DNA from: Jiella avicenniae
Lineage (GTDB): Bacteria > Pseudomonadota > Alphaproteobacteria > Rhizobiales > Rhizobiaceae
DNA length: 64,000 nucleotides
Assembly: GCF_021390325.1 (NCBI RefSeq)
Contig: NZ_JAJUWU010000015.1
Span: 1 to 64,000 of the forward strand
Direction of reading: 5' to 3'
The notes below the pieces were generated by a model. The model was not told the origin of the DNA. It did not search any database and worked only from the letters and a program-made list of their open reading frames with translations. This document shows positions 1 to 64,000 of the stretch, in pieces. The translations under genes were made by a program, and so were the position numbers. The stretch's first letter is position 1, and each line of letters opens with the position of its first letter.

Positions 1-2
1 AG

Positions 3-74
3 CTTTTTGTCGCCTTCATCCAGGCCGCGATCATCAGCCTATTCGGCACCCGCCAAACCGCCGCCGCCGCTTAG
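3..74 (+). CDS. C-terminal fragment of an unidentified protein entering from the left edge
   Basis: Reading from base 3 gives 23 codons ending in TAG: a hydrophobic stretch (LFVAFIQAAIISLFG) followed by a short polar, alanine-rich tail. The composition suits the last membrane helix of an integral membrane protein, but too little is present to name a family. It converges on the binding protein gene at 209-1366. It could also be chance, since only 23 codons are visible. Confidence 0.3.
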   Translation, partial: LFVAFIQAAIISLFGTRQTAAAA

Positions 75-163
75 GGAGCCTTCTTCACGGACAACCAGCT
101 CCGCTGCCTCGGTCGAGATCAGCGAAATCGTCGCCTCGGTCTTGCGGACATCTCAGGCAGAAC

Positions 164-190
164 CGCAGCGCCGGGTCGTCCGGCGCTGCG
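164..190 (-). terminator. Hairpin after the liv binding-protein gene
   Basis: An 11-bp perfect inverted repeat (164-174 with 180-190) around a 5-nt loop sits 19 bases beyond the stop codon of the gene at 209-1366. There is no clear T tract on either strand, so it may slow or end transcription from both sides rather than act as a textbook intrinsic terminator. Confidence 0.5.
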
Positions 191-208
191 AAATCGCGTG
201 GCGTGCGA

Positions 209-1366
209 TCAGTTGCTCTTCTTTTCCGTGCCCATGGCGTCGTCCTTCATCATCCCGCCGGCGTCGGCCGACTCGACGTAGTCGTACTTGCCGTCCTTCC
301 ACTCGTAGACGACGTAGCCGGGCAGCGTGACGTCGCCCTTGTCGTCGAAGGAGAGGTCGCCGATCACGGTGTCGAAGGTGCCTTCGTCGAGCGCCTTGAC
401 GACCGGGTCGAAGTCGGTCGAGCCGGCCTTATCGACGGCGTCGGCCCAGGCCTGGATCGCGGCGTAGGTGTAGAGGACGTAGCCCTCGGCGGTCTTGCCC
501 TCGGCCTCGAGCGCGTCGACGACCGGCTTGGCCGCCTCGTTCTTGCGCGGGTCGGGCGAGAAGGTCATCAAGGTGCCTTCGCCGGCGTCGCCGGTGATCG
601 CCCAGTATTCGTCGGTGACCAGCGCGTCGCCGGACATGATCGTCGTGTCCATGCCCTGCTCGCGCATCTGGCGCGCCATCAGGCCGGCTTCGGTGTGGTA
701 GCCGCCGATGTAGACGAGGGTGACGCCCGCCTGCTTCATCTTGGTGACGAGCGAGGTGTAGTCCTTCTCGCCGGCGGTGTAGGCCTCGACGAGAACCGGC
801 TTGCCGCCGGCTTCCTCGTAATACTTCTGGGTCTGATCGGCCAGGCCCTTACCATAGGCCGTCTTGTCGTTGATGATCGCGACCTTGGCGTCCGGGAAGT
901 TCTCGTAGATGTAGGCGCCGGCGACTTCGCCCTGCTGGTCGTCGCGGCCACAGACGCGGAAGATGCCTTCGCCGGGACGCTTGTCGGTGAAGTCCGGATT
1001 GGTCGAGGCCGGCGAGATCTCGACGATCTGCTCGTCGGCATAGACCTGGCTGGCCGGGATCGAGGAGCCCGAGCAGAAGTGGCCGGCGACGAACGAGACG
1101 CCCTCGGAGGCGAAATTGTTGGCGACGGCGACGGCCTGCTTCGGATCGCAGGCATCGTCGCCGACCGAGAGCTTCAGCATCTCGCCGTTGACGCCGCCCT
1201 TCTCGTTGATGTCCTTGACCGCCTGTTCGGCGCCGATCTTCAACTGCTGGCCGAAGCTCGCATACTGGCCCGTCATCGGGCCGGCGACGCCGATCGTGAT
1301 GTCGGCAAAGGCTGCGCTCGCGAAAACGAGATTGAGCGCTGCGCCTGCAAGAAGTGCCTTCTTCAT
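209..1366 (-). CDS. livJ: Periplasmic branched-chain amino acid binding protein (LivJ/LivK type)
   Basis: 385 aa. The first ~21 residues form a typical Sec signal peptide (MKKALLAGAAL... ending AFA), cut before DITIGVAGP. The mature part opens with the family hallmark GVAGPMTGQYASFGQQ and has the two-lobed type I periplasmic binding protein pattern, including GDDACDPKQAVAVAN and a C-terminal YVVYEWKDGKY strand. It would bind leucine, isoleucine or valine in the periplasm and deliver them to the LivHMGF transporter encoded just upstream. It is the last gene of that block but is 142 bp away from the preceding gene, with its own good ribosome site (AGGGAAGG), so it may also be expressed separately and more strongly. 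J versus K cannot be decided from sequence alone; related proteins bind other amino acids or amides. Confidence 0.9.
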   Translation of the reverse strand: MKKALLAGAALNLVFASAAFADITIGVAGPMTGQYASFGQQLKIGAEQAVKDINEKGGVNGEMLKLSVGDDACDPKQAVAVANNFASEGVSFVAGHFCSGSSIPASQVYADEQIVEISPASTNPDFTDKRPGEGIFRVCGRDDQQGEVAGAYIYENFPDAKVAIINDKTAYGKGLADQTQKYYEEAGGKPVLVEAYTAGEKDYTSLVTKMKQAGVTLVYIGGYHTEAGLMARQMREQGMDTTIMSGDALVTDEYWAITGDAGEGTLMTFSPDPRKNEAAKPVVDALEAEGKTAEGYVLYTYAAIQAWADAVDKAGSTDFDPVVKALDEGTFDTVIGDLSFDDKGDVTLPGYVVYEWKDGKYDYVESADAGGMMKDDAMGTEKKSN

Positions 1367-1508
1367 ACGAACCTTCCCTGTGTTGATCGTTTCTGCGACG
1401 CGAGCGCCGCAGCAGGTAGCAAATCTCCCCCTACCTGACGGGGATTAAAGCCCGGATCTCCTCGCTATGGAAGCAGAAACGGGCCGCATGTCGACAGCTT
1501 TTCCCGCC

Positions 1509-1862
1509 TCAGGCCGATTGCCGCTGCAGAAAGCCGTATTGTCGCGCCATCTGCTGGTTCCGCACGAAGACACGGCCGCAAGCGGCAATGGCGAACAGAA
1601 CGACGTAATCGACGATGCCGTAGTAGAGGCCGACGCCGAAGGTCGACGCCGGCAACAGAAACGAGCCGTTGAACAGTGCGAAATGGATGAAGCGGACGGC
1701 CAGCGCCAACAGCACGATGTAGAAGGCGAGGAGACCCCAGCCGCTCCAGGTGAGAGCGGTCGACCGGCCGACCATCCAAGCGCCGCCACCGCCGAGAATG
1801 ACGGTGACGAAGAGGAATTCCCAGAAGGTGACTTCCCAGACGAGGCCCATTTCCGGCGTCAT
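1509..1862 (-). CDS. Small membrane protein of the liv operon (DUF6867-like)
   Basis: 117 aa, starting at MTPEMGLVWEV; the ATG lies one base after the livF stop codon, which argues for translational coupling and against the longer upstream reading. About three hydrophobic segments (around residues 8-26, 34-56 and 70-90) and a short basic C-terminus. Proteins of this kind are found inside liv operons of Hyphomicrobiales (I place it with DUF6867 from memory). The role is unknown; position suggests an accessory to the LivHM membrane complex. Confidence 0.8.
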   Translation of the reverse strand: MTPEMGLVWEVTFWEFLFVTVILGGGGAWMVGRSTALTWSGWGLLAFYIVLLALAVRFIHFALFNGSFLLPASTFGVGLYYGIVDYVVLFAIAACGRVFVRNQQMARQYGFLQRQSA

Positions 1863-1863
1863 G

Positions 1864-2622
1864 TCAGTGTGCTCCCCCTTCGAGATAGGCGCTGCGGACC
1901 TCTTCCCGGGCGAGGAGTTCCCGGCCCGTGCCGGACATGGTGATCGAGCCGTTGACCATGACGTAGCCGCGATGGGCGAGACGCAGGGCATGGAAGGCGT
2001 TCTGCTCGACGAGGAAGACGGTGAGGCCCTCGTTGGTGTTGAGTTCGCGGATCGCCTCGAAGATCTGCTTGACGACGAGGGGCGCGAGGCCGAGCGAGGG
2101 CTCGTCGAGGAGAAGCAGCTTCGGGCGGCTCATCAGGGCGCGGCCGATCGCCAGCATCTGCTGTTCGCCGCCCGACAGCGTGCCGCCGCGCTGGCCGCGG
2201 CGCTCCTTCAGGCGGGGGAACAGCGTGAAGACCTTGCGCAGGTCCTCGTCGAAATTCGCCTCGTCCTCGAGGATCGCGCCCATCTGGAGATTTTCGATCA
2301 CCGTCATGCGCGGGAAGATGCGACGGCCTTCCGGCGACTGGGCGATCGACATCGACATGATGTCGTGGGTCGGCAGGTTGGTGATGTCCTGGCCGTTGTA
2401 GACGATCTGGCCCGAGCGGGCCTGCGGATTGCCGCAGATGGTCATCATCAGCGTCGACTTGCCGGCGCCGTTCGCCCCGATGAGGGTGACGATCTCGCCG
2501 CGATGGACCTCGATGTCGACGCCGCGCAGGGCCTGGATCTTGCCGTAGAAGGTCTCGACGCCGCGCACCGAAAGCAGGGTGTCGGTGGCGGGGCGAGTCT
2601 CCGTCTGTCGTATGGCGCTCAC
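1864..2622 (-). CDS. livF: Branched-chain amino acid ABC transporter ATPase LivF
   Basis: 252 aa. Walker A GANGAGKST (about residues 49-57), signature LSGGEQQ and Walker B LLLLDEP are intact, and the sequence LFLVEQNAFHAL is typical of LivF. The start is a GTG whose last two bases overlap the livG TGA (GTGA), giving the usual LivF length; longer in-frame readings run back through livG and are not plausible. It is one of the two cytoplasmic ATPases powering uptake through LivH/LivM. Confidence 0.93.
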   Translation of the reverse strand: MSAIRQTETRPATDTLLSVRGVETFYGKIQALRGVDIEVHRGEIVTLIGANGAGKSTLMMTICGNPQARSGQIVYNGQDITNLPTHDIMSMSIAQSPEGRRIFPRMTVIENLQMGAILEDEANFDEDLRKVFTLFPRLKERRGQRGGTLSGGEQQMLAIGRALMSRPKLLLLDEPSLGLAPLVVKQIFEAIRELNTNEGLTVFLVEQNAFHALRLAHRGYVMVNGSITMSGTGRELLAREEVRSAYLEGGAH

Positions 2623-3577
2623 AGGGCACCTCCCGGGGCGGGGGTGTGAGCGGTCTTCACGTCGAGATCGCGCTCCACCTCGTCGACTTCCTCGTCGTCG
2701 ACGCCGAGATAGGCGGCGATGACCTTCGCATCGTTGCGCACCTCGCTCGCCGTGCCGTCGGAAATCTTCTTGCCGTAGTCGAGCACGATGACGTGGTCGG
2801 AGATCTCCATGACGACGCCCATGTCGTGCTCGATCAGGAGCACCGAAACGCCGTGCTCGTCGCGGATGTATTTGAGCAGCGTGTTGAGTTCGGCCGACTC
2901 GCGCGGATTGAGGCCGGCAGCCGGCTCGTCGAGGCACAGAAGCACCGGGTTGGTGCAGAGCGCCCGGGCGATCTCCAGCCGGCGCTGGGCGCCATAGGGC
3001 AGATCGGCGGCCGGATCGTCGGCACGGTCGAGAAGGTCGACGCGGCGCAGCCACTCGACGGCCTTCTCCTTGGCGGCCTCGGCGGCGCGGCGATAACCGG
3101 GAAGGCCGAGCAGCCCGCCGATCGTGTAGCCGGAGGCGCGCATCAGCTCGTTGTGCTGGGCGACGAGCAGGTTTTCCAGCGCCGTCATGCCGCCGAACAG
3201 GCGGATGTTCTGGAAGGTGCGGGCGACGCCGGCGATCTCGGTGATCTTGAAGTCGGCCATGCGCTCGAGGAGGAAGACCGAGCCGTCGTCGGCCCGGCGG
3301 TATTGTTGGCCGCCTCGCGTCAGTTCGGCGAGCGCTGCGTCGGAGACGCTGCCCTCCCGGCGCAGGGCGATCCGCCCCTCGGTCGGCTTGTAGAAGCCGG
3401 TGACGCAGTTGAAGACGGTGGTCTTGCCGGCGCCGTTCGGGCCGATGAGGGCGGTGATGTCGCCGCGGCCGACGTCGAAGGACAGGTCGTCGACGGCGAG
3501 GAGGCCGCCGAAGCGCATCGTCAGATGCTCGACCGAAAGGACCGGATCGGTCGTCCAGTTGCGATTCTGCTGGTTCA

Positions 3578-3578
<1 letters not shown>
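2619..3578 (-). CDS. livG: Branched-chain amino acid ABC transporter ATPase LivG
   Basis: 319 aa, longer than the ~255 aa of enterobacterial LivG. Walker A GPNGAGKTT (about residues 46-54), signature region YGAQRRLEIARAL and Walker B LLCLDEPAAGLNP are present. The extra length comes from an insertion after the first beta lobe (roughly residues 72-105, between TEGRIAL and ITEIAGVARTFQN) and an acidic C-terminal tail rich in D and E. Its ATG overlaps the livM stop by one base (TGATG). It pairs with LivF as the second ATPase of the importer. Confidence 0.92.
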
Positions 3579-5035
<1,457 letters not shown>

Positions 5036-5039
5036 CGGA

Positions 5040-5957
5040 TCAGACCTTCTCGACCTCGGGCCGGCCGAGCAGGCCGGAGGGCATGAAGATCAGGACGACG
5101 GCGAGGATCGAGAACGCCGCGACGTCCTTGTACTCGACCGAGAAGTAGCCGGACCAGAAGGTCTCGATGAGGCCGATGGCAAGGCCGCCGAGCATCGCGC
5201 CGGGAAGCGACCCGATGCCGCCGAGCACGGCCGCGGTGAAGGCTTTCACCCCGGCGATGAAGCCGATGTAGAAGTCGATGACGCCGTAATAGAGCAGGAA
5301 CATCATGCCGGCGACGGCGGCGAGGCCGGCGCCCATGACGAAGGTCAGCGAGATCGTCCGGTCGACGTTGACGCCGAGCAGCGAGGCCATCTTCCGGTCC
5401 TGTTCGCAGGCGCGCTGCTGGCGGCCGAGCGAAGTCTTGGAAATCAGGAGGGAGAAGCCCGCCATCAGGACGACGGTCATCAGGATGATGATGATCTGGA
5501 TCCAGGAAATCTGGACGACGATGCCGCTCGGCGAATCCATCAGGGTGATGCCGCCCTGGATCTGCGGCGGCAGCGGCTTGACGCGGGCGCCCTGCGTCAC
5601 CTGGACGAAGTTCTGCAGAAAGATCGACATGCCGATCGCGGTGATCAGCGGCGCGAGGCGGAACGACCCCCGCAGCGGCCGGTAGGCGACGCGCTCGATC
5701 GTCCAGCCCCAGGCCGCCGTGCAGAGCATCGCGACGACGACCATGAGCAGAAGCACGAGGGGCAGGAAGGTGATCCCGATCGCCGCCAGGGCGAGAAACA
5801 CCGCGAGCGCGATGAAGGAGCCGATCATGAAGATCTCGCCATGGGCGAAATTGATCATGCCGATGATGCCGTAGACCATCGTATAGCCGATGGCGATCAA
5901 TCCGTAGATCGATCCGAGGGTGACCCCGTTGATCAACTGCTGCAGAAAATATTCCAT
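5040..5957 (-). CDS. livH: Branched-chain amino acid ABC transporter permease LivH
   Basis: 305 aa, starting [20 protein letters not shown], the standard LivH opening; the 36 upstream codons that stay open do not look like protein. Multiple transmembrane segments and the motif [12 protein letters not shown] identify LivH. Ends with [13 protein letters not shown], also typical. It is the first gene of the liv block, which runs livH-livM-livG-livF-DUF6867-binding protein, all on the minus strand with overlaps or tiny gaps. Confidence 0.93.
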
Positions 5958-6282
5958 CGACCGCCTTTGTGCCGGTTCTTTTTGGTCAGGATCGGCGCGG
6001 CGTCGTTTCGAGGTGCGCCGCGTCCGTGTGCATGATGAATTCCATAGCAGGGACGGCCGTGGCAAGCCACGCCCGTGAAAAAAGTCTTCGCCGCGTGCCG
6101 GGCGGCGGCGTCCTGAAGCGGACGATGCGGCGGTTTTCCCGTCGCACTTCGGCCCGATCGACGGGCGGGTGCGTCCGAGGTGGCGGAGGCGGCCGCGGAT
6201 CAGGCGACCGCTCCCGTCACGTCATGAGACGAAAGTCTTATCGGACGGGCGTGAAAATGTGCCTCCGGGCGAGGCCCCGCCG
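5958..6282 (-). other. Intergenic region with the liv operon leader
   Basis: 325 bases between the end of the PAP2 gene and the livH start. No credible gene is visible on either strand. It must carry the liv operon promoter and leader, but I could not identify a convincing pair of promoter boxes. Confidence 0.4.
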
Positions 6283-7131
6283 TCAGGGCGAGGGCGAATC
6301 ACGGCCTTGCGCCTTGCTCTGGCGGCTGGCGCGATCCCGCTCGATTGCCGTGCGCTCCTTCGCCCGAACGAGGCCGATGACCTCCGGTCCGGCGACCTCC
6401 TGCGGGCTCGGCTCGACGGCGCCCCGGCTTTCGAGCCATGTCGCGAGCAGCCACCACATCAGCGCCCAGGCGGCGCCCGCCGTCCAGCCCGCGAGCACGT
6501 CCGACGGCCAGTGGACGCCGAGATAGACGCGGCTGATGCCGATGATCATCGTCAGGAAGACCGCGAGCCCGAGCAGGAATGCGCGCACCCGGCGGCGCGG
6601 CTCGACGCGGGCGAGCAGGATGCCGAGGGTCAGATAGGTGACCGCCGACATCATCGCGTGGCCGCTCGGAAAGCTCGCCGTATAGACGTAGTCGCCGTGG
6701 GGAACGAGATCGGGGCGCGGCCTGTCGAAGGTGCGCTTGAGGATCTGGCCCATCAGGAACCCGCTGGCGATCGCCGCCACGACCATCACCATCGATCGGC
6801 GCTTGGCCGAGATCCACAGATAGATCGCGACGAAGGTCGTCAGCATGATCAGGATGCCGGTGCCGCCGAGGGCGGTGACGTCGCGGCCGAATTCCTCCAC
6901 CCAGCGCGGGCCGATCGGATCGGAAACGTCGGTGCTGGAGCGCAAGGCCAGAAGGATTTCGCGGTCGAGGCCCTTGGTGTCGCCCTCGACCACCTCGCCG
7001 GCGATGGAAACGAAGGCCCAGATCGCCCCGGCCGTGACGAGAGCGCCGATGAGCGTCCAGATCTCGACCTTCTGCCAGAGCCAGAGGGAGAGCCGGCGGA
7101 GCCGCCGGGTGGCGTCGCGAGTGTCGATCAT
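6283..7131 (-). CDS. PAP2-family membrane phosphatase
   Basis: 282 aa with about six transmembrane helices. The three phosphatase motifs of the type 2 phosphatidic acid phosphatase family are intact: KRTFDRPRP (residues 132-140), PSGH (155-158) and SRVYLGVHWPSD (200-211). Such enzymes dephosphorylate lipid phosphates (phosphatidic acid, undecaprenyl pyrophosphate, phosphatidylglycerophosphate) at the outer face of the inner membrane. The exact lipid cannot be told. It lies 51 bp downstream of the BKACE gene on the same strand and may be co-transcribed with it. Confidence 0.88.
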   Translation of the reverse strand: MIDTRDATRRLRRLSLWLWQKVEIWTLIGALVTAGAIWAFVSIAGEVVEGDTKGLDREILLALRSSTDVSDPIGPRWVEEFGRDVTALGGTGILIMLTTFVAIYLWISAKRRSMVMVVAAIASGFLMGQILKRTFDRPRPDLVPHGDYVYTASFPSGHAMMSAVTYLTLGILLARVEPRRRVRAFLLGLAVFLTMIIGISRVYLGVHWPSDVLAGWTAGAAWALMWWLLATWLESRGAVEPSPQEVAGPEVIGLVRAKERTAIERDRASRQSKAQGRDSPSP

Positions 7132-7182
7132 GAAGAATGCGCCATCGGGTGAAGGGGGATGAAGGACAAGGCGCCGACCGTC

Positions 7183-8013
7183 TCAGGCAGCGGGAAGAGA
7201 CAGCAGCCGCCGCGCTTCGGCGGGCGTCGCGACCCGCCGGCCACGGCGCTCGCATCGCTCGACGGCAAGGCGCACCAGTGCGGCGTTGGAGGGCGCCAGT
7301 TCGGCGCGGGACAGGCGGACGTTGTCTTCGAGCCCGGTCCGGCAATGGCCGCCTTCCTCGAGGCTCCAGTCGATCACCGTCGTCTGGTGGCGGCCGATGC
7401 CCGCGCCGGTGAAGGTGGCGTCCGGGGCAAGGCGCTTCAGCGTCCCGGCGAAGAAGGCGAAGCTCTCCCGATCCGCCGGCATGGCGTTCTTGACGCCCAT
7501 GACGAACTGGACGTGCAGCGGCCCGGCGATGCGGCCGTCCTTCGCCATCGCGGCGGCCTGGAAGATCATCGACAGGTCGAAGGCCTCGATCTCCGGCTTG
7601 ACGCCGTATCTCAGCATCTCCGCGGCCAGCCAGTCGACGAGGTCGGGCGCGTTTTCGTAGACGCGGGTGGGGAAGTTGACGGAGCCGGTGGACAGCGAGG
7701 CCATGTCGGGCCTCAAAGACAACATGCTGCCGCGCTCCCGGCCGTTGCCGGAGCGCCCGCCCGTCGAGACCTGTACGATCATGCCGGGGCAGTGCCTGCG
7801 CACTCCCTCCATCAACCGGGCGAATTTTTCCGGATCGGAAGAGGGCGTTTCGTCGGCGTTCCGGACGTGGCAGTGGACGAGGCTCGCCCCGGCCTCGAAA
7901 GCTTCGTGGGTCGATTCGATCTGTTCGGCGATGGTGATCGGCACCGCCGGGTTGTTCGCCTTCGTCGGCAGGGATCCGGTGATGGCGACGGTGATGATGC
8001 AGGGCTGACTCAT
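7183..8013 (-). CDS. BKACE-type beta-keto acid cleavage enzyme (DUF849)
   Basis: 276 aa, starting MSQPCIITVAITGS. The family signature is clear: metal-binding HCHVRN near residue 47, IVQVSTGG near residue 84, and GAGIGRHQ in the C-terminal half. Family members (for example 3-keto-5-aminohexanoate cleavage enzyme, Kce) condense a beta-keto acid with acetyl-CoA to give acetoacetate plus a new CoA ester, using zinc. The family covers many substrates and there is no lysine-fermentation context here, so only the family is assigned. Next gene upstream on the same strand is a sugar kinase-like protein 88 bp away. Confidence 0.85.
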   Translation of the reverse strand: MSQPCIITVAITGSLPTKANNPAVPITIAEQIESTHEAFEAGASLVHCHVRNADETPSSDPEKFARLMEGVRRHCPGMIVQVSTGGRSGNGRERGSMLSLRPDMASLSTGSVNFPTRVYENAPDLVDWLAAEMLRYGVKPEIEAFDLSMIFQAAAMAKDGRIAGPLHVQFVMGVKNAMPADRESFAFFAGTLKRLAPDATFTGAGIGRHQTTVIDWSLEEGGHCRTGLEDNVRLSRAELAPSNAALVRLAVERCERRGRRVATPAEARRLLSLPAA

Positions 8014-8101
8014 CCCTCGGTAACTGGCCTCGTCGCGGGGAAGGAAAAGACTGGAGCGGGCGCGACGTGGCGAAGCAGCCACCCGGGGAGGGCGTGCGGC
8101 C

Positions 8102-8908
8102 TCAAAAGCCGGCCTTTGCCAGACAGCCCTCGACCATGCCGCGATAGCCGGGGCCGAAGAGGTTGAGATGAACCAGCGCCGGCCAGAGCGTATAGACGGG
8201 CGCCCGCTCGCGGTGGCCGGCGGCGAGCGGGCCGTAGGCGTCGAAGAACGCACTCGTCGGGCTGGCGAAGAGGCCGAGCATGGCGAGGTCGACCTCGCCG
8301 TCGCCATGGTAGCAGGCCGGGTCGATCAGGCCGGAGATCCGGCCGTTCGAGGCGAGGACGTTGCCGCTCCACAGGTCGCCATGGAGAAGGGACGGCTTCG
8401 GCCGGCTCGGCAACAGGTCGCCGAGCCTTCCGCACAGGGCCTCGACCCGCCGCTCGACATCGGCTCCGGTGCCGCGGGCCGCTGCGAGCAGCCGGTTTTC
8501 GGCATAAAAGCGCGGCCAGTCGTCGGAGGAGGCATTGCCGATCGCCAGTCTGCCGAAGGCGTAGTCGTCCGGCCAGCCATAGGCCTCGCCCGTCGTCTCG
8601 TGGAGTTTGCGGACGACCCGGCCGAGATCCGCCCAGGCGGTCGAGAGCCCGCCGTCGTCCGCAAGCCGCTCGATCGCCAGCACCGCGTCGTCGGCGGCGA
8701 AGACCTCCGGCGCAGGCACGCCCGCCGCCCGGATCGCGCGGAGCATCCGCGCCTCGGCCTTGGGCGAGGGGCCGGACTTCACCAGCATCTCGCGACCGTC
8801 CTCGAGCCGCACGAATTCGACGCTGGACAGCGAGCCGCCGGCGAAATCCGCCGCGCTCGCGAGCTTGCCGCCGAGAAGACCCGCCGCCCGTTCGGCCAGG
8901 GCGCTCAT
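8102..8908 (-). CDS. Fructosamine kinase family protein
   Basis: 268 aa. The ATG overlaps the stop of the phosphatase gene (ATGA), which fixes the start. Protein-kinase-like fold: nucleotide-binding N-lobe (LVKSGPSPKAEARML), catalytic loop LLHGDLWSGN and metal-binding DPACYHGDGEVDLAM. Fructosamine 3-kinases phosphorylate glycated amines so that they fall apart (protein deglycation). Co-transcription with an LMW tyrosine phosphatase is a common pairing in bacteria and fits a joint role in glycation repair. Confidence 0.88.
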   Translation of the reverse strand: MSALAERAAGLLGGKLASAADFAGGSLSSVEFVRLEDGREMLVKSGPSPKAEARMLRAIRAAGVPAPEVFAADDAVLAIERLADDGGLSTAWADLGRVVRKLHETTGEAYGWPDDYAFGRLAIGNASSDDWPRFYAENRLLAAARGTGADVERRVEALCGRLGDLLPSRPKPSLLHGDLWSGNVLASNGRISGLIDPACYHGDGEVDLAMLGLFASPTSAFFDAYGPLAAGHRERAPVYTLWPALVHLNLFGPGYRGMVEGCLAKAGF

Positions 8909-9387
8909 CTTCCCGCCGCTTCGGCCTTGAGCCTTGCGACCAGCGCATCGGCGCCCGCGCAGGCGTCGCGCCAGGCGTCGTCGAAGGCCGAGTCCTCTTC
9001 GTAATAGGGGTCGGTGACCGACTGGCCCTCGCGGCCGGGGACGTGGTCGAGGAGAAGGCTCACTTCGGCCCTGCCGTCGGGCGGGGCGAGGCGGCGCAGC
9101 CCGGCGAGATTCTCGGCGTCGAGGCCGATGACGTGATCGAAGCGATCGAAATCTTCTTGCGTCACGAGCCGAGCCTGGCGTTCGCCGATCTCGATGCCGT
9201 TCCTGCGCGCCACCGCCTGGGCGCGCGGATCCGGCGGATAGCCGAGATGCCAGTGGCCGAGCCCGGCCGATTCGACGTGGACGTCCAGCCCCTCCCGCTC
9301 GGCCGCAGCCCTGAAGGCGGCCTCGGCGAGCGGCGACCGGCAGATGTTGCCGAGGCAGACGAAGAGGACGGCGGGGGTCACGCTCAT
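8905..9387 (-). CDS. Low-molecular-weight protein tyrosine phosphatase
   Basis: 160 aa. The N-terminal catalytic loop C11-LGNIC-R17-S is the CX5R(S) phosphate loop, and the general-acid DPYY motif (SVTDPYY) is present in the C-terminal half. Residues 8-20 read LFVCLGNICRSPL, which is diagnostic. Slightly long at the C-terminus. Translationally coupled to the fructosamine kinase-like gene. No BY-kinase or exopolysaccharide genes lie nearby, so a role in exopolysaccharide control is less likely than one in metabolite or protein repair. Confidence 0.9.
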   Translation of the reverse strand: MSVTPAVLFVCLGNICRSPLAEAAFRAAAEREGLDVHVESAGLGHWHLGYPPDPRAQAVARRNGIEIGERQARLVTQEDFDRFDHVIGLDAENLAGLRRLAPPDGRAEVSLLLDHVPGREGQSVTDPYYEEDSAFDDAWRDACAGADALVARLKAEAAGR

Positions 9388-9595
9388 GACGGCTCCATCC
9401 GGGAACGGCGGGGTTCGATCGTTCGGAGGAAAGAGGTGGGGCGGGAGGGCCGATCGGCAAACCGGAGCGCGATGCCTTCACGCGGGCCGCCATCATTCAC
9501 GCAGCCGGTGACGCGGACCGTGTCCCATCGGCGGCGAACGCAACCAGACCGGCGTCGACGCCGGGCCGATGGTGAAGGTCGAAAAATCTGGGATG

Positions 9596-9670
9596 TGGCT
9601 CCCCGGGCCGGATTCGAACCAGCGACCGATCGATTAACAGTCGAGTGCTCTACCACTGAGCTACCGGGGA
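9596..9670 (-). tRNA. tRNA-Asn (anticodon GTT), CCA encoded
   Basis: On the minus strand the cloverleaf reads TCCCCGG acceptor, D-arm AGCTCAGTGGTAGAGC, anticodon loop CTGTTAA (GTT), T-loop TTCGAAT and CCGGGGA, discriminator G and encoded CCA. All stems pair. 75 nt including CCA. Confidence 0.97.
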
Positions 9671-9874
9671 ATACGCCTGACGACGTTGACGCGGCCTATA
9701 GCAAAGCCATTCGGGCTTTGCCAAGCCTTCGATGCAAAAAAGCGCATCGTGACCGTGAGAAGGTCGTCCGGCGACTGCCCAGCCGAGCCGAAGCCGAAGG
9801 TGCGAAGATTGCCGGCGCTCCACGGCCTGCCCATCTTCGCCCGAACGGGTCCGGCGATCCATCGGAGACGACGA

Positions 9875-10312
9875 ATGATCATGACGTCGAGCGGCGCGCG
9901 GCGCCCGGGCGGGACGAAGGGTGGTTCGGACGATGTCGACCGGCCTCTCTCCGGCGGGCGTTCGGCCCCTGCCGGGGAGGCGTCCGACGGTGGGGCGTCC
10001 GCCGACGATGCGGCGGCTCCGAAACCGCGTCCGCGGCTCAGACTGTTCGGCCGGCAGGTGCCGCTGCCGGCCTCCCGCCCATGGCGCATCGCGCTCGGCG
10101 CTTCCTTGGTCGGCGGCGGCGTCCTCGGCTTCCTGCCGGTCCTGGGCTTCTGGATGCTACCGCTCGGTCTCTTCGTCCTGTCGGTCGATTCGCCGTTGGT
10201 CCGGCGCTGGCGGCGGCGCGGCGAGGTCCGGTTCGCAAAGTGGCGCAAGACGCGCAAGGCGCGTCGCGCCGACGCCGCGCATGGCGGTAACGCCGAGGGT
10301 GGGAACGGCTGA
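9875..10312 (+). CDS. Small membrane protein of unknown function
   Basis: 145 aa. ATG chosen at 9875 (MIMTSSGARRPGG) because GGAGACGACGA upstream provides a ribosome site; the earlier in-frame codons overlap the tRNA region. Residues 1-55 are low-complexity and polar. Then LRLFGRQVPLPASRPWRIALG leads into one or two hydrophobic segments (GASLVGGGVLGFLPVLGFWMLPLGLFVLS) and a very basic tail (RRWRRRGEVRFAKWRKTRKARR). The pattern is that of a small inner-membrane protein with a cytoplasmic basic tail. I do not recognise a function. Confidence 0.65.
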   Translation: MIMTSSGARRPGGTKGGSDDVDRPLSGGRSAPAGEASDGGASADDAAAPKPRPRLRLFGRQVPLPASRPWRIALGASLVGGGVLGFLPVLGFWMLPLGLFVLSVDSPLVRRWRRRGEVRFAKWRKTRKARRADAAHGGNAEGGNG

Positions 10313-10485
10313 TCTCCGCCGCAGGGCTCGTACGGGCTCGGCCGTGCCTCGAAATGGTTGCGCTTTCTTCACCCTTCGTTTGCCACGGCCGGCGATAGAT
10401 CCCGCGAATCGCTTGCCGTAGCGGCGGCTTCAACGACCTCGAAACCGTAAGCGTCCAGAATGGCTCAAAGACAGGAGCCGGGACG

Positions 10486-11952
10486 ATGTCTCGCCTGCGA
10501 ATGGGAGACAGTTCATTGGACGCGCGCGTCGACCAGAAAGACCGTCCGATCTTCGTCGATCTCGACGGCACGCTGATCAAGACCGATCTGTTGTGGGAGA
10601 CGCTGTTTCTCACGGCACGGCAGTCGCCGGCACGGCTGCGCCACGTCTTCGGCTGGCGGGCGGAGGGCAAGGCGCGGCTGAAGGCGGGGCTCGCCGGCGG
10701 CATCGAGTTCGACGCGGCGCTGCTGCCCTATCGCGAAGAGGTCGTCGCGGCGCTGCGCCGGGCGAAGGCGGATGGCCGGCGCATCGTGCTCGCCACCGGT
10801 TCGAACGAACGGCTCGCCCATGCGGTCGCCGATCATCTCGGCCTGTTCGACGAGGTCATGGCCTCCTGCGACGACGTCAACCTCACCTCCAGCCGCAAGC
10901 TCGAGCGCATCGTCGCCACCTGCGGCGAGGACGGTTTCGACTATTTCGGCAATTCCCACGACGACATCTGTCTTCTCGACGCCGCCGCCGAGGCGACGGT
11001 CGTCGCTCCGGACCGGGTGGCGCGCAGGTGGCAGCAGAAGAGCGGCGCAGACCTGATCACCGCCGGCGGCGATCCGGCGAGGGCGGCCCTCAAGGCGATG
11101 CGGCCGCATCAATGGGCGAAGAACGTGCTGATCTTCGTGCCGATGGTGCTCACCCACGAGTTCCTCAACTTCGGCATGCTGTTCGAGGCTCTGGCCGCCT
11201 TCTTCGCCTTTTCTTTCGCGGCCTCGGCCGTCTACATCCTCAACGACCTCGTCGACCTCACCGCCGATCGCAAGCACAAGACCAAGCGCAATCGGCCCTT
11301 CGCAAGCGGCACGTTGAAGATCCCGGACGGGCTGAAGCTCGCGGGCGGGCTGTTCGGCGCGTCCCTGCTGCTCAGCCTGCTCCTGCCCTGGGCGTTCCTC
11401 GGCGTCCTCGCCGGCTATCTGGTCGCGACGACCGCCTATTCGCTGTTCATCAAGCGCATGCTCCTGATCGACGTCCTGACGCTGGCGGGGCTCTATACCA
11501 CCCGCATCATGGCCGGCGTCGCGGCGACCGACGTCTCAGTCTCGTTCTGGCTGCTCGCCTTCTCGCTGTTCTTCTTCCTGTCTCTCGCTTTGGTGAAGCG
11601 CTACACCGAGCTGATGGATTTCGGCACCGGCGCCGAGCGATCCAAGACCGGCCGCGGCTACGTCGACGCCGATCTGGAAACCCTGGCGCAGGCCGGCATG
11701 ACCTCGGGCTTTGCCGCGGTGATGGTGCTGGCGCTCTACATCAACAGCCCGGAAGTGCTGACCCACTACAACGTGCCGTGGCTCGTCTGGCCGCTCTGTC
11801 CGATCCTTCTCTACCTCATCGTCAGGATCTGGGTCCTCGCCCGCCGCAACCAGATGCACGACGATCCGGTGGTGTTCATCCTGCAGGACTGGCGCAGCCA
11901 GATGATGATCGCCATCGGCGGCCTGATGTTCCTCCTGGCCGCCTATGCGTGA
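10486..11952 (+). CDS. HAD phosphatase-UbiA prenyltransferase fusion (polyprenyl-phosphate phosphoribosyltransferase-like)
   Basis: 488 aa in two parts. Residues ~20-180 are a haloacid dehalogenase domain with DLDGT (25-29), ATGS (102-105), a lysine in SSRKLE and GNSHDD (154-159). Residues ~203-488 are a UbiA-type membrane domain beginning MRPHQWAKNVLIFVPM, with NDLVDLTADRK (252-262, the NDxxDxxxD diphosphate site) and KTKRNRPFASG. This UbiA subgroup includes mycobacterial Rv3806c, which transfers phosphoribose to decaprenyl phosphate. The attached HAD domain could remove the 5-phosphate from the product (inference). Ribosome site AGGAG precedes the ATG. It overlaps the next gene by 8 bases, so both are one transcription unit. 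Confidence 0.85.
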   Translation: MSRLRMGDSSLDARVDQKDRPIFVDLDGTLIKTDLLWETLFLTARQSPARLRHVFGWRAEGKARLKAGLAGGIEFDAALLPYREEVVAALRRAKADGRRIVLATGSNERLAHAVADHLGLFDEVMASCDDVNLTSSRKLERIVATCGEDGFDYFGNSHDDICLLDAAAEATVVAPDRVARRWQQKSGADLITAGGDPARAALKAMRPHQWAKNVLIFVPMVLTHEFLNFGMLFEALAAFFAFSFAASAVYILNDLVDLTADRKHKTKRNRPFASGTLKIPDGLKLAGGLFGASLLLSLLLPWAFLGVLAGYLVATTAYSLFIKRMLLIDVLTLAGLYTTRIMAGVAATDVSVSFWLLAFSLFFFLSLALVKRYTELMDFGTGAERSKTGRGYVDADLETLAQAGMTSGFAAVMVLALYINSPEVLTHYNVPWLVWPLCPILLYLIVRIWVLARRNQMHDDPVVFILQDWRSQMMIAIGGLMFLLAAYA

Positions 11953-13387
11953 CGCTTCGAACATCCGGAACGAAGACGGCGGCCACGACAGCTGGGGCCG
12001 GCTGAAGCGGCGGGACCGCGCGGCCATGTCCGCTCCGGGCGGCGGATGGCTGGCGCGGGCGGAGGAGGAGGGCGGCTTTCTGCCCTATGGCAACGGCCGT
12101 TCCTATGGCGACAGCTGCCACAACGACGCCGGTGTCCTTCTCGATGCGCGGATCGGCGGGGCGCCGCGGATCCTCCATTTCGATCCCGAGGCCGGCCTGT
12201 TGACGGCCGAGGCGGGCGTGCTGTTCAGCGAGATCACCCGCCACGTCGCACCGCTGGGCTGGTTCCTGCCCGTCACGCCCGGCACGCAATTCGTCACCGT
12301 CGGCGGGGCGATCGCCAACGACATCCACGGCAAGAACCACCATCGCCGCGGCACGTTCGGCCGCTGGGTGGAGGCGATCGAGCTGGAGCGCTCCGACCGC
12401 GGCGTCCTCACCCTTTCACCGAGCGAGAATCCCGAACTCTTCGCCGCGACGATTTCCGGCATGGGGCTGACCGGACTGATCCGCCGGGCGACGATCCGGC
12501 TGATGAAGGTGCCGTCGCTCTCGATCGTCGAGACGACGACGCGTTTCGACCGGTTGTCCGACTATTTCGCGCTCGCCGAGGAAGTCGACGCGCGGCACGA
12601 ATATGCCGTCGCCTGGATCGACTCGCTCGCCGGGGGCGGCAGTCTCGGCCGCGGCCACCTCATCTGCGGCGATCACGCCGAGACCGGGGACCGGACGGGC
12701 GAGGCCTCCCGCCAGCTCGCCGGCGTTCCGTTCACGCCGCCGGTGAGCCCGCTCGCGGGTCCCTTCCTGAAAGCGTTCAACGAGGCCTATTTCCGCAAGG
12801 CGAAGCCCGGCACGCACCAGCGCACCGTCCCCTTCGCCGGCTTCTTCTATCCGCTCGACCGGATCGGCGGCTGGAACCGGCTCTACGGTCCGCGCGGTCT
12901 GCACCAGCATCAGAGCGTCGTGCCCTTCGCCGACGCCGAGCTGGTGGTGCGGGCGCTGATCGAATGCGCGAAAAGCCATCGCCACGGCTCGTTCCTGACG
13001 GTGCTGAAGCGCTTCGGCGACCTGAAGAGCCCGGGGCTCACCAGCTTTCCGCGGCCCGGCTACACGCTGACCCTCGATTTTCCCCATCGCGGCGAAAGGA
13101 CGCTGAAGCTCCTCGCCGAACTCGACCGGATCACCCTTCGGGCCGGCGGGGCCGTCAATCCCTACAAGGATGCGCGCATGTCGGCCGGAACGTTCGCGGC
13201 GGGTTTTGCCAACTGGCGGAGGCTGGAGGCACAGCGCGATCCCGCGATGATGTCGGATTTCTGGCGGCGCACGGCGATGCGTCTTCGGGACGGCGACGCC
13301 GCTTTCAGCGCCGATACGGACAAGTCGACCGTTTCGAAGGAAACTTCTTTTACCATTGCCGGCGGAATAGTCGGCGCGGGTGTCTGA
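11945..13387 (+). CDS. DprE1-like FAD-linked oxidase
   Basis: 480 aa. Vanillyl-alcohol-oxidase-type FAD domain with GNGRSYGDS (49-57) and the flavin-binding GGAIANDIHGKNHH (120-133), followed by a DprE1-like substrate domain with LTVLKRFG and NPYKDARM; Lys408 should match the catalytic Lys418 of mycobacterial DprE1. DprE1 oxidises the 2'-hydroxyl of decaprenylphosphoryl-ribose in the route to arabinose. Where mycobacterial DprE1 has Cys387 (the benzothiazinone target), this protein has Thr376 in GYTLTLDFP (alignment by eye). It follows the UbiA gene with an 8-base overlap, the same pairing seen in arabinosylation loci such as Azorhizobium noe genes. Confidence 0.85.
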   Translation: MRDASNIRNEDGGHDSWGRLKRRDRAAMSAPGGGWLARAEEEGGFLPYGNGRSYGDSCHNDAGVLLDARIGGAPRILHFDPEAGLLTAEAGVLFSEITRHVAPLGWFLPVTPGTQFVTVGGAIANDIHGKNHHRRGTFGRWVEAIELERSDRGVLTLSPSENPELFAATISGMGLTGLIRRATIRLMKVPSLSIVETTTRFDRLSDYFALAEEVDARHEYAVAWIDSLAGGGSLGRGHLICGDHAETGDRTGEASRQLAGVPFTPPVSPLAGPFLKAFNEAYFRKAKPGTHQRTVPFAGFFYPLDRIGGWNRLYGPRGLHQHQSVVPFADAELVVRALIECAKSHRHGSFLTVLKRFGDLKSPGLTSFPRPGYTLTLDFPHRGERTLKLLAELDRITLRAGGAVNPYKDARMSAGTFAAGFANWRRLEAQRDPAMMSDFWRRTAMRLRDGDAAFSADTDKSTVSKETSFTIAGGIVGAGV

Positions 13388-13482
13388 GGCGGACCGCGTC
13401 TTAACCCATCACTGAACTTCAGGCGCTATGACTTTCCGTCAGTTCAGTCGCCTTCCGAAATTCGGACGAAAAGATCAGGCCG

Positions 13483-13944
13483 ATGACAAAATATATCCCG
13501 TTCATTCTCTTCACCGTGCTCACCAACGCGGCAGCGCAGGTGATGCTCAAATACGGCATGATGCAGCTTGGGGCCCTCAGTTTCGTCGGGGTCAACCCGA
13601 TCGTGAAGATCCTGCAGATCGTCTTCAGCCCGTGGGTGTTCTTCGGTCTCTGCACGTTCGTGATCTCGATGGCCTCGCATCTCTTCGTGCTGTCGAAGGT
13701 CGATCTGTCCTTCGCCTACCCCTTCCTGTCGCTCGCCTACGTCGTCGTCGCGGTGTTCGCCTATTTCGTCTTCCGCGAGGACGTGAACGCCATGCGCATC
13801 CTCGGCATCGCCCTGATCTGCGGCGGCACCGTCTTCATCGCCCAGAGCGGCGGCCCGACCCATGCCGAGAGCGCCGGCCGCGAAGTCGCCGACGCCGTCG
13901 CCACACCTTCCGACCTGCATAACGCTTCAGAGGTTTCGCAATGA
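13483..13944 (+). CDS. Small multidrug-resistance/ArnE-like four-helix transporter
   Basis: 153 aa with four predicted membrane helices (about 4-24, 40-60, 68-90 and 95-115) and a polar C-terminal tail of ~35 residues. LSFAYPFLSLAYVVVAVFAYFVF and LGIALICGGTVFIAQ resemble the EamA/SMR superfamily, especially ArnE/ArnF, which flip aminoarabinose-undecaprenol phosphate. Between sugar-lipid genes it probably acts as the flippase for the pathway product (inference). Its stop overlaps the next start (ATGA); a 95-bp gap precedes it, where no promoter is obvious. Confidence 0.8.
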   Translation: MTKYIPFILFTVLTNAAAQVMLKYGMMQLGALSFVGVNPIVKILQIVFSPWVFFGLCTFVISMASHLFVLSKVDLSFAYPFLSLAYVVVAVFAYFVFREDVNAMRILGIALICGGTVFIAQSGGPTHAESAGREVADAVATPSDLHNASEVSQ

Positions 13945-14954
13945 AACACGTCATCTTCGGCGGCGATGGTTTCGTCGGCCGCCATCTCGCCAAGAAGCTC
14001 GTCGCCGACGGCGAGGAGGTCGTCGTCGCCGACATCGTCAGGAGCGAGCTGCCGCACTACGCCAGCGCCCGCTTCGTCCATTGCGACGTGACCGACCCGG
14101 CCTCTGTGGGCGCGGTCGACATCGCGCCCGAGGACATGGTCTACAACCTGTCGGCCAAGATGCTGTCGCCGATCCAGGTGCGGGCGAAGCGCCACGACTT
14201 CTTCTACCCGGTGAACTATTTCGGCACCGAGAACATCATCCATGCCATGGACGATGCCGGCGCGCCGAACCTCGTCCACTTCACCACCGACATGATCTAC
14301 GGCCATACGGTCACCTATCCGATGACCGAGGAGCATCCGGTCTCCCCGCTCGGCGAGTACGGCCAGTCGAAGCTCGACACCGAAATCCTCGCCGCGAAGT
14401 GGCGCGAGAAGGGGATGAACATCTCGCTGTTCCGCCCGCGCCTGATCATCGGCCCGGGGCGCCTCGGCATCCTGGAAAAGCTGTTCAAGCTGATCGACCA
14501 CAACCTGCCGGTTCCGATGATCGGCTCGGGCAAGAACCCGTACCAGTTCATCTCGGTCTTCGACTGCGCCGAGGCGGCCCGTCTCGCCTGGAAGGCGGGC
14601 GTGCCGAACGAAGCGTACAATCTCGGCTCGCTCAATCCGCCGCCGGTGAAAAAGCTTCTCGGCGACCTCATCAAGCATGCCGGCTCGAAGTCGATCCTCA
14701 TCCCGACGCCGGGCTGGGCGGTGAAGAGGACGCTCGATCTCCTCGACGCGCTCAACATGCCGCTGATGGACCCCGAACAGTATCTCATCGCCGACGAGGA
14801 ATGCGTCCTCGACGTGTCCAAGGGCGAGCGCCAGCTCGGCTGGGTGCCGCAATATCGGGACGAGGACATGCTGATCGCCGCCTACAGCGAATATCGCAAC
14901 AAGCTCGCGGGCAAGACCGGTCAGGTCGCCCGCCAGGCCCAGCCGGCCGAGTGA
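13941..14954 (+). CDS. NAD(P)-dependent epimerase/dehydratase (extended SDR)
   Basis: 337 aa. N-terminal Rossmann motif GGDGFVG (about residues 6-12), active-site serine/threonine region HFTTDMIYG and catalytic YGQSK (YxxxK) in the middle, then RPRLIIGPGR. This is the extended short-chain dehydrogenase layout used for nucleotide-sugar or lipid-sugar epimerisation and reduction. In mycobacteria a short-chain dehydrogenase (DprE2) reduces the keto product of DprE1; no DprE2-like classical SDR is present here, so this protein may fill that step or a later one (inference). Confidence 0.85.
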   Translation: MKHVIFGGDGFVGRHLAKKLVADGEEVVVADIVRSELPHYASARFVHCDVTDPASVGAVDIAPEDMVYNLSAKMLSPIQVRAKRHDFFYPVNYFGTENIIHAMDDAGAPNLVHFTTDMIYGHTVTYPMTEEHPVSPLGEYGQSKLDTEILAAKWREKGMNISLFRPRLIIGPGRLGILEKLFKLIDHNLPVPMIGSGKNPYQFISVFDCAEAARLAWKAGVPNEAYNLGSLNPPPVKKLLGDLIKHAGSKSILIPTPGWAVKRTLDLLDALNMPLMDPEQYLIADEECVLDVSKGERQLGWVPQYRDEDMLIAAYSEYRNKLAGKTGQVARQAQPAE

Positions 14955-14965
14955 AGGAGAAGACG

Positions 14966-16417
14966 ATGCTAGACCGCCCCGTCACGTCCGCCGCTGCGCT
15001 CGACGCCCAGCGGCGCGGCCCGAAGAAGCCTCCGCTCCTCTCCGTCGAGGACGCCAAGGCGATGCCCGTCGAGACGATGGCCGATCTTTTCAAGGATCAC
15101 ATCAATCCCGGCCAGTTCCACTTCATGAAGCTGCTCGGCTTCCACAAGGTGAAGATCGAGCGCGCCGAGGGCATGTTCTACACCGACCAGAACGGTCGGA
15201 AGATCCTCGACTTCTTCGGCGGCTTCGGCTCGCTCGCCCACGGACACAACCATCCGCGGGTGCTGGCGGCGCGCGAGCGCTTCCAGGACGAGAAGCGGCA
15301 CGAGATCGCCATCGCCTTCCTGTCGCAATATGCCGCCGCACTCGCCAAGAACCTCGCCGAATGCTCGCCGGGCGAACTCGACATGGTGTTCCTCGGCTCC
15401 ACCGGCTCGGAGGCGATGGAAGCGGCGATCAAGGTCGCCGAGCGCGCCAGCGGACGCAAGAACTGCAAAATCGTCCACGCCGAGAATTCCTTCCACGGCA
15501 AGTCCAAGGGCGTCCTGTCGATCACCGACTCGAACCTCTATCAGGGCGAGTTCAAGCTGGTCGACAACCGGGTGAAGGTGCCGTTCGGCGATCTCGAAGC
15601 CTTGAAGCGCGCGATCGAGAACGACAGCGACATCGGTGTCGTCGTGCTCGAGACGGTGCAGGGCGGCGGCGGCATCATCGGCGCCCCGACGGAATACTGG
15701 CAGGGCGTGCGCACGCTCTGCGATCGCCACGACGTTCTCTGGGTCGCCGACGAGGTGCAGTGCGGCTACGGGCGGACCGGCAAGTTCTACGCCTTCGAGC
15801 ATCACGGCGTGGTGCCGGACGTCACCGCTCTCGCCAAGTCGCTCGGCGGCGGCAAGGCAGCCGTCGGCGCGATGATCGCCAAGCGCAGCGTCTACATGAA
15901 GGCCTACGGTACGCCGAAGACGGCGATGATCCACGCCCAGGCGACCTTCGGCGGCATCGGCGAAGCCTGCGTCACGGCGATCGAGGGCCTGAACGTCCTT
16001 TATGACGAGGACCTGATCGGCAATTCCGCCGACACCGGCGCCTATCTCCTGTCGCGGCTGAAGACCATCCAGGCGAAGTATCCGCAGATCATCAAGGACG
16101 TGCGCGGCCAGGGCCTGTTCGTCGGGCTGGAGTTCCAGGACTTCTCGCGGACCCTGCCGCTCGCCCTCCGGCCGATGGTGGCGATCCTCGACGACAAGCT
16201 GAAGGGCTCGCTTTCCGGCTTCATCGGGGCGCTGCTTCTGCGCGACTACGACGTCCTCGTCGCCTTCACCGAATACAATCGCAACGTCATTCGCCTCGAG
16301 CCGCCGCTGATCTGCGGCGAGGAGCATGTCGACCAGTTCTGCGACGCGCTGGACGATCTGCTCTCCAGGGGGATCGTTTCGATCGTCAAGGATTTCGTGA
16401 AGTCGCAGCTCGGCTGA
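14966..16417 (+). CDS. Class III PLP-dependent aminotransferase
   Basis: 483 aa; ATG at 14966 with AAGGAGAAGACG just before it, 11 bp after the SDR gene. Fold-type I transaminase: FFGGFGSLAHGHNHP, STGSEAMEAAIKVA (PLP phosphate site), WVADEVQCGYGRTG and the PLP lysine in ALAKSLGGG (Lys291). The core is 4-aminobutyrate/acetylornithine-like, with an N-terminal extension of about 55 residues. Last gene of the sugar-lipid cluster; it would add an amino group to a keto or aldehyde intermediate or to a partner molecule. The substrate is unknown. Confidence 0.87.
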   Translation: MLDRPVTSAAALDAQRRGPKKPPLLSVEDAKAMPVETMADLFKDHINPGQFHFMKLLGFHKVKIERAEGMFYTDQNGRKILDFFGGFGSLAHGHNHPRVLAARERFQDEKRHEIAIAFLSQYAAALAKNLAECSPGELDMVFLGSTGSEAMEAAIKVAERASGRKNCKIVHAENSFHGKSKGVLSITDSNLYQGEFKLVDNRVKVPFGDLEALKRAIENDSDIGVVVLETVQGGGGIIGAPTEYWQGVRTLCDRHDVLWVADEVQCGYGRTGKFYAFEHHGVVPDVTALAKSLGGGKAAVGAMIAKRSVYMKAYGTPKTAMIHAQATFGGIGEACVTAIEGLNVLYDEDLIGNSADTGAYLLSRLKTIQAKYPQIIKDVRGQGLFVGLEFQDFSRTLPLALRPMVAILDDKLKGSLSGFIGALLLRDYDVLVAFTEYNRNVIRLEPPLICGEEHVDQFCDALDDLLSRGIVSIVKDFVKSQLG

Positions 16418-16439
16418 GGCCGCTTTCCGGCGACGTGCT

Positions 16440-16455
16440 GCCCCGAAGACGGGGC
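16440..16455. terminator. Hairpin between convergent genes
   Basis: GCCCCG-AAGA-CGGGGC, a 6-bp stem with a tetraloop, lies in the 54-bp gap between the aminotransferase (plus) and the MarR gene (minus). No T tract; probably serves as a bidirectional transcription stop. Confidence 0.4.
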
Positions 16456-16471
16456 GGCGCGGCCGTCGGGA

Positions 16472-16936
16472 TCAGCCGCCGTCGTCCGGCTCAGCCTCGG
16501 CGCCTTCTTCGGCGAGATTGTGCCGGACGCGGATGAGATAGCGGCGAAACGCCTTGCGCTCGCGGTCGGTGAAACCGGACAGGGCTCGACGCTCCAGGCT
16601 CTTCTGGGCCTTTTGGACCTTCTCGACGAGGGCGGCGCCCTCGTCGGTCAGAAACGCCCGGCTCTGGCGAAGGTCGGTCTCCGACGATCGCTTTTCGACG
16701 AGACCCTGGGCCACGAGGCGGTTGATCGTCTTCGTCACCGTCGGCGGCCGGACGGCGAGCTTTTCCGCCAGATCCCGCAGCGTGATCCCGTCGCTCTTGC
16801 CGATGGCGATCAGCACGTTGTCCTGGCCCGGATAGATTTCCGTCGCGTCGAGGCTGTGCAAGAGGGCGGTTCGTGCGCTGCGCGCGGCGAGAACCAGTTG
16901 GCCCGTGACCGACCCCTTCTTCTTCTTTCGAGCCAT
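16472..16936 (-). CDS. MarR-family transcriptional regulator
   Basis: 154 aa. Winged helix: ITLRDLAEKLAVRPPTVTKTINRLVAQGLVEKRSSETDLRQSRAFLTDEGAALV contains the recognition helix and the wing DLRQSR typical of MarR. Basic N-terminus (MARKKKK) and acidic C-terminus. It is divergent from the creatininase/8-oxoguanine deaminase pair with 176 bp between the starts, so that pair is the likeliest target. No clear operator palindrome was found by eye. Confidence 0.88.
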   Translation of the reverse strand: MARKKKKGSVTGQLVLAARSARTALLHSLDATEIYPGQDNVLIAIGKSDGITLRDLAEKLAVRPPTVTKTINRLVAQGLVEKRSSETDLRQSRAFLTDEGAALVEKVQKAQKSLERRALSGFTDRERKAFRRYLIRVRHNLAEEGAEAEPDDGG

Positions 16937-17112
16937 CGCGCCTCTCGATCGTCAAAATCGGTTGCAGATTGATCCAGCATCCGGTGTCTGTCAGGGTCGG
17001 ACGAAATCCGTGGACGATCGCCCGTCGAGATGTCGGGGAATGGCTTGCCGCATTATCTGAACCGGCGACGACGCATGGCGGCAGCACTACCAGTTCGAAT
17101 GATCGGATCAAA

Positions 17113-17913
17113 ATGAAAACGCCTCGCCGCTTCGAAGAGCTGACGAGCCCGGATCTCGAGGCGCTCGCGCCCCGGCTCGGCGACATGGTCGCCGTCCTGC
17201 CGATCGCCGCGATCGAGCAGCATGGTCCGCATCTGCCGCTCGGCACCGACGCCCTTCTCGCCGACGCCATGGTCGGGACGGTGCTGGCGCGGCTGCCGGA
17301 CGATCTGCCCGCCACCTTCCTTCCGACCTTCCGCATCGGCACGTCCGGTGAGCACACGGGCTTTTTCGGGACACTCAGCCTCGACTGGCGGACGATGACC
17401 GCGGCGCTGATCGAGATCGGCGAGGGGCTTGCCGACAGCGGCTTCCGGCGGCTCGTCATCGTCAACGCCCATGGCGGCAACACGCCGGTGATGGACACGG
17501 CGGCTCTGGAACTGCGGCGGCGGAGGAAAATGCTGGTCGGAACCTCGTCCTGGCTGCGCTTCGGCTATCCGGCAGGGCTCCTGCCGCAGGAGGAGATCGA
17601 CCACGGCATCCATGGCGGCGCCGTCGAAACGGCCTTGATGCTGCATTTCAGGCCCGACCTCGTGCGGCGGGACAAGATCGAGCGCTTCGAGACGCTGCAG
17701 GCGCGGCTCGCCGAGCGACACACCCATCTGCGTGCCCACGGGCGCCTCGGCTTCGGCTGGATGGCCGGCGACCTCAATCGCCGGGGCGCCGTCGGCGACG
17801 CGCGACTGGCGACGGCGGATATCGGCCGAGCGATCGCCGAGCACCAGGCGGACGCCTTCATCGTCTTTCTGCGCGACGTTCTGGCATTCGATCTGGAAGA
17901 TCTGGCTCCCTGA
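17113..17913 (+). CDS. Creatininase-family amidohydrolase
   Basis: 266 aa from MKTPRRFEELT. Metal ligands and family motifs are present: IEQHGPHLPLGTD (34-46), VNAHGGN near residue 120, and HGGAVETALML. Creatininase-family enzymes hydrolyse cyclic amides or formamides (creatinine, FAPy intermediates, mycofactocin peptides). Creatinine-specific residues cannot be judged here. It is 42 bp upstream of an 8-oxoguanine deaminase, which suggests that its substrate is a ring-opened or oxidised purine product. Confidence 0.87.
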   Translation: MKTPRRFEELTSPDLEALAPRLGDMVAVLPIAAIEQHGPHLPLGTDALLADAMVGTVLARLPDDLPATFLPTFRIGTSGEHTGFFGTLSLDWRTMTAALIEIGEGLADSGFRRLVIVNAHGGNTPVMDTAALELRRRRKMLVGTSSWLRFGYPAGLLPQEEIDHGIHGGAVETALMLHFRPDLVRRDKIERFETLQARLAERHTHLRAHGRLGFGWMAGDLNRRGAVGDARLATADIGRAIAEHQADAFIVFLRDVLAFDLEDLAP

Positions 17914-17955
17914 GCGAAGTCCGGCCGGAGCGAACCGGCGAAAGGAGATCAGCCT

Positions 17956-19338
17956 ATGGCCGAGCAGGCACATGACGCGGGCGAGGGGGCTGCCTCCCGT
18001 TCCCGCCGTCTCTGGCTGAAGGAGCCGCTGGCGATTCTTGCCGAGGGCGCCGAGGGCGGCATCGTCGTCGAGGCCGGTCGCATCGCCGAACTGGTGCCGG
18101 CCGGCGCATCGCCGAAGGCGCCCGTCGACGAGACCTTCGACGCCGCGCGCCACGTCGTGCTGCCGGGGCTGATCAATACCCACCACCACTTCTACCAGAC
18201 GCTCACCCGCGCTCATCCGGCGGCGATCGACAAGGAGTTGTTTCCTTGGCTTCAGAGCCTCTACCCGATCTGGGGCCGGCTCGATGCCGACAGCCTGCGG
18301 CTCGCTGCCCGGCTGGCGCTGACCGAACTCCTGATGTCCGGCTGCACGACCGCCGCCGACCACCACTATCTGTTCCCCGACGGTCTCGACGAGGCGATCG
18401 ACATCGAGGTCGAGGAGGCGAGAGCGCTCGGCATCCGCGTGACGCTCACGCGCGGCTCGATGGACCTTTCGCAGAAGGACGGCGGTCTGCCGCCGGATCA
18501 CGTCGTCCAGGATGCCGACACGATCCTTTCCGACAGCGAGCGGCTCATCGGGCGCTACCACGACCGGTCTTACGCCGCGATGGTGCAGATCGCGCTGGCG
18601 CCCTGTTCGCCCTTTTCGGCGACCAAGCGTCTGATGCGGGAAACTGCCGAATTGGCGGAGCGGCACGACTGCCGGCTGCACACCCATCTCGGCGAGACCG
18701 AGGACGAGAACCGCTTTTGCGAGGAGACCTTCGGCTGCCGGCCGCTCGATTATCTCGAAGAAGTCGGCTGGCTCGGACCGCGCACCTGGCTCGCCCACGG
18801 CATTCATTTCACCACCGACGAATGCCGGAAGCTCGGCCGTCACAAGGTCGGCGTCTGCCACTGCCCGGCCTCCAATGCGGTTCTCGCCTCCGGCTTCTGC
18901 CCGGTTCGCGAACTGACCGAGGCGGGGGCGCCGGTGGGGCTCGGCGTCGACGGCTCGGCCTCGAACGACGGCTCGACCATGATCGCCGAATTGCGCAGCG
19001 CCCTGATGGTGCAACGCCTGAACTATCGCTCCGCCTCGGCCTTCACCGCGCGGGACGCGATGGCCCTGGCGACGACCGGCTCGGCAGCCTGCCTCGGGCG
19101 GCCCGAACTCGGCCGCATCGCCGTCGGGGCACAGGCCGATCTCGCGCTGTTCACGCTCGACGAGCTGCGCTTTTCCGGCGCCCACGATCCGATCGCCGCG
19201 CTCGTCCTCTGCGGCGCGCAGGGCGCCGACCGCGTGATGGTTGCCGGGCGCTGGCGCGTCGAGAGCGGCGTGCCCCTCGGCATCGACCTCGAGGCGCTGC
19301 GCGAGGCCCATGGCCGGGCGGCATTGCGGTTTCGTTGA
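17956..19338 (+). CDS. 8-oxoguanine deaminase (TrzA/AtzB amidohydrolase family)
   Basis: 460 aa; AAGGAGATC precedes the ATG. Metal-dependent amidohydrolase with NTHHHFYQTLTRA (HxH at 76-78), HTHLGETEDE, LAHGIHFT and GVDGSASNDG, the ligand set of the subtype III deaminases. Overall sequence, including LPGLINTHHHFYQTLTRA and CPASNAVLASG, matches 8-oxoguanine deaminase of the Pseudomonas PA0142 type, which converts 8-oxoguanine to urate and ammonia. With the creatininase-like neighbour it forms a small oxidised-purine salvage or catabolic unit. Confidence 0.87.
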   Translation: MAEQAHDAGEGAASRSRRLWLKEPLAILAEGAEGGIVVEAGRIAELVPAGASPKAPVDETFDAARHVVLPGLINTHHHFYQTLTRAHPAAIDKELFPWLQSLYPIWGRLDADSLRLAARLALTELLMSGCTTAADHHYLFPDGLDEAIDIEVEEARALGIRVTLTRGSMDLSQKDGGLPPDHVVQDADTILSDSERLIGRYHDRSYAAMVQIALAPCSPFSATKRLMRETAELAERHDCRLHTHLGETEDENRFCEETFGCRPLDYLEEVGWLGPRTWLAHGIHFTTDECRKLGRHKVGVCHCPASNAVLASGFCPVRELTEAGAPVGLGVDGSASNDGSTMIAELRSALMVQRLNYRSASAFTARDAMALATTGSAACLGRPELGRIAVGAQADLALFTLDELRFSGAHDPIAALVLCGAQGADRVMVAGRWRVESGVPLGIDLEALREAHGRAALRFR

Positions 19339-19523
19339 ATGCTGCGAGGGCGGCGACATCCTGACCGCTGCGAGACTCGCGGAGATGCGAGACCCGCGGA
19401 CAGATGAGTGATTGCCGCGTCGGCACCTCGCCTTGCGCGATCTGGCAGAAGATAAGTCCTTCTCACTTATTGTTGGCTGCCGAAGAAGTACAGGCGAATA
19501 TTGCCGAATTTTAAAGCATCCGG

Positions 19524-20810
19524 ATGTACCAATGGCCGAAGAGTTTCATGGGCTGCGGGTCGGGCTTGTATCGGGATTCCCAAATCTTTGACGATCGAGC
19601 GCCAGCGGCGCCGCGGGAAGACGAGGAGAGGCTCGATCCGCTTCTCGGGTTCCCGGCCGAGGTCGCCTGGCGCTACGAAGCGGAATCGCGGCCGGAGCGG
19701 GTGCGCCACCTGCGCATCGCCATCCTGGCGGGGATCATCAGCTACAACAGCTACGATCTGATCAGCTTCTTCACCTTCCCGGACGTCGCCAAGCAGGCGA
19801 TCGTCCTTCGCCTCGTCATCACGGCGCTTGCCGGCGCCGTCTGGTTCTGGCTTCCGCGCATGACAGCCTTCGGGCGCGAAATGCTGCTTCTCGGCGCGAT
19901 GTTGGCGGCCTGTTCCGTGCCGCTCTATCTGTTCGCGGCGACGCGGGCGCCGAACGGTGCGCTCAGCTTCATCGACTTCCTGTTGACCATCGTCTTCGGC
20001 ATCGCGATCCTGCAGCTCCGCTTTCCCGCCGCCATCGTGATGATGGCGGTGTGCTGGGCGGCCGGTCAATCGGTCGTGGCATTTCGGCCGGAACTGACCT
20101 TCGACGCGCGTCTCGCCCTTTCCATGCAGCTCATGATGGCGAGCTGTTTCCTGCTCCTGAGCAGCTGGCTGATGCAGCGCAGCCATCGCCGCGCCTATCT
20201 GGCCAAATTGCGCGAAACGGAACGCTCCCATGGCCTCGAATTGGCGCGGCAGAGCTTTGCCGAACTGTCCATGACCGACGCATTGACGGGACTCGGCAAC
20301 CGGCGCTGCCTCGACGACGTGCTGCCCCATTGGCTGGCGGAGGCCCGGTCGGGCCGCATGCCGTTCGCCCTCGTCATGATCGATGTCGACCACTTCAAGG
20401 CCTATAACGACCGCTACGGTCATCAGGCGGGCGACGTGTGCCTGCGGCAGATCGGCGCCGCCCTTGCCGGGTTTGCCCGGCAGGAGACCGACGTCGTCGC
20501 CCGCTACGGCGGCGAGGAATTCGTCGTCTTGCTGCGGGGGGTCGGCCGGCCCGTCGCGCTGCAGCGGGCGAACGATCTCGTCGCCGCCATCGGCGCGCTG
20601 TCGATCCCGCATGCGGCGCGGCCCGATGGGGAGCGGCGCGTGACCGTCAGCGCCGGCGTGGCCCATGTCGATCGGGGAACCGGTCTGCGCGAGGCGGACG
20701 TCGTCGCGCAGGCGGACGCCGCGCTTTACGAGGCGAAGCTGGCCGGCCGTGGACGGATCGGACCGGTGCTGGGTGAGGCTCTCGCCGTCAGAGCGCCGGC
20801 AACGGTGTGA
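19524..20810 (+). CDS. Membrane-bound diguanylate cyclase (GGDEF)
   Basis: 428 aa. Residues ~60-215 contain about six hydrophobic helices. The C-terminal GGDEF domain starts at SMTDALTGLGNRRCLDD and has the active-site ARYGGEEFVVLL, so cyclic-di-GMP synthesis is expected. The inhibitory I-site (RxxD five residues before GGEEF) is not kept: the sequence is RQETD, with Gln where Arg is needed. The start is uncertain: ATG 19524 has a weak ribosome site and ATG 19548 is an alternative. It stands alone, 185 bp after the deaminase. Confidence 0.87.
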   Translation: MYQWPKSFMGCGSGLYRDSQIFDDRAPAAPREDEERLDPLLGFPAEVAWRYEAESRPERVRHLRIAILAGIISYNSYDLISFFTFPDVAKQAIVLRLVITALAGAVWFWLPRMTAFGREMLLLGAMLAACSVPLYLFAATRAPNGALSFIDFLLTIVFGIAILQLRFPAAIVMMAVCWAAGQSVVAFRPELTFDARLALSMQLMMASCFLLLSSWLMQRSHRRAYLAKLRETERSHGLELARQSFAELSMTDALTGLGNRRCLDDVLPHWLAEARSGRMPFALVMIDVDHFKAYNDRYGHQAGDVCLRQIGAALAGFARQETDVVARYGGEEFVVLLRGVGRPVALQRANDLVAAIGALSIPHAARPDGERRVTVSAGVAHVDRGTGLREADVVAQADAALYEAKLAGRGRIGPVLGEALAVRAPATV

Positions 20811-20849
20811 CCGGTCGAACGAAGCCGGTCGCCACCCGTCGGGCCCTCG

Positions 20850-21851
20850 TCAGTCGCCGGCGACGAAGAACTGCAGCTTTCCGTCGGGCGTGATGCCGAT
20901 GCGGTAGAAATTGTAGGCGCCGAACTCCACCATCGACTGGTAGTCGCCGGCGGTGACGATCTGCAACAGCTCGACGAGCTGCGGCTTGGTCAGCTTGGCC
21001 ACGTCGACCTGCGTGAAGTAGGGCCAGACGTAGATTTCGTCGGACGAATCCGGTTCGATCCGGGCATAGCCCGAATGAAGCAGATCGAGGATGATCGCGA
21101 GGATCTCGACGCCTTCGCCGTCGCCCGAATTCTGTTTGAGAAACGCGATCGGGTCCGTCGGGGCATCGCCGAAGCTGAGCACCGTGCCGTCGTCGCCGGT
21201 CTCGATCAGCGGACGCAGCCGCTCGACGTCGCCGGTCCGGGCCGCCTCGATCAGCTTCTGACGGGCGGCCTTCACGGCTGCGGGCAGCTTCTCCTCGCCA
21301 TGGCCGATCTCGGCGGCGAGCGGAACCGCCGAATCGGCATCTCCGGCGGCTGCGGAGCCCTCTTCGAGCGAAGGCTTGCCGACGCGCGGTCCGGTTCCGT
21401 CGCGCAGCGGCGCTGCCGGCTCTGCCTGATAGCGCACCGGCGAGGAGGGTGGGGCGTCGCCCTCGGGGGCCTCTTTGGGCGCTTCGGGCCGCGGTCGCGT
21501 CGTGCCGCCTGTTTCCTCGTCCTCCGGAGAGATCGGCACCTCACCCTGATCGGTGCCTTCGGTCTCGCCATTGCCGGGTGTGGCACCGTTCGCCGGTGCC
21601 GGACCGCCCCGGTGCCGATCCTGCGGCGGGGCCGCATCGTTCTTCGGATCGTCGGCAGGCAGGTTCGGGCCGGAACGCTGCCGCACCGTCCCCGGCAGCG
21701 GCGGAAGCGGCACGGCGATGATTCCATCCTTGCTGCCGCCGAACCGGCCGCTGTCACCCTCGAACTGCGAAAACGCCGCAGCCCGATCGGCTGCCGGGAG
21801 CGACAGGCAGATCGCGGCGACGTGTAAGAGCCGGTTCAGGGAAGGGCGCAT
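20850..21851 (-). CDS. Exported protein of unknown function with Pro-rich linker
   Basis: 333 aa. Residues 1-26 are a signal peptide (ending RAAA). Residues ~28-195 are low-complexity, rich in P, E, G and D, and look disordered. The C-terminal ~130 residues are a compact domain (KAARQKLIEAARTGD... to ...YRIGITPDGKLQFFVAGD), with features such as AFLKQNSGDGEGVEILAIIL and PYFTQVDVAKLTKPQL. I recall similar unnamed periplasmic proteins in Hyphomicrobiales. Function unknown; it converges with the diguanylate cyclase gene. Confidence 0.75.
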   Translation of the reverse strand: MRPSLNRLLHVAAICLSLPAADRAAAFSQFEGDSGRFGGSKDGIIAVPLPPLPGTVRQRSGPNLPADDPKNDAAPPQDRHRGGPAPANGATPGNGETEGTDQGEVPISPEDEETGGTTRPRPEAPKEAPEGDAPPSSPVRYQAEPAAPLRDGTGPRVGKPSLEEGSAAAGDADSAVPLAAEIGHGEEKLPAAVKAARQKLIEAARTGDVERLRPLIETGDDGTVLSFGDAPTDPIAFLKQNSGDGEGVEILAIILDLLHSGYARIEPDSSDEIYVWPYFTQVDVAKLTKPQLVELLQIVTAGDYQSMVEFGAYNFYRIGITPDGKLQFFVAGD

Positions 21852-21945
21852 CGTTGCGGCTGCCTCTGCTGCGAACGGGTCTTGATGGCAAAATGCGCCC
21901 CGAACATCTTGCCTGCCGGAAAAGTGCCGAGCGGCGCGCGTCTCG

Positions 21946-22206
21946 TTACTGGATTGTCCGGTCGGGGCGGAATTCGCCGTATTCCAGGCGCTTCCTCAAA
22001 CTGTCCATCATGACGACGACGTCGTCCTCCCCATGCAGGCGCACGAGTTCGGTCAGGGCCGTGGTGATGGCGGTCTCGGCGAGGATCTCCGCCTCGATGC
22101 CGTCCGACATGCCGTCGGCCCAGGCCTCGTTGTGATATTCGAGGGCAACCTGCTTCTTTTCCGCCTGGATCATCTCGTCCAGCTCGGCGCCTTGTACATC
22201 GATCAT
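21946..22206 (-). CDS. Small conserved protein of unknown function
   Basis: 86 aa, acidic and predicted helical: EMIQAEKKQVALEYHNEAWADGMSDGI... then ITTALTELVRLHGEDDVVVMM. No signal peptide or membrane segment. Codon use matches its neighbours, and a GGGGG(T) ribosome site precedes the ATG. It lies 94 bp upstream of the exported protein gene on the same strand. No family recognised. Confidence 0.7.
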   Translation of the reverse strand: MIDVQGAELDEMIQAEKKQVALEYHNEAWADGMSDGIEAEILAETAITTALTELVRLHGEDDVVVMMDSLRKRLEYGEFRPDRTIQ

Positions 22207-22309
22207 GTGACCCCCATAAAACTTCCGGCCCCGTTTTCACCAGTCGTTAAGACCTAGCATGATCCGACGCGCTGGAGCGGGCGAAACCCAAGCGATCGTT
22301 AATCGAAGG

Positions 22310-22741
22310 TTAACTGCCGTACCTTGAGCCGATCTCCCGCGCGAGGGAGGCGCCTTCCTGCTGGTAGCGGTTGACGGCGATCCGGGCCGCGCCGGTGCAG
22401 CTGCGGTAGGTCGCCGCGAAGGTGCGGTAGCCGTTGTTGAAGCTGGCGATGAGCTGCTTGCGTTCGGCTTCCGCCGGATCCTGGGCCGCGATCAGCTCCT
22501 GCATCTTCTGGCGCCAGACGTCGGCCTGCGGATCGCCGCAGAGCTTGCGCAGGAAGTGCATCGAGCCGAGGATCATCGCCAGCCGGCCGAGGGGCTGCAT
22601 GTAGGCGGCCTCGCCCGGCGGTTCCGGAGCCGCCTCGGTCGCCGACTGCGCGGCCGCGGCCGAAACCAGGGTCGGCACCAGCAGGGCCAGGAATGCGACG
22701 GCGAAGATTCGGAGCGCGGACATGACGGCAGAATTCACCAT
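22310..22741 (-). CDS. TIGR02301-family exported protein
   Basis: 143 aa. Signal peptide over residues ~7-31 (FAVAFLALLVPTLVSAAAAQ). The mature part contains LGRLAMILGSMHFLRKLCG and FNNGYRTFAATYRSC, with two cysteines that could form a disulfide; this layout is that of the alphaproteobacterial TIGR02301 family. Function unknown. ATG at 22741 has AAGG seven bases upstream. Single gene. Confidence 0.85.
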   Translation of the reverse strand: MVNSAVMSALRIFAVAFLALLVPTLVSAAAAQSATEAAPEPPGEAAYMQPLGRLAMILGSMHFLRKLCGDPQADVWRQKMQELIAAQDPAEAERKQLIASFNNGYRTFAATYRSCTGAARIAVNRYQQEGASLAREIGSRYGS

Positions 22742-22855
22742 TCGCTAACCTTGCTGCAAGCGCGAGCCATCGGAGAGAGGCGTTATTCCCAGCCCTGCGT
22801 CCCGATGGCAACAGCCGATGCGCCAACAGGGCTAACGCGCCTTGTGCTGAACGGC

Positions 22856-23308
22856 TCAGGTCTCGCCGGATCGGTCGCGGCGCAGGGCGAGGCAGCGCTC
22901 GATGACGGCGACGAGACCCGGCGTCGTCCCGCCGGCCGCCTCGCGCCGGGCGATTTCCGTGAGGCTCATGATCTCCAGATCCTCGGCGTCGTCGCCGGCG
23001 CAAGGCATCGCGTCCGCGGCGAGATCTCCGCCGAATACCGCGATGACGACATGCGACCGCTCCCCGATCGCTTCGTGCCATGTGATAAAGTCGAGGTCGT
23101 GGGCGACGATTCGGGTTTCCTCGGCGAGTTCGCGCCGGGCCGCCGCCTGCAGCGCCTCGCCGAAGCGCACCCCGCCGCCGGGCAGGCTCCACAGGCCACG
23201 ATAGGGCGCCTTGCCGCGCCTGACGAGAAGGACGGCGTCGTCCTTCGACAAACAGACGGAAACGCCCAGCAATGGTCTTTCGTGGCCTTCCATACCGGCT
23301 TTCTCCAT
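22856..23308 (-). CDS. Nudix hydrolase
   Basis: 150 aa. The Nudix box is complete: GGGVRFGEALQAAARRELAEE (about residues 44-64) fits GX5EX7REUXEE. Position of the box and flanking LLVRRGKAPYRGLWSLP suggest an ADP-ribose or nucleotide-sugar pyrophosphatase-like member, but substrate cannot be assigned. Divergent from the SRAP-like gene with 59 bp between the starts, so the two share a promoter region. Confidence 0.9.
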   Translation of the reverse strand: MEKAGMEGHERPLLGVSVCLSKDDAVLLVRRGKAPYRGLWSLPGGGVRFGEALQAAARRELAEETRIVAHDLDFITWHEAIGERSHVVIAVFGGDLAADAMPCAGDDAEDLEIMSLTEIARREAAGGTTPGLVAVIERCLALRRDRSGET

Positions 23309-23367
23309 GCTCGTTGCCGCGAGGTCGCCCGCTCGGGCGGCGACGCGACGAACGGAGGACCTGACGG

Positions 23368-24006
23368 ATGCCCGGCCGTTTCGCGCTGACCGCGGCGCCG
23401 GAAAGCGTGGCCCGATGCTTCGGCCTTGCGGCGATCGACGATTTTCCGCCGCGCCCGGCGATCCTGCCGACGCAGCCGATCATGGTGGTGCTCGGCGGCA
23501 GGGCGGAAAGGGCCGAAGCTTTTGCCGACGGGCCGGCGGCTCAACTGGTGCGCTGGGGGCTGATCCCGGGTTGGTTCAAGGCGACGGACCGGTTGCCGGC
23601 CATGTTCAACGCCCCGGCGGAGACGGCGGCAGGCAACCCGGCGTTTCGCGGTGCGATGCGCCATCGCCGCTGCCTCGTTCCGGCGACCGCGTTCTATCGC
23701 CGGACGGGCGGCAGGAGCCGGACGGGACCGTTGTCCCGCTTCAGCATCGAGGACATGCCGGTGTTTGCGATGGCGGGGCTGATGGAGCCCTACATGGCAC
23801 CGGACGGAAGCGAGATCGACACGGCGGCGATCCTCACCGTGCCGGCCCGCGCGCCGGACGCGGGGCTCGTCGACCGGCTGCCGGTCATCCTGCGGCCGGA
23901 GGATTTCGGCCGCTGGCTGGACTGCCGGCACCGGGAGCCGGGGGACGTCGCCGACCTCTTCCGGCCGTTTTGCGCGGCCGATTTCTCCGTCGAAACGGCG
24001 GGGTAG
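23368..24006 (+). CDS. SRAP (YedK/HMCES)-family protein lacking the catalytic residues
   Basis: 212 aa with the SRAP fold pattern: PGRF start, VRWGLIPGWF, FNAPAET (for FNARAET), CLVPATAFY and LPVILRPEDFGRWLD. Active SRAP proteins begin MCGR, where Cys2 forms a thiazolidine crosslink with abasic sites, and use Glu in FYEW and His in HDRMP. Here these are Pro2 (MPGRF), Arg (FYRR) and Val (LVDRLP). Only the Asn of FNAPAET remains. The protein is full length with no frameshift, so it looks like a maintained pseudoenzyme that may still bind DNA (inference). Confidence 0.82.
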   Translation: MPGRFALTAAPESVARCFGLAAIDDFPPRPAILPTQPIMVVLGGRAERAEAFADGPAAQLVRWGLIPGWFKATDRLPAMFNAPAETAAGNPAFRGAMRHRRCLVPATAFYRRTGGRSRTGPLSRFSIEDMPVFAMAGLMEPYMAPDGSEIDTAAILTVPARAPDAGLVDRLPVILRPEDFGRWLDCRHREPGDVADLFRPFCAADFSVETAG

Positions 24007-24097
24007 GAGCGACGACCGATCTCGCGGTCCGCCGCCTGTCGTCGTAGGGCGCCGAAGACGTCGGGCGCCCGATCGGTGGCGGATCGCTCTAACGCGG

Positions 24098-24286
24098 CTA
24101 TTCCGCCGCGATCAGCGAAACGGTCTCGGCCTCGACGGGGCGGCGTTTCGCCGGAGCGACCTTGCGGCTGGCATGGCTGGCGGCGGCGATCGCCGGGATC
24201 GCGATGGCGCGGTAGTTGCGGGCGAGGTCGATCTCGTTCTCGCGTTCTCGCTTGGAGCGAAATTGCAGGTTGTCCTGGGTCGTCAT
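24098..24286 (-). CDS. Small basic protein of unknown function
   Basis: 62 aa from MTTQDNLQFRSKRERENE. An N-terminal charged segment is followed by a short hydrophobic helix (NYRAIAIPAIAAAS) and a basic tail. I recall similar short proteins in other Hyphomicrobiales, which supports it being real. The longer in-frame upstream reading is not protein-like. A perfect 12-bp palindrome lies 25 bp upstream of the start. Confidence 0.7.
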   Translation of the reverse strand: MTTQDNLQFRSKRERENEIDLARNYRAIAIPAIAAASHASRKVAPAKRRPVEAETVSLIAAE

Positions 24287-24734
24287 GTCATGCTGCTCGC
24301 ATCTTCGGGGTTGACCGGTCAATCTCAGACCGTCGATTGCGCCAGATTGAAGACATTCGCTTACACTTTCTTGCCGCTGATTCCAGCGGCGCGACGGAGG
24401 CTGCGAACGTGACCTCGCTGCGACAGCCAAGGCGCTGAAAACGAGCAGAATTTTCCACTGAATCGGCTGAGATGAGGGTTTCGTTTCGCAGGGCCTTTCG
24501 GACTCAATTTCTGTGTCGAACCGACACGAATCGTCAGGCCCGCGAGGATCCCGTGTGACGGTTTGGTGAAATGCGGATCGGGAGTGCGAACGGGACGTGG
24601 CGTGGCTTGCTGGTGCATCCCGGGTGTCGCCGGTGATGGTCGGAATCGCCATCGCGAGCGACATCCTGTAAGGCGTGGCGAAACCGAAAACGGCGAACCG
24701 GCTGCGGCGAAACCGTCGCGGAATGGGGCAGGAC
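24287..24734. other. Divergent intergenic region before cysS
   Basis: About 450 bases between the 62-aa gene (minus) and cysS (plus). Apart from the palindrome at 24311-24322 I see no gene, RNA or repeat. Confidence 0.4.
24311..24322. promoter_or_regulatory. Perfect palindrome, possible operator
   Basis: TTGACCGGTCAA, a 12-bp perfect palindrome, lies 25 bp upstream of the start of the 62-aa gene, where a repressor would block transcription. No further copies were noticed in the window. Confidence 0.35.
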
Positions 24735-26195
24735 ATGAGCGAAGACGACGGCTTTCGCGGGCTGAAACTCTACAACACCATGACGCGGACGAAGGAGGCG
24801 TTCCGGCCTCTCGACTGGCGGAACGGCGCGGTTGCCGAAAAGGACCGGCGGGTGCGCATGTATGTCTGCGGTCCGACGGCCTACGACTATGCCCATATCG
24901 GCAATGCCCGGCCGGTCATCGTCTTCGACGTCCTGTTTCGGCTGCTCCGCCATCTCTATGGCGCCGAGCACGTCGCCTATGCCCGCAACATCACCGACGT
25001 CGACGACAAGATCAACGCGCGGGCGGCGCGGGACTATCCGGGCGTGCCGCTGAACGAGGCGATCGGCCGGCTGACGGCCTGGACCGCCGAACAGTTCCAC
25101 GCCGACGTCGCGGCGCTCGGCTGCCTCGAGCCGACCTTCGAACCGCGCGCCACCGCCTATGTCAGCCGCGGCGACGGCCACGACATGATCGCGATGATCA
25201 CCGCGCTGATCGACAAGGGCCACGCCTATCGGGCCGGTGGCGAAGTGCTGTTCGACGTCACCTCGATGTCCGACTACGGCCGGCTGTCGAACCGCCGGCT
25301 CGACGACCAGAAGGCCGGCGCCCGCGTCGCGGTGGATGCCCATAAGAAGAAGCCGGCCGATTTCGTCCTGTGGAAGCTTTCGTCTCCCGAGGAGCCGGGC
25401 TGGGACTCGCCCTGGGGTCGGGGCCGGCCGGGCTGGCATCTGGAATGCTCGGTGATGTCGGAAGCGCTGCTCGGCGAGACCTTCGACATCCATGGCGGCG
25501 GGCTCGACCTGATCTTCCCGCACCACGAGAACGAGATCGCCCAGTCGCGCTGCGCCCATGGCAGCGGGTCGATGGCGGAAGTCTGGATGCACAACGGCTT
25601 CCTCCAGGTCGAGGGGAAGAAGATGGCGAAGTCGGAAGGCAACTTCGTCACCATCCGCGAGCTTCTGGAGACGGAAAAGTTCGGCGGCCGCAAATGGCCG
25701 GGCGAAGTGCTGCGGCTTGCCATGCTGATGACGCATTATCGCGAGCCGATCGACTTTTCCGTGAAGCGGCTGGAGGAGGCGGAAGAAGCGCTGACGGGCT
25801 TTGCCCGGGCCGGCCGGAACGTCGCGGCCAGCGCACCGAGCGAAACCTTCGTCGCCGCTCTTCTGGACGATCTTGCCAGCGCCGCGGCCATCGCCGAACT
25901 GCACGCGCTGCGCCGCTCCGACCCGGCGGCGCTGGTCGCCTGCCTGGATCTCATCGGGGTCGATCTCGCGGGCTTCGAGACGCGGCTGGCGGAAACCGCA
26001 GCCGAAGGAGACGCGGGCATCGATCCTGCCGAAGTCGAGGCCGCCGTCGCCAATCGCCTCGCCCTCATCCGCGACAAGAACTGGGCCGAAGCCGACCGCA
26101 TCCGCGACGACCTCGCCGCGAAGGGTATCCAGTTGAAGGACGGCAAGGATCCCGCGACGGGCGAGCGGGTGACGACGTGGGAGGTCAAGCGCTGA
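24735..26195 (+). CDS. cysS: Cysteinyl-tRNA synthetase
   Basis: 486 aa, taking [15 protein letters not shown] as start; an ATG 60 bases earlier is possible but lacks conservation-like sequence. Class I synthetase: [16 protein letters not shown] (HIGH-type motif AHIGN), zinc-site region [11 protein letters not shown] and [15 protein letters not shown], and KMAKSEGN for KMSKS. The C-terminal helical part and WEVKR end are complete. It charges tRNA-Cys in the cytoplasm. Confidence 0.96.
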
Positions 26196-26232
26196 GGCTG
26201 CAGGTGCAAAGGCGGACGGGTTGCGCGAGGCA

Positions 26233-26446
26233 CCCCCTCTGTCCTGCCGGACATCTCCCCCGCAAGGGGGGAGATCGGCAGCTGGGCGGGCCGCTACCTC
26301 TCCTGCTGACGAGTGGCACGATCGGATGCCGATGAGCGGCAGGCGCGACGATATGGGCGAGACGATCGATTGATGGGTGTGGCGGGGCGTTGACGCCAGC
26401 CCGATCTCCCCCCTTGCGGGGGAGATGCCCGGCAGGGCAGAGGGGG
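26233..26446. repeat. Inverted-repeat pair of REP-like palindromes
   Basis: Two 46-bp arms (26233-26278 and 26401-26446) are inverted copies with 44 of 46 positions identical, separated by 122 bp. Each arm itself folds: ATCTCCCCC-GCAAG-GGGGGAGAT gives a 9-bp stem. This is the arrangement of a BIME/REP element and the sequence style is common in Hyphomicrobiales intergenic regions. It lies between cysS and murA; the surrounding 26196-26711 gap holds no gene that I can support. Confidence 0.8.
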
Positions 26447-26711
26447 GTAGGCCACCGCCGGGGCGCCCGATGGGCAGGCGGCCGAGTCGGCGTCCGCCGA
26501 CCACAGCCGCCGCCGAGCGCTCGTTTGTCGACCGATTTGTAAGGTTGCACTCGCTGGTGTAGAGACACCCGCGAAGAAATGACGGCGTTGCGGATCGCTC
26601 GTCGGGAGGGGCCGCGTCTTCCTGCCGCCACAGTGGCGAGAAACGGTTCCCCGCACGGATCCCCACCCGAACCCGACGAACTCGGCCGACGACCGGCCAT
26701 CAGGAGCGCTC

Positions 26712-28001
<1,290 letters not shown>

Positions 28002-28006
28002 TCGCA

Positions 28007-28027
28007 AAGGCCGGCGGCATCGGCCTT
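28007..28027 (+). terminator. Hairpin after murA
   Basis: AAGGCCG (28007-28013) pairs with CGGCCTT (28021-28027) around a 7-nt loop, 5 bases after the murA stop. No T tract follows, so efficiency is doubtful. Confidence 0.4.
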
Positions 28028-28057
28028 CGGCCGGCCGGCGATTGCGCGCAGGCAGGC

Positions 28058-28087
28058 TTGCATTTTGCGGCGTTTGCGCCGATTTAA
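28058..28087 (+). promoter_or_regulatory. Possible promoter for infA-maf-yacG
   Basis: TTGCAT and ATTTAA are separated by 18 bp within the otherwise very GC-rich 308-bp gap between murA and infA. The position, about 220 bp before the infA start, implies a long leader. No gene is seen in this gap. Confidence 0.3.
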
Positions 28088-28309
28088 GGGGCGCTTTCCA
28101 GCCGATCGCGCCCGGCGCGGCGCGCGCCTGGCCGAACGGCAGCCTGCCGCAAGGACAGTTCAAAGGGACGATCCGTCGCCGAGATCGCCTGCCGTCCAAA
28201 CGAAATGAACGATCGACACGGCGACGCCTTCGCCGATGGCGAGCATCCAAACGAAGCGCGGCCGCCGCAAGCGGGCCGCCTCAGAACGAAGTCTAGGATC
28301 GAACAGCGT

Positions 28310-28528
28310 ATGGCAAAAGAAGAAGTTCTCGAATTTCCGGGCGTCGTGACCGAGCTCCTGCCGAATGCGACATTTCGGATCAAGCTCGAGAACGATCACG
28401 AAATCATCGCCCACACCGCCGGCCGGATGCGCAAGAACCGCATCCGCGTCCTGACCGGCGACAAGGTGCTCGTCGAGATGACACCCTACGACCTGACCAA
28501 GGGTCGTATCACCTACCGTTTCAAGTAA
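28310..28528 (+). CDS. infA: Translation initiation factor IF-1
   Basis: 72 aa, the standard length, starting [15 protein letters not shown]-fold sequence with [24 protein letters not shown] and [19 protein letters not shown]. The upstream in-frame codons are not conserved-looking. IF-1 binds the ribosomal A site during initiation. The order infA-maf-yacG is conserved in many Hyphomicrobiales; maf starts 18 bp downstream. Confidence 0.97.
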
Positions 28529-28546
28529 GCCCGCAGCCGCGCCGGA

Positions 28547-29671
28547 ATGTCGTTCCCCCAACGCCTGGTTCTCGCCTCCGCTTCGCCGCGGCGTCTGGCG
28601 CTCCTCCAGCAGGCGGGCGTCGAGCCGAACCGGCTGATGCCGGCCGACATCGACGAGACGCCGCAGAAGAGCGAGCATCCGCGCTCGCTGGCCAAGCGTC
28701 TGTCGAAGGGCAAGGCCGAGGTCGCCGCCCGGCGGCTGCGCGAGCTTGTTTACGGCCCGGCGACCGTGCTCGCCGCCGATACGGTCGTCTCCGTCGGCCG
28801 CCAGATCATGCCGAAGGCCGAACTGGAAGAGGATGCGCTCGCCAATCTCCGGACGCTCTCCGGCCGCACCCACCGGGTCTATACCGGCGTCTGCGTCATC
28901 GGCCCGACCGGCGCCCTGCGCCAGCGTCTGATCGAGACGCGCGTCAGGTTCAAGCGGCTCTCCCGGCTCGACATCCAGAGCTATCTCGCCTCCGACGAAT
29001 GGCGCGGCAAGGCCGGCGGTTATGCCATCCAGGGGCTCGCCGGCGCCTTCGTCGTCCGCCTCGTCGGTTCCTATACCAACGTCGTCGGCCTGCCGCTGGC
29101 GGAGACGCTGGCCCTCTTGTCGGGCGAGGGCTACGACATCCACGCCTCCTGGCGGGCGCCGCAAATGCGCGTCGGGGACGAGGAGAGCGAGCCGGAAGAC
29201 GACGACGGCGAGATGAACTCGGCGGATGATCGGCGTTCTCTGCGCGAAGACGCGGACGCGCCTCTGATCGACGCCGACGAGCTTCTGGCGGCGGAGACCG
29301 AAACGCCTGCGGAGGATGACGACCGCTTCGACGACGCGGAGCGTGCCGAGCGGCGCGGCGGGGCGCAGAACGACGCGCGTCGCCGATTCCCCGTGACGTC
29401 GCTACCCAAGGCCGCCCCGGCCTCGGAGCCGGAGACGACGACCAGTGCTCGGCCGCCGGCGCCCGACATGCAGCCCTCTCGGCAGCCGGCCGGCCCGGCT
29501 GACGAGACTGAGGCCGGCTTTACCGAAGCCGTGCGCCGCGACGAGACCGGAGGTGACAACGCGTCGGGTGACCCGGATGCGGCGGCCTCGCGCGCCGAGG
29601 AAGCCTCGGACGACGGCAGGCTCCCAACCAGGGGGAAGCGCGAGGACGAAACCGGAGGAGAGGCGCGATGA
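28547..29671 (+). CDS. Maf-family nucleotide pyrophosphatase with long acidic tail
   Basis: 374 aa. Residues 1-205 are a normal Maf domain: [45 protein letters not shown] and [14 protein letters not shown]. Maf enzymes hydrolyse non-canonical or canonical nucleoside triphosphates to monophosphates and are linked to septum control. About 170 further residues follow with almost only D, E, A, R, P, S, T and G and no hydrophobic core, so they should be disordered. Typical Maf proteins stop near 200 aa. Codon bias stays GC-rich through the tail and the reading frame runs into yacG with an ATGA overlap, so it is not a sequencing read-through. Confidence 0.88.
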
Positions 29672-29865
29672 CAAGCGAGGCGACGCCTCCGACCCCGATG
29701 CGCCCGACCCGGAAATGCCCCGAATGCGGCCGGCCTTCGCGGCGCGAGACCTTTCCGTTCTGCTCGCCGCGCTGCCAGGCGGTCGACCTCAACCGCTGGC
29801 TCTCGGGGCGGTACGTCATTCCCGGCCCACCGCTCGACGAAGCCTCGGAGGACGGCGAGCGCTGA
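29668..29865 (+). CDS. yacG: Zinc-ribbon DNA gyrase inhibitor YacG
   Basis: 65 aa. CPECG...[23 protein letters not shown] is the YacG zinc finger (two CxxC-type pairs) and its conserved following segment. YacG binds GyrB and inhibits its activity. Translationally coupled to maf by an ATGA overlap. Confidence 0.93.
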
Positions 29866-29889
29866 CGTCGTCGGCCGGTCGGGACCAGC

Positions 29890-29916
29890 CTTCACGGGCG
29901 ACGATCACCCGTGAAG
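29890..29916 (+). terminator. Hairpin after yacG
   Basis: CTTCACGGG (29890-29898) and CCCGTGAAG (29908-29916) form a perfect 9-bp stem around a 9-nt loop, 24 bases after the yacG stop. No T tract. Confidence 0.45.
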
Positions 29917-30483
29917 TCCGGACCCCGAACCGCCGCCGAAGGGCGTGCGAAATCGCAGGAAGACCGGCCCCGCGCCTCCAGAGCCACCAGATGCGTCCTC
30001 TCGCCTGACCGTCCTCGGTGAAGGCATGGGCCGCGCCGCAGCCTGCCGGACGATGCCGATGCGTTCCGCTTTTGCATGGTGACGGGCCTGCGCAGCCTCG
30101 GCCTCCCGCAGATGGTCGAACGCCCATAGACCGGCGCCCTGAACGGTGCCCTCCGGCGATTTTCCCGAAAAGCGGTCGGTTCGTCGTCGATCCCCGGCGG
30201 GATCGATGGCGTCGCCGTGCGTGTGACGGGTCCGTCGGAACGGTTCCCTCGATGTGACCTCGGTATCAGGGCTGTGCCGTCTTGCCGCGTCCGGGGGCGG
30301 ATTCATATGTCGCTCGAGGTTACGAACCAAAACCAAGTTCCGATAGGGAACGAAGTCCCGGCGCTTGCGCCTTCGAAGACGTCGACTTCGTCCCTCGGAA
30401 CGCTTGCCGTGCCGATCGCGCGTCCTGACGGATGGTGTCCGTCACTCTCGGCGAAACAACCCACAGACGGAAGAGGATAGACC
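29917..30483. other. Gene-poor region before the oxidoreductase cluster
   Basis: About 570 bases without a supportable gene. A short plus-strand reading of 57 codons (30307-30480, MSLEVTNQNQVP...) has no clear ribosome site. A small hairpin GACGGA-TGGTG-TCCGTC (30427-30443) lies 40 bp before the next start and could be a leader element. Confidence 0.35.
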
Positions 30484-31404
30484 ATGTCCGAATCAAGCAA
30501 GGTGGTCGTGTTGGCGGGCGCGACAGGCGATCTGGGATCATTGATCGCGCAATCCCTTCTCGACAAGGCGGGGGTGCGGCTTCGGCTGCTCGTGCGTCCC
30601 GAAAGCGTCGGGAAGACGCAAGCCCTGCAGGACCGGGGCGCGGAGATCGTGGAAGTCGACCTGGCGGATCCGGGTCAGGCCGAACGCCTGGGAGCGGCCA
30701 TGAAAGGCGCCTTCTCGGTCGTCTCTGCGGTCCAGGGCGGTCCCGACATGATCGTCGACGCCCAGCTTCGCATGCTCGAAGCCGCCCGTGCGGCGGGCGT
30801 AAAGCGGTTCATCCCCTCGAATTTCTCCTACGACATCTTCGGTCTCGACGAGGGCGACAACATCAACTCGGACGCCCGCCGCGCCTTCGCCCGCAAGGCC
30901 GAAGGGGCTCGAGGCGACGTGGAGGTGGTCCAGATCCAGATCGGCGCCTTCCTCGATCGCAAGGTCCTGTTCGGCTTTCTCGGCGCCTTCGATCTCGGCG
31001 AGAGCCGCGCATTCCTGTGGGGCGACGGCGACGCGGTGATGGATTTCACGACCTATGCCGACGCGGCCCGGTTCACGGCCGAGGCGGCGGTCGACGATGC
31101 GCCCGTGCCGAGCGTGTTCGAAGTCGCCGGCGACAGCCTGACCTTTCACGACCTCGTCAAGGCCTATGAAGATGCCTCGGGCAAGGCGATCACGGTCGTC
31201 AAGCTGGGATCGCTGTCCGACCTCGACGCCGAGATCGACAAACGCCGACGGGCAGAGCCGGGGAACATGGTCGCGTGGCTGCCGCTCATGTACTGGCGCG
31301 CGATGCTCTCCGGGAAGGGCAAGCTTCGTTCGATCGCCAACGACCGGTATCCGCACGTCGAGCCGATGACCGTCGCCGACTATGTCCGCAGCGAAGGACT
31401 GTGA
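30484..31404 (+). CDS. NmrA-like NAD(P)-binding oxidoreductase
   Basis: 306 aa. Atypical short-chain dehydrogenase of the NmrA/isoflavone-reductase group: VVVLAGATGDLGSLIAQ (GxxGxxG, residues ~8-24), then LLVRPES where the NADP phosphate is usually bound, and RFIPSNFSYDIFGLD. AGAGGATAGACC precedes the ATG. Such proteins are reductases or redox-sensing regulators. It heads three adjacent oxidoreductase genes; the substrates are unknown. Confidence 0.82.
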   Translation: MSESSKVVVLAGATGDLGSLIAQSLLDKAGVRLRLLVRPESVGKTQALQDRGAEIVEVDLADPGQAERLGAAMKGAFSVVSAVQGGPDMIVDAQLRMLEAARAAGVKRFIPSNFSYDIFGLDEGDNINSDARRAFARKAEGARGDVEVVQIQIGAFLDRKVLFGFLGAFDLGESRAFLWGDGDAVMDFTTYADAARFTAEAAVDDAPVPSVFEVAGDSLTFHDLVKAYEDASGKAITVVKLGSLSDLDAEIDKRRRAEPGNMVAWLPLMYWRAMLSGKGKLRSIANDRYPHVEPMTVADYVRSEGL

Positions 31405-31468
31405 GGCGTTCCGGCTTGCCGAGGTGAGCAGAGCGCAAACCCGTCGGCCATGAGTGAGGAATACGGAC

Positions 31469-32236
31469 ATGAGCGAGATCATCGACCTCGAGAAGGCCCG
31501 CCATCCCGATCTTCATGATCGGCGTGTCGTCATCGCCGGGGGGACGGGAGACGTCGGCGAAGGCATCGTCCGCGCATGGCTGAAAGCCGGCGCGCAGGTG
31601 ATCGTGCCATCGCGCACGGAAAGCAAGGTCGAGGAGTTTCGGCAGGTTCTGTCCGATCTCGGCCAGCCGCAGGCCCTGCATTTCGTGGTCGGCAGCTACG
31701 CCGGTTTCGACGAGGCCCAGGCGATGGCCGAGCGCATCACCGCGGATCATGGCCCCGTGACGGATGTCGTCGCCTCGATCGGCGGATGGTGGCAGGGCAA
31801 GTCCCTGTGGGAGGTGACGCCAGAGGAGTGGCAGCGCTATTTCGTCGACATGACGACGGCGCATGCCGCGACGGCGAGGGCGTGGATTCCGCGCCTGCCT
31901 CGCACGGGCAGCTATCAGCTGATCCTCGGCGGCAGCGCCGTGGAGCCCGTTCCCGGCGCTTCGATCATCAACATGCAGCAGGCGGCGCTTCTGATGATGC
32001 GCCGTGTCCTGTCCGCCGAAGCCAGCGATCGGCACCGTGTCGCCGCGCAGATCCTGGGGCCGGTCGCCACTCGGGCACGGCGCCGCGTCGACCCCAACTG
32101 GGTTTCGAACGAGGAGGTCGGGCTGGTCACGGTCGGCATCGCCGCCGATCCCCATGCGGCGCACGAGGACTACGTCAGCATGGACAAGAGCCAGATGCTG
32201 AAGACCCTGCAAAAGCTCGGCGTTTATCCGCAATGA
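31469..32236 (+). CDS. Short-chain dehydrogenase-like protein with altered active site
   Basis: 255 aa from MSEIIDLEKARHPDL; GAGG nine bases upstream favours this ATG over an in-frame GTG 15 bases earlier. The cofactor motif GGTGDVGEG is present, as are the helix after it and a serine in ILGGSA. The catalytic YxxxK is not: at the expected place the sequence is SIINMQQAAL, with Ile and Gln in place of Tyr and Lys. It may therefore not be a classical dehydrogenase. 64 bp after the NmrA-like gene. Confidence 0.8.
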   Translation: MSEIIDLEKARHPDLHDRRVVIAGGTGDVGEGIVRAWLKAGAQVIVPSRTESKVEEFRQVLSDLGQPQALHFVVGSYAGFDEAQAMAERITADHGPVTDVVASIGGWWQGKSLWEVTPEEWQRYFVDMTTAHAATARAWIPRLPRTGSYQLILGGSAVEPVPGASIINMQQAALLMMRRVLSAEASDRHRVAAQILGPVATRARRRVDPNWVSNEEVGLVTVGIAADPHAAHEDYVSMDKSQMLKTLQKLGVYPQ

Positions 32237-32333
32237 CGTCGTGACGGAGCGTCGGCGGCAGCCATTCTCCGGCAAGTCGCAGCAGTGTGGGCCGGGTTCG
32301 GGATCACCAGGGCGGAAGCAAAAGGGGAACGCC

Positions 32334-33239
32334 ATGAAAGCGGTTCAGTTCAGCGAATACGGGGGACTGGAGGTCCTGAAGGTGGCGGAGATCGACGAGC
32401 CGCATGCCGGCCCCGGACAGGTGCGGATCGCCGTCCGGACGGCGGGAGTCAATCCTGCGGACTGGAAGCGACGCGACGGGTATTTCCGCGATTTCATGCC
32501 GCTCGAATTTCCTTTCACCTTCGGCTTCGAGGCGTCCGGGGTCGTGGACGAAGTCGGCGAGGGGGTATCCGGCGTGTCGGTCGGAGACGCCGTCTTCGGC
32601 CTCGGTACCGGCACGATGGCCGAATATGCGGTGCTCACGAGCTGGGCCCGAAAGCCGGAAACAATGCCCTTCGAAGTGGCGGGCGGCCTTCCGGTCGTCG
32701 TCGAGACGGCGACGCGATGCCTCGATCAGCTCGGCACGAAAGCCGGCGAGACGCTTCTGGTGAGCGGCGCTGCGGGCGGTGTCGGCTCTACGGCGATCCA
32801 GTTGGCCCGCCATCGCGGGATGACGGTCATCGGCACGGCGAGCGAACGAAAGCACGACTATCTGCGCGGTCTCGGCGCCATCCCGACGACCTACGGGCCG
32901 GGGCTGGCAGAGCGCGTCGAGGCACTCGCCCCTCAGGGCATCGACGCCGCCCTCGACATTGTCGGCTCGGGCATATTGCCGGAGCTGATCGGGATCGTCG
33001 GCGATCCGTCGCGAGTGCTCTCCATCGCCGACTTCTCGGCGCCAGACCACGGTGCGCAGTTCTCGACCAAACCGCAGGACGATCCGGAGCAGGCCCTGGC
33101 GGAGGCGGCCCGGCTCTATTCCGAAGGCACCTTGCGCCTGCGGGTGGAGCGGCGATTCCCACTCACGCAGGTCGGCGAGGCGCAGGCGCTCAGCGCCGAG
33201 GGACACGTTACGGGGAAGCTGGTGATCGACGTGGCCTGA
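32334..33239 (+). CDS. Quinone oxidoreductase-type zinc-free alcohol dehydrogenase
   Basis: 301 aa, ATG preceded by AAAGGGGAACGCC. Medium-chain dehydrogenase fold: GVNPADWKRRDGYF, GFEASGVVDEVGEGV, and the NADPH-binding VSGAAGGVGSTAIQLA. Zinc ligands are absent, as in the QOR/enone reductase group (NADPH reduction of quinones or alpha,beta-unsaturated carbonyls). Third of three adjacent oxidoreductases, 97 bp after the SDR-like gene, pointing to a joint detoxification or small-molecule pathway. Confidence 0.87.
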   Translation: MKAVQFSEYGGLEVLKVAEIDEPHAGPGQVRIAVRTAGVNPADWKRRDGYFRDFMPLEFPFTFGFEASGVVDEVGEGVSGVSVGDAVFGLGTGTMAEYAVLTSWARKPETMPFEVAGGLPVVVETATRCLDQLGTKAGETLLVSGAAGGVGSTAIQLARHRGMTVIGTASERKHDYLRGLGAIPTTYGPGLAERVEALAPQGIDAALDIVGSGILPELIGIVGDPSRVLSIADFSAPDHGAQFSTKPQDDPEQALAEAARLYSEGTLRLRVERRFPLTQVGEAQALSAEGHVTGKLVIDVA

Positions 33240-33771
33240 TCAGGGCCCCGACGTCGACAAAAGCCGTGCATCCCCAGGCGGAAGCGCCGCCGCCGTGGCG
33301 ACCGAGCGGGTCAACGCCGCTCGTCGCCTTCCTGCAGCGTGGCGTGGCGCGTTTCGATCCGCGGCAGGCTGCCGTCGTGGCGCAGGGCCGACACGACATC
33401 GACCATGCGTGGCGCAGGCTCGGAATTCGATCGCGTCGTCGCGATGCCGAGCGCACGAAGCGCGCTCTCCACTTGTTCTGCCAGGTCTCTGTCGTCATCG
33501 ATCTGCATGAATGCCTCGATGTTGGAACGACGTTGGGGATGGACCAGCCAGCTTCGATCGCTTGGGCGCGACCGTCCGATGCGACGGAGCCGGGCTCATC
33601 CGAGAAATATCCGCTGGTCGCGACGCCGGGTCGGTTTGCGGCTGTCGCATGCACTGCGGCGGTGAGCGGCAATTCTCCGTCTCCTCCACGCGTCAATCTA
33701 GACCGCCTTGGCTCGGGCGAATATCAATCATTTAAACAACCGCCAAAATCTTCGCTGGGGGAATACTCGCC
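33240..33771. other. Gene-poor stretch with one possible small gene
   Basis: No full-size gene. The only reading that looks protein-like is the 65-codon minus-strand frame listed at 33311-33508. No repeat or mobile element trace recognised. Confidence 0.35.
33311..33508 (-). CDS. Possible small acidic protein
   Basis: 65 codons, MQIDDDRDLAEQVESALRAL..., with a GAGG ribosome site five bases before ATG and codon use like that of neighbouring genes. Residues 5-22 would form an amphipathic helix. It could be a shortened remnant of a larger protein. No family recognised. Confidence 0.35.
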   Translation of the reverse strand: MQIDDDRDLAEQVESALRALGIATTRSNSEPAPRMVDVVSALRHDGSLPRIETRHATLQEGDERR

Positions 33772-33888
33772 ATGGCAGAAGAACTCGGCAAACCTCGCTG
33801 GTTCAGAGGTGACCTGCCGGCACGAAATGCCTACGCCGCAGGGGCGGCAGAGGCTTCGGATCGCTCGATGGAAAGGGCGCGGATCTAA
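33772..33888 (+). CDS. Possible 38-aa protein
   Basis: MAEELGKPRWFRGDLPARNA... ends in TAA; a GGGGGA ribosome site lies 9-14 bases upstream. Its stop codon interleaves with the stop of the convergent protease gene at 33885. Short enough to be chance; alanine- and glutamate-rich sequence is protein-like. Confidence 0.3.
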   Translation: MAEELGKPRWFRGDLPARNAYAAGAAEASDRSMERARI

Positions 33889-34511
33889 CGATCGAGAGAG
33901 CCGACCAGAACGTCCCGTCCGTTGGCGATGCGGTTCCATTTGCCGGGATCGGCCGTGCTCTGGCGCTTCAGGAACGCATAGGGCGTCTGGTTCCAGGGCA
34001 GGACGCGCCAGTTGAGGTTGTCGAGGATGAAGTCGCCGTCGGTGGTATGGAGCGTCAGGACCGCGTGGCCCTCGCCATTGGTCTTCTTCACCACCGTGAT
34101 CAGCAGATTGCCGAGGTCGATCCTGGCCTCGTCATGCAGCCGCTTGCGCTTGCGCAGCACGAAATCCTCGCAGTCGCCGGCGGTCTTCGGATAGGTCCAG
34201 TATTCCTCGACGCCGTAGAGGTCTTCGTCCGATTCCGGCTTGATCTGGGAATTGACCGAGACGTTGATGGTGGCGATGGCGTGGATCAGCTTCGGGTTCA
34301 GCGCCACGGGCGCGCTCGGGCTCCGCTTCGCGACGGGGCGGCATTCGGCGGGATCGCGTTTGCACAGGCCCTGCTGCCCGATCGGACGGGGCGCCTCGAC
34401 GCCGATCTGCATGAACGGCCCGCGGGCCTCGATGGCCTGGGCACTGCCGGGCCCGAAAGCTGCCGTCAGGCAAAGCACGAGCGTGGCGCCAATTGCGCGA
34501 AATCCCACCAT
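33885..34511 (-). CDS. Periplasmic transglutaminase-like cysteine protease (LapG/BTLCP family)
   Basis: 208 aa from MVGFRAIGATLVLCL; residues 1-25 form a signal peptide ending AQA. Catalytic triad is visible: Cys in TAGDCEDFVLRKRKRL, His in GEGHAVLTL and Asp in FILDNLN. The W-rich VLPWNQTPYAFLKRQS region matches the bacterial transglutaminase-like family. In Pseudomonas, LapG cleaves a surface adhesin under cyclic-di-GMP control via LapD. No lapD is adjacent, so the target here is unknown. Confidence 0.88.
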   Translation of the reverse strand: MVGFRAIGATLVLCLTAAFGPGSAQAIEARGPFMQIGVEAPRPIGQQGLCKRDPAECRPVAKRSPSAPVALNPKLIHAIATINVSVNSQIKPESDEDLYGVEEYWTYPKTAGDCEDFVLRKRKRLHDEARIDLGNLLITVVKKTNGEGHAVLTLHTTDGDFILDNLNWRVLPWNQTPYAFLKRQSTADPGKWNRIANGRDVLVGSLDR

Positions 34512-34794
34512 GCGTCCCCTCGATCGCAGGTTAATTTTGCTGATCTGCCGATGTTCTATGCAATGGCCGGGTGAGTCAATTGCTTGTGCAGTGCCGAACG
34601 GGGGCTGCCGATAGCCAGACACAAGATTGGCGACGGCCCGGCGCAAGTTGCGCGGACAGGTGGCGCGGAAGCCGATCTGTCAGCCCACGCAAGGGGTTGG
34701 ATAAAAAGGGATTTTCAGTGTCGGCTCGAAAGGTGTGACGATCCGGTCACACCGACGGCAAAGACGGGGGACGACGCCTCGACGGCGGCCGGCT

Positions 34795-35640
34795 TCAGCC
34801 CATCTCGTCAGCCGCTCCGAGGAGTTCGGAGAGGCTGCGGGCGATCAGATCGAGGTCCTGCGGGCGGGAAAGACGGTGGTCGCCGTCCCTGACCAGGCTG
34901 AGGATCACCGCATGGTGCGGCAGGTGTTCGACGAGGGTCAGCGCGTGTTCGTAGGGTACGTCCGGATCCGCCATGCCCTGGACGATGGTGACCGGGCATT
35001 TCGGGTCGATCAGCCCGTCGAGCACGAGGTTGGCCCGGCCGTTCTCGATGAGCGCCTTCGTGTAGACGTCCGGCTCGTCCGAATAGTCGGACGGTGCGAG
35101 GAGGCGGCCCTTCGTCTCGATTTCCGCGCGCTGCTCGGCGGAAAGCTTCGGCAGGAGCAGACGCTCGGTGAAATCCGGCGCCGGCGCCAGAAGCAGCAGG
35201 GCACGGATCCGGCCGGCGACGGCGAAACGGCCCGCCTGCCGCGCGAGGTTGAGCGCAATCCAGGCCCCCATGGACGAGCCGACGAGAACGAGCGGGCCGT
35301 CGCCGATTTCCTCGAGAACGCTGGCGACCTCCTCCGTCCAGCGCCCGATCGTGCCGTCTTCGAAGGCGCCCCCGGATTCGCCATGGCCGGAATAGTCGAG
35401 GCGGCAATATCCGTAGTCGTGCCGGGCCGCGAAGGCGAGAAGATGCTCGGCCTTGGTGCCGCGCATGTCGGAACGGTAGCCTCCCAGCCAGACGATCGTC
35501 GGGGCGTTCGGACGTGTCCGGCTCCGACGAAGACGATAGGCGATCTCGCGCCCGGCCGTGCCTTCGCCGACGGCGAGCCGCCCGGCGATCTCGTCTGCCG
35601 CGCCGGCGGCCTGTTCCGTGGATGTGACGTCTTGGGCCAT
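34795..35640 (-). CDS. Alpha/beta hydrolase
   Basis: 281 aa from MAQDVTSTEQAAG. The nucleophile elbow GSSMG, the oxyanion region WLGGYRSDMRGTKAEHL, an acidic residue in MADPDVPYEHAL and His in DGDHRLSRPQD form the hydrolase triad. YCRLDYSGHGESGG is typical of a group related to ABHD10-type thioesterases or esterases. Substrate unknown. Single gene, 391 bp from the divergent infC start. Confidence 0.87.
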   Translation of the reverse strand: MAQDVTSTEQAAGAADEIAGRLAVGEGTAGREIAYRLRRSRTRPNAPTIVWLGGYRSDMRGTKAEHLLAFAARHDYGYCRLDYSGHGESGGAFEDGTIGRWTEEVASVLEEIGDGPLVLVGSSMGAWIALNLARQAGRFAVAGRIRALLLLAPAPDFTERLLLPKLSAEQRAEIETKGRLLAPSDYSDEPDVYTKALIENGRANLVLDGLIDPKCPVTIVQGMADPDVPYEHALTLVEHLPHHAVILSLVRDGDHRLSRPQDLDLIARSLSELLGAADEMG

Positions 35641-36031
35641 GTCGATCACCGAAATCTCGCGTCGGGATGGGGTCTCATGGCGGGGACGCCAATGCAAGTC
35701 CGCGCGGTCTCCCGGCGCCACGCCGCGGCCTGCGCATGCCGCAGGGGCGACGGGAGCGCTCGACCGGGAAGGAGGGGGTGAAAATCCGGATCCGGTTCAC
35801 CATGTGTCCTTTCGGAGGCACGATTCGTCGGTCCGGCGGATGTCGCCGATCGGAGGACTTCGCGCCGAATGCGGCTTGCGCAGGTGTCAAGCCCGACGAT
35901 CGGTGCTATAAGACGGACCGACGTGCCTTCCGCCGCTTCGAGCGTGCGGGGTGGCCGACGATCGAACCGATCCTCGACCTCGTGCGTTCCGGAGCGATCA
36001 AACCTGTCGTCAACAACTGGAGAATACGACC
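35641..36031 (+). promoter_or_regulatory. Leader region of infC
   Basis: 391 bases between the hydrolase gene (minus) and infC (plus). No gene. A TATAAG box at 35907-35912 may be the infC -10 element, but its -35 partner (GTGTCA at 35884, 17 bp apart) is weak. If correct, the infC mRNA has a ~115-nt leader. Confidence 0.3.
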
Positions 36032-36571
36032 ATTCGCAGACCATTCCGCGCACCGCCGGCTCAAAAGGAGGGCCCCCGCTCGAATCGTGAAATCCGTGTC
36101 CCGGAGGTTCAGCTCATCGATCACGAAGGGCAGAATCGCGGTCAGATCTCGACGCAGGACGCTCTTTCGATGGCAGAAGAGGCCGGTCTCGATCTCGTCG
36201 AGATCGTGCCGAACGCCAATCCGCCCGTCTGCAAGATCCTCGATCTCGGCAAGCTGAAATACGAGAGCCAGAAGAAGGCGGCCGAGGCGCGCAAGCGCCA
36301 GAAGACCATCGAGGTCAAAGAGATCAAGATGCGGCCGAACATCGACGAGCACGACTACGAGACGAAGATGAAGTCCGTGCGGCGCTTCTTCGACGAGGGC
36401 GACAAGGTGAAGGTCACGCTCCGCTTCCGCGGCCGCGAGATGGCGCACCAGGAACTCGGCATGCAGCTGCTCAATCGCGTCCGCGAAGAGACGGCGGAAT
36501 ATTCGAAGGTCGAGGCCGAACCGAAGCTCGAAGGCCGTCAGATGATGATGGTGCTGGCGCCGCGCGGCTGA
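36032..36571 (+). CDS. infC: Translation initiation factor IF-3, ATT start codon
   Basis: 179 aa. The protein begins at the family-typical (M)[20 protein letters not shown]; the codon in the start position is ATT (36032-36034), with GGAG nine bases upstream. No ATG or GTG gives the right N-terminus. infC is classically started by AUU, which lets IF-3 repress its own translation. The rest is complete: [44 protein letters not shown] and ending [11 protein letters not shown]. It is a stand-alone gene; rpmI and rplT are not nearby. Confidence 0.95.
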
Positions 36572-36663
36572 AGCTCGCGAGGCGTTCTGCCCTGACCCTC
36601 AGGTGACGTCGGCCTCGGATACCCATGGTGCGACGATCGTTTCAAGGAACGCTGCCGGGCCGA

Positions 36664-36683
36664 CCGCCCAGGCGGCGTTTTTT
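36664..36683 (+). terminator. Intrinsic terminator of infC
   Basis: CCGCC (36664-36668) and GGCGG (36671-36675) form the base of a GC-rich hairpin followed by six T residues (36678-36683). It is the clearest Rho-independent terminator in the window, 92 bases after the infC stop. Confidence 0.65.
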
Positions 36684-36810
36684 GTTCCGCGACGAGGCCG
36701 CGGGCCCCGAGCCGCTCGCGTGGCACCGACGTCGTGCCGGGCTCTTTCATCCATCGCGCACCGATCCTATCTGCCATCCGCCGACGACGACCGGGCGAGG
36801 AAGGATCGAC

Positions 36811-37230
36811 ATGAGCGGGACGCCGAATGGAGCGCCGGGGCAGGGCCGGGCGCCGAGCCTCGAACAGATCGAGGAGATGGCGGTCGCCGCCTATGGCGAC
36901 CTGCCGGAGGAATTCCGGACGCTCTGCGGCGACATCCGCTTCATCGTCGCGGATTTTCCCGACGAGGACGTTATGGATGCGATGGAGCTCGAAAGCGAGT
37001 TCGACATTCTCGGCCTGTTCGAGGGGCGGCCGGTCGGCGACATGGGCGTGCCGATCACCGGCGAGATGACCAACCGCATCCTGCTCTATCGCCGGCCGAT
37101 CCTCGACTATTGGGCCGAACACGACGAGACGCTGGAGGCGATCGTCCGGCACGTGCTGATCCACGAGATCGGCCACCATTTCGGCCTGTCGGACGACGAC
37201 ATGGAAGAGCTGGAGCGCGAGGCCGAGTGA
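36811..37230 (+). CDS. Zincin-like metallopeptidase family protein
   Basis: 139 aa from MSGTPNGAPGQG. The motif HEIGHHFGLSDDDM near the C-terminus is the HExxH zinc site of the small zincin-like family, and LYRRPILDYW and DLPEEFRTLCGDI fit the same family. Activity is unproven in most members; with no partner genes, the role is unknown. The ribosome site is GAGGAAGG (AGGAAGGATCGAC before the ATG). Confidence 0.87.
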   Translation: MSGTPNGAPGQGRAPSLEQIEEMAVAAYGDLPEEFRTLCGDIRFIVADFPDEDVMDAMELESEFDILGLFEGRPVGDMGVPITGEMTNRILLYRRPILDYWAEHDETLEAIVRHVLIHEIGHHFGLSDDDMEELEREAE

Positions 37231-37246
37231 GGCGAGCCGGCGCCGG

Positions 37247-37951
37247 TCATGACCCGTGATGCAGGTCGAGCGACAGGAAAAGGAGCTGCGGCAGCGGCGT
37301 CCACCAACCGGTCGTGATGCCCGCGCGACGCAGCATCGCCGCGGCCCAGCCATTGCAGTTGCCGATGATGTGGAAGCGGCCGTCCGCTTCGTAGAACCGG
37401 TCGAACGCGCCATAGGCCGTGCCGGCGATCTCGACGGGCCGGCCGTCCGCACCCCGTGAAAAGCTTGCCATCACCGACGATCGCAGGTCGGCATAGCCTC
37501 GTTGCGTCAGCTCGAGCGCCTCGACGTCGGGGCTCGTCGCGTCGATCGATCCGGCCAGACCGACGTGCAGCGCCGCAGCGTCGCCGGTGAGCGTCCGAAG
37601 AAGCGGCATCGGCTTCAGATCCGCCCATGTCGGCGTCTCGGTATAAAAGCTCCGGCCGCCCCAGCCGACGATGATCCAGCGGACGTCCGGCCGATCGACG
37701 GGCAGTCCGGCCTTTGCGAGAAACGCGAAGTCGCGGCGCGTCTGTGTGTCGGCAGGAAGGGCGATGTCGCTGTGGATCGGTCCCGCAAGAAGCAGGATCC
37801 GGCGAGGCTCGGCGGTGGTGGTCCCGCCGGAGGCGGGCGCATCGCCGCGTGGAACCGCGACGCCGAGCACGAGACTGCCGAGCCCGAGGAGCAGGAGCAG
37901 CCCGGCGACGCGCAGACCACGAAAGAGACGTCGCGGGCGTCGCTTCAGCAT
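37247..37951 (-). CDS. DUF2459 (TIGR02117) exported protein
   Basis: 234 aa with an N-terminal membrane anchor or signal (residues ~13-34, LRVAGLLLLLGLGSLVLGVAV) after a basic start. Conserved features: HSDIALP near residue 60, IIVGWGGRSFYTETPTWADL and HIIGNCNGWAAAMLRRAG. These match DUF2459/TIGR02117, an exported family of unknown function in proteobacteria. Converges with the zincin-like gene. Confidence 0.83.
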   Translation of the reverse strand: MLKRRPRRLFRGLRVAGLLLLLGLGSLVLGVAVPRGDAPASGGTTTAEPRRILLLAGPIHSDIALPADTQTRRDFAFLAKAGLPVDRPDVRWIIVGWGGRSFYTETPTWADLKPMPLLRTLTGDAAALHVGLAGSIDATSPDVEALELTQRGYADLRSSVMASFSRGADGRPVEIAGTAYGAFDRFYEADGRFHIIGNCNGWAAAMLRRAGITTGWWTPLPQLLFLSLDLHHGS

Positions 37952-38177
37952 GGCTCCTCGTTCGGCTTGGTGCCGCCGATGGACCTGACCGCGGGCGGAT
38001 CATCGCAGCGGGTCCCAGGTGTCACGGCAGGTGTCCGGTCTGCCCGGAACGCGGCGGCTCGCCCGCCACGATCGGATGGCGGCCCGGTCCGCCGACGAGG
38101 GGGACGCGGCCGTTTGGCATCTTCCCGCGACATCGGCACGCCGCCGCGGTGGAAGCACGGCAGGCGCAGGGCCTCGG

Positions 38178-38384
38178 TTACTGCTCGCCGAGCTTCATGT
38201 CCGGATGGTAGTCCTTGCCCGGCACCTGTTTGGTCACCGCCTGGCCGCAGCGCATGGTCTTCGTCTCCGCGTCGAAGGCATAGGTCGGCGAGCCATGGAG
38301 TTCCCAGCCCTTCGACAGGGCGAGCGAGACCTTGTGGCAGAAGCCGGCATCGTCCGGCCCGGTGAGCATGCGGTAGAGTTTCAT
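38178..38384 (-). CDS. DUF1737-family small protein
   Basis: 68 aa: MKLYRMLTGPDDAGFCHKV, then ALSKGWELHGSPTYAF and MRCGQAVTKQVPGKDY, the conserved pattern of DUF1737. No membrane segment. It starts 3 bp after the CitE-like gene ends, so the two form an operon. Function unknown. Confidence 0.85.
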   Translation of the reverse strand: MKLYRMLTGPDDAGFCHKVSLALSKGWELHGSPTYAFDAETKTMRCGQAVTKQVPGKDYHPDMKLGEQ

Positions 38385-38387
38385 CGG

Positions 38388-39287
38388 TCACGGGTCTCTG
38401 GAGGACGGTTCGGACGATCGCGCGGCGATCGCCTCGCGCATGGCGAGGACCCGTCGCGCCTCGGTCAGATGCAGCCGCTCGACCATCCGGCCGTCGATCT
38501 GGATGACGCCGGCGGCGGCGTTTTCCGGCCGGGCGAAGGCCGAGACGATCGCTTCGGCGTCGCGGATCTCGGCCTCGCCGGGACCGAAGGCGGCGTTGGC
38601 CGGAGCGATCTGGGCGGGGTGGATCAGCGTCTTGCCGTCGAAGCCCATGCGCCGGCCGGCGGCGCATTCCCGCTCGAACCCGTCGACGTCTCGGAAATCG
38701 CCGTAGACGCCGTCGAGAACAAAGAGGCCATTCGCCTTCGCGGCAAGGACGATCTGCATCAGCCACGGCAGCAATTCGGTGCGGGCCGCGTCCGGCCGGA
38801 TGCCGGTGGCGAGACGAATGTCGTTGGTCCCGACGACGAGCGACGAGAGCCGGCCGCTCACGCCCTTCCTGGCGAGCTTTTCCGCCCGGGCGATGCCGCG
38901 CGGCGTCTCGATCATCGCCCAGAGCCGCAAGCGGGCCGGCGCGTCCATCTCGTCGAGGGCGCGGGCCGCGTCCTTCAGCGTATCGGTGTCCTCGACCTTG
39001 GGCAGGAGTACGGCATCCACCCCCGCACCACGCGCCATCAGGAGGTCTTCAGTGCCGTCGCCGGTCTCGATCGGATTGACGCGGACGATCCTCTGGCCGG
39101 CGAACCGTGAGACCGCAAGATGTTCCCGCAGCTTTTCCCGGGCCGCGCCCTTCGCTTCGGGAGCGACGGCGTCCTTGAGGTCGTAGACGATGCCGTCGGC
39201 GGCAAGACCGTCCGACTTCTCCAGCGCGCGGGCATTGGCACCGGGGACGTAGAGGATGGAACGGAAGAGCGCGTGCGTCCGGGTCAT
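38388..39287 (-). CDS. CitE-like HpcH/HpaI aldolase (malyl-CoA lyase-type)
   Basis: 299 aa from MTRTHALFRSILYVPG. TIM-barrel of the citrate-lyase-beta family: SILYVPGANARALEKS, DLKDAVAPEAK (metal and acid residues), RVNPIETGDG, WAMIETPRGIARAE, VVGTNDIRLATG and GFDGKTLIHPAQI. Members cleave or make CoA esters such as malyl-CoA, citramalyl-CoA or beta-methylmalyl-CoA. No companion citrate lyase subunits are present. The substrate cannot be fixed from sequence. Confidence 0.88.
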   Translation of the reverse strand: MTRTHALFRSILYVPGANARALEKSDGLAADGIVYDLKDAVAPEAKGAAREKLREHLAVSRFAGQRIVRVNPIETGDGTEDLLMARGAGVDAVLLPKVEDTDTLKDAARALDEMDAPARLRLWAMIETPRGIARAEKLARKGVSGRLSSLVVGTNDIRLATGIRPDAARTELLPWLMQIVLAAKANGLFVLDGVYGDFRDVDGFERECAAGRRMGFDGKTLIHPAQIAPANAAFGPGEAEIRDAEAIVSAFARPENAAAGVIQIDGRMVERLHLTEARRVLAMREAIAARSSEPSSRDP

Positions 39288-39341
39288 GGCGATGTCCTTG
39301 CCGAAATCGCGTTGCAACGCAAGCCTCCGGGTTGCCGGCCA

Positions 39342-39397
39342 GGGCGATCGCTCGAACGAAAGGGGGACGCCGGAATGCGGCTTGCCGTGATTCTCGG
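39342..39397 (+). repeat. Short dispersed repeat, copy 1
   Basis: This ~56-bp intergenic segment shares CGATCGCnCGAACG and GCGGCTTGCCGTGATTC with the reverse complement of 54807-54860. The most conserved part is GCGGCTTGCCGTGATTC, 17 bp identical. It looks like one unit of a low-copy intergenic repeat family. Confidence 0.5.
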
Positions 39398-39421
39398 CTA
39401 CGGGAGATGGTTCGAGCACCG

Positions 39422-40726
39422 TCACAGACCGAGATGGTCGGCGAAGTGCGGTCCGCAATAGTCTCGCCGGAAGAGTCCGCTCTCGGCAAGCCTGGGAACG
39501 AGGCCTTCGAGGAAGAGATGCATCGAGCCGACCGAGCCGCCTGGTACGGCGACGAAGCCGTCGATCGCGCCGGCATCGGCCCATTCCGCGATCTCGGCCG
39601 CAGCATCCGTGACCGTTCCGACGATGCGCCAATGTGCCGAGCCGATGACTTCCGGGCGCCGCAGGAGATCTGACAAGGTCGGCTCGTCCCGCGCGATGAG
39701 GCGACGAAGAAGATCGGAGTGCGTGCGGCTGCGCACCGTGCTCGACGGCGGCGGCAGGTCGCTCGCCTTGATTTGCCTCTCTTTCGGCCATTCGGCGAGG
39801 TCGAGGCCTGTCATCTCGCGGATGGAAGCCAGCTTGCGGACACCGTCGACCCTCGCATGCGTCTCCGCAAACAGGTCCTCCGCTTCGGCTCGGCTTTCGG
39901 CGAGAAACAGGCTGAGCCCGGGGAGAACCCGCACCGCGTCTGCTCCCCGGCCGTGAACTTCCGCCCGGCGTTTCAGATCGCTCCTGAGTTCAATCGCGGC
40001 GTCTTTGTCGGGCGTCGACGCGAAGACCGCATCGGCGATCGAAGCGGCGAAGTCCCGACCCGTCGGCGAGGCGCCGGCCTGTACGATGGGAATGCGGGAG
40101 GCGGCAAATTCCGGCGTGTTCAAGGGGCCGGCGATCTCGTAGTAGCTGCCTTCGAAATTGATCGGCTCGATGCGCTCCGGATCGGCGAAACGGCCGGACG
40201 CGCGATCATATTCGAGGGCCTCGTTCGGAAAGCTTCTCCAGAGGCTCTTCACGGCTGTGACAGCCTCTGAAGCGCGGGCGTAGCGCTCGTCCGTCGAGGG
40301 CATTTCGTCGAGGCCGAAATTCTGATTGCCGTCGAGCGAGGTCACCACGTTCCATCCGGCGCGGCCCCGGCTCAGCCAGTTCAGCGACTGCAGCTGCCGC
40401 GCGATCAAAAACGGTGGATAGAACGTCGTCGAGGCCGTCGTCAGAAGCCCGATATGCGAGGTTTCGCGGGCGATCGAGGCAAGAAGGATCGTCGGATCGA
40501 GGCTCGCGAAACCCGGCCCTTTTTCGAGCGCGGCGCGATCGAGATAGAGATTGTCGGGGCGGAAGACGAAATCCAGCTTGGCGGCTTCCGCGCGTTTCGC
40601 GACGTCGATAGAAAAGCCGCTCTCGAACATATCCTCGATCGCGCTGTCCGAGCGCCGCCATGCATCGCCACCCAGCCACGTCGGCGAGAGCGACAGGCCG
40701 ATATGAAAGCGCGTTTTCGTCCGCAT
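39422..40726 (-). CDS. FMN-dependent monooxygenase, NtaA/SnaA/DszA family
   Basis: 434 aa luciferase-like flavin monooxygenase. N-terminal IGLSLSPTWLGGDAWR, FRPDNLY, LDPTILLASIARETSHIGL, GWNVVTS, PIVQAGASPTGRDFAA and DGFVAVPGG are hallmarks of the two-component NtaA group that includes nitrilotriacetate, EDTA, alkanesulfonate-like and dibenzothiophene monooxygenases. A separate flavin reductase is needed and none is encoded nearby. It is divergent from the iron-chelate ABC transporter with 165 bp between the starts, suggesting it acts on an imported organic ligand (inference). Confidence 0.87.
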   Translation of the reverse strand: MRTKTRFHIGLSLSPTWLGGDAWRRSDSAIEDMFESGFSIDVAKRAEAAKLDFVFRPDNLYLDRAALEKGPGFASLDPTILLASIARETSHIGLLTTASTTFYPPFLIARQLQSLNWLSRGRAGWNVVTSLDGNQNFGLDEMPSTDERYARASEAVTAVKSLWRSFPNEALEYDRASGRFADPERIEPINFEGSYYEIAGPLNTPEFAASRIPIVQAGASPTGRDFAASIADAVFASTPDKDAAIELRSDLKRRAEVHGRGADAVRVLPGLSLFLAESRAEAEDLFAETHARVDGVRKLASIREMTGLDLAEWPKERQIKASDLPPPSSTVRSRTHSDLLRRLIARDEPTLSDLLRRPEVIGSAHWRIVGTVTDAAAEIAEWADAGAIDGFVAVPGGSVGSMHLFLEGLVPRLAESGLFRRDYCGPHFADHLGL

Positions 40727-40780
40727 GCTGGAAAGTGTCCCGTTCTCTTTGGTGAGCCTCTCGCCCTGGGGGTATATTTA

Positions 40781-40807
40781 TGACAAGAATAGTCGACTTT
40801 TAAAGTC
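40781..40807. promoter_or_regulatory. AT-rich inverted repeats in the monooxygenase/ABC divergent region
   Basis: GACTTT-T-AAAGTC (40795-40807) is a near-perfect palindrome, and TGA-N9-TCG (40781-40795) overlaps it, one base short of the TGA-N9-TCA iron box seen at the receptor gene. The site lies between the two divergent starts and may control both. Confidence 0.35.
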
Positions 40808-40891
40808 CGTTTCCGTACTGCTCGAAGCCGTGGCCGGCGAGGTGAATCCCCGCGCCCTATGCATGGATTTCGAGGCAGGGACGACAGACCC

Positions 40892-41680
40892 ATGATCGAA
40901 GCATCGCGCGTCAGTGTCGCCTATGGCCACACGCCAATCCTCTTTGACGTCACGGCCCGTTTTACGCCGAGAAGGCTGACGGCACTCGTCGGGCCAAACG
41001 GTTGCGGCAAGTCGACCTTGCTGAAGGCGATCATGGATTTCGTGCCGCTGACCGGCGGGACGATAACGCTCGATGGCGAGGAAATCAGGTCGATCGGGCG
41101 ACGCAAGCTCGCCAGACGCGTCGCCTATCTGCCGCAGGAGAGTCACTGTCCGGACTACATGACCCTCGGCGAACTCGTCGAACTGGCCGGTTTCGCGCGC
41201 TACTCGCTCTTCGGCGGGCCTTCGGCGAAGGACCGCGAACTCTTCCACGACGCCCTCGACATCGTGGGCCTCGCCGGCATGGCCCATCGCCAGGTCAATC
41301 GTCTTTCGGGCGGCCAGCGCCAGCGCGCCTTCATCGCCATGATTCTCGCCCAGGACGCCGAGATCGTGCTGATGGACGAGCCGGTGAACCATCTCGACAT
41401 GAAGTACCAATACGCGACGCTGGACCTCATCGGAAACCTCACGCGGAACCGGGGAAAGACCGTCGTCACCGTTCTCCACGACCTCAATCTGACGACCGCC
41501 TTTGCCGACGACGTCGTCATGATGCGCGACGGGCGGATCGTGGCGTCCGGTTCCGTTCGTGAGACCGTCACGCAAGACACGGTCGCGCAGGTCTTCGATC
41601 TCGATGCCGACATCTTCGAGCGCGACGGTCGGCTCGTCTGCCTGCCGGGCGCGAAAGGCCGCGAGACGATCGCGGCATGA
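40892..41680 (+). CDS. Iron-siderophore ABC transporter ATPase (FecE/FepC type)
   Basis: 262 aa from MIEASRVSVAYGH. Walker A GPNGCGKST (34-42), Q-loop YLPQESHCP, signature LSGGQRQRAFIAM and Walker B EIVLMDEPVNHLDMKYQ are all typical of the siderophore/vitamin B12 importer ATPases. Followed by VLHDLNLTTAFADDVVMM. It energises the two FecCD-type permeases, whose genes overlap it (ATGA). Confidence 0.93.
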   Translation: MIEASRVSVAYGHTPILFDVTARFTPRRLTALVGPNGCGKSTLLKAIMDFVPLTGGTITLDGEEIRSIGRRKLARRVAYLPQESHCPDYMTLGELVELAGFARYSLFGGPSAKDRELFHDALDIVGLAGMAHRQVNRLSGGQRQRAFIAMILAQDAEIVLMDEPVNHLDMKYQYATLDLIGNLTRNRGKTVVTVLHDLNLTTAFADDVVMMRDGRIVASGSVRETVTQDTVAQVFDLDADIFERDGRLVCLPGAKGRETIAA

Positions 41681-42687
41681 CGCGCCGCGTCGTCTTTCTC
41701 GGCGCGGCGACCCTTCTGCTCGTCGTGGCTTTCCTGGCTCAGCTTTCGATCGGAGCGATCACGGTCCCGATGGGCAACGTCTTCGCGGCATTCTGGAGCT
41801 TCGATCCGCAGAATTACGAGCACAATGTCGTCTTGTACCAGCGTCTGCCGCGGGCGCTGATCGCGGTCTATGTCGGCGCGCTGATGGCCTGTGGCGGCAC
41901 CGTCCTCCAGGGCCTCACCCGCAATCCGCTGGCCGCACCGTCGACCCTCGGCATCAATGCGGGGGCCGCCGCCTTCGTCGTTGGCGGCATCCATCTCCTC
42001 GATCTCGGGCTCGCAGCGCAGGGTGCCGCCGCGCTGGCCGGTGCGGTTCTCGGTTTCCTCGTCTGCGTCGCGGTCGCGCGCTTCGCCGGATTGTCACGCG
42101 ATCCGCGCGGCTTGTCGCTGATCCTGTCCGGCGCGCTGGTCTCGATGCTGCTGGTCGGGATCGCGAACGCCTTTCTCCTCGCAGACCCTTCGCGTCGCAC
42201 GGACCTGTTGAGCTGGATGAGCGGCAACATCAACCATGTCTATGCCGACCGCCTGACGAGTTTCTGGTGGATCGGCGTCCTGTCGCTTTTCGTTCTCGCC
42301 GTGCTGGCGCGGCCGCTCACGCTGATGTCCCTCGGTCCGGAACAGGCGGCCTCGGCCGGTGTGGACGTCAAGCGGGTCACGCGTCTCTCCCTTGCTGCGG
42401 TGATGCTCGGCTCGGGATCGGCCGTCGCGATCTGCGGGCCGGTCGCCTTCGTCGGCCTGGTCGTGCCGCATCTCGTCCGCCCATTCGTCGGGCAGGGGCA
42501 GATCGCCGGACTTCCCGCCTGCGCGCTCGCGGGAGCGTCGGCCTGTCTGGTCGCCGATCTCGCGGCGCGTCAGGCCTTTCAACCCTACGTGCTCAACACC
42601 GGCATCCTTCTGGACCTCGTTGGTGGTCTGGCCTTCTTCGTCATCGTCAAGCGATACTATCTCGGCACGGCTGAAAGGACCGGATGA
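41677..42687 (+). CDS. Iron-siderophore ABC permease (FecCD family), first subunit
   Basis: 336 aa, about nine to ten transmembrane helices. Conserved FecCD motifs: GALMACGGTVLQGLTRNPLAAPSTLGINAGA, LGPEQAASAGVDVKRV and CGPVAFVGLVVPHLVRPFVG (coupling region). Forms a heterodimeric channel with the next permease. Start overlaps the ATPase stop. Confidence 0.92.
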   Translation: MTRRVVFLGAATLLLVVAFLAQLSIGAITVPMGNVFAAFWSFDPQNYEHNVVLYQRLPRALIAVYVGALMACGGTVLQGLTRNPLAAPSTLGINAGAAAFVVGGIHLLDLGLAAQGAAALAGAVLGFLVCVAVARFAGLSRDPRGLSLILSGALVSMLLVGIANAFLLADPSRRTDLLSWMSGNINHVYADRLTSFWWIGVLSLFVLAVLARPLTLMSLGPEQAASAGVDVKRVTRLSLAAVMLGSGSAVAICGPVAFVGLVVPHLVRPFVGQGQIAGLPACALAGASACLVADLAARQAFQPYVLNTGILLDLVGGLAFFVIVKRYYLGTAERTG

Positions 42688-43751
42688 TGGAGCGCGGTCG
42701 CGCGAGCGACGGTAAACCGGTCCTGCGCTTTCAGGGGGGACTGCAGATCCGCCTCGGCAATCTGGTCACCGCCACATTGCTGGCACTCGCCGCGATCGGT
42801 CTGGCCGGGCTCGCGGCGAGCATCGGCACTCAGGCGACGGATGCCGGAGATCTCGTCCGGGCTGTTCTCGGTGGGTCGCTCGACGCGGCCGACGCTTATG
42901 CGCTTTGGACGGTTCGCCTTCCGCGTGTCGTCATCGGGTTCCTGGCGGGTTGGGCGGTCGGCCTCTCCGGCGCGGTCCTTCAGTCGCTCGCTCGCAATCC
43001 GCTCGCGGACCCGGGCCTCTTCGGGATCAATCAGGGCTCCATGGTGACGATCATGCTGCTTCTCGTCTTCTGGCCGGCGGCGCCGCGCGAGATCGTGCCG
43101 CTCGCGGCGCTCTTCGGCGGGCTCGGTGTCGGTCTTCTGCTGATCCGGCTCGTCGGCGCGGCCCGCTCGAGCGGGCTGGCGATCCTTCTGATGGGCATCG
43201 CCGTCGAGACGATCCTCTCCGCCGTCACCTCGATCCTCGTCCTCTATACGCCGAGCGAAACCTCCTACGCCGTGTCGGACTGGCTGGCCGGGTCGCTTTT
43301 CCAGGCGAGTTGGGCCGCTGCGGCGAACTACGCGCCGTGGTTTGCGATCGGGCTGGTCGGCACCGCGATCCTCGGTCGAAGCCTGACGAGCTACGAACTC
43401 GGTGACGACATGGCGCGCGCGATCGGCGAACCGGTCGCACGGACACGCCCATTGCTGCTGGTCTTCGCCGTCCTGATGAGCGCCACCGCCGTCAGCGCGG
43501 TCGGGCCATTGAGCTTTCTCGGCGTTCTTGCCCCGCATCTGGCGGCGTTTGCCTCTCCGGCGACGGGGAGGGCCAGGCTGATCCTCGCCGGCCTGACGGG
43601 AGGTTGCCTCGTGATCGCGTCCGATTGCCTCATCCGGGGGCTTCCCGCGACGGTCTCGCTGCCGATTGGCCTGGCACTGACGCTCATTGGCGTGCCGCTG
43701 TTCATGGTCACGCTGCGCCTGCGAAGCCTGCGCCGGTTGCGGGCGCCCTGA
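42684..43751 (+). CDS. Iron-siderophore ABC permease (FecCD family), second subunit
   Basis: 355 aa with the same fold: WAVGLSGAVLQSLARNPLADPGLFGINQGS and GPLSFLGVLAPHLAAF. An N-terminal cytoplasmic stretch of ~25 residues precedes the first helix. ATGA overlap with the previous gene. Together with the ATPase and the binding protein encoded convergently at 43771-44724 it makes a complete periplasmic siderophore importer. Confidence 0.92.
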   Translation: MMERGRASDGKPVLRFQGGLQIRLGNLVTATLLALAAIGLAGLAASIGTQATDAGDLVRAVLGGSLDAADAYALWTVRLPRVVIGFLAGWAVGLSGAVLQSLARNPLADPGLFGINQGSMVTIMLLLVFWPAAPREIVPLAALFGGLGVGLLLIRLVGAARSSGLAILLMGIAVETILSAVTSILVLYTPSETSYAVSDWLAGSLFQASWAAAANYAPWFAIGLVGTAILGRSLTSYELGDDMARAIGEPVARTRPLLLVFAVLMSATAVSAVGPLSFLGVLAPHLAAFASPATGRARLILAGLTGGCLVIASDCLIRGLPATVSLPIGLALTLIGVPLFMVTLRLRSLRRLRAP

Positions 43752-43770
43752 GCAAGGACGACGCGGCCGT

Positions 43771-44724
43771 TCAGCGGGCTCGAGCCCACGCCTCGATCGC
43801 ATCCAGCATATGCAGTGCGCTGGCGATCGTCGGGGTGGCGACGCGGGCGGAGTCGATGAAAAGAACGCGGCCCTCGCGCGCCGGCTTCAGAAACGTTCGC
43901 CAGCCTGGCATGATCATGTCGAGGCGCATCATGGTCGCTTCCGCCGATCGGTCATCGACCGCGTAGCTGTTCATGATCACGAAGAGGTCGGGATCGACCG
44001 TTCCCAGAAGTTCGGAGCTGAGCGGAGCCGAGAACATCGAGCCCGGACCCGATCCCAGCTTGGAACCTTCGAGCGCAGCACGCTCGTAGCCGAGATCCTC
44101 GATCGCCTGGATCGCGCCGGACAATCCTCCCACGAGATTGAGCTGATCATTGGTGACGACGGCGAGATAGGTCTCGTTCCCTTGATCCGGCAACAGAGCC
44201 GCAACTTCCGCCAGGCGCCTGTCATAGGTCTCGAGGCGCTCGGCATAGGCGTCCCGCCTGCCGACGAGTTCGGCAAGTTCCGCTTCGACGCCGAAGCCGC
44301 CGACGCGCTCCGCGCTGACACTCTGCAGATAGGTCGGTGCGACGGTCGAGAGCCGCTCGACCTTGTCCACATCCCGTTCGGTGCCGATGATGAGATCGGG
44401 ATCGAGCGCCCGCAGTTTTTCCAGGTCGATGCGGCCGAAGGGGCCGATGCCTCGCGGCTTGTCCCGGTCCGCGCCGATGACGGTGTCGATGAAATCGACT
44501 GCCGAAAGGACAGAGCCGTCGTCGCCGCGCCCGTAGCTGCCGACCGGCATGAGCCCGAGATCGATCAGTGGCAGGCCGAGCAGCGGTTCGTGCATGACGA
44601 CGACTCGTCGCGGCTCGTCCGGTATCACGACTGTCCGTCCCGTATCATCGGTCACCGTTCGCTCGGCGGCCGTGGCGCTCCAAGCGCTGACGATCAGAAG
44701 GCAGACGAAGGTCGCAAAGCGCAT
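43771..44724 (-). CDS. Periplasmic iron-siderophore binding protein (FecB/FhuD type)
   Basis: 317 aa. Signal peptide residues 1-19 (ending ATA). Class III binding protein features: DDTGRTVVIPDEPRRVVVMHEPLLGLPLIDLGLMPVGSYGR and DPDLIIGTERDVDKVERLSTVAPTYL. It carries the iron-chelate from the outer-membrane receptor to the permease. Converges with the permease genes (19 bp apart) and lies downstream of the receptor on the same strand. Confidence 0.9.
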   Translation of the reverse strand: MRFATFVCLLIVSAWSATAAERTVTDDTGRTVVIPDEPRRVVVMHEPLLGLPLIDLGLMPVGSYGRGDDGSVLSAVDFIDTVIGADRDKPRGIGPFGRIDLEKLRALDPDLIIGTERDVDKVERLSTVAPTYLQSVSAERVGGFGVEAELAELVGRRDAYAERLETYDRRLAEVAALLPDQGNETYLAVVTNDQLNLVGGLSGAIQAIEDLGYERAALEGSKLGSGPGSMFSAPLSSELLGTVDPDLFVIMNSYAVDDRSAEATMMRLDMIMPGWRTFLKPAREGRVLFIDSARVATPTIASALHMLDAIEAWARAR

Positions 44725-44784
44725 CGAGATATTTCCCTTGCATCACTCGTGGTTCGGACCGGGTCGCAGACCCGCAAACGAAAT

Positions 44785-44814
44785 GTGCCGCGCAATCACC
44801 AGATCGCGCGGCAC
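44785..44814 (-). terminator. Hairpin between receptor and binding-protein genes
   Basis: GTGCCGCGC (44785-44793) and GCGCGGCAC (44806-44814) give a perfect 9-bp stem with a 12-nt loop, 31 bases past the receptor stop. Downstream on the minus strand comes ATTTCGTTT, only moderately T-rich. It may partly separate receptor and binding-protein expression. Confidence 0.5.
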
Positions 44815-44844
44815 GAAGGCTGGAGGGCCACTGGTGGCTGGGGC

Positions 44845-46974
44845 TCAGAAAGAGACCTTCAGACCGCCGCCGAACTCGCGCGGCGGGACGACGGGGCCTT
44901 CATATCCCAGGATGGTTCGGCTGTAGCGCAAGAAGGTCGGTCCTTCTTCGTCGAAGATGTTCTTGACGTAACCGAACATTTCGACCTCCTCACGCGGCTT
45001 GAACTGGATCTTGGCGTTGGCGACCGTGAAAGAGTCGACGAACGCCGCCCGGTCGTTCACGTCATCGGAGAAGTATCCGTCGGTATGACGGACGTCGGCG
45101 GTCAATGCAAGGTTGTCGAGAACGTCCCATCGCGCGCCGAAGGCGAGAGTGTAGTCCGGCGCGCGGCCGAACTCCTTGCCCTGGAGACTGGCGGCCGCCG
45201 GGTCGGTGACCGTGTCGATCTCGGTCTTGAGAAGGCCGACCGACCCGTTGAGCGTCAGATAATCCAGGGGCTTGTATTCGGCGCCGAACTCCATGCCGTA
45301 GGAATGGGCATCGTCGACATTGACCGTCTGCGCGAAGAATGGATCGATGTCGCTGACGAGATAGCGCTGGGCGTCCGTCAAATCGGTGTAGAAGACGTTG
45401 GCGTTGACCGAAAGCGTGTCATCGATGAGATTCGCCCTGGTGAACAGCTCGTAGTTCCAGGCCATTTCCTTGTCGTAGGGCACGAAGGTGTTGGTCACGA
45501 GGTTCAGCGTCACGCCGCCGGGATTGTAGCCGCGGCTGATCAGGCCGCCGACGGTGACGTCTTCGGTGACCTCGTAGGCAAGCGACAGCTTCGGCAGAAG
45601 GGCGTCGAAGGATTCGTCGTAGTCGATCGGCGTGGTGACGGATGCGCCCGGGATGCGCGAAGCGAGTTCCGCATAGCCGTTGCGCTGCAGCTCGTCGCGC
45701 TGGTAGCGCAGACCACCGGTCAGAACCCAGCGGTCCCAGAACCGGTAATTGACCTCGGCGAAGACACCGAGACTGTTCCGCTGGTCGTCGAACTCGCTGA
45801 CATAGGTAGGCACGGACGTCCGATCCGACAGGTACAGCGTGTCCGATTCTTCGGTGTTGCGATAATAGACCCCGGCGACGCCGCTCCACGCGGAATCCTC
45901 GGTGCCGAAGGTCAGCCGCGACTCGTTGGAGAAATCTTGCGACGTGATATCGGCGGAGCCGCCATTCAGCGGCTCGGTTAAGCGCGAGGTTTCGAGATCG
46001 GAATACTGGATCTGGTTGGTGAAGACGAGCTCGTTGCCGAAATCATATGTGATGTCGCCGATCACCGTATTCGTGGACTGGTCCCAGGTCGGGTTGGTCA
46101 GCGTTTCACTGTCGCGGTCTTCGAAGGGTTCGGTCGCGGCTTCCCAGGTGGGGCGGTCCGAACCGATGTGCTGATAGGTCAGCTTGGCCTCCAGACCCGG
46201 GATCTCCGAAGGCCGGAAGAGCAGCTTGGCGCGGGCGTTTCGGGTTTCGAGATCCTGGTCGCCGCTGCTTGCGAATGCCGGATTGGTATAGTCGATGAAG
46301 TTGTCGCGGGCATAGTAGTCGATGGCCACGCGCGCGGCCATGTCCTGGAGCAGCGGCGAATTCAGCATCATCGACCCGCGGCGCGTCTCGAGGCTCGAAT
46401 ACTCGACCTGCGCGGCGGCCTCGCGTTCGAAGACCGGATCCTTGGTGTTGATGACGATCGCGCCGGCGATGCTGTTTGCGCCCTGATTGATCGTCTGCGG
46501 GCCGCGAAACACCTCGATGGACTCGACGTCCCAGATCGGCGTCGAGGAGTAGACGAGTTCGTAATAGCTCAGATTGTGACCGTCGAGACTGACGGTCGCG
46601 CGCGGCGTCGTCCCGCCGAAGAAGGCGCTGGCGCCGGAGTTCGGCCCCTCGCTGTCCTGGCCGCGGATGCTCGGTGCCGAGCCCTGACCGTATTCGGCCG
46701 GAATGACGACGTTGGGGAGATTGACGATCGCTTCGTCGACCGTCGCGGCCTCGACTTTCTGGTCGATCTCGTCCTCGGTGAGCACCGACACCGAGCTCGA
46801 CGTGCTGGCAAGGCTGCGGGTGAAGTTCTCGCCGGTGATCACCACGGTGTCCAGTTCGATCGGCAGTGTTTCGCCGGGCGTGGCGTCCTGCGCATGCGCC
46901 CCGAACATCAACGCTGCCGAAATCGATACGGCGCTGACGCCCCCCTGCAGCCTGAGAAGCCTACGCGATCTCAT
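44845..46974 (-). CDS. TonB-dependent outer-membrane siderophore receptor
   Basis: 709 aa from MRSRRLLRLQGG (a TTG start 12 bases earlier is possible). Signal peptide ends near AHA. A TonB-box-like DTVVITG is followed by the plug domain (SSVSVLTEDEIDQK, SAPSIRGQDSEG, DVESIEVFRGPQTINQGANSIAGAIVINTKDP) and a long beta-barrel with alternating aromatic residues, ending in ...GGGLKVSF with the terminal Phe required for outer-membrane insertion. The ligand cannot be named. An iron-box motif lies 16 bp upstream of the start. Confidence 0.93.
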   Translation of the reverse strand: MRSRRLLRLQGGVSAVSISAALMFGAHAQDATPGETLPIELDTVVITGENFTRSLASTSSSVSVLTEDEIDQKVEAATVDEAIVNLPNVVIPAEYGQGSAPSIRGQDSEGPNSGASAFFGGTTPRATVSLDGHNLSYYELVYSSTPIWDVESIEVFRGPQTINQGANSIAGAIVINTKDPVFEREAAAQVEYSSLETRRGSMMLNSPLLQDMAARVAIDYYARDNFIDYTNPAFASSGDQDLETRNARAKLLFRPSEIPGLEAKLTYQHIGSDRPTWEAATEPFEDRDSETLTNPTWDQSTNTVIGDITYDFGNELVFTNQIQYSDLETSRLTEPLNGGSADITSQDFSNESRLTFGTEDSAWSGVAGVYYRNTEESDTLYLSDRTSVPTYVSEFDDQRNSLGVFAEVNYRFWDRWVLTGGLRYQRDELQRNGYAELASRIPGASVTTPIDYDESFDALLPKLSLAYEVTEDVTVGGLISRGYNPGGVTLNLVTNTFVPYDKEMAWNYELFTRANLIDDTLSVNANVFYTDLTDAQRYLVSDIDPFFAQTVNVDDAHSYGMEFGAEYKPLDYLTLNGSVGLLKTEIDTVTDPAAASLQGKEFGRAPDYTLAFGARWDVLDNLALTADVRHTDGYFSDDVNDRAAFVDSFTVANAKIQFKPREEVEMFGYVKNIFDEEGPTFLRYSRTILGYEGPVVPPREFGGGLKVSF

Positions 46975-46989
46975 CCTTGCCCCCAAACA

Positions 46990-47004
46990 TGATCGAAAAT
47001 GTCA
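46990..47004. promoter_or_regulatory. Candidate RirA iron-responsive (IRO) box, TGA-N9-TCA
   Basis: TGATCGAAAATGTCA matches the TGA-N9-TCA iron-responsive operator bound by RirA in rhizobia. It lies between the predicted promoter and the receptor start. Only six bases are specified, so the match gains weight mainly from its position before a siderophore receptor. Confidence 0.5.
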
Positions 47005-47013
47005 TAATTTTCC

Positions 47014-47041
47014 ACATTACAGAGCGCTCTCCACGATGCAA
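47014..47041 (-). promoter_or_regulatory. Possible promoter of the TonB-dependent receptor gene
   Basis: On the minus strand TTGCAT and TAATGT are separated by 16 bp. The spacer contains a 10-bp perfect palindrome, AGAGCGCTCT (47021-47030), a possible second operator. The remainder of the 47042-47323 divergent region shows no gene. Confidence 0.4.
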
Positions 47042-47323
47042 TATCAAGCAGAGGGTGCGATGAGGATTTGTTGCAAAATCGCCACATATATGTCGTTCGA
47101 AAGACTCTCTTCTTCTCGGTAACTTGTTGAATCGCCTCCCTCGCTGATGAACCTGCCGTCGAGTACCCATTGTTAACCGTGGCAAGCATCGCCCCGCCTG
47201 AGCGTCTCTCGCCGACCGTCACGCGGCTCCCATCTGCGCGTGGGGGCGCGGAAGTTCCCAGCGTCCGGCTTTGCCACCGCGAGAAGAAGTCGAAGGAAAA
47301 GGACGAGTGTTTCGAGGATGACG

Positions 47324-48112
47324 ATGGAGTCGGATGACAGTTCGCAGCCAGGTCGCGAAAAACGCACCGCGACGATCCAATCGGTTTCCCTCGCTGCGCG
47401 GTTTCTCGAGATCCTCGCCAATGCCGAGGGACCGCTGACCCTGGGTGCCGTCGCGCGGCGTGCCGATGCCGGCAGCTCGACGGCTCATCGGTACATGCAA
47501 AGCTTGGTCAAGGAGGGTCTGGCGGCCCAGGATTCAGGGACCGGGATGTACGATCTGGGGCCGGCGGCGCTGAGCATCGGGATCGCCGCGCTCAGGCGGA
47601 TCGAGCCGGTCGATATCGCTGCGAGGCATATGAAGAATCTCGCCAGCGTTTCGTCTGCGAGTGGCGGCGTAGCCATCTGGACAGAGCGCGGCCCCACTGT
47701 CGTCAGATGGTATCGCAGTGCCGTCTTCTCAATCTCGTCCGTCGGGCTCGGCGATGTCCTGCCGCTGGACAACAGCGCTTGCGGGCTGGTTTTCCAGGCC
47801 TTCCTGCCGGCAAGCCGGATCGAACATGCGCGGGCGCTGCAGCCGGATCAGTTCCGCGGCCGTCCGCCTTCGCAAGAGCGGCTGGCGGAGATCCGGGCCA
47901 GCGGCCGCGCGGAGCTGAACAGCCATCTCCTCCCCGACGTCACGGGACGGGCCGTGGCGATACTGGACGCACAAGCCGAGATCGCCTGCGTCATGACGAC
48001 CGTCACCAATCTCGGCCAATCGGAAAGCGCCGAGGAACGCAACAGGCTCTTCGACTATGCCCTGATGGCGGCACGGGAATCGGGAACGCCGATACTGTCT
48101 GCGCAACGATGA
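47324..48112 (+). CDS. IclR-family transcriptional regulator
   Basis: 262 aa; ATG 47324 fits a GAGG ribosome site six bases away better than ATG 47318. N-terminal winged helix (TIQSVSLAARFLEILANAEGPLTLGAVARRADAGSSTAHRYMQSL) followed by an IclR effector domain (YDLGPAALSIGIAALRRIEPVDIA, LPLDNSACGLVFQAFLP, DAQAEIACVMTTVTN). Regulators of this family control catabolic or transport operons. It is divergent from the TonB receptor and convergent with the amidase operon, so either could be its target. Confidence 0.9.
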   Translation: MESDDSSQPGREKRTATIQSVSLAARFLEILANAEGPLTLGAVARRADAGSSTAHRYMQSLVKEGLAAQDSGTGMYDLGPAALSIGIAALRRIEPVDIAARHMKNLASVSSASGGVAIWTERGPTVVRWYRSAVFSISSVGLGDVLPLDNSACGLVFQAFLPASRIEHARALQPDQFRGRPPSQERLAEIRASGRAELNSHLLPDVTGRAVAILDAQAEIACVMTTVTNLGQSESAEERNRLFDYALMAARESGTPILSAQR

Positions 48113-48177
48113 AGCCGTCGCGTCCGAACGCGCCCCCTTCATGAACCAGCGATCATCAGCCCATCTGCTGCAGCCAG

Positions 48178-48207
48178 AGCCCCGCCGCCATTTGGCGGGC
48201 TTTCTTC
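48178..48207 (+). terminator. Terminator-like hairpin after the IclR gene
   Basis: A stem built on CCGCC-ATTT-GGCGG is followed by GCTTTCTTC, a short pyrimidine-rich run. About 65 bases after the IclR stop and 50 before the end of the convergent amidase gene. Confidence 0.5.
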
Positions 48208-48257
48208 AAGGACGACACCGTCTGTCTCGTTCCTTTGCTCGGCAGATGGGGGGGTGA

Positions 48258-49670
48258 TCAAGCCGCTGTCTCGGCCATGTCCGGACGTCTCGACCAGACG
48301 TCCCTGGAAGCGTCGGAATAGGCGGCCGCCAGGGAAAAGATGGAAAGTTCCTCGTAGACCGGCGCCACCGCCTGGAGCCCGACCGGGCGTCCGTCCTTGG
48401 TGAAGCCGGCCGGCATGGAGGCGGCCGGTTGGCCGGTCAGGTTGAAGGGATAGGTGAAGGTCGCCCAGGAGACGATGGTCTTGTCTTCGTAGCCGACCGG
48501 CTTGTCCTGTCCCGTTGGAAAGGCCGCCACCGGGAGCGTCGGCGTCAGCAGGATGTCGTAACGATCGAAGAACTGGCGCATCCGATCGCGGAACGCGTAG
48601 CGCTGGAACACCGTCTCGTAATAGTCTCGCATGGACTGAGCGAGCGCAGGCTCGAGGACGGCAAGCACCGAGGGATCGATGAGCTCCGGATTGCTCTCGA
48701 TGGTGTCGCGCAGCCGGGTGCCGACGCCGGCGTAGAATTCCGCCATCCAAAGACCGATGGGATCGTCCATGACGGTCTCGACGAGGTCGACCTCGTAGCC
48801 GAGTTCGACGATGCGATCGACCGCCTTTGCGACGATGTGCGCGACTTCCGGATCCACCCGGCCGTAGCCGAGCGTCGGACTCCAGGCGATCTTCAGCGTC
48901 CGCTGGCGCCGCATGGATTCTACATAGTCCGGCTGCGTCGCGACGATCGTGAAGGGATCGCGTTTGTCGACGCCGCCGATGACGGAGAGAGCGATCGCCG
49001 CGTCCTCCACCGTTCGGGCGAGGGGCCCGACATGCGCGAGCGTGGGCGTCGCCGAAACCGGATAGACCCCGACACGACCGAAATGCGCCTTGATGCCGAA
49101 CAGGCCGGTCAGGGCGGAGGGAATACGCACGGAGCCTCCGCCATCGGTCCCGATGCTGTAGGGCACCAGGCCCGCCGCGACCATGGCCGCGGCACCGGCG
49201 CTGGAGCCACCGGGCGTGAGCTGCGGATTCCAGGGATTGCGCGTCACCCCGCTCAGGGGCGAGTCGCCGACCGGCTTGCAGCCGAACTCGCTCGTCGTCG
49301 ACTTGCCGAGTATCACGGCTCCGGAGGCTCGAAGCCGCGCGGACGACGGCGCATCGACGTTTACCAGCTCGGCTGATGAAGCCTTGGAGCCCGACCGCTG
49401 AGGCATGCCCTTCGCCGCGATCAGATCCTTGATGGCGGTTGGAATCCCGTCGATCGGTCCGAGCATCTCATTGCGCATCGCCCGCTGTTCGGCCGCCTTC
49501 GCCTGCTGGCGGGCTGTCTCGAAATCGACATGGACGAACATGTTCAGCCTGGGTTCCAGCCGTTCGTAGCGAGCGATCACATCGTCCAGAAGCTCCACGG
49601 GCGACAGCTCTCGACGGGAGAAGGCCCGTTGAAGGTCGCGGATCGTCCTATAGGCAAGGTCGGTCGACAT
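48258..49670 (-). CDS. Amidase (amidase signature family)
   Basis: 470 aa. Ser-cisSer-Lys triad: Lys in PTAIKDLIAAKGM, the cis-Ser and nucleophile Ser in TPGGSSAGAAAMVAAGLVPYSIGTDGGGSVRIPS. C-terminal YPFNLTGQPAASMPAGFTKDGRPVGLQ is also standard. Hydrolyses an amide to acid plus ammonia or amine in the cytoplasm. It is not a GatA candidate, since no gatB/gatC is adjacent. Last gene of the TRAP-cyclase-amidase block, 111 bp after the cyclase gene. Confidence 0.92.
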   Translation of the reverse strand: MSTDLAYRTIRDLQRAFSRRELSPVELLDDVIARYERLEPRLNMFVHVDFETARQQAKAAEQRAMRNEMLGPIDGIPTAIKDLIAAKGMPQRSGSKASSAELVNVDAPSSARLRASGAVILGKSTTSEFGCKPVGDSPLSGVTRNPWNPQLTPGGSSAGAAAMVAAGLVPYSIGTDGGGSVRIPSALTGLFGIKAHFGRVGVYPVSATPTLAHVGPLARTVEDAAIALSVIGGVDKRDPFTIVATQPDYVESMRRQRTLKIAWSPTLGYGRVDPEVAHIVAKAVDRIVELGYEVDLVETVMDDPIGLWMAEFYAGVGTRLRDTIESNPELIDPSVLAVLEPALAQSMRDYYETVFQRYAFRDRMRQFFDRYDILLTPTLPVAAFPTGQDKPVGYEDKTIVSWATFTYPFNLTGQPAASMPAGFTKDGRPVGLQAVAPVYEELSIFSLAAAYSDASRDVWSRRPDMAETAA

Positions 49671-49748
49671 CGGCTCGTTCTCCCGCTCGCATGGCGCCGC
49701 ACGGGCCGAAGGGATCGTGGCGCTTTCACACTGAATGCAACGAGGTGA

Positions 49749-49775
49749 GGGCGCCGGTCCGGCGAACGGGCGCCC
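49749..49775 (-). terminator. Hairpin between cyclase and amidase genes
   Basis: GGGCGCC (49749-49755) pairs with GGCGCCC (49769-49775) just after the cyclase stop codon. No T tract. It could reduce read-through into the amidase gene or protect the upstream message. Confidence 0.35.
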
Positions 49776-49781
49776 GGTCCG

Positions 49782-50486
49782 TCACGCGTCGACGATCGCG
49801 ATCGCGCGAACGGGCGAGCCGGAGCCGCCCTTGAACTTGATCGGCAACCCGTAGAACTCGAACTCCTTCGAGCCGATCAGGGATTCCAGGTTGACCAGCC
49901 ATTCGTAGTGAGAGATGCCGAGATCGCGGCACAGCCGGTGCTGGGCGAAGATGTCGTTCGACGGCTTGTCGGTGGAGGGGCCCTCGACGCCGTGCATCCT
50001 CGAGCCCCTGTCGTAGAGCCACTGCGTGGCCTCGACCGTCAGCCCCGGATTGCCCCAGACGAGCTGCTTCGGATCGTCGATGTTGCGCTGGTGGAAGCCG
50101 GTGCACAGAAGCACGATGTGTCCATCCACCTTGACGCCGGCCTTCTCCTCTGCCTCGGCCATGTGGTCCGCCGTGATGTCTTCCAGGTCGCCGATGTGGC
50201 GCAGGTCGAAGCAGACGGCCTTGCCCATGAACATGTCGAGAGGCATCTCGTCGATCGGAGCGCCGTTCGGATTGACGTGGAGGAAGGCATCGACATGGGT
50301 GCCGACGTGATCCAGCATGCCGATATAGTTGGTCTGGAAGGTCATGGGGTCGCCTTCGACGCCGAGGCCGAAGGATTTCGTCCTCTCGTGCGTCAGCGCA
50401 TTCAGGTAGATCGGGCTCTGAAACAGCTTGTGGGCGGGCATGTTGTCTTCGATCGCAAGGCTGAGATCGACAATACGCTTGGACAT
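49782..50486 (-). CDS. Cyclase-family metal-dependent hydrolase (kynurenine formamidase/isatin hydrolase-like)
   Basis: 234 aa from MSKRIVDLSLAIEDNM; AAGGA seven bases upstream selects this ATG over one 18 bases earlier. The metal site HVGTHVDAFLHV (HxGTHxDxxxH) is complete, followed by DLRHIGDLEDITADH and CTGFHQRN. Family members open cyclic amides or hydrolyse formamides (kynurenine formamidase, isatin hydrolase) with Mn or Zn. It lies 38 bp downstream of the DctM gene, so its substrate is probably what the TRAP system imports. Confidence 0.9.
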   Translation of the reverse strand: MSKRIVDLSLAIEDNMPAHKLFQSPIYLNALTHERTKSFGLGVEGDPMTFQTNYIGMLDHVGTHVDAFLHVNPNGAPIDEMPLDMFMGKAVCFDLRHIGDLEDITADHMAEAEEKAGVKVDGHIVLLCTGFHQRNIDDPKQLVWGNPGLTVEATQWLYDRGSRMHGVEGPSTDKPSNDIFAQHRLCRDLGISHYEWLVNLESLIGSKEFEFYGLPIKFKGGSGSPVRAIAIVDA

Positions 50487-50524
50487 CGTCAGTTCCTTCT
50501 TCATGCTTGGGAAACGGCGGCGGC

Positions 50525-51844
50525 TCACATTCGTGAGGGCAGCCAGGTGGCGATCTGCGGAAACAGCGCGATGAGCGCGACCAGGAGAAGCAAGATGATC
50601 CAGTAGGGGATCGATCCTTTGAAGATCCGGGTGAGCGTCGCATCCGGATCGGTGACGCATCCCTTCACCGTGTAGACGCACAGTCCGAGGGGCGGGGTCA
50701 GAAGGCCGGCCTCGATCGCCACGATGCCGATGATCGCGAAGGCGATCGGGTCGTAGCCGATGGTCGGCGACAGGGGCGCGAAGATCGGCACGGTGAGCAG
50801 GATGATCGAGGTCGAGTCGATGATCATGCCGAGGACGAACCAGATCGCGATCATCATCGAGAGGATGAGGATCGGCGTATCGCCCACGGCCAGGAACAGA
50901 TCCTGGATGATGTCGATGATGCCGCCGAGCGCCAGCAGACGAGAGTACATCTGCGCGGTGATGAGGAGGAACAGCAGGGGCGCGGACACCCGGCCGGTTT
51001 CCAGGACGGCGTCGCCAAGCCCACGCAGGCCGACGCCCTTCGCCACGGCCAGGGCGACGGCAAAGAGCACGCCCACGCCCGCGGCCTCGGTCGGCGTGAA
51101 GGCCCCGAGCCAGATCCCGCCGAGAACGACGAGGATGAGGCAGCCGACGGAAATCGCGCCGAGCGTTTCCCGCCTCGTGCCTTCGGACGCGTCGTCGAAT
51201 TCGCTCGCCGGGCCGTGTCCGCCGAAGATCGCCGGGCGGAGCAGCCCGTAGCCGACGATGAAGAGGAAGAACATCGTCGCCAGAAGGATGCCGGGCAGGA
51301 TGCCCGCCACGAAGAGGCGGCCGATCGACTGCTCCGAAATCACCCCCCACACGATCATGAGCACGCTCGGCGGCAGCAGCATGCCAAGGGAGGCGCTTCC
51401 GGCGATCGAGCCCAGCGCCGCCGACTTGTCGTATCCGTGCCGCACCATCTGGGGGTAGGCGATGCGCGAGAACGCCGCGGCGGATGCGATGCTGACCCCG
51501 GTGACCGCGCCGAAGACGGCGTTGCCGCCGACGGTCGCGAGAGCGAGCCGTCCGGGGAGATGCCGCAGAGAGCGGTTGATGACGGCATAGAGATCGTCGG
51601 CCGCGCCCGACCTGGAAATCAGTTCGCCCATCAGCACGAAAAGCGGAATGACGGCGAAAACGTAGTCCCGGATCGCCTCATAGGCCGTGTTGGAGAGAAG
51701 CGATCCCGGTACGCCCCAACTGCCCGTCAGATAGGCGAGCCCGAAGAAGCTGCAAAGGCCGAGTGCGATGACCACCGGCACGCTGAGCACGACCATGGTC
51801 AGCAGCAGCGCGATGATGGCGAAAGCGAATTCGGGTCCGCCCAC
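50525..51844 (-). CDS. TRAP transporter large permease (DctM)
   Basis: 439 aa, about 12-13 transmembrane helices. DctM hallmarks: SWGVPGSLLSNTAYEAIRDYVFAVIPLFVLMGELISRSGAADDLY, VTGVSIASAAAFSRIAYPQMVRHGYDKSAALGSIAGSASLGMLLPPSVLMIVWG and FVLGMIIDSTSIILLTVPIFAPL. It carries the translocation path and works with DctQ and the binding protein, driven by the sodium or proton gradient. Confidence 0.94.
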   Translation of the reverse strand: MGGPEFAFAIIALLLTMVVLSVPVVIALGLCSFFGLAYLTGSWGVPGSLLSNTAYEAIRDYVFAVIPLFVLMGELISRSGAADDLYAVINRSLRHLPGRLALATVGGNAVFGAVTGVSIASAAAFSRIAYPQMVRHGYDKSAALGSIAGSASLGMLLPPSVLMIVWGVISEQSIGRLFVAGILPGILLATMFFLFIVGYGLLRPAIFGGHGPASEFDDASEGTRRETLGAISVGCLILVVLGGIWLGAFTPTEAAGVGVLFAVALAVAKGVGLRGLGDAVLETGRVSAPLLFLLITAQMYSRLLALGGIIDIIQDLFLAVGDTPILILSMMIAIWFVLGMIIDSTSIILLTVPIFAPLSPTIGYDPIAFAIIGIVAIEAGLLTPPLGLCVYTVKGCVTDPDATLTRIFKGSIPYWIILLLLVALIALFPQIATWLPSRM

Positions 51845-51870
51845 GGGACGCCTCCTGACTTGGAGTTGGA

Positions 51871-52395
51871 TCAGCCGACGACCGGCCGCTCGGGGTGGTC
51901 GACACCGACGAGCAGACTGCGCAGGGCGATGAGCAGATAGGCCACGACCGCCAGGATCGAGCAGGCCTCGATGGCCAGGCGGATGGGCCAGACCGGCATC
52001 TGGAAGCCGGCGTAACCGGCGAATTCCCCGGTCGCGATCGACCGCGCCATGGGCGACCAGGAAGCCCAGGCGATCAGCGCGAACAGCAGGACACCGAGAA
52101 GGGCGTTGAGGCTTTCGAGCATGCGCCGGCCCAGCGGACCCAGGCGATCCAGAACGAATTCGGAGCGCAGCATCCCGTTGATGCGAACGGCATAGGCCAG
52201 CTGCATGAAAGCGATGACCACGATGCCGTTCGCGACGATTTCCGCCACGCCGTCGATCGGGCTGTTGAAGAAGAAGCGGAGGACCACATCCGCCGCAATC
52301 AGCAGCGAGACGAGGATGAGGAGGACGGCGGCGGCGTATTTCAGCAGTTGGCTGATGCCGTCGACGATCCGCTCCATGACGAACAAGGTCCGCAT
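51871..52395 (-). CDS. TRAP transporter small permease (DctQ)
   Basis: 174 aa from MRTLFVMERIVDGISQLLKY. Four transmembrane helices and the DctQ pattern AADVVLRFFFNSPIDGVAEIVANGIVVIAFMQLAYAVR, then MPVWPIRLAIEACS. 26 bp before dctM. Assembles with DctM. Confidence 0.92.
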   Translation of the reverse strand: MRTLFVMERIVDGISQLLKYAAAVLLILVSLLIAADVVLRFFFNSPIDGVAEIVANGIVVIAFMQLAYAVRINGMLRSEFVLDRLGPLGRRMLESLNALLGVLLFALIAWASWSPMARSIATGEFAGYAGFQMPVWPIRLAIEACSILAVVAYLLIALRSLLVGVDHPERPVVG

Positions 52396-52432
52396 GTCCG
52401 GCGTCCGATCGATTTCGTGGCGGGGAGGCTGA

Positions 52433-53500
52433 TTACTTGACCTGATAGCGCAGCGGCCATTCGTGGCCGCCCTCGGCCAGCGCATCCATGTAGAAGTTCA
52501 GGACCTTGGAGCCGGGAAGGCCGCGCGAGTTCAGCTCTTCGGCCATGCGCTGCGGAAAGTCGGCGAGCGCGCCCGCCCATTCCTTCTGAGCGGCGCCTGA
52601 CACCTCGCTGACCTCGACACCCAGTTCCCTCAGCTTGTCGAGGCCCTCGCGGTTGTTGCGGTCGCAGACCTCGGCGGTGACCATGCCCCACTCTTCGCCC
52701 ATCTCGACCAGGATCTCCTGGATCTCGGGGGGAAGCGCATCGTAGGTCTGCTTGTTGATGGTCACGGCGCTGACATACTGGACGCCGAAATCGACGCTCT
52801 TGAAGAAGGGGGCCACCTCGTTGAGCTTGAAGGTGTGCCACCAGGCCGAGGCGCTGATGTAGCCTTCGTAGACGCCCGACTGGATCGACTGATAGGCCTC
52901 GTTGAGGTTCGAGGCGACGGGGGTCGCGCCGACGATCCATTCGAGGTTCGTACCGGCCCCGGCGATCTTGTGTCCTTCGAGGTCGGAGAAGTTTTCCCAG
53001 CCGAAATTCGTGCCGAGCCCGTAGTTTTCGGCGCAGGCTCCACCGAGATAGACCTGATTGTACTGGCTCTCGAACGCCTCCGCCATCTCCGGAAACTCGG
53101 CGAAGGTCGCCTTTGCCGCTTTCGTGGTCTCGACGGCGTCGGGAGAGCCGAAGGGCAGGTAGAGAGTGAAGGTCTGAAGGAAGGCCTTCGACGGCTCGAA
53201 GATCAGGCTCATGAAGCCGACGTCGAGAACGCCGTCCTGCGTCGCCTCGAGGACCTCGGTCACCTTGGCGACCTGTCCGGCGTGGAATTCCTGAATGTTG
53301 ATCGTGTGATCGGTGCGCTCCTCCACCCGCTTCTTGAGTTCGGGCGCAAACCATTCATGGGCGGTTTCGGTGTAGGCGAGAAGTCCGATCGGATGGCCCG
53401 ATCCCATCCGGAGCGTGAACTCGTCGGCCCGGGCGAGAGACGTCGAGAGGGCGGCGACACTTGCCGACACGATCAGTGTCGATGCGAGGGAACGAGGCAT
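52433..53500 (-). CDS. TRAP transporter periplasmic binding protein (DctP)
   Basis: 355 aa, signal peptide residues 1-25 (ending ARA). DctP-type fold: TLRMGSGHPIGLLAYTETAHEWFAPELKKRVEERT, INIQEFHAGQVAKVTEVLEATQDGVLDVGFMSLIFEPSK, YGLGTNFGWENFSDLEGHKIAG. The region usually holding the carboxylate-binding Arg (about residue 170-180) reads NLEWIVGATPV rather than a clear R-x-P pattern, so the ligand may not be a simple dicarboxylate. AAGGAG ribosome site. First gene of its operon. Confidence 0.92.
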   Translation of the reverse strand: MPRSLASTLIVSASVAALSTSLARADEFTLRMGSGHPIGLLAYTETAHEWFAPELKKRVEERTDHTINIQEFHAGQVAKVTEVLEATQDGVLDVGFMSLIFEPSKAFLQTFTLYLPFGSPDAVETTKAAKATFAEFPEMAEAFESQYNQVYLGGACAENYGLGTNFGWENFSDLEGHKIAGAGTNLEWIVGATPVASNLNEAYQSIQSGVYEGYISASAWWHTFKLNEVAPFFKSVDFGVQYVSAVTINKQTYDALPPEIQEILVEMGEEWGMVTAEVCDRNNREGLDKLRELGVEVSEVSGAAQKEWAGALADFPQRMAEELNSRGLPGSKVLNFYMDALAEGGHEWPLRYQVK

Positions 53501-53547
53501 CCGATTCTCCTTGTGATGAAGATATAATCAGTCGTCATTTGTGAACG

Positions 53548-53576
53548 ATATTTTTGCATATCCCTGGCAAGCACAA
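53548..53576 (-). promoter_or_regulatory. Possible promoter of the TRAP operon
   Basis: On the minus strand TTGTGC (53576-53571) and AAATAT (53553-53548) are 17 bp apart, about 40-70 bases before the dctP start. The AT-rich stretch is unusual for this genome, fitting a regulatory region. Confidence 0.4.
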
Positions 53577-53589
53577 CCGGGAAAAAATG

Positions 53590-53602
53590 TATAGATGCTA
53601 TA
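53590..53602. promoter_or_regulatory. Candidate LysR-type box T-N11-A
   Basis: TATAGATGCTATA is an inverted repeat (TATAG/CTATA) with the T-N11-A layout of LysR-family binding sites. It lies between the divergent dctP and lysR genes, 14 bases from the predicted dctP -35 box and 25 bases before the regulator start. Confidence 0.55.
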
Positions 53603-53627
53603 GACTGCGGTTATGGGCGGGGTTCGA

Positions 53628-54554
53628 ATGGAGCTGCGAGAGCTCAAGGCGCTGATCTGCATCGCCGAGGTGGGGAGCATCTCGGCTGCCGCCCGCAAGC
53701 TGCACATGACGCAGCCGGCCCTCAGCGCCGGACTTCGTCGGCTCGAGGACGAGCTGAAGGTGCAGCTCGTCAAGCGCCACTCGCGCGGAGCCGAATTGAC
53801 GGACGAAGGACGTCTCGTCGTCGAACGGGCCTACGAGATCACTCACAAGATGGCGGAGATCGCCTCCGTCGCCTCGGACCTCGCGCAGTCGCCTGTCGGA
53901 AAGGTCCGGCTCGGCCTTCCCACCACGGTGGCCGGCGGTCTGGTTCCGGACCTGCTGAAGCGGGTCAGGGACCGCTACCCGCAAGTGAAGCTATACGTCC
54001 TCGAGGCAATGAGCGGCGCTCTCGCCGAACACCTGCATCTGGGACATCTCGACCTCGCCATCCTCTACGACGTCGAGCCCATGGCCGGGCTCCGCAGCGA
54101 AGCGATCCTCAGGGAGAAGCTCAAGTTTCTGGCTCATCCCGATCATCCGCTCGCCGGCAGGACGGAGGTCAGCCTCATGGACATCGCCAACCATCCGGTG
54201 GTCATGCCGGGCGACCGTCATTCCATCCGCCAGCACGTCGACGCCGCCTGCCTCGCCGAGGGACTGAGGCTGAACGTCGTCGCCGACGTGGACAGCCTTT
54301 CGGGGATCGTCAGTCTCGTCAGTTCCGGCGGTGCCACCATCATGTCGACATACCGCGTGGCCGAGCAGATCGCCGACGGCAGCATCGTTGCCATCGAGAT
54401 CACCAAGCCGCAGATGGAGTGGACCGCGCATCTGGCGGCCCGCTACGACGTCAATCGGCCACGCGCAAGTCTCGTCGTTGCGCAACTCGTCGTCGAGACC
54501 TGCCGCGAGCTGGTCGAGACGGGGAAGTGGCCGGGCACCGTCGAGACGCGATGA
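53628..54554 (+). CDS. LysR-family transcriptional regulator
   Basis: 308 aa from MELRELKALICIAE (an ATG 15 bases earlier is possible). Helix-turn-helix GSISAAARKLHMTQPALSAGLRRLEDELKVQL, then a LysR effector domain with VRLGLPTTVAGGLVPDLLKRVRDRYPQVKLYVLEAMSGALAEHLHLGHLDLAILYD, similar to the Nac/CbL-type subgroup. Divergent from the TRAP-cyclase-amidase operon across 127 bp, so it is its probable activator. Confidence 0.92.
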   Translation: MELRELKALICIAEVGSISAAARKLHMTQPALSAGLRRLEDELKVQLVKRHSRGAELTDEGRLVVERAYEITHKMAEIASVASDLAQSPVGKVRLGLPTTVAGGLVPDLLKRVRDRYPQVKLYVLEAMSGALAEHLHLGHLDLAILYDVEPMAGLRSEAILREKLKFLAHPDHPLAGRTEVSLMDIANHPVVMPGDRHSIRQHVDAACLAEGLRLNVVADVDSLSGIVSLVSSGGATIMSTYRVAEQIADGSIVAIEITKPQMEWTAHLAARYDVNRPRASLVVAQLVVETCRELVETGKWPGTVETR

Positions 54555-55047
54555 TCTCCGCTATGGATGCCCCTCGTCGTCCTGGACCTCGACCGGCCGG
54601 GATGTGCCCCGCGTCGTTGAGCGTCTCGTGGGAAGGAATGTTCGTCTGGAAGGGCAGAAGCCGGCGCAGGAAGCGCAAAGCAAGGTCAGCAGGATCTCCG
54701 GCGGCGGATGGACCACCTTCCGGGATTGGCGTGGATCTTCGAGTGCGGAGACATGACCGAGAAGCGACGAGCCGGTCATGGCAAACCTCACGGATTCGAG
54801 GCCCCCCCGGGAATCACGGCAAGCCGCATGCCGGAATGCCCTCCCGTTCGCGCGATCGCCCCGCGATTGCCGGGCTGCGGCCGGCGAGAAGCAAGATTTC
54901 GAAAAAGCAATCCAGGTGAATATCTGCCGGAAGACAGTTGTGACGAAAGGATGACGGGTAGACGGCGAAGCAATACATCGGGCGGCGAAGGGAACGGTCG
55001 TCTCGACTGGTGATTGACTGTCGAGACGTCCAAGCGAGGAGGCCACC
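54555..55047. other. Intergenic region with a dispersed repeat
   Basis: About 490 bases without a supportable gene. Contains copy 2 of the short repeat (54807-54860). The last ~15 bases carry the AGGAGG ribosome site of the ferritin-like gene. Confidence 0.4.
54807..54860 (-). repeat. Short dispersed repeat, copy 2
   Basis: Reverse-complement relative of 39342-39397, sharing GCGGCTTGCCGTGATTC exactly and CGATCGCGCGAACG nearly. Both copies are intergenic. Suggests a genome-wide small repeat family. Confidence 0.5.
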
Positions 55048-55497
55048 ATGGCGACGACAGTCGGTCAGGAACGGGAGATCGAGACGCTGGTCCAGGATCT
55101 CATCACCCTTGAGCGCGACGCGATCGCAGCCTATGAATCCACCATCGAGAAACTGTCGGCGGCGGCGCTGAGTTCGCAGGTCGCGGAATTCAAGCGCGAT
55201 CATCTGCAGCATCTCGACGTGCTGAACGAGATGGCCGCCGAACTGGATATTCCCGCGCCGAGCGAAGGCGACGCCAAGCAGATGCTGACCACCGGCAAGA
55301 TCGCGCTCGCCCGATTGCTGGGCGACAAGACGATCCTGAAGGCGATGAAGACCAACGAGGACGACACCGTCACCGCCTATTCTCGGGCGGTCAATCATCC
55401 CGAAGCGGTCGAGAAGTCGCGGGCCTTTTTCTCCAAGGCGCTCGCCGACGAAGAACGCCACCGCGCCTGGATGGAAGAGACCGCCGCGGCGCTCTGA
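55048..55497 (+). CDS. Ferritin-like domain protein (DUF2383 type)
   Basis: 149 aa, all-helical. LITLERDAIAAYESTIEKL and FKRDHLQHLDVLNEMAAEL place Glu and His residues as in ferritin-like four-helix bundles, as does ALADEERHRAWMEE near the C-terminus. AGGAGG precedes the ATG. Likely a di-iron or structural stress protein; activity unknown. Stand-alone gene. Confidence 0.85.
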   Translation: MATTVGQEREIETLVQDLITLERDAIAAYESTIEKLSAAALSSQVAEFKRDHLQHLDVLNEMAAELDIPAPSEGDAKQMLTTGKIALARLLGDKTILKAMKTNEDDTVTAYSRAVNHPEAVEKSRAFFSKALADEERHRAWMEETAAAL

Positions 55498-55674
55498 TCG
55501 GCCGCCTCGCCCGGCGATCGAGATTTGGCGGATTCGTCACCGGCGCAGTTCGGGCCAGAGGTCGGCTTTCCTCCGACGTTCGAGAACGGACGAGAGGACC
55601 CGAGACCTTACCAACTGCCCAGAGAGCGTGTTATCGACATCGTTCGAAGACGGGAACGAAGTTCGAGGCCAGCC

Positions 55675-56280
55675 ATGCAGAAGTTCGACAAGCTCACCGG
55701 CGTCGCAGCGCCCCTGCCGATCGTCAATGTCGACACCGACATGATCATCCCGAAGGAATTTCTGAAGACGATCAAGCGCACGGGTCTCGGCGAGGGTCTC
55801 TTTCACGAGCTGCGCTACGACGACGACGGCTCGGAGAACGAGGATTTCGTCCTCAACAGGCCGGCCTACCGCAACGCCGAGATCCTCGTTGCCGGCGACA
55901 ATTTCGGCTGCGGCTCGTCGCGCGAGCATGCCCCCTGGGCGCTGCTCGATTTCGGCATCCGGTGCGTGATCTCGACCTCCTTCGCCGACATCTTCTACAA
56001 CAACTGCTTCAAGAACGGCATCCTGCCGATTCGCGTCACGCCCGAGCAGCTCGCTCTCCTGATGGACGATGCAGAGCGCGGCTCGAACGCGCGGCTCACC
56101 GTCGATCTCGCCGAGCAGACGATTTCCGGGCCGGACGGCGGCCAGATCAGCTTCGAGATCGACGCCTTCCGCAAGCACTGCCTGCTGAATGGCCTCGACG
56201 ACATCGGGCTGACGCTGGAACGGTCGGACAAGATCGCCGATTTCGAGCAGACCCTCGCCGACGAGCGCCCCTGGGCCTGA
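55675..56280 (+). CDS. leuD: 3-isopropylmalate dehydratase small subunit
   Basis: 201 aa, the normal LeuD length, from [26 protein letters not shown]. The swivelling domain motif [17 protein letters not shown] and [21 protein letters not shown] are diagnostic. With LeuC (not in this window) it isomerises 2-isopropylmalate in leucine synthesis. leuC and leuD being apart is usual in this order. The upstream open frame is not protein-like. Confidence 0.96.
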
Positions 56281-56505
56281 GACGCCCGCCCGGCGAGAAC
56301 GCGCGCCGGTCGCCCACCTCTGCGAGACACGTGCCGACGAAAGCTGCGGCCGGCGAGGGCCGTCCGGTCAGCCAGGCGCCAGCCGGAAGGCGTAGGGATC
56401 GCCGCGATCGGCAAGGGCGCCTCGTCCCGCCGCCGACTTTCCGCCGAAAGCCGGCGATCGGGTGTTGACGTGCCGGGCGAAATCATCGAATAAGGCGCCC
56501 GCAAC

Positions 56506-56580
<75 letters not shown>

Positions 56581-56637
56581 TCCCATCCGTTTGAAATCGC
56601 TGGAACCCTTGCGCGCAGGGCCTTCCGCCCATAGTGA

Positions 56638-56656
56638 TGTTACAAATCATGTAACA
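56638..56656. promoter_or_regulatory. Inverted repeat before the integrase remnant
   Basis: TGTTAC-N7-GTAACA lies between attL and the integrase start codon. A related TGTAACAAA string recurs near the right end (about 58377). Such sites are typical of integrase arm-type or excisionase binding and integrase autoregulation. Confidence 0.45.
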
Positions 56657-56671
56657 AAACGGCGGGCGACG

Positions 56672-56742
56672 ATGGCAGGGCGCATCAAGGGGCTGATAGA
56701 TCGCAACGGCGATTCTACGTCAGGATCGTGATTCCGGCCGAC
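56672..56742 (+). pseudogene. Frameshifted 5' stub of a tyrosine integrase
   Basis: ATG at 56672 gives MAGRIKGLIDRNG, and after a one-base frame change at about 56711 the frame continues FYVRIVIPAD. Together they resemble the N-terminus of tRNA-targeting tyrosine integrases of alphaproteobacteria (family assigned from memory). Unshifted, the frame hits TGA at 56729-56731. Beyond 56742 the similarity is lost. Position, directly after attL and pointing away from the tRNA, is where the integrase gene belongs. Confidence 0.6.
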
Positions 56743-56800
56743 GGCCAGACTCCGCACGGCGCGGCTTTCTGCATGCTGTCGAACCCCTCGATAGGGCGGC

Positions 56801-57010
56801 ATGATGGCAAACGAGATCGAGGTTACGATTGGCGGGGCGACATATCTCGGTGAATACACCGTAAGCGGACGCGGCAAGTCCGCTGTGGTCACCGTGAAGG
56901 GCAACGGCCTTACCACGACAAAATCGACTCAGCTTGGCGAACTGCCTGCCGAACAGGTTGCGCAGCTGATGCTCGCGGAAATGGTTCGCGCTATTAAGGC
57001 CACAAAGTAG
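56801..57010 (+). CDS. Island protein, 69 aa, unknown
   Basis: MMANEIEVTIGGATYLGEYTVSGRGKSAVVTVKGNG then a helical end AEQVAQLMLAEMVRAIKATK. Predicted beta-rich N-terminal half and a C-terminal helix; no membrane segment. GGGCGGC lies just before two consecutive ATGs. GC content is nearer the host than the right half of the island. No family recognised. Confidence 0.6.
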   Translation: MMANEIEVTIGGATYLGEYTVSGRGKSAVVTVKGNGLTTTKSTQLGELPAEQVAQLMLAEMVRAIKATK

Positions 57011-57070
57011 ACTTGCCCAAACGAATGACGAGCGAGGGCTGGCATGCGCCGGCCCTTTTTCGTTTCGACC

Positions 57071-57205
57071 TCAGCCGAGCGAGCGGGCTACATCATAGAT
57101 TTGCGCGATGTCCGCAACCACGCCAACGGCGAAGGCGATGGAGATCACCGTCGAGGCCATCATCGAATATAGCGATTTGCGTGAGTGCTTCCGCTTCTGT
57201 GCCAT
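57071..57205 (-). CDS. Island small membrane protein, 44 aa
   Basis: A 44-codon gene on the minus strand: MAQKRKHSRKSLYSMMAS, hydrophobic STVISIAFAVGVVADIA, then QIYDVARSLG. A strong ribosome site, AAGGAG with eight bases to the ATG, supports translation. Basic N-terminus and one transmembrane helix suggest an inner-membrane peptide with the N-terminus inside. The 24-bp palindrome lies 62 bp upstream. Similar architectures occur in phage lysis or exclusion peptides and type I toxins, but no such identity is shown. Confidence 0.6.
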   Translation of the reverse strand: MAQKRKHSRKSLYSMMASTVISIAFAVGVVADIAQIYDVARSLG

Positions 57206-57722
57206 CTGACAGACTCCTTCATTAAGTTGATGAAGAAGGTTTCAGAAGGGAGCTTTGGAGGAATGGCAGCTTGCCAAGCGCTTGGCAAGCTAGGTGGACC
57301 ACAACAAAAGCCATTCGTTTGCATATGGACTTGCTGAAAGTCCGACAAGTTGTTGTTTCTTATGGGGATTCTACCTCGACGCCATTAACGAAATGCCCGA
57401 CGTGTGGATTAGGTTGTGGCTGTCTCTAACAACTTGCACAAAGTCATCGCATCGCGCAGCCAATTGCACCTGTTCCCGATTTGTTCAATGTGTAGTTCGA
57501 GGGCTGCGAAGATATCATCGATGCAGACCCCTTCCACCGATCGATGGCGGTCAAAACACCCGCTGGACATACAACGGGTCCGCCTATTGCCTCGCTGCTG
57601 AGATATCGGACGACATAGGCGCTAGTGAGATCCCCAATGGCCTAGAACGCAATTGACACCTGTCATAAGCTTGCGGAGCTGTAAGCGCCCCCGGCGCCCG
57701 AAGTCTCGCTTCAGAGTTGGCT
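57206..57722. other. Non-coding island segment
   Basis: About 515 AT-richer bases. A 120-codon plus-strand frame (57294-57656) is rich in Cys, Ser and Arg without protein-like pattern and lacks a ribosome site, so I do not call it. Contains the palindrome below. Confidence 0.4.
57268..57291. promoter_or_regulatory. 24-bp perfect palindrome
   Basis: AGCTTGCCAAGC followed immediately by its reverse complement GCTTGGCAAGCT, with no spacer. It sits upstream of the 44-aa gene and could be an operator, a resolution or nicking site, or the stem of a hairpin. No T tract follows on either strand, which argues against a simple terminator. Confidence 0.6.
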
Positions 57723-58301
57723 ATGCTCGAATTTTACGAAGACATAAATGCAATCCTAAAGAACTCTCCCATACTAACAATCCTTATCGGTGCTTTATTG
57801 CCGATTACCATTGCGTTGATCTACAAGATAATCGTTAAATCGCCATCAATATATATTGGATCGTATTTTATGAGGAAGTCCATAATCAGGGATATAAATT
57901 GTTACAATCGGATATTACGCCACAACGATTATGGACCGATGTTAGCTGAATGTATGTCTCTCTCGTTAAGAGCTGTTTTGAGCATATCTTGGTCATTGTC
58001 GTTATTATTGATTTTTGTTCTCTCGGAGAATTATTTCATTAAAATGATTTTTCTTGGACTATACCTAGGTTTTGCGTTCGATCAATTTTCTGATTCACGA
58101 CGAGCGTTCAATGCACTCGACTTTGTTACTCATCCGGGCCGGGAAGTGCGTAGTTTGCAGCAGCGTGCAGAACGTTTGTCCAAGGCTAGCAACCGTCAAT
58201 GGGCGCTGATCGAAACCGAAGTGAACAATTTTCTGAAAAGAGCTGAAGAGCGGTTTCGCGCGAACTCCCCTACACCTACACCTACGTCTAGTCCGTCCTA
58301 G
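57723..58301 (+). CDS. Island membrane protein, 192 aa, unknown
   Basis: ATG 57723 (a TTG two codons earlier is possible). One hydrophobic helix near residues 16-38 (ILTILIGALLPITIALIYKII) and a double helix near 82-122 (SISWSLSLLLIFVLS, MIFLGLYLGFAFDQF) flank a loop with RKSIIRDINCYNRILRHND. The C-terminal ~70 residues are a charged helix (EVRSLQQRAERLSKAS, FLKRAEERFR), ending in a PTPTPTSSPS tail. Codon use is clearly AT-richer than host genes, indicating transfer. A membrane-anchored effector of a defence or exclusion function is one possibility (inference). Confidence 0.72.
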   Translation: MLEFYEDINAILKNSPILTILIGALLPITIALIYKIIVKSPSIYIGSYFMRKSIIRDINCYNRILRHNDYGPMLAECMSLSLRAVLSISWSLSLLLIFVLSENYFIKMIFLGLYLGFAFDQFSDSRRAFNALDFVTHPGREVRSLQQRAERLSKASNRQWALIETEVNNFLKRAEERFRANSPTPTPTSSPS

Positions 58302-58714
58302 AGCAGATGACCGACCTGGGCGCGTGTCACACCCCCCCTCTAACTTATGCACAGGCTGAGGCGCCCATTTTTGAGGTTGTAACAAAGCCCACTAGACTCA
58401 CCTATCTAATTGAATTTATTGATTAATGAGCGAATTCAATCCTCTCTCACAGCACCATTTTCCCCGAAACGACATCGAGACGTGGCCGCATCCGGTGGGC
58501 CGGTCCGCGCGATGCGATCGGGAGGGGGCCGTCGCTCGGGGCGTTCCGGCCTCCCGCAGGTTCTCACCGGCGAGCGCGCCCCGTCGACGAGCGCCGGGCC
58601 GGCAGGCTCGTCACGACTTGATCCGTCCCCGGCAAAGGCTATGAGTCGTCGCGAAGCCGGTCGGGCAGGCGACACCCGCCGATCCGGCCCCAACGCTCGA
58701 TCCGGGAGCCTTCG
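58302..58714. other. Right end of the island and original downstream sequence
   Basis: 58302-58435 is the AT-rich right end of the island without a gene; 58460-58714 returns to high GC and has no supportable gene before the glutathione transferase. Confidence 0.4.
58436..58459 (+). other. Attachment site attR (duplicate of tRNA-Thr 3' end)
   Basis: Exact 24-bp copy of 56558-56581, here without any tRNA body upstream. Marks the right boundary of the element. Confidence 0.85.
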
Positions 58715-59407
58715 ATGGCCATCACGCTCTACGAACTCGTCGGTCGCGACGCGGCGCGACCCTTCTCGCCGCATTGCTGGAAGGTGCGGATGGCCCTGCG
58801 ACACAAGGGGCTGGACTTCCAGTGCGCGACTGCCGGCTTCACCGAGATACCGGGCCTCGAGGGCGGCTATTCTAAGATCGTCCCGATCCTGAAGGACGGG
58901 GAGACTCTCGTCGCCGATTCCTTTGCCATCGCCGAATATCTCGAAGACACCTACCCGGACCGGCCGAGCCTCTTCGGCGGCGAAGGCGGGCGGGCCTTGT
59001 CGCGCTTCGTCGAAAGCTGGTCGCAGCGCACCATCCATCCGGCGCTGGCACGGCTCGCCGTGCTCGACATCCACGACATCCTCGGCGAGGCCGATCAGGC
59101 CTATTTCCGCGAGAGCCGCGAAAAGGCCTTCGGTGCGACGCTGGAGGCCTTCGTCGCCGATCGGGCCGAACGGGTCGCGCCGTTCCTGAAAACGCTGGAG
59201 CCGCTGCGCGCCATCGTCGGCCGGCAGCCCTTCCTTTGCGGCGAGAGCCCGCTGTTTGCCGACTACATCGTCTTCGGCGCCTTCCAGTGGGCACGGGTTT
59301 CTTCGCCCTTCCAATTCCTGCCGCAGGACGATCCCGTGGCGCTGTGGTTCGAGCGCTGCCTCGCGCTCCACGAGGGCGAGGGGGCCAAGGTGCCGGCCGC
59401 GGCCTGA
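58715..59407 (+). CDS. Glutathione S-transferase family protein
   Basis: 230 aa. N-terminal thioredoxin-like domain with FSPHCWKVRMALRHKGLDFQ and the cis-proline and glutathione region VPILKDGETLVADSFAIAEYLEDTYP, then an all-helical C-terminal domain. The SPHCWK pattern resembles LigE/beta-etherase-like and related bacterial classes. The substrate is unknown. Single gene upstream of ndk. Confidence 0.9.
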   Translation: MAITLYELVGRDAARPFSPHCWKVRMALRHKGLDFQCATAGFTEIPGLEGGYSKIVPILKDGETLVADSFAIAEYLEDTYPDRPSLFGGEGGRALSRFVESWSQRTIHPALARLAVLDIHDILGEADQAYFRESREKAFGATLEAFVADRAERVAPFLKTLEPLRAIVGRQPFLCGESPLFADYIVFGAFQWARVSSPFQFLPQDDPVALWFERCLALHEGEGAKVPAAA

Positions 59408-59491
59408 GCCGCCCGGCTCGGCTTGCCCTGGGGAAACGGGCTCGTTATAGGTCGCGCCACATTCCCAACGGGTCGAAGACAAGGAACTTTC

Positions 59492-59914
<423 letters not shown>

Positions 59915-59963
59915 GGCCGATCGCTTCGCCGGCCGGCGACGGCCGCAGGTGACGTTGCAAGTC

Positions 59964-59996
59964 GAAGGCCCGGGACGGTTCGCCGCCCGGGCCTTC
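59964..59996. terminator. Bidirectional terminator between ndk and the CBS gene
   Basis: An 11-bp perfect stem, GAAGGCCCGGG (59964-59974) with CCCGGGCCTTC (59986-59996), loop of 11 nt, flanked by TTCGTT on the plus side. It lies between the convergent ndk and CBS genes. Confidence 0.65.
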
Positions 59997-60008
59997 TTCG
60001 TTCCGCCG

Positions 60009-60536
60009 TCAGGCCTCGGCGCCGAAGAACGACGCCAGGACCACGATCAGGATGAGCGTGTAGGCCGCGACGGACCCGGCGACCAGAAGGATCTGGTAGT
60101 TCCGCCCGACGGTCGTGCGCGTCACTTCGCGGGCCTGGTGCAGAAGGTTCGGCCAGGTGTAGGAGACGAAATCGCCCTGGGTCATGATCGAGACGACGCG
60201 GCCCTGCTCGTCGACGATCGGCAGGCGGCGGAAGCGCTCGTTCGACATCACCCGCATCCATTCGATGAGATCGTCGTCGGCCTTCGCCGCCCGCGGCTTG
60301 GCCGTCATGATCTCGCGCAGGGTGGTGGTTTCCGGATCGCGCTTGGCGCCGACGAGGCGCTTCATGACGTCGCGCTCGGTGACGACGCCGATCAGCTTCT
60401 CGTAGTCGTCGACGATCATCACCGAGCCGACGTTCTTCTCGGTCATCGCCGTGACGGCCGACATCGCCGTGTCGTCCGGACCGAAGCACAGGGGCTTCGG
60501 CTTGTCGCGGAATTCCGGCCTGTCCTTGATCTTCAT
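60009..60536 (-). CDS. CBS-domain protein with C-terminal membrane anchor
   Basis: 175 aa. Two CBS motifs (TAMSAVTAMTEKNVGSVMIVDDYEKLIGVVTERDVM and DDLIEWMRVMSNERFRRLPIVDEQGRVVSIMTQGDFV) make one Bateman module that usually binds adenine nucleotides. The last ~30 residues (ILLVAGSVAAYTLILIVVLASFFGAEA) form a single transmembrane helix, so the module is tail-anchored facing the cytoplasm. Partner unknown. Confidence 0.87.
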   Translation of the reverse strand: MKIKDRPEFRDKPKPLCFGPDDTAMSAVTAMTEKNVGSVMIVDDYEKLIGVVTERDVMKRLVGAKRDPETTTLREIMTAKPRAAKADDDLIEWMRVMSNERFRRLPIVDEQGRVVSIMTQGDFVSYTWPNLLHQAREVTRTTVGRNYQILLVAGSVAAYTLILIVVLASFFGAEA

Positions 60537-60704
60537 GGGGTGCCCTCCCGATCAAAAAGGGAAAGCTAGTCCCGTGCCGGCGATCGAATAGTGCTTTCGG
60601 GCCGAAATACGCCGGAAATCGATGTTGCAGGACGGGATGAACTTCTCGGCCGATAGTATCGCAAAGTACAATCGTCTCTGCGGTAATCGTTTCGTATCCG
60701 TCGA

Positions 60705-61280
60705 CTACAGCCGGTGCCAGCGGTCGGCGGCCGCGTCGTCCGTATCCTTGGACTCGACCCAGCCGCCGGTCGTGCCGTCGACGAGATGTTCCCGCTTCCA
60801 GAACGGGGCGGAGGTCTTCATGAAGTCCATGAGAAAGCTCGCGGCCTCGAAGGCGGCGCTGCGATGGGCCGAGGAACAGGCGACCAGCACGATCTCGTCG
60901 CCGGGCGCGATCAGGCCGTAGCGGTGGATCGCCGCGCAGCCGAGGATCGGCCAGCGCTCTTCGGCCTCGCGGGCAATCTTCTCGATCTGCCGCTCGGCCA
61001 TGCCGGGATAGTGTTCGAGTTCCAGCGCCTTCAGCCGGCCGCCCTCGTCGCGGCAATAGCCGGTGAAGGTGACGAGCGCGCCGACCGCGCCGGAGCCGGC
61101 GAGTCTGGATGCGACGGCGCCGACGTCGATCCGTTCGGCCTGGACGCGAATGTCGAGCGGGATCCCGGGCCCGAGGGATCCGTCCTTCATCGAGGCCGAT
61201 GCGCCCGTGGAATGGCCCGTCTCGCGCGCACCGTCGTACATGGTGGCGGAAAGGTCGGCGCTGTTGCGGGTCTCGGCCAT
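60705..61280 (-). CDS. moaE: Molybdopterin synthase catalytic subunit
   Basis: 191 aa. The MoaE core starts near residue 42 (DIRVQAERIDVGAVASRL) and contains GALVTFTGYCRDEGG, LELEHYPGMAERQIEKIA, HRYGLIAPGDEIVLVACSSAHR and the active-site lysines in FMKTSAPFWKRE. About 40 extra low-complexity residues precede the core; the first ATG lies 3 bp after moaD, but an inner Met (MKDGSLG, residue 31) could be the real start. Inserts the dithiolene sulfurs with MoaD in molybdenum cofactor synthesis. Confidence 0.93.
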   Translation of the reverse strand: MAETRNSADLSATMYDGARETGHSTGASASMKDGSLGPGIPLDIRVQAERIDVGAVASRLAGSGAVGALVTFTGYCRDEGGRLKALELEHYPGMAERQIEKIAREAEERWPILGCAAIHRYGLIAPGDEIVLVACSSAHRSAAFEAASFLMDFMKTSAPFWKREHLVDGTTGGWVESKDTDDAAADRWHRL

Positions 61281-61283
61281 GGT

Positions 61284-61535
61284 TCAGCCTCCGGTCATCG
61301 GCGGGAAGATCGCGACTTCCCTGGCGCCTGCCAGCGGTTCGGAGTGGTCGACATGCTCGTGGTCGATGGCGACGCGGATGATCTCCGGCGCCTGCAGCGC
61401 CGCGTCATAGGTCTCGCCGCGGCCCTTCAGCCACAGAAGCAGGTCGCCGACGGTGACGACACCGGCCGGCAGCGCGACCTCTTCCTCGGCGATGCCGATC
61501 CGCTCGCGCACCCAGGCGAAATAGGCAAGTTTCAT
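61284..61535 (-). CDS. moaD: Molybdopterin synthase sulfur carrier subunit
   Basis: 83 aa from MKLAYFAWVRERIGIAEEEV, with AGGAG eight bases upstream. Ubiquitin-like fold ending in ...VAIFPPMTGG, the Gly-Gly tail that is thiocarboxylated. Operon with moaE (3-bp gap). Confidence 0.95.
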   Translation of the reverse strand: MKLAYFAWVRERIGIAEEEVALPAGVVTVGDLLLWLKGRGETYDAALQAPEIIRVAIDHEHVDHSEPLAGAREVAIFPPMTGG

Positions 61536-61700
61536 CGGGATAGCTCCTGTCATCCTCGATCGGAGATGGCGGGCGAGGCGCTGCTTGTCCAGTGCAATCC
61601 TCGCGTCGCTTGGCGATGCCGTGGCGCGATCGTTCCTCCACCGGCTCTGCCCCTTCCATTCTCCCGACATGTCGAGGCCATCGAAGGGGAGCTTCCCGCC

Positions 61701-62798
61701 ATGAAGAACTGCTATCTCACCGTCGGATCCGCCGCCGCCCTGACCCTGGCCTTGACGGCCTCGGCAGGGGCGCATGAGGCTTGGCTGCTGACGCCGCAGG
61801 AGATGATTTCGCTCGCCGCCGCGCCGAAGCCGGACGTCTTCGTCAATCCGCTTCTCGCCGGCCCCAAGGCGGCTGCGCTCGCGGCGGCCGTCTTCGGCGC
61901 GATCTCCTTCGAGCCGCGCTGGCTGGGTCTCGAGAACCGGCTTTTCGCCCCGATCGCCGGCCGGGTCGGCGAGTTCGGTCCGCTCTTCGTGCGGATCGGC
62001 CTTGCGATCATGCTCTTCACGGCAGCTCTGGGGCTCCTGCCCGCCGCCGGCGTCGCCATCGGCACGCGGCCGACCCTGTTCGTCCCGGACATGCAACTGA
62101 AGCTGTTCGCCCCGGCCTGGGGGCTTCTCGTTCCCGTCCAACTGGCGCTCGCCGCGATGCTCGTCACCGGGATCGGCACGCGGATCGCCGGGCTCGGCGT
62201 CGCCTGCCTCGCCATTTTCGGCCTTCATCTCTTCGGCGAAACGTTTCTCGCCTATGCCGGGCACTTCGTCGTGCCGGGGCTCTATCTCCTCTTCGCCGGC
62301 TCCGGGCGGTTGGCGTTGCGGCTGCCGCGGGCGCTCGCCGAGCGTCTGCCGAGGGCTCTGCCGTTCGACCGGCTCGAACTGACCCCGACTATCTATCGCG
62401 GCCTGATGATCGTCTTCGGCGCGAACTTCGTCTATCTCGGCATCACCTACAAGCTCTTCCAGCCGACGCTTTTGATCGCCATCCTCGAACATGGCGGCTT
62501 CCCGAACTTCGGCATCGACTACGGCGTCATCGCCTTCGTCATGACCTTCGTCGAGATCTCCGCCGGCCTGCTTCTCGTCGCCGGCATCCTGGTGCGGCCG
62601 ATCGCGCTCTTCCTGATTTCGGCCTTCACCCTCTTCGCCCTGACGCTCGGCGAGACGGCGCTCTTCCATGCCAATCTCTACGCCATGGCCTTCGTCTTCC
62701 TGATGGCCGGGGCAGGGGCGCGGCAGGTCGCGGTGGCCCGTCCGGGTCGGCGCTCCTCTGCTCCGCAGACCATCTCCCTTGCCGAGCAGGCGGCCTGA
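61701..62798 (+). CDS. DoxX-like multi-spanning membrane protein
   Basis: 365 aa. Signal-like first helix (residues 1-26, ending GAHEAWLLTP) and then about eight to nine hydrophobic segments. The C-terminal half (YRGLMIVFGANFVYLGITYKLF, FVEISAGLLLVAGILVRPIALFLI) resembles DoxX/quinol-oxidase-associated proteins. The longer upstream reading overlaps moaE and moaD and is not used. Pairs with the exported protein downstream; function unknown, possibly respiratory or metal-stress related. Confidence 0.8.
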   Translation: MKNCYLTVGSAAALTLALTASAGAHEAWLLTPQEMISLAAAPKPDVFVNPLLAGPKAAALAAAVFGAISFEPRWLGLENRLFAPIAGRVGEFGPLFVRIGLAIMLFTAALGLLPAAGVAIGTRPTLFVPDMQLKLFAPAWGLLVPVQLALAAMLVTGIGTRIAGLGVACLAIFGLHLFGETFLAYAGHFVVPGLYLLFAGSGRLALRLPRALAERLPRALPFDRLELTPTIYRGLMIVFGANFVYLGITYKLFQPTLLIAILEHGGFPNFGIDYGVIAFVMTFVEISAGLLLVAGILVRPIALFLISAFTLFALTLGETALFHANLYAMAFVFLMAGAGARQVAVARPGRRSSAPQTISLAEQAA

Positions 62799-62817
62799 AA
62801 GGGCCGCCGGCAAGGCG

Positions 62818-62850
62818 GGACGGGGCGCCCCCGCCGCGGGCGCCCCGTCC
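62818..62850 (+). terminator. Long GC hairpin after the DoxX-like gene
   Basis: A 13-bp perfect stem (62818-62830 with 62838-62850, GGACGGGGCGCCC/GGGCGCCCCGTCC) around a 7-nt loop, 20 bases after the stop codon, followed by TTGCG. It could terminate or attenuate before the next gene. Confidence 0.6.
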
Positions 62851-62956
62851 TTGCGCTTCAAAGCGGGCAGCGGCGGAAATCGCGACCCTCGAAAGCCTTC
62901 TCGCCCTTCCACTTCGGCAGGCGAGAAGGCTCTTTCACGTCTGGGAGATTTCCGCC

Positions 62957-63403
62957 ATGACCATCCCCGTCCCCTCGAACCGAACCCGGCTCGCTTTCCT
63001 CCTGTCGCTCGTCGTGGGAGGTCTCTTCGGCGCGACGTCGCTCCTCGCCGAAGCCCGCCAACCGCCGGCGGCGCTGTTCGTCACGTTCGCCGAGGACGTG
63101 CCAGTTCCGAAGATCGCCGCCCGGGCCGAACGCGATGCGACGGGGGGCTGGACGATCTCGATCGACGCCGAGAATTTCCGCTTCGTGGAAGTCTGCGACA
63201 CGGTCGAGATCGACCGGGCGGTCGGTCACGTCCACATCTTCGAAGGCGACCGCAAGCTCGCCTCCGCCTATGCGCCGGAAAAGACGATCGGCCGGTTGTC
63301 GCCCGGTCGTCACGAGCTGACGATCACGCTTCAGGCGACGGACCACCGGGCGTTTGCCACTAAAGACGGCATGATCACGGCAAGCCTGGTGATCGAGGCG
63401 TGA
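62957..63403 (+). CDS. Exported protein of unknown function
   Basis: 148 aa; signal peptide about residues 10-32 (LAFLLSLVVGGLFGATSLLAEA). Mature part is a small beta-rich domain with HVHIFEGDRKLASAYAPEKTIGRLSPGRHELTITLQATDHRAFATKDG; the paired histidines (VGHVHIF, TDHRAF) could bind a metal such as copper (inference). Follows the DoxX-like gene by 158 bp, with the hairpin between. Confidence 0.72.
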   Translation: MTIPVPSNRTRLAFLLSLVVGGLFGATSLLAEARQPPAALFVTFAEDVPVPKIAARAERDATGGWTISIDAENFRFVEVCDTVEIDRAVGHVHIFEGDRKLASAYAPEKTIGRLSPGRHELTITLQATDHRAFATKDGMITASLVIEA

Positions 63404-63437
63404 CCGCGAGCACCGGGGTGGGACGCAGCCGCCGGTC

Positions 63438-64000
63438 TCAGTCGTCGATGTGCCGCAGTCCGGCGCGGAAATAGTCGTAGCCGGTGTAGAGCGTCACGAG
63501 GGCCGAGATCCACAAGAGGACGAGGCCGAGGACGGTGATCCCGGGCATGAACTCGTCGCCGGCGGGACCGGCGAGGAGGAAGGCGATGGCGACCATCTGG
63601 ATCGTCGTCTTCCATTTGGCGAGGCGGGTCACCGGGACGGAAACCTTGAGCCCGGCGAGATATTCGCGCAGGCCCGAGACGAGGATCTCGCGGCACAGGA
63701 TGATGATCGCCGCCCACAGGCTCCAGCCGGCGATGCTTCCCTCGGCCGCCAGCAGCAGCAGAACCGCTGCGACGAGCAGCTTGTCGGCGATCGGATCGAG
63801 CATCCGGCCGATGGTCGAGGTCTGCTTCCAGGCCCTCGCGAGATAGCCGTCGAAATAGTCGGTGATCGAGGCGGCGATGAAGATGCCCAGCGCCGTCCAG
63901 CGGGCGTAGTCGGGGCTGCGCAGCTGGCCTTCGAGGAAGAAGCACATGACGACGAGCGGAACACAGACGATCCGCGCATAGGTCAGGATATTGGGAAGGC
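63438..64000 (-). CDS. pgsA: CDP-diacylglycerol-glycerol-3-phosphate 3-phosphatidyltransferase, 5' end outside window
   Basis: At least 187 codons; the frame is still open at the right edge, where it reads LPNILTYARIVCVPLVVMCFF, so the first few residues are missing. The CDP-alcohol phosphotransferase motif DYFDGYLARAWKQTSTIGRM...DPIADK (DGx2ARx8Gx3Dx3D) is complete, and several membrane helices follow. PgsA makes phosphatidylglycerophosphate, the first committed step to phosphatidylglycerol. Confidence 0.95.
   Translation of the reverse strand, partial: LPNILTYARIVCVPLVVMCFFLEGQLRSPDYARWTALGIFIAASITDYFDGYLARAWKQTSTIGRMLDPIADKLLVAAVLLLLAAEGSIAGWSLWAAIIILCREILVSGLREYLAGLKVSVPVTRLAKWKTTIQMVAIAFLLAGPAGDEFMPGITVLGLVLLWISALVTLYTGYDYFRAGLRHIDD

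Follow-up and report, generated by a model that had tools for sequence, protein, structure and literature searches.

The 1.9 kb insert at the 3' end of the tRNA-Thr(GGT) gene of Jiella avicenniae is best explained, with a probability of about 86 %, as an internal-deletion derivative of a compact (~17-18 kb) temperate phage. Integration at the tRNA is demonstrated by the geometry of the locus and by empty sites in congeners, and a probable origin from the compact phage type is strongly supported by comparison with related elements in the same genome and in other members of the family.

Geometry and Composition of the Insert

The insert lies within a stretch of 64,000 nucleotides, the whole of which is referred to here as the window. 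An exact 24-bp core, made up of the final 23 bases of tRNA-Thr(GGT) and one further base, recurs downstream of the tRNA, with the copies 1,877 bp apart and 1,853 bp lying between them; on the left side, the match extends to 26 of 27 positions with one mismatch. This pair is the sole exact direct repeat of at least 18 bp in the 64-kb window whose copies lie no more than 3 kb from each other. The enclosed DNA has a G+C content of 50.4 % as compared to 65.6 % for the window, and among 622 same-sized segments (step 100) one was as low (50.35 %), which presumably overlaps the insert itself. Within the insert, the segment 57717-58301 has a G+C content of 41.4 %. The preliminary description had recognized both the exact 24-bp repeat and the deviating composition, which hold up, as does its inventory of three small genes (69 aa and 194 aa on the forward strand, 44 aa on the reverse strand), a palindrome and only a stub of the integrase; its right end at 58459 is one base beyond the 58458 found here. 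The features are as follows.

56506..56580, forward strand: tRNA-Thr (GGT) gene, integration target (ARAGORN)
56558..56581, forward strand: left 24-bp core copy (attL side, within the tRNA 3' end)
56637-56645, forward strand: putative left arm-type site ATGTTACAA
56649-56657, forward strand: putative left arm-type site ATGTAACAA
56672..56731, forward strand: stub of a tyrosine-integrase gene (5' end), with a frameshift after codon 13
56801..57010, forward strand: 69-aa protein P0002, no assigned function (ORF list)
57036..57061, forward strand: terminator-like G+C-rich hairpin and T run, 3' of P0002 (read from the sequence)
57071..57205, reverse strand: 44-aa small hydrophobic protein (ORF list)
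57268..57291, no strand: perfect 24-bp palindrome
57471..57623, forward strand: 5' portion of a broken gene encoding an 83-aa CxxC..CxxC (zinc-ribbon-like) protein
57717..58301, forward strand: 194-aa orphan membrane-protein gene P0003, ATG at 57723, inside the broken gene
58332..58434, forward strand: right end of the element, comprising the 3' portion of the broken gene and the attR flank
58377..58385, forward strand: putative right arm-type site TTGTAACAA
58435..58458, forward strand: right 24-bp core copy (attR)

Empty Sites in Congeners

Such an insert at tRNA-Thr(GGT) was found in none of nine congeners, six of which were assessed with both flanks on one contig and three for a second repeat copy and phage genes only. 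The downstream neighbour, a GST-family gene, is present in all nine (Pfam). In L021, L022, L026, L027, and L029, 133-267 bp separate the tRNA from this gene, with a gene that we take to be leuD upstream, and in L023 a single chromosomal-looking gene occupies a gap of 1,104 bp. The search for the repeat, which tolerated up to 3 mismatches, misses the diverged tRNA of L027, L029, and L084 (0 matches), so that only the short gap speaks for an empty site in L027 and L029. In G002, G007, and G008, the GST gene is located elsewhere and the tRNA adjoins leuD; no match to the sister integrase (see below), portal, capsid, terminase, or tape measure was detected in the 7-9.5 kb past the tRNA that were covered, a range that a distant right end could escape. 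In the loci of these three genomes, a second repeat copy was absent from L082 and L083 and, allowing up to 4 mismatches, from L084.

The empty site that had been proposed as a check was thus found, and relatives all carrying the same 1.9 kb without empty sites, the observation named beforehand as speaking against an insertion, were not encountered. Together with the exact core repeat and the integrase stub, these sites bear out the earlier reading of a tyrosine-integrase insertion with att duplication. That the repeat is a chance or ancestral one and that no insertion occurred has a practically negligible probability: no point in its favour was found, and it is contradicted by the uniqueness of the repeat noted above, by the empty sites, and by the match of both ends to those of a prophage in the same genome.

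A Sister Prophage at tRNA-Thr(TGT)

A DNA search of the own genome located the left end of the insert once more at C3:183141, beside tRNA-Thr(TGT). A 527-aa integrase with Phage_integrase and DUF6538 domains starts 95 bp after this tRNA; it reads as complete and carries GAR, HGWRH, GHA, and ENY, the catalytic-type motifs expected of a tyrosine integrase. Between it and the end of C3 lie portal, capsid, and tail-tube genes (Pfam). A second contig, C30, encodes a terminase nuclease domain, a VanY-containing tape measure, and small genes, after which an exact 24-bp copy of the tRNA-Thr(TGT) 3' end appears. Paired by this repeat, the two contigs, which do not overlap, are taken as the probable two ends of one prophage. 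Their broken ends both resemble transposase genes when inspected by eye. The core repeat occupies the same tRNA positions in the insert and in the sister prophage, and the cores of tRNA-Thr(GGT) and tRNA-Thr(TGT) differ at several positions.

The likeness extends to short motifs beside the cores. In the insert, ATGTTACAA and ATGTAACAA begin 55 and 67 bp after the core, as compared to 56 and 68 bp in the sister prophage; TTGTAACAA begins 58 bp ahead of the right core in either element. From these positions, we infer that the 9-mers may represent arm-type integrase sites. The motif TGTWACA occurs four times in the window, three times at the putative arm sites and once within the 194-aa ORF; shuffled sequence yielded a mean of 0.38 and a maximum of 2, and 0 of 100 shuffles reached four, a contrast that is somewhat overstated because the insert is more A+T-rich than the window. 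Variants of the 9-mers are present in related left ends of two further genomes (G068 and G201) and in the right end of G201. In G285, whose integrase has a different N-terminus, no such 9-mers were found and CTACCAA-like repeats are seen instead (by eye).

Gene Content and Mosaic Homology

The first 13 residues of the integrase stub are those of the sister integrase, whereupon a one-base deletion shifts the frame, and homology ends near 56741. P0002 has no Pfam match; the only other copy found resides in the same genome, in a remnant at tRNA-Gln (86 % amino acid identity over 63 residues; dN 0.047 and dS 0.147 over 59 codons). A stretch resembling the terminator-like hairpin behind it is also present in L062 and L063. 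The 44-aa protein probably spans the membrane once and shares 77 % identity over 43 residues with a protein encoded by the right end of a tRNA-Gln prophage of congener G009. With dN of 0.21 against a saturated dS of 2.4 (dN/dS about 0.09), selection has acted on its gene in the phage lineages.

The two right-end pieces that flank the 194-aa ORF are two parts of the 83-aa gene, which is intact on C30 (L010 6894-7145); the gap between these parts is 708 bp in the window as compared to 112 bp on C30. Residues 21-85 of the 194-aa protein gave a PADLOC match to KwaA (E 0.008, 14.4 bits) that is so weak that this identity is not claimed. Its PHROG match is at chance level (E 0.078), its NCBIfam match has an E value of 0.1, and a single-sequence AlphaFold2 model is all-helical with low confidence (mean pLDDT 61.8, pTM 0.33). 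Altogether, searches against Pfam, PHROG (E up to 0.1), and NCBIfam assigned the cargo to no family above cut-off, no structural phage gene is present among the ORFs of the insert, and no conjugation gene was seen when its ORF list was read by eye.

Several sources contribute to the insert. Positions 56512-56741 match the left end of the sister prophage (83 % over 235 bp), and two segments match its right end, namely 57471-57623 (C30, 72 %) and 58332-58459 (L010 7134-7261, 71 %). The segments 56762-56981, 57275-57307, and 57510-57623 correspond to the tRNA-Gln remnant on C3 with 94, 91, and 76 % identity, respectively, and 57035-57223 resembles the right end of the tRNA-Gln prophage in G009 (74 %). 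Because the identity to the sister prophage is lower at the right end (71-72 %) than at the left end (83-88 %), and because 56762-56981 best matches the tRNA-Gln remnant, the insert is considered a mosaic that does not have the sister prophage as its direct parent. Integration modules and right-end genes seem to have been swapped between phages of the two tRNA sites.

The tRNA-Gln remnant itself (L008 7278-8179, near 27.3-28.2 kb on C3) is decayed and comprises the 69-aa gene and a frameshifted copy of the 83-aa gene; it is adjoined by an apparently truncated gene that we take to be an IS256-type transposase. The 94 % match breaks at the same GCATGC in both (window 56762, L008 8179), upstream of which the DNA differs. 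The prophage in G009 (L062 3035-9650 on its C6) has terminase and tape measure genes and ends at tRNA-Gln, has a putative arm motif resembling CTGCTACA (by eye) that differs from that of the insert, and carries the same small gene near its end.

Compact Proviruses as the Probable Parent Type

At 1e-60, the integrase has 24 matches in 23 of 199 family genomes. Among the 13 of these 24 loci that were scanned for tRNAs, seven are at tRNA-Thr(GGT), one (the sister prophage) is at tRNA-Thr(TGT), and the other five are not at a tRNA-Thr (three at tRNA-Val, two at none). Complete elements between repeat copies were recovered from G201 (17,243 bp; L067/L070, C2:188987-206252) and G285 (18,135 bp; L085), both with the gene order integrase, portal, capsid, terminase, and tape measure, and five IMG/VR contigs of 15.1-18.7 kb (L073-L077) show portal, capsid, terminase, and tape measure genes in the same order. 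This type of compact 15-19 kb provirus is the probable parent type of the insert. The recurrent layout of ~15-19 kb, in which portal comes immediately after the integrase and is succeeded by capsid, connectors, terminase right ahead of the tape measure, and small genes as far as attR, is seen in G201, G285, L073-L077, and the own genome (L009/L010). Among the part of the G201 ORFs that was scanned, no replication, repressor, or tail-fibre gene was recognized. In viral_contigs, the patterns used yielded no relative of the integrase; genome_contigs gave one (a Defluviimonas MAG, 45 %), and phage records gave six, all below 60 % identity.

Beside attR, G201 carries a pair of HEPN_MAE_28990 and GmrSD_N genes (L070 7090-8788), a place that is likely a spot for accessory or defence cargo, and G285 carries there an ORF without significant family. 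The comparable place of the 194-aa ORF near attR suggests that it, too, may be an accessory gene.

Across the family, the pattern TTCAATCCTCTCNNNCAGCACCA has matches in 130 of 297 genomes, and among the matches listed there are 14 same-contig, same-strand neighbour intervals below 65 kb in 13 genomes, from which it follows that the tRNA is a frequent integration site. At 1.88 kb, the insert is the shortest of these 14 intervals among the matches listed, the other 13 spanning 9.5-61.8 kb, and this outlying small size fits a deletion product, as expected. The range of 9.5 to 62 kb among the listed pairs also indicates that several kinds of elements use this tRNA, and could therefore speak for a remnant of an ICE, IME, or genomic island rather than of a compact phage, as could L068 (G088), an element at tRNA-Thr(GGT) with a related integrase (48 %) and no phage structural match in 18 kb. 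Since the portal match of L066 (G136) is, moreover, only partial and followed by other genes, not every element with a related integrase is of the compact type, and another decayed copy is likely. An ICE, IME, or island origin of the insert is nonetheless very unlikely, as its right-end pieces have their matches on contigs that carry phage structural genes (L010 and L062) and the insert has no visible conjugation gene.

Formation, Mobility, and Recurrence

Origin from a compact phage would involve the following steps. A temperate phage, belonging to a compact kind that is common in the family, would have integrated into the 3' end of tRNA-Thr(GGT) by its tyrosine integrase, the established mechanism for such integrases, duplicating 24 bp and leaving the tRNA intact. 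Later, the main body would have been lost, and with it the bulk of the integrase gene and, presumably, the genes for head, packaging, and tail; we infer this deletion from its end product, no intermediate having been seen. The left ~180 bp, a few small genes, and the right end would have been kept, and low-G+C DNA with the 194-aa membrane-protein gene may have entered the small gene near attR either before or after the deletion.

Because its own integrase is missing, the insert cannot move by itself. With the att core and putative arm sites intact, it is possible that an integrase of the sister type could excise it in trans. Beyond this, the insert might be a non-autonomous mini-element that is still moving, excised and reintegrated in trans by the sister integrase like a MITE or a minimal satellite. 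The core and arm sites at nearly the same positions as in a prophage with a complete-reading integrase, and a TGTWACA count in the window above all 100 shuffles, fit this scenario, which is nevertheless improbable: there is no second copy of the whole mini-element in the own genome or the nine congeners (10 genus genomes), the cargo proteins occur in one of 151 family genomes each, one internal gene is broken, the differences between the cores would make exchange between the two tRNA-Thr sites imperfect, and nothing is visible that could package or replicate the insert. A live 1.9-kb mini-element without integrase, composed of two complete att ends and an accessory membrane gene, that is excised by the sister integrase and could spread with the phage type by parasitizing its recombination machinery is judged slightly less probable still.

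The preliminary description had left a choice between a dead remnant and a minimal satellite of a compact undescribed type, and had proposed to look for the same cargo elsewhere. No relative of the 194-aa protein was found in 150 other family genomes, genome_contigs, viral_contigs, phages, or plasmids; the 69-aa protein, for which the family genomes and one further set were searched, was confined to the own genome among 151 family genomes and had no match in the further set; the search with the 44-aa protein covered families and the loci compared here. As neither the 69-aa and 194-aa proteins nor the whole insert recur outside the own genome in the sets searched, a satellite family was rejected and the minimal satellite has no positive support. 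The remnant, in contrast, is borne out by both ends, which match both sister ends, and by an interior that consists partly of phage right-end pieces with one gene broken. Instead of an undescribed element type, the insert thus appears to be an ordinary, well-preserved prophage fossil.

Comparison with Known Systems

A narrow literature search found no report on the insert or on the layout of the compact proviruses, which is not evidence of absence. That layout may be of interest to researchers who study phages, satellites, or gene transfer agents. Phage satellites (PICI, cf-PICI, P4-like) are small, located at tRNAs, and may depend on the enzymes of another element, all of which applies or could apply to the insert. 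It differs from them in that it has no integrase of its own beyond the stub, no recognized packaging, capsid-altering, or regulatory gene, cargo that is without family except for weak matches, and no recurrence.

With the compact 15-19 kb proviruses (G201, G285, and the five from IMG/VR), the insert shares the site, the type of integrase, and the att geometry, but neither the integrase nor any structural gene is left in it. Cryptic prophages that retain intact attL and attR resemble it in the tRNA site, the core duplication, the integrase stub, and the pieces of phage ends; compared to these, the insert is unusually short, and both of its ends and the putative arm sites are well kept. It shows what characterizes a prophage remnant, namely a duplicated tRNA 3' end, ends like those of a sister prophage, an inactive integrase, no structural genes, and empty sites in relatives. 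Similar to a CIME (cis-mobilizable element), it has retained attL and attR and lost integration and transfer genes; the definition of CIMEs, however, refers to decayed ICEs and IMEs, which move together with a tandem neighbour element, whereas the parent type here is phage-like and no tandem partner is present at the tRNA. On the best reading, the insert is by nature a prophage remnant that functions as the prophage equivalent of a CIME.

Summed up, a single genome displays what the decay of a compact prophage leaves behind, with attachment ends that outlast the rest, and the coexisting sister prophage encodes an integrase that could act on these ends. If excision in trans does occur, the insert would represent the equivalent of a CIME or MITE, but derived from a phage.
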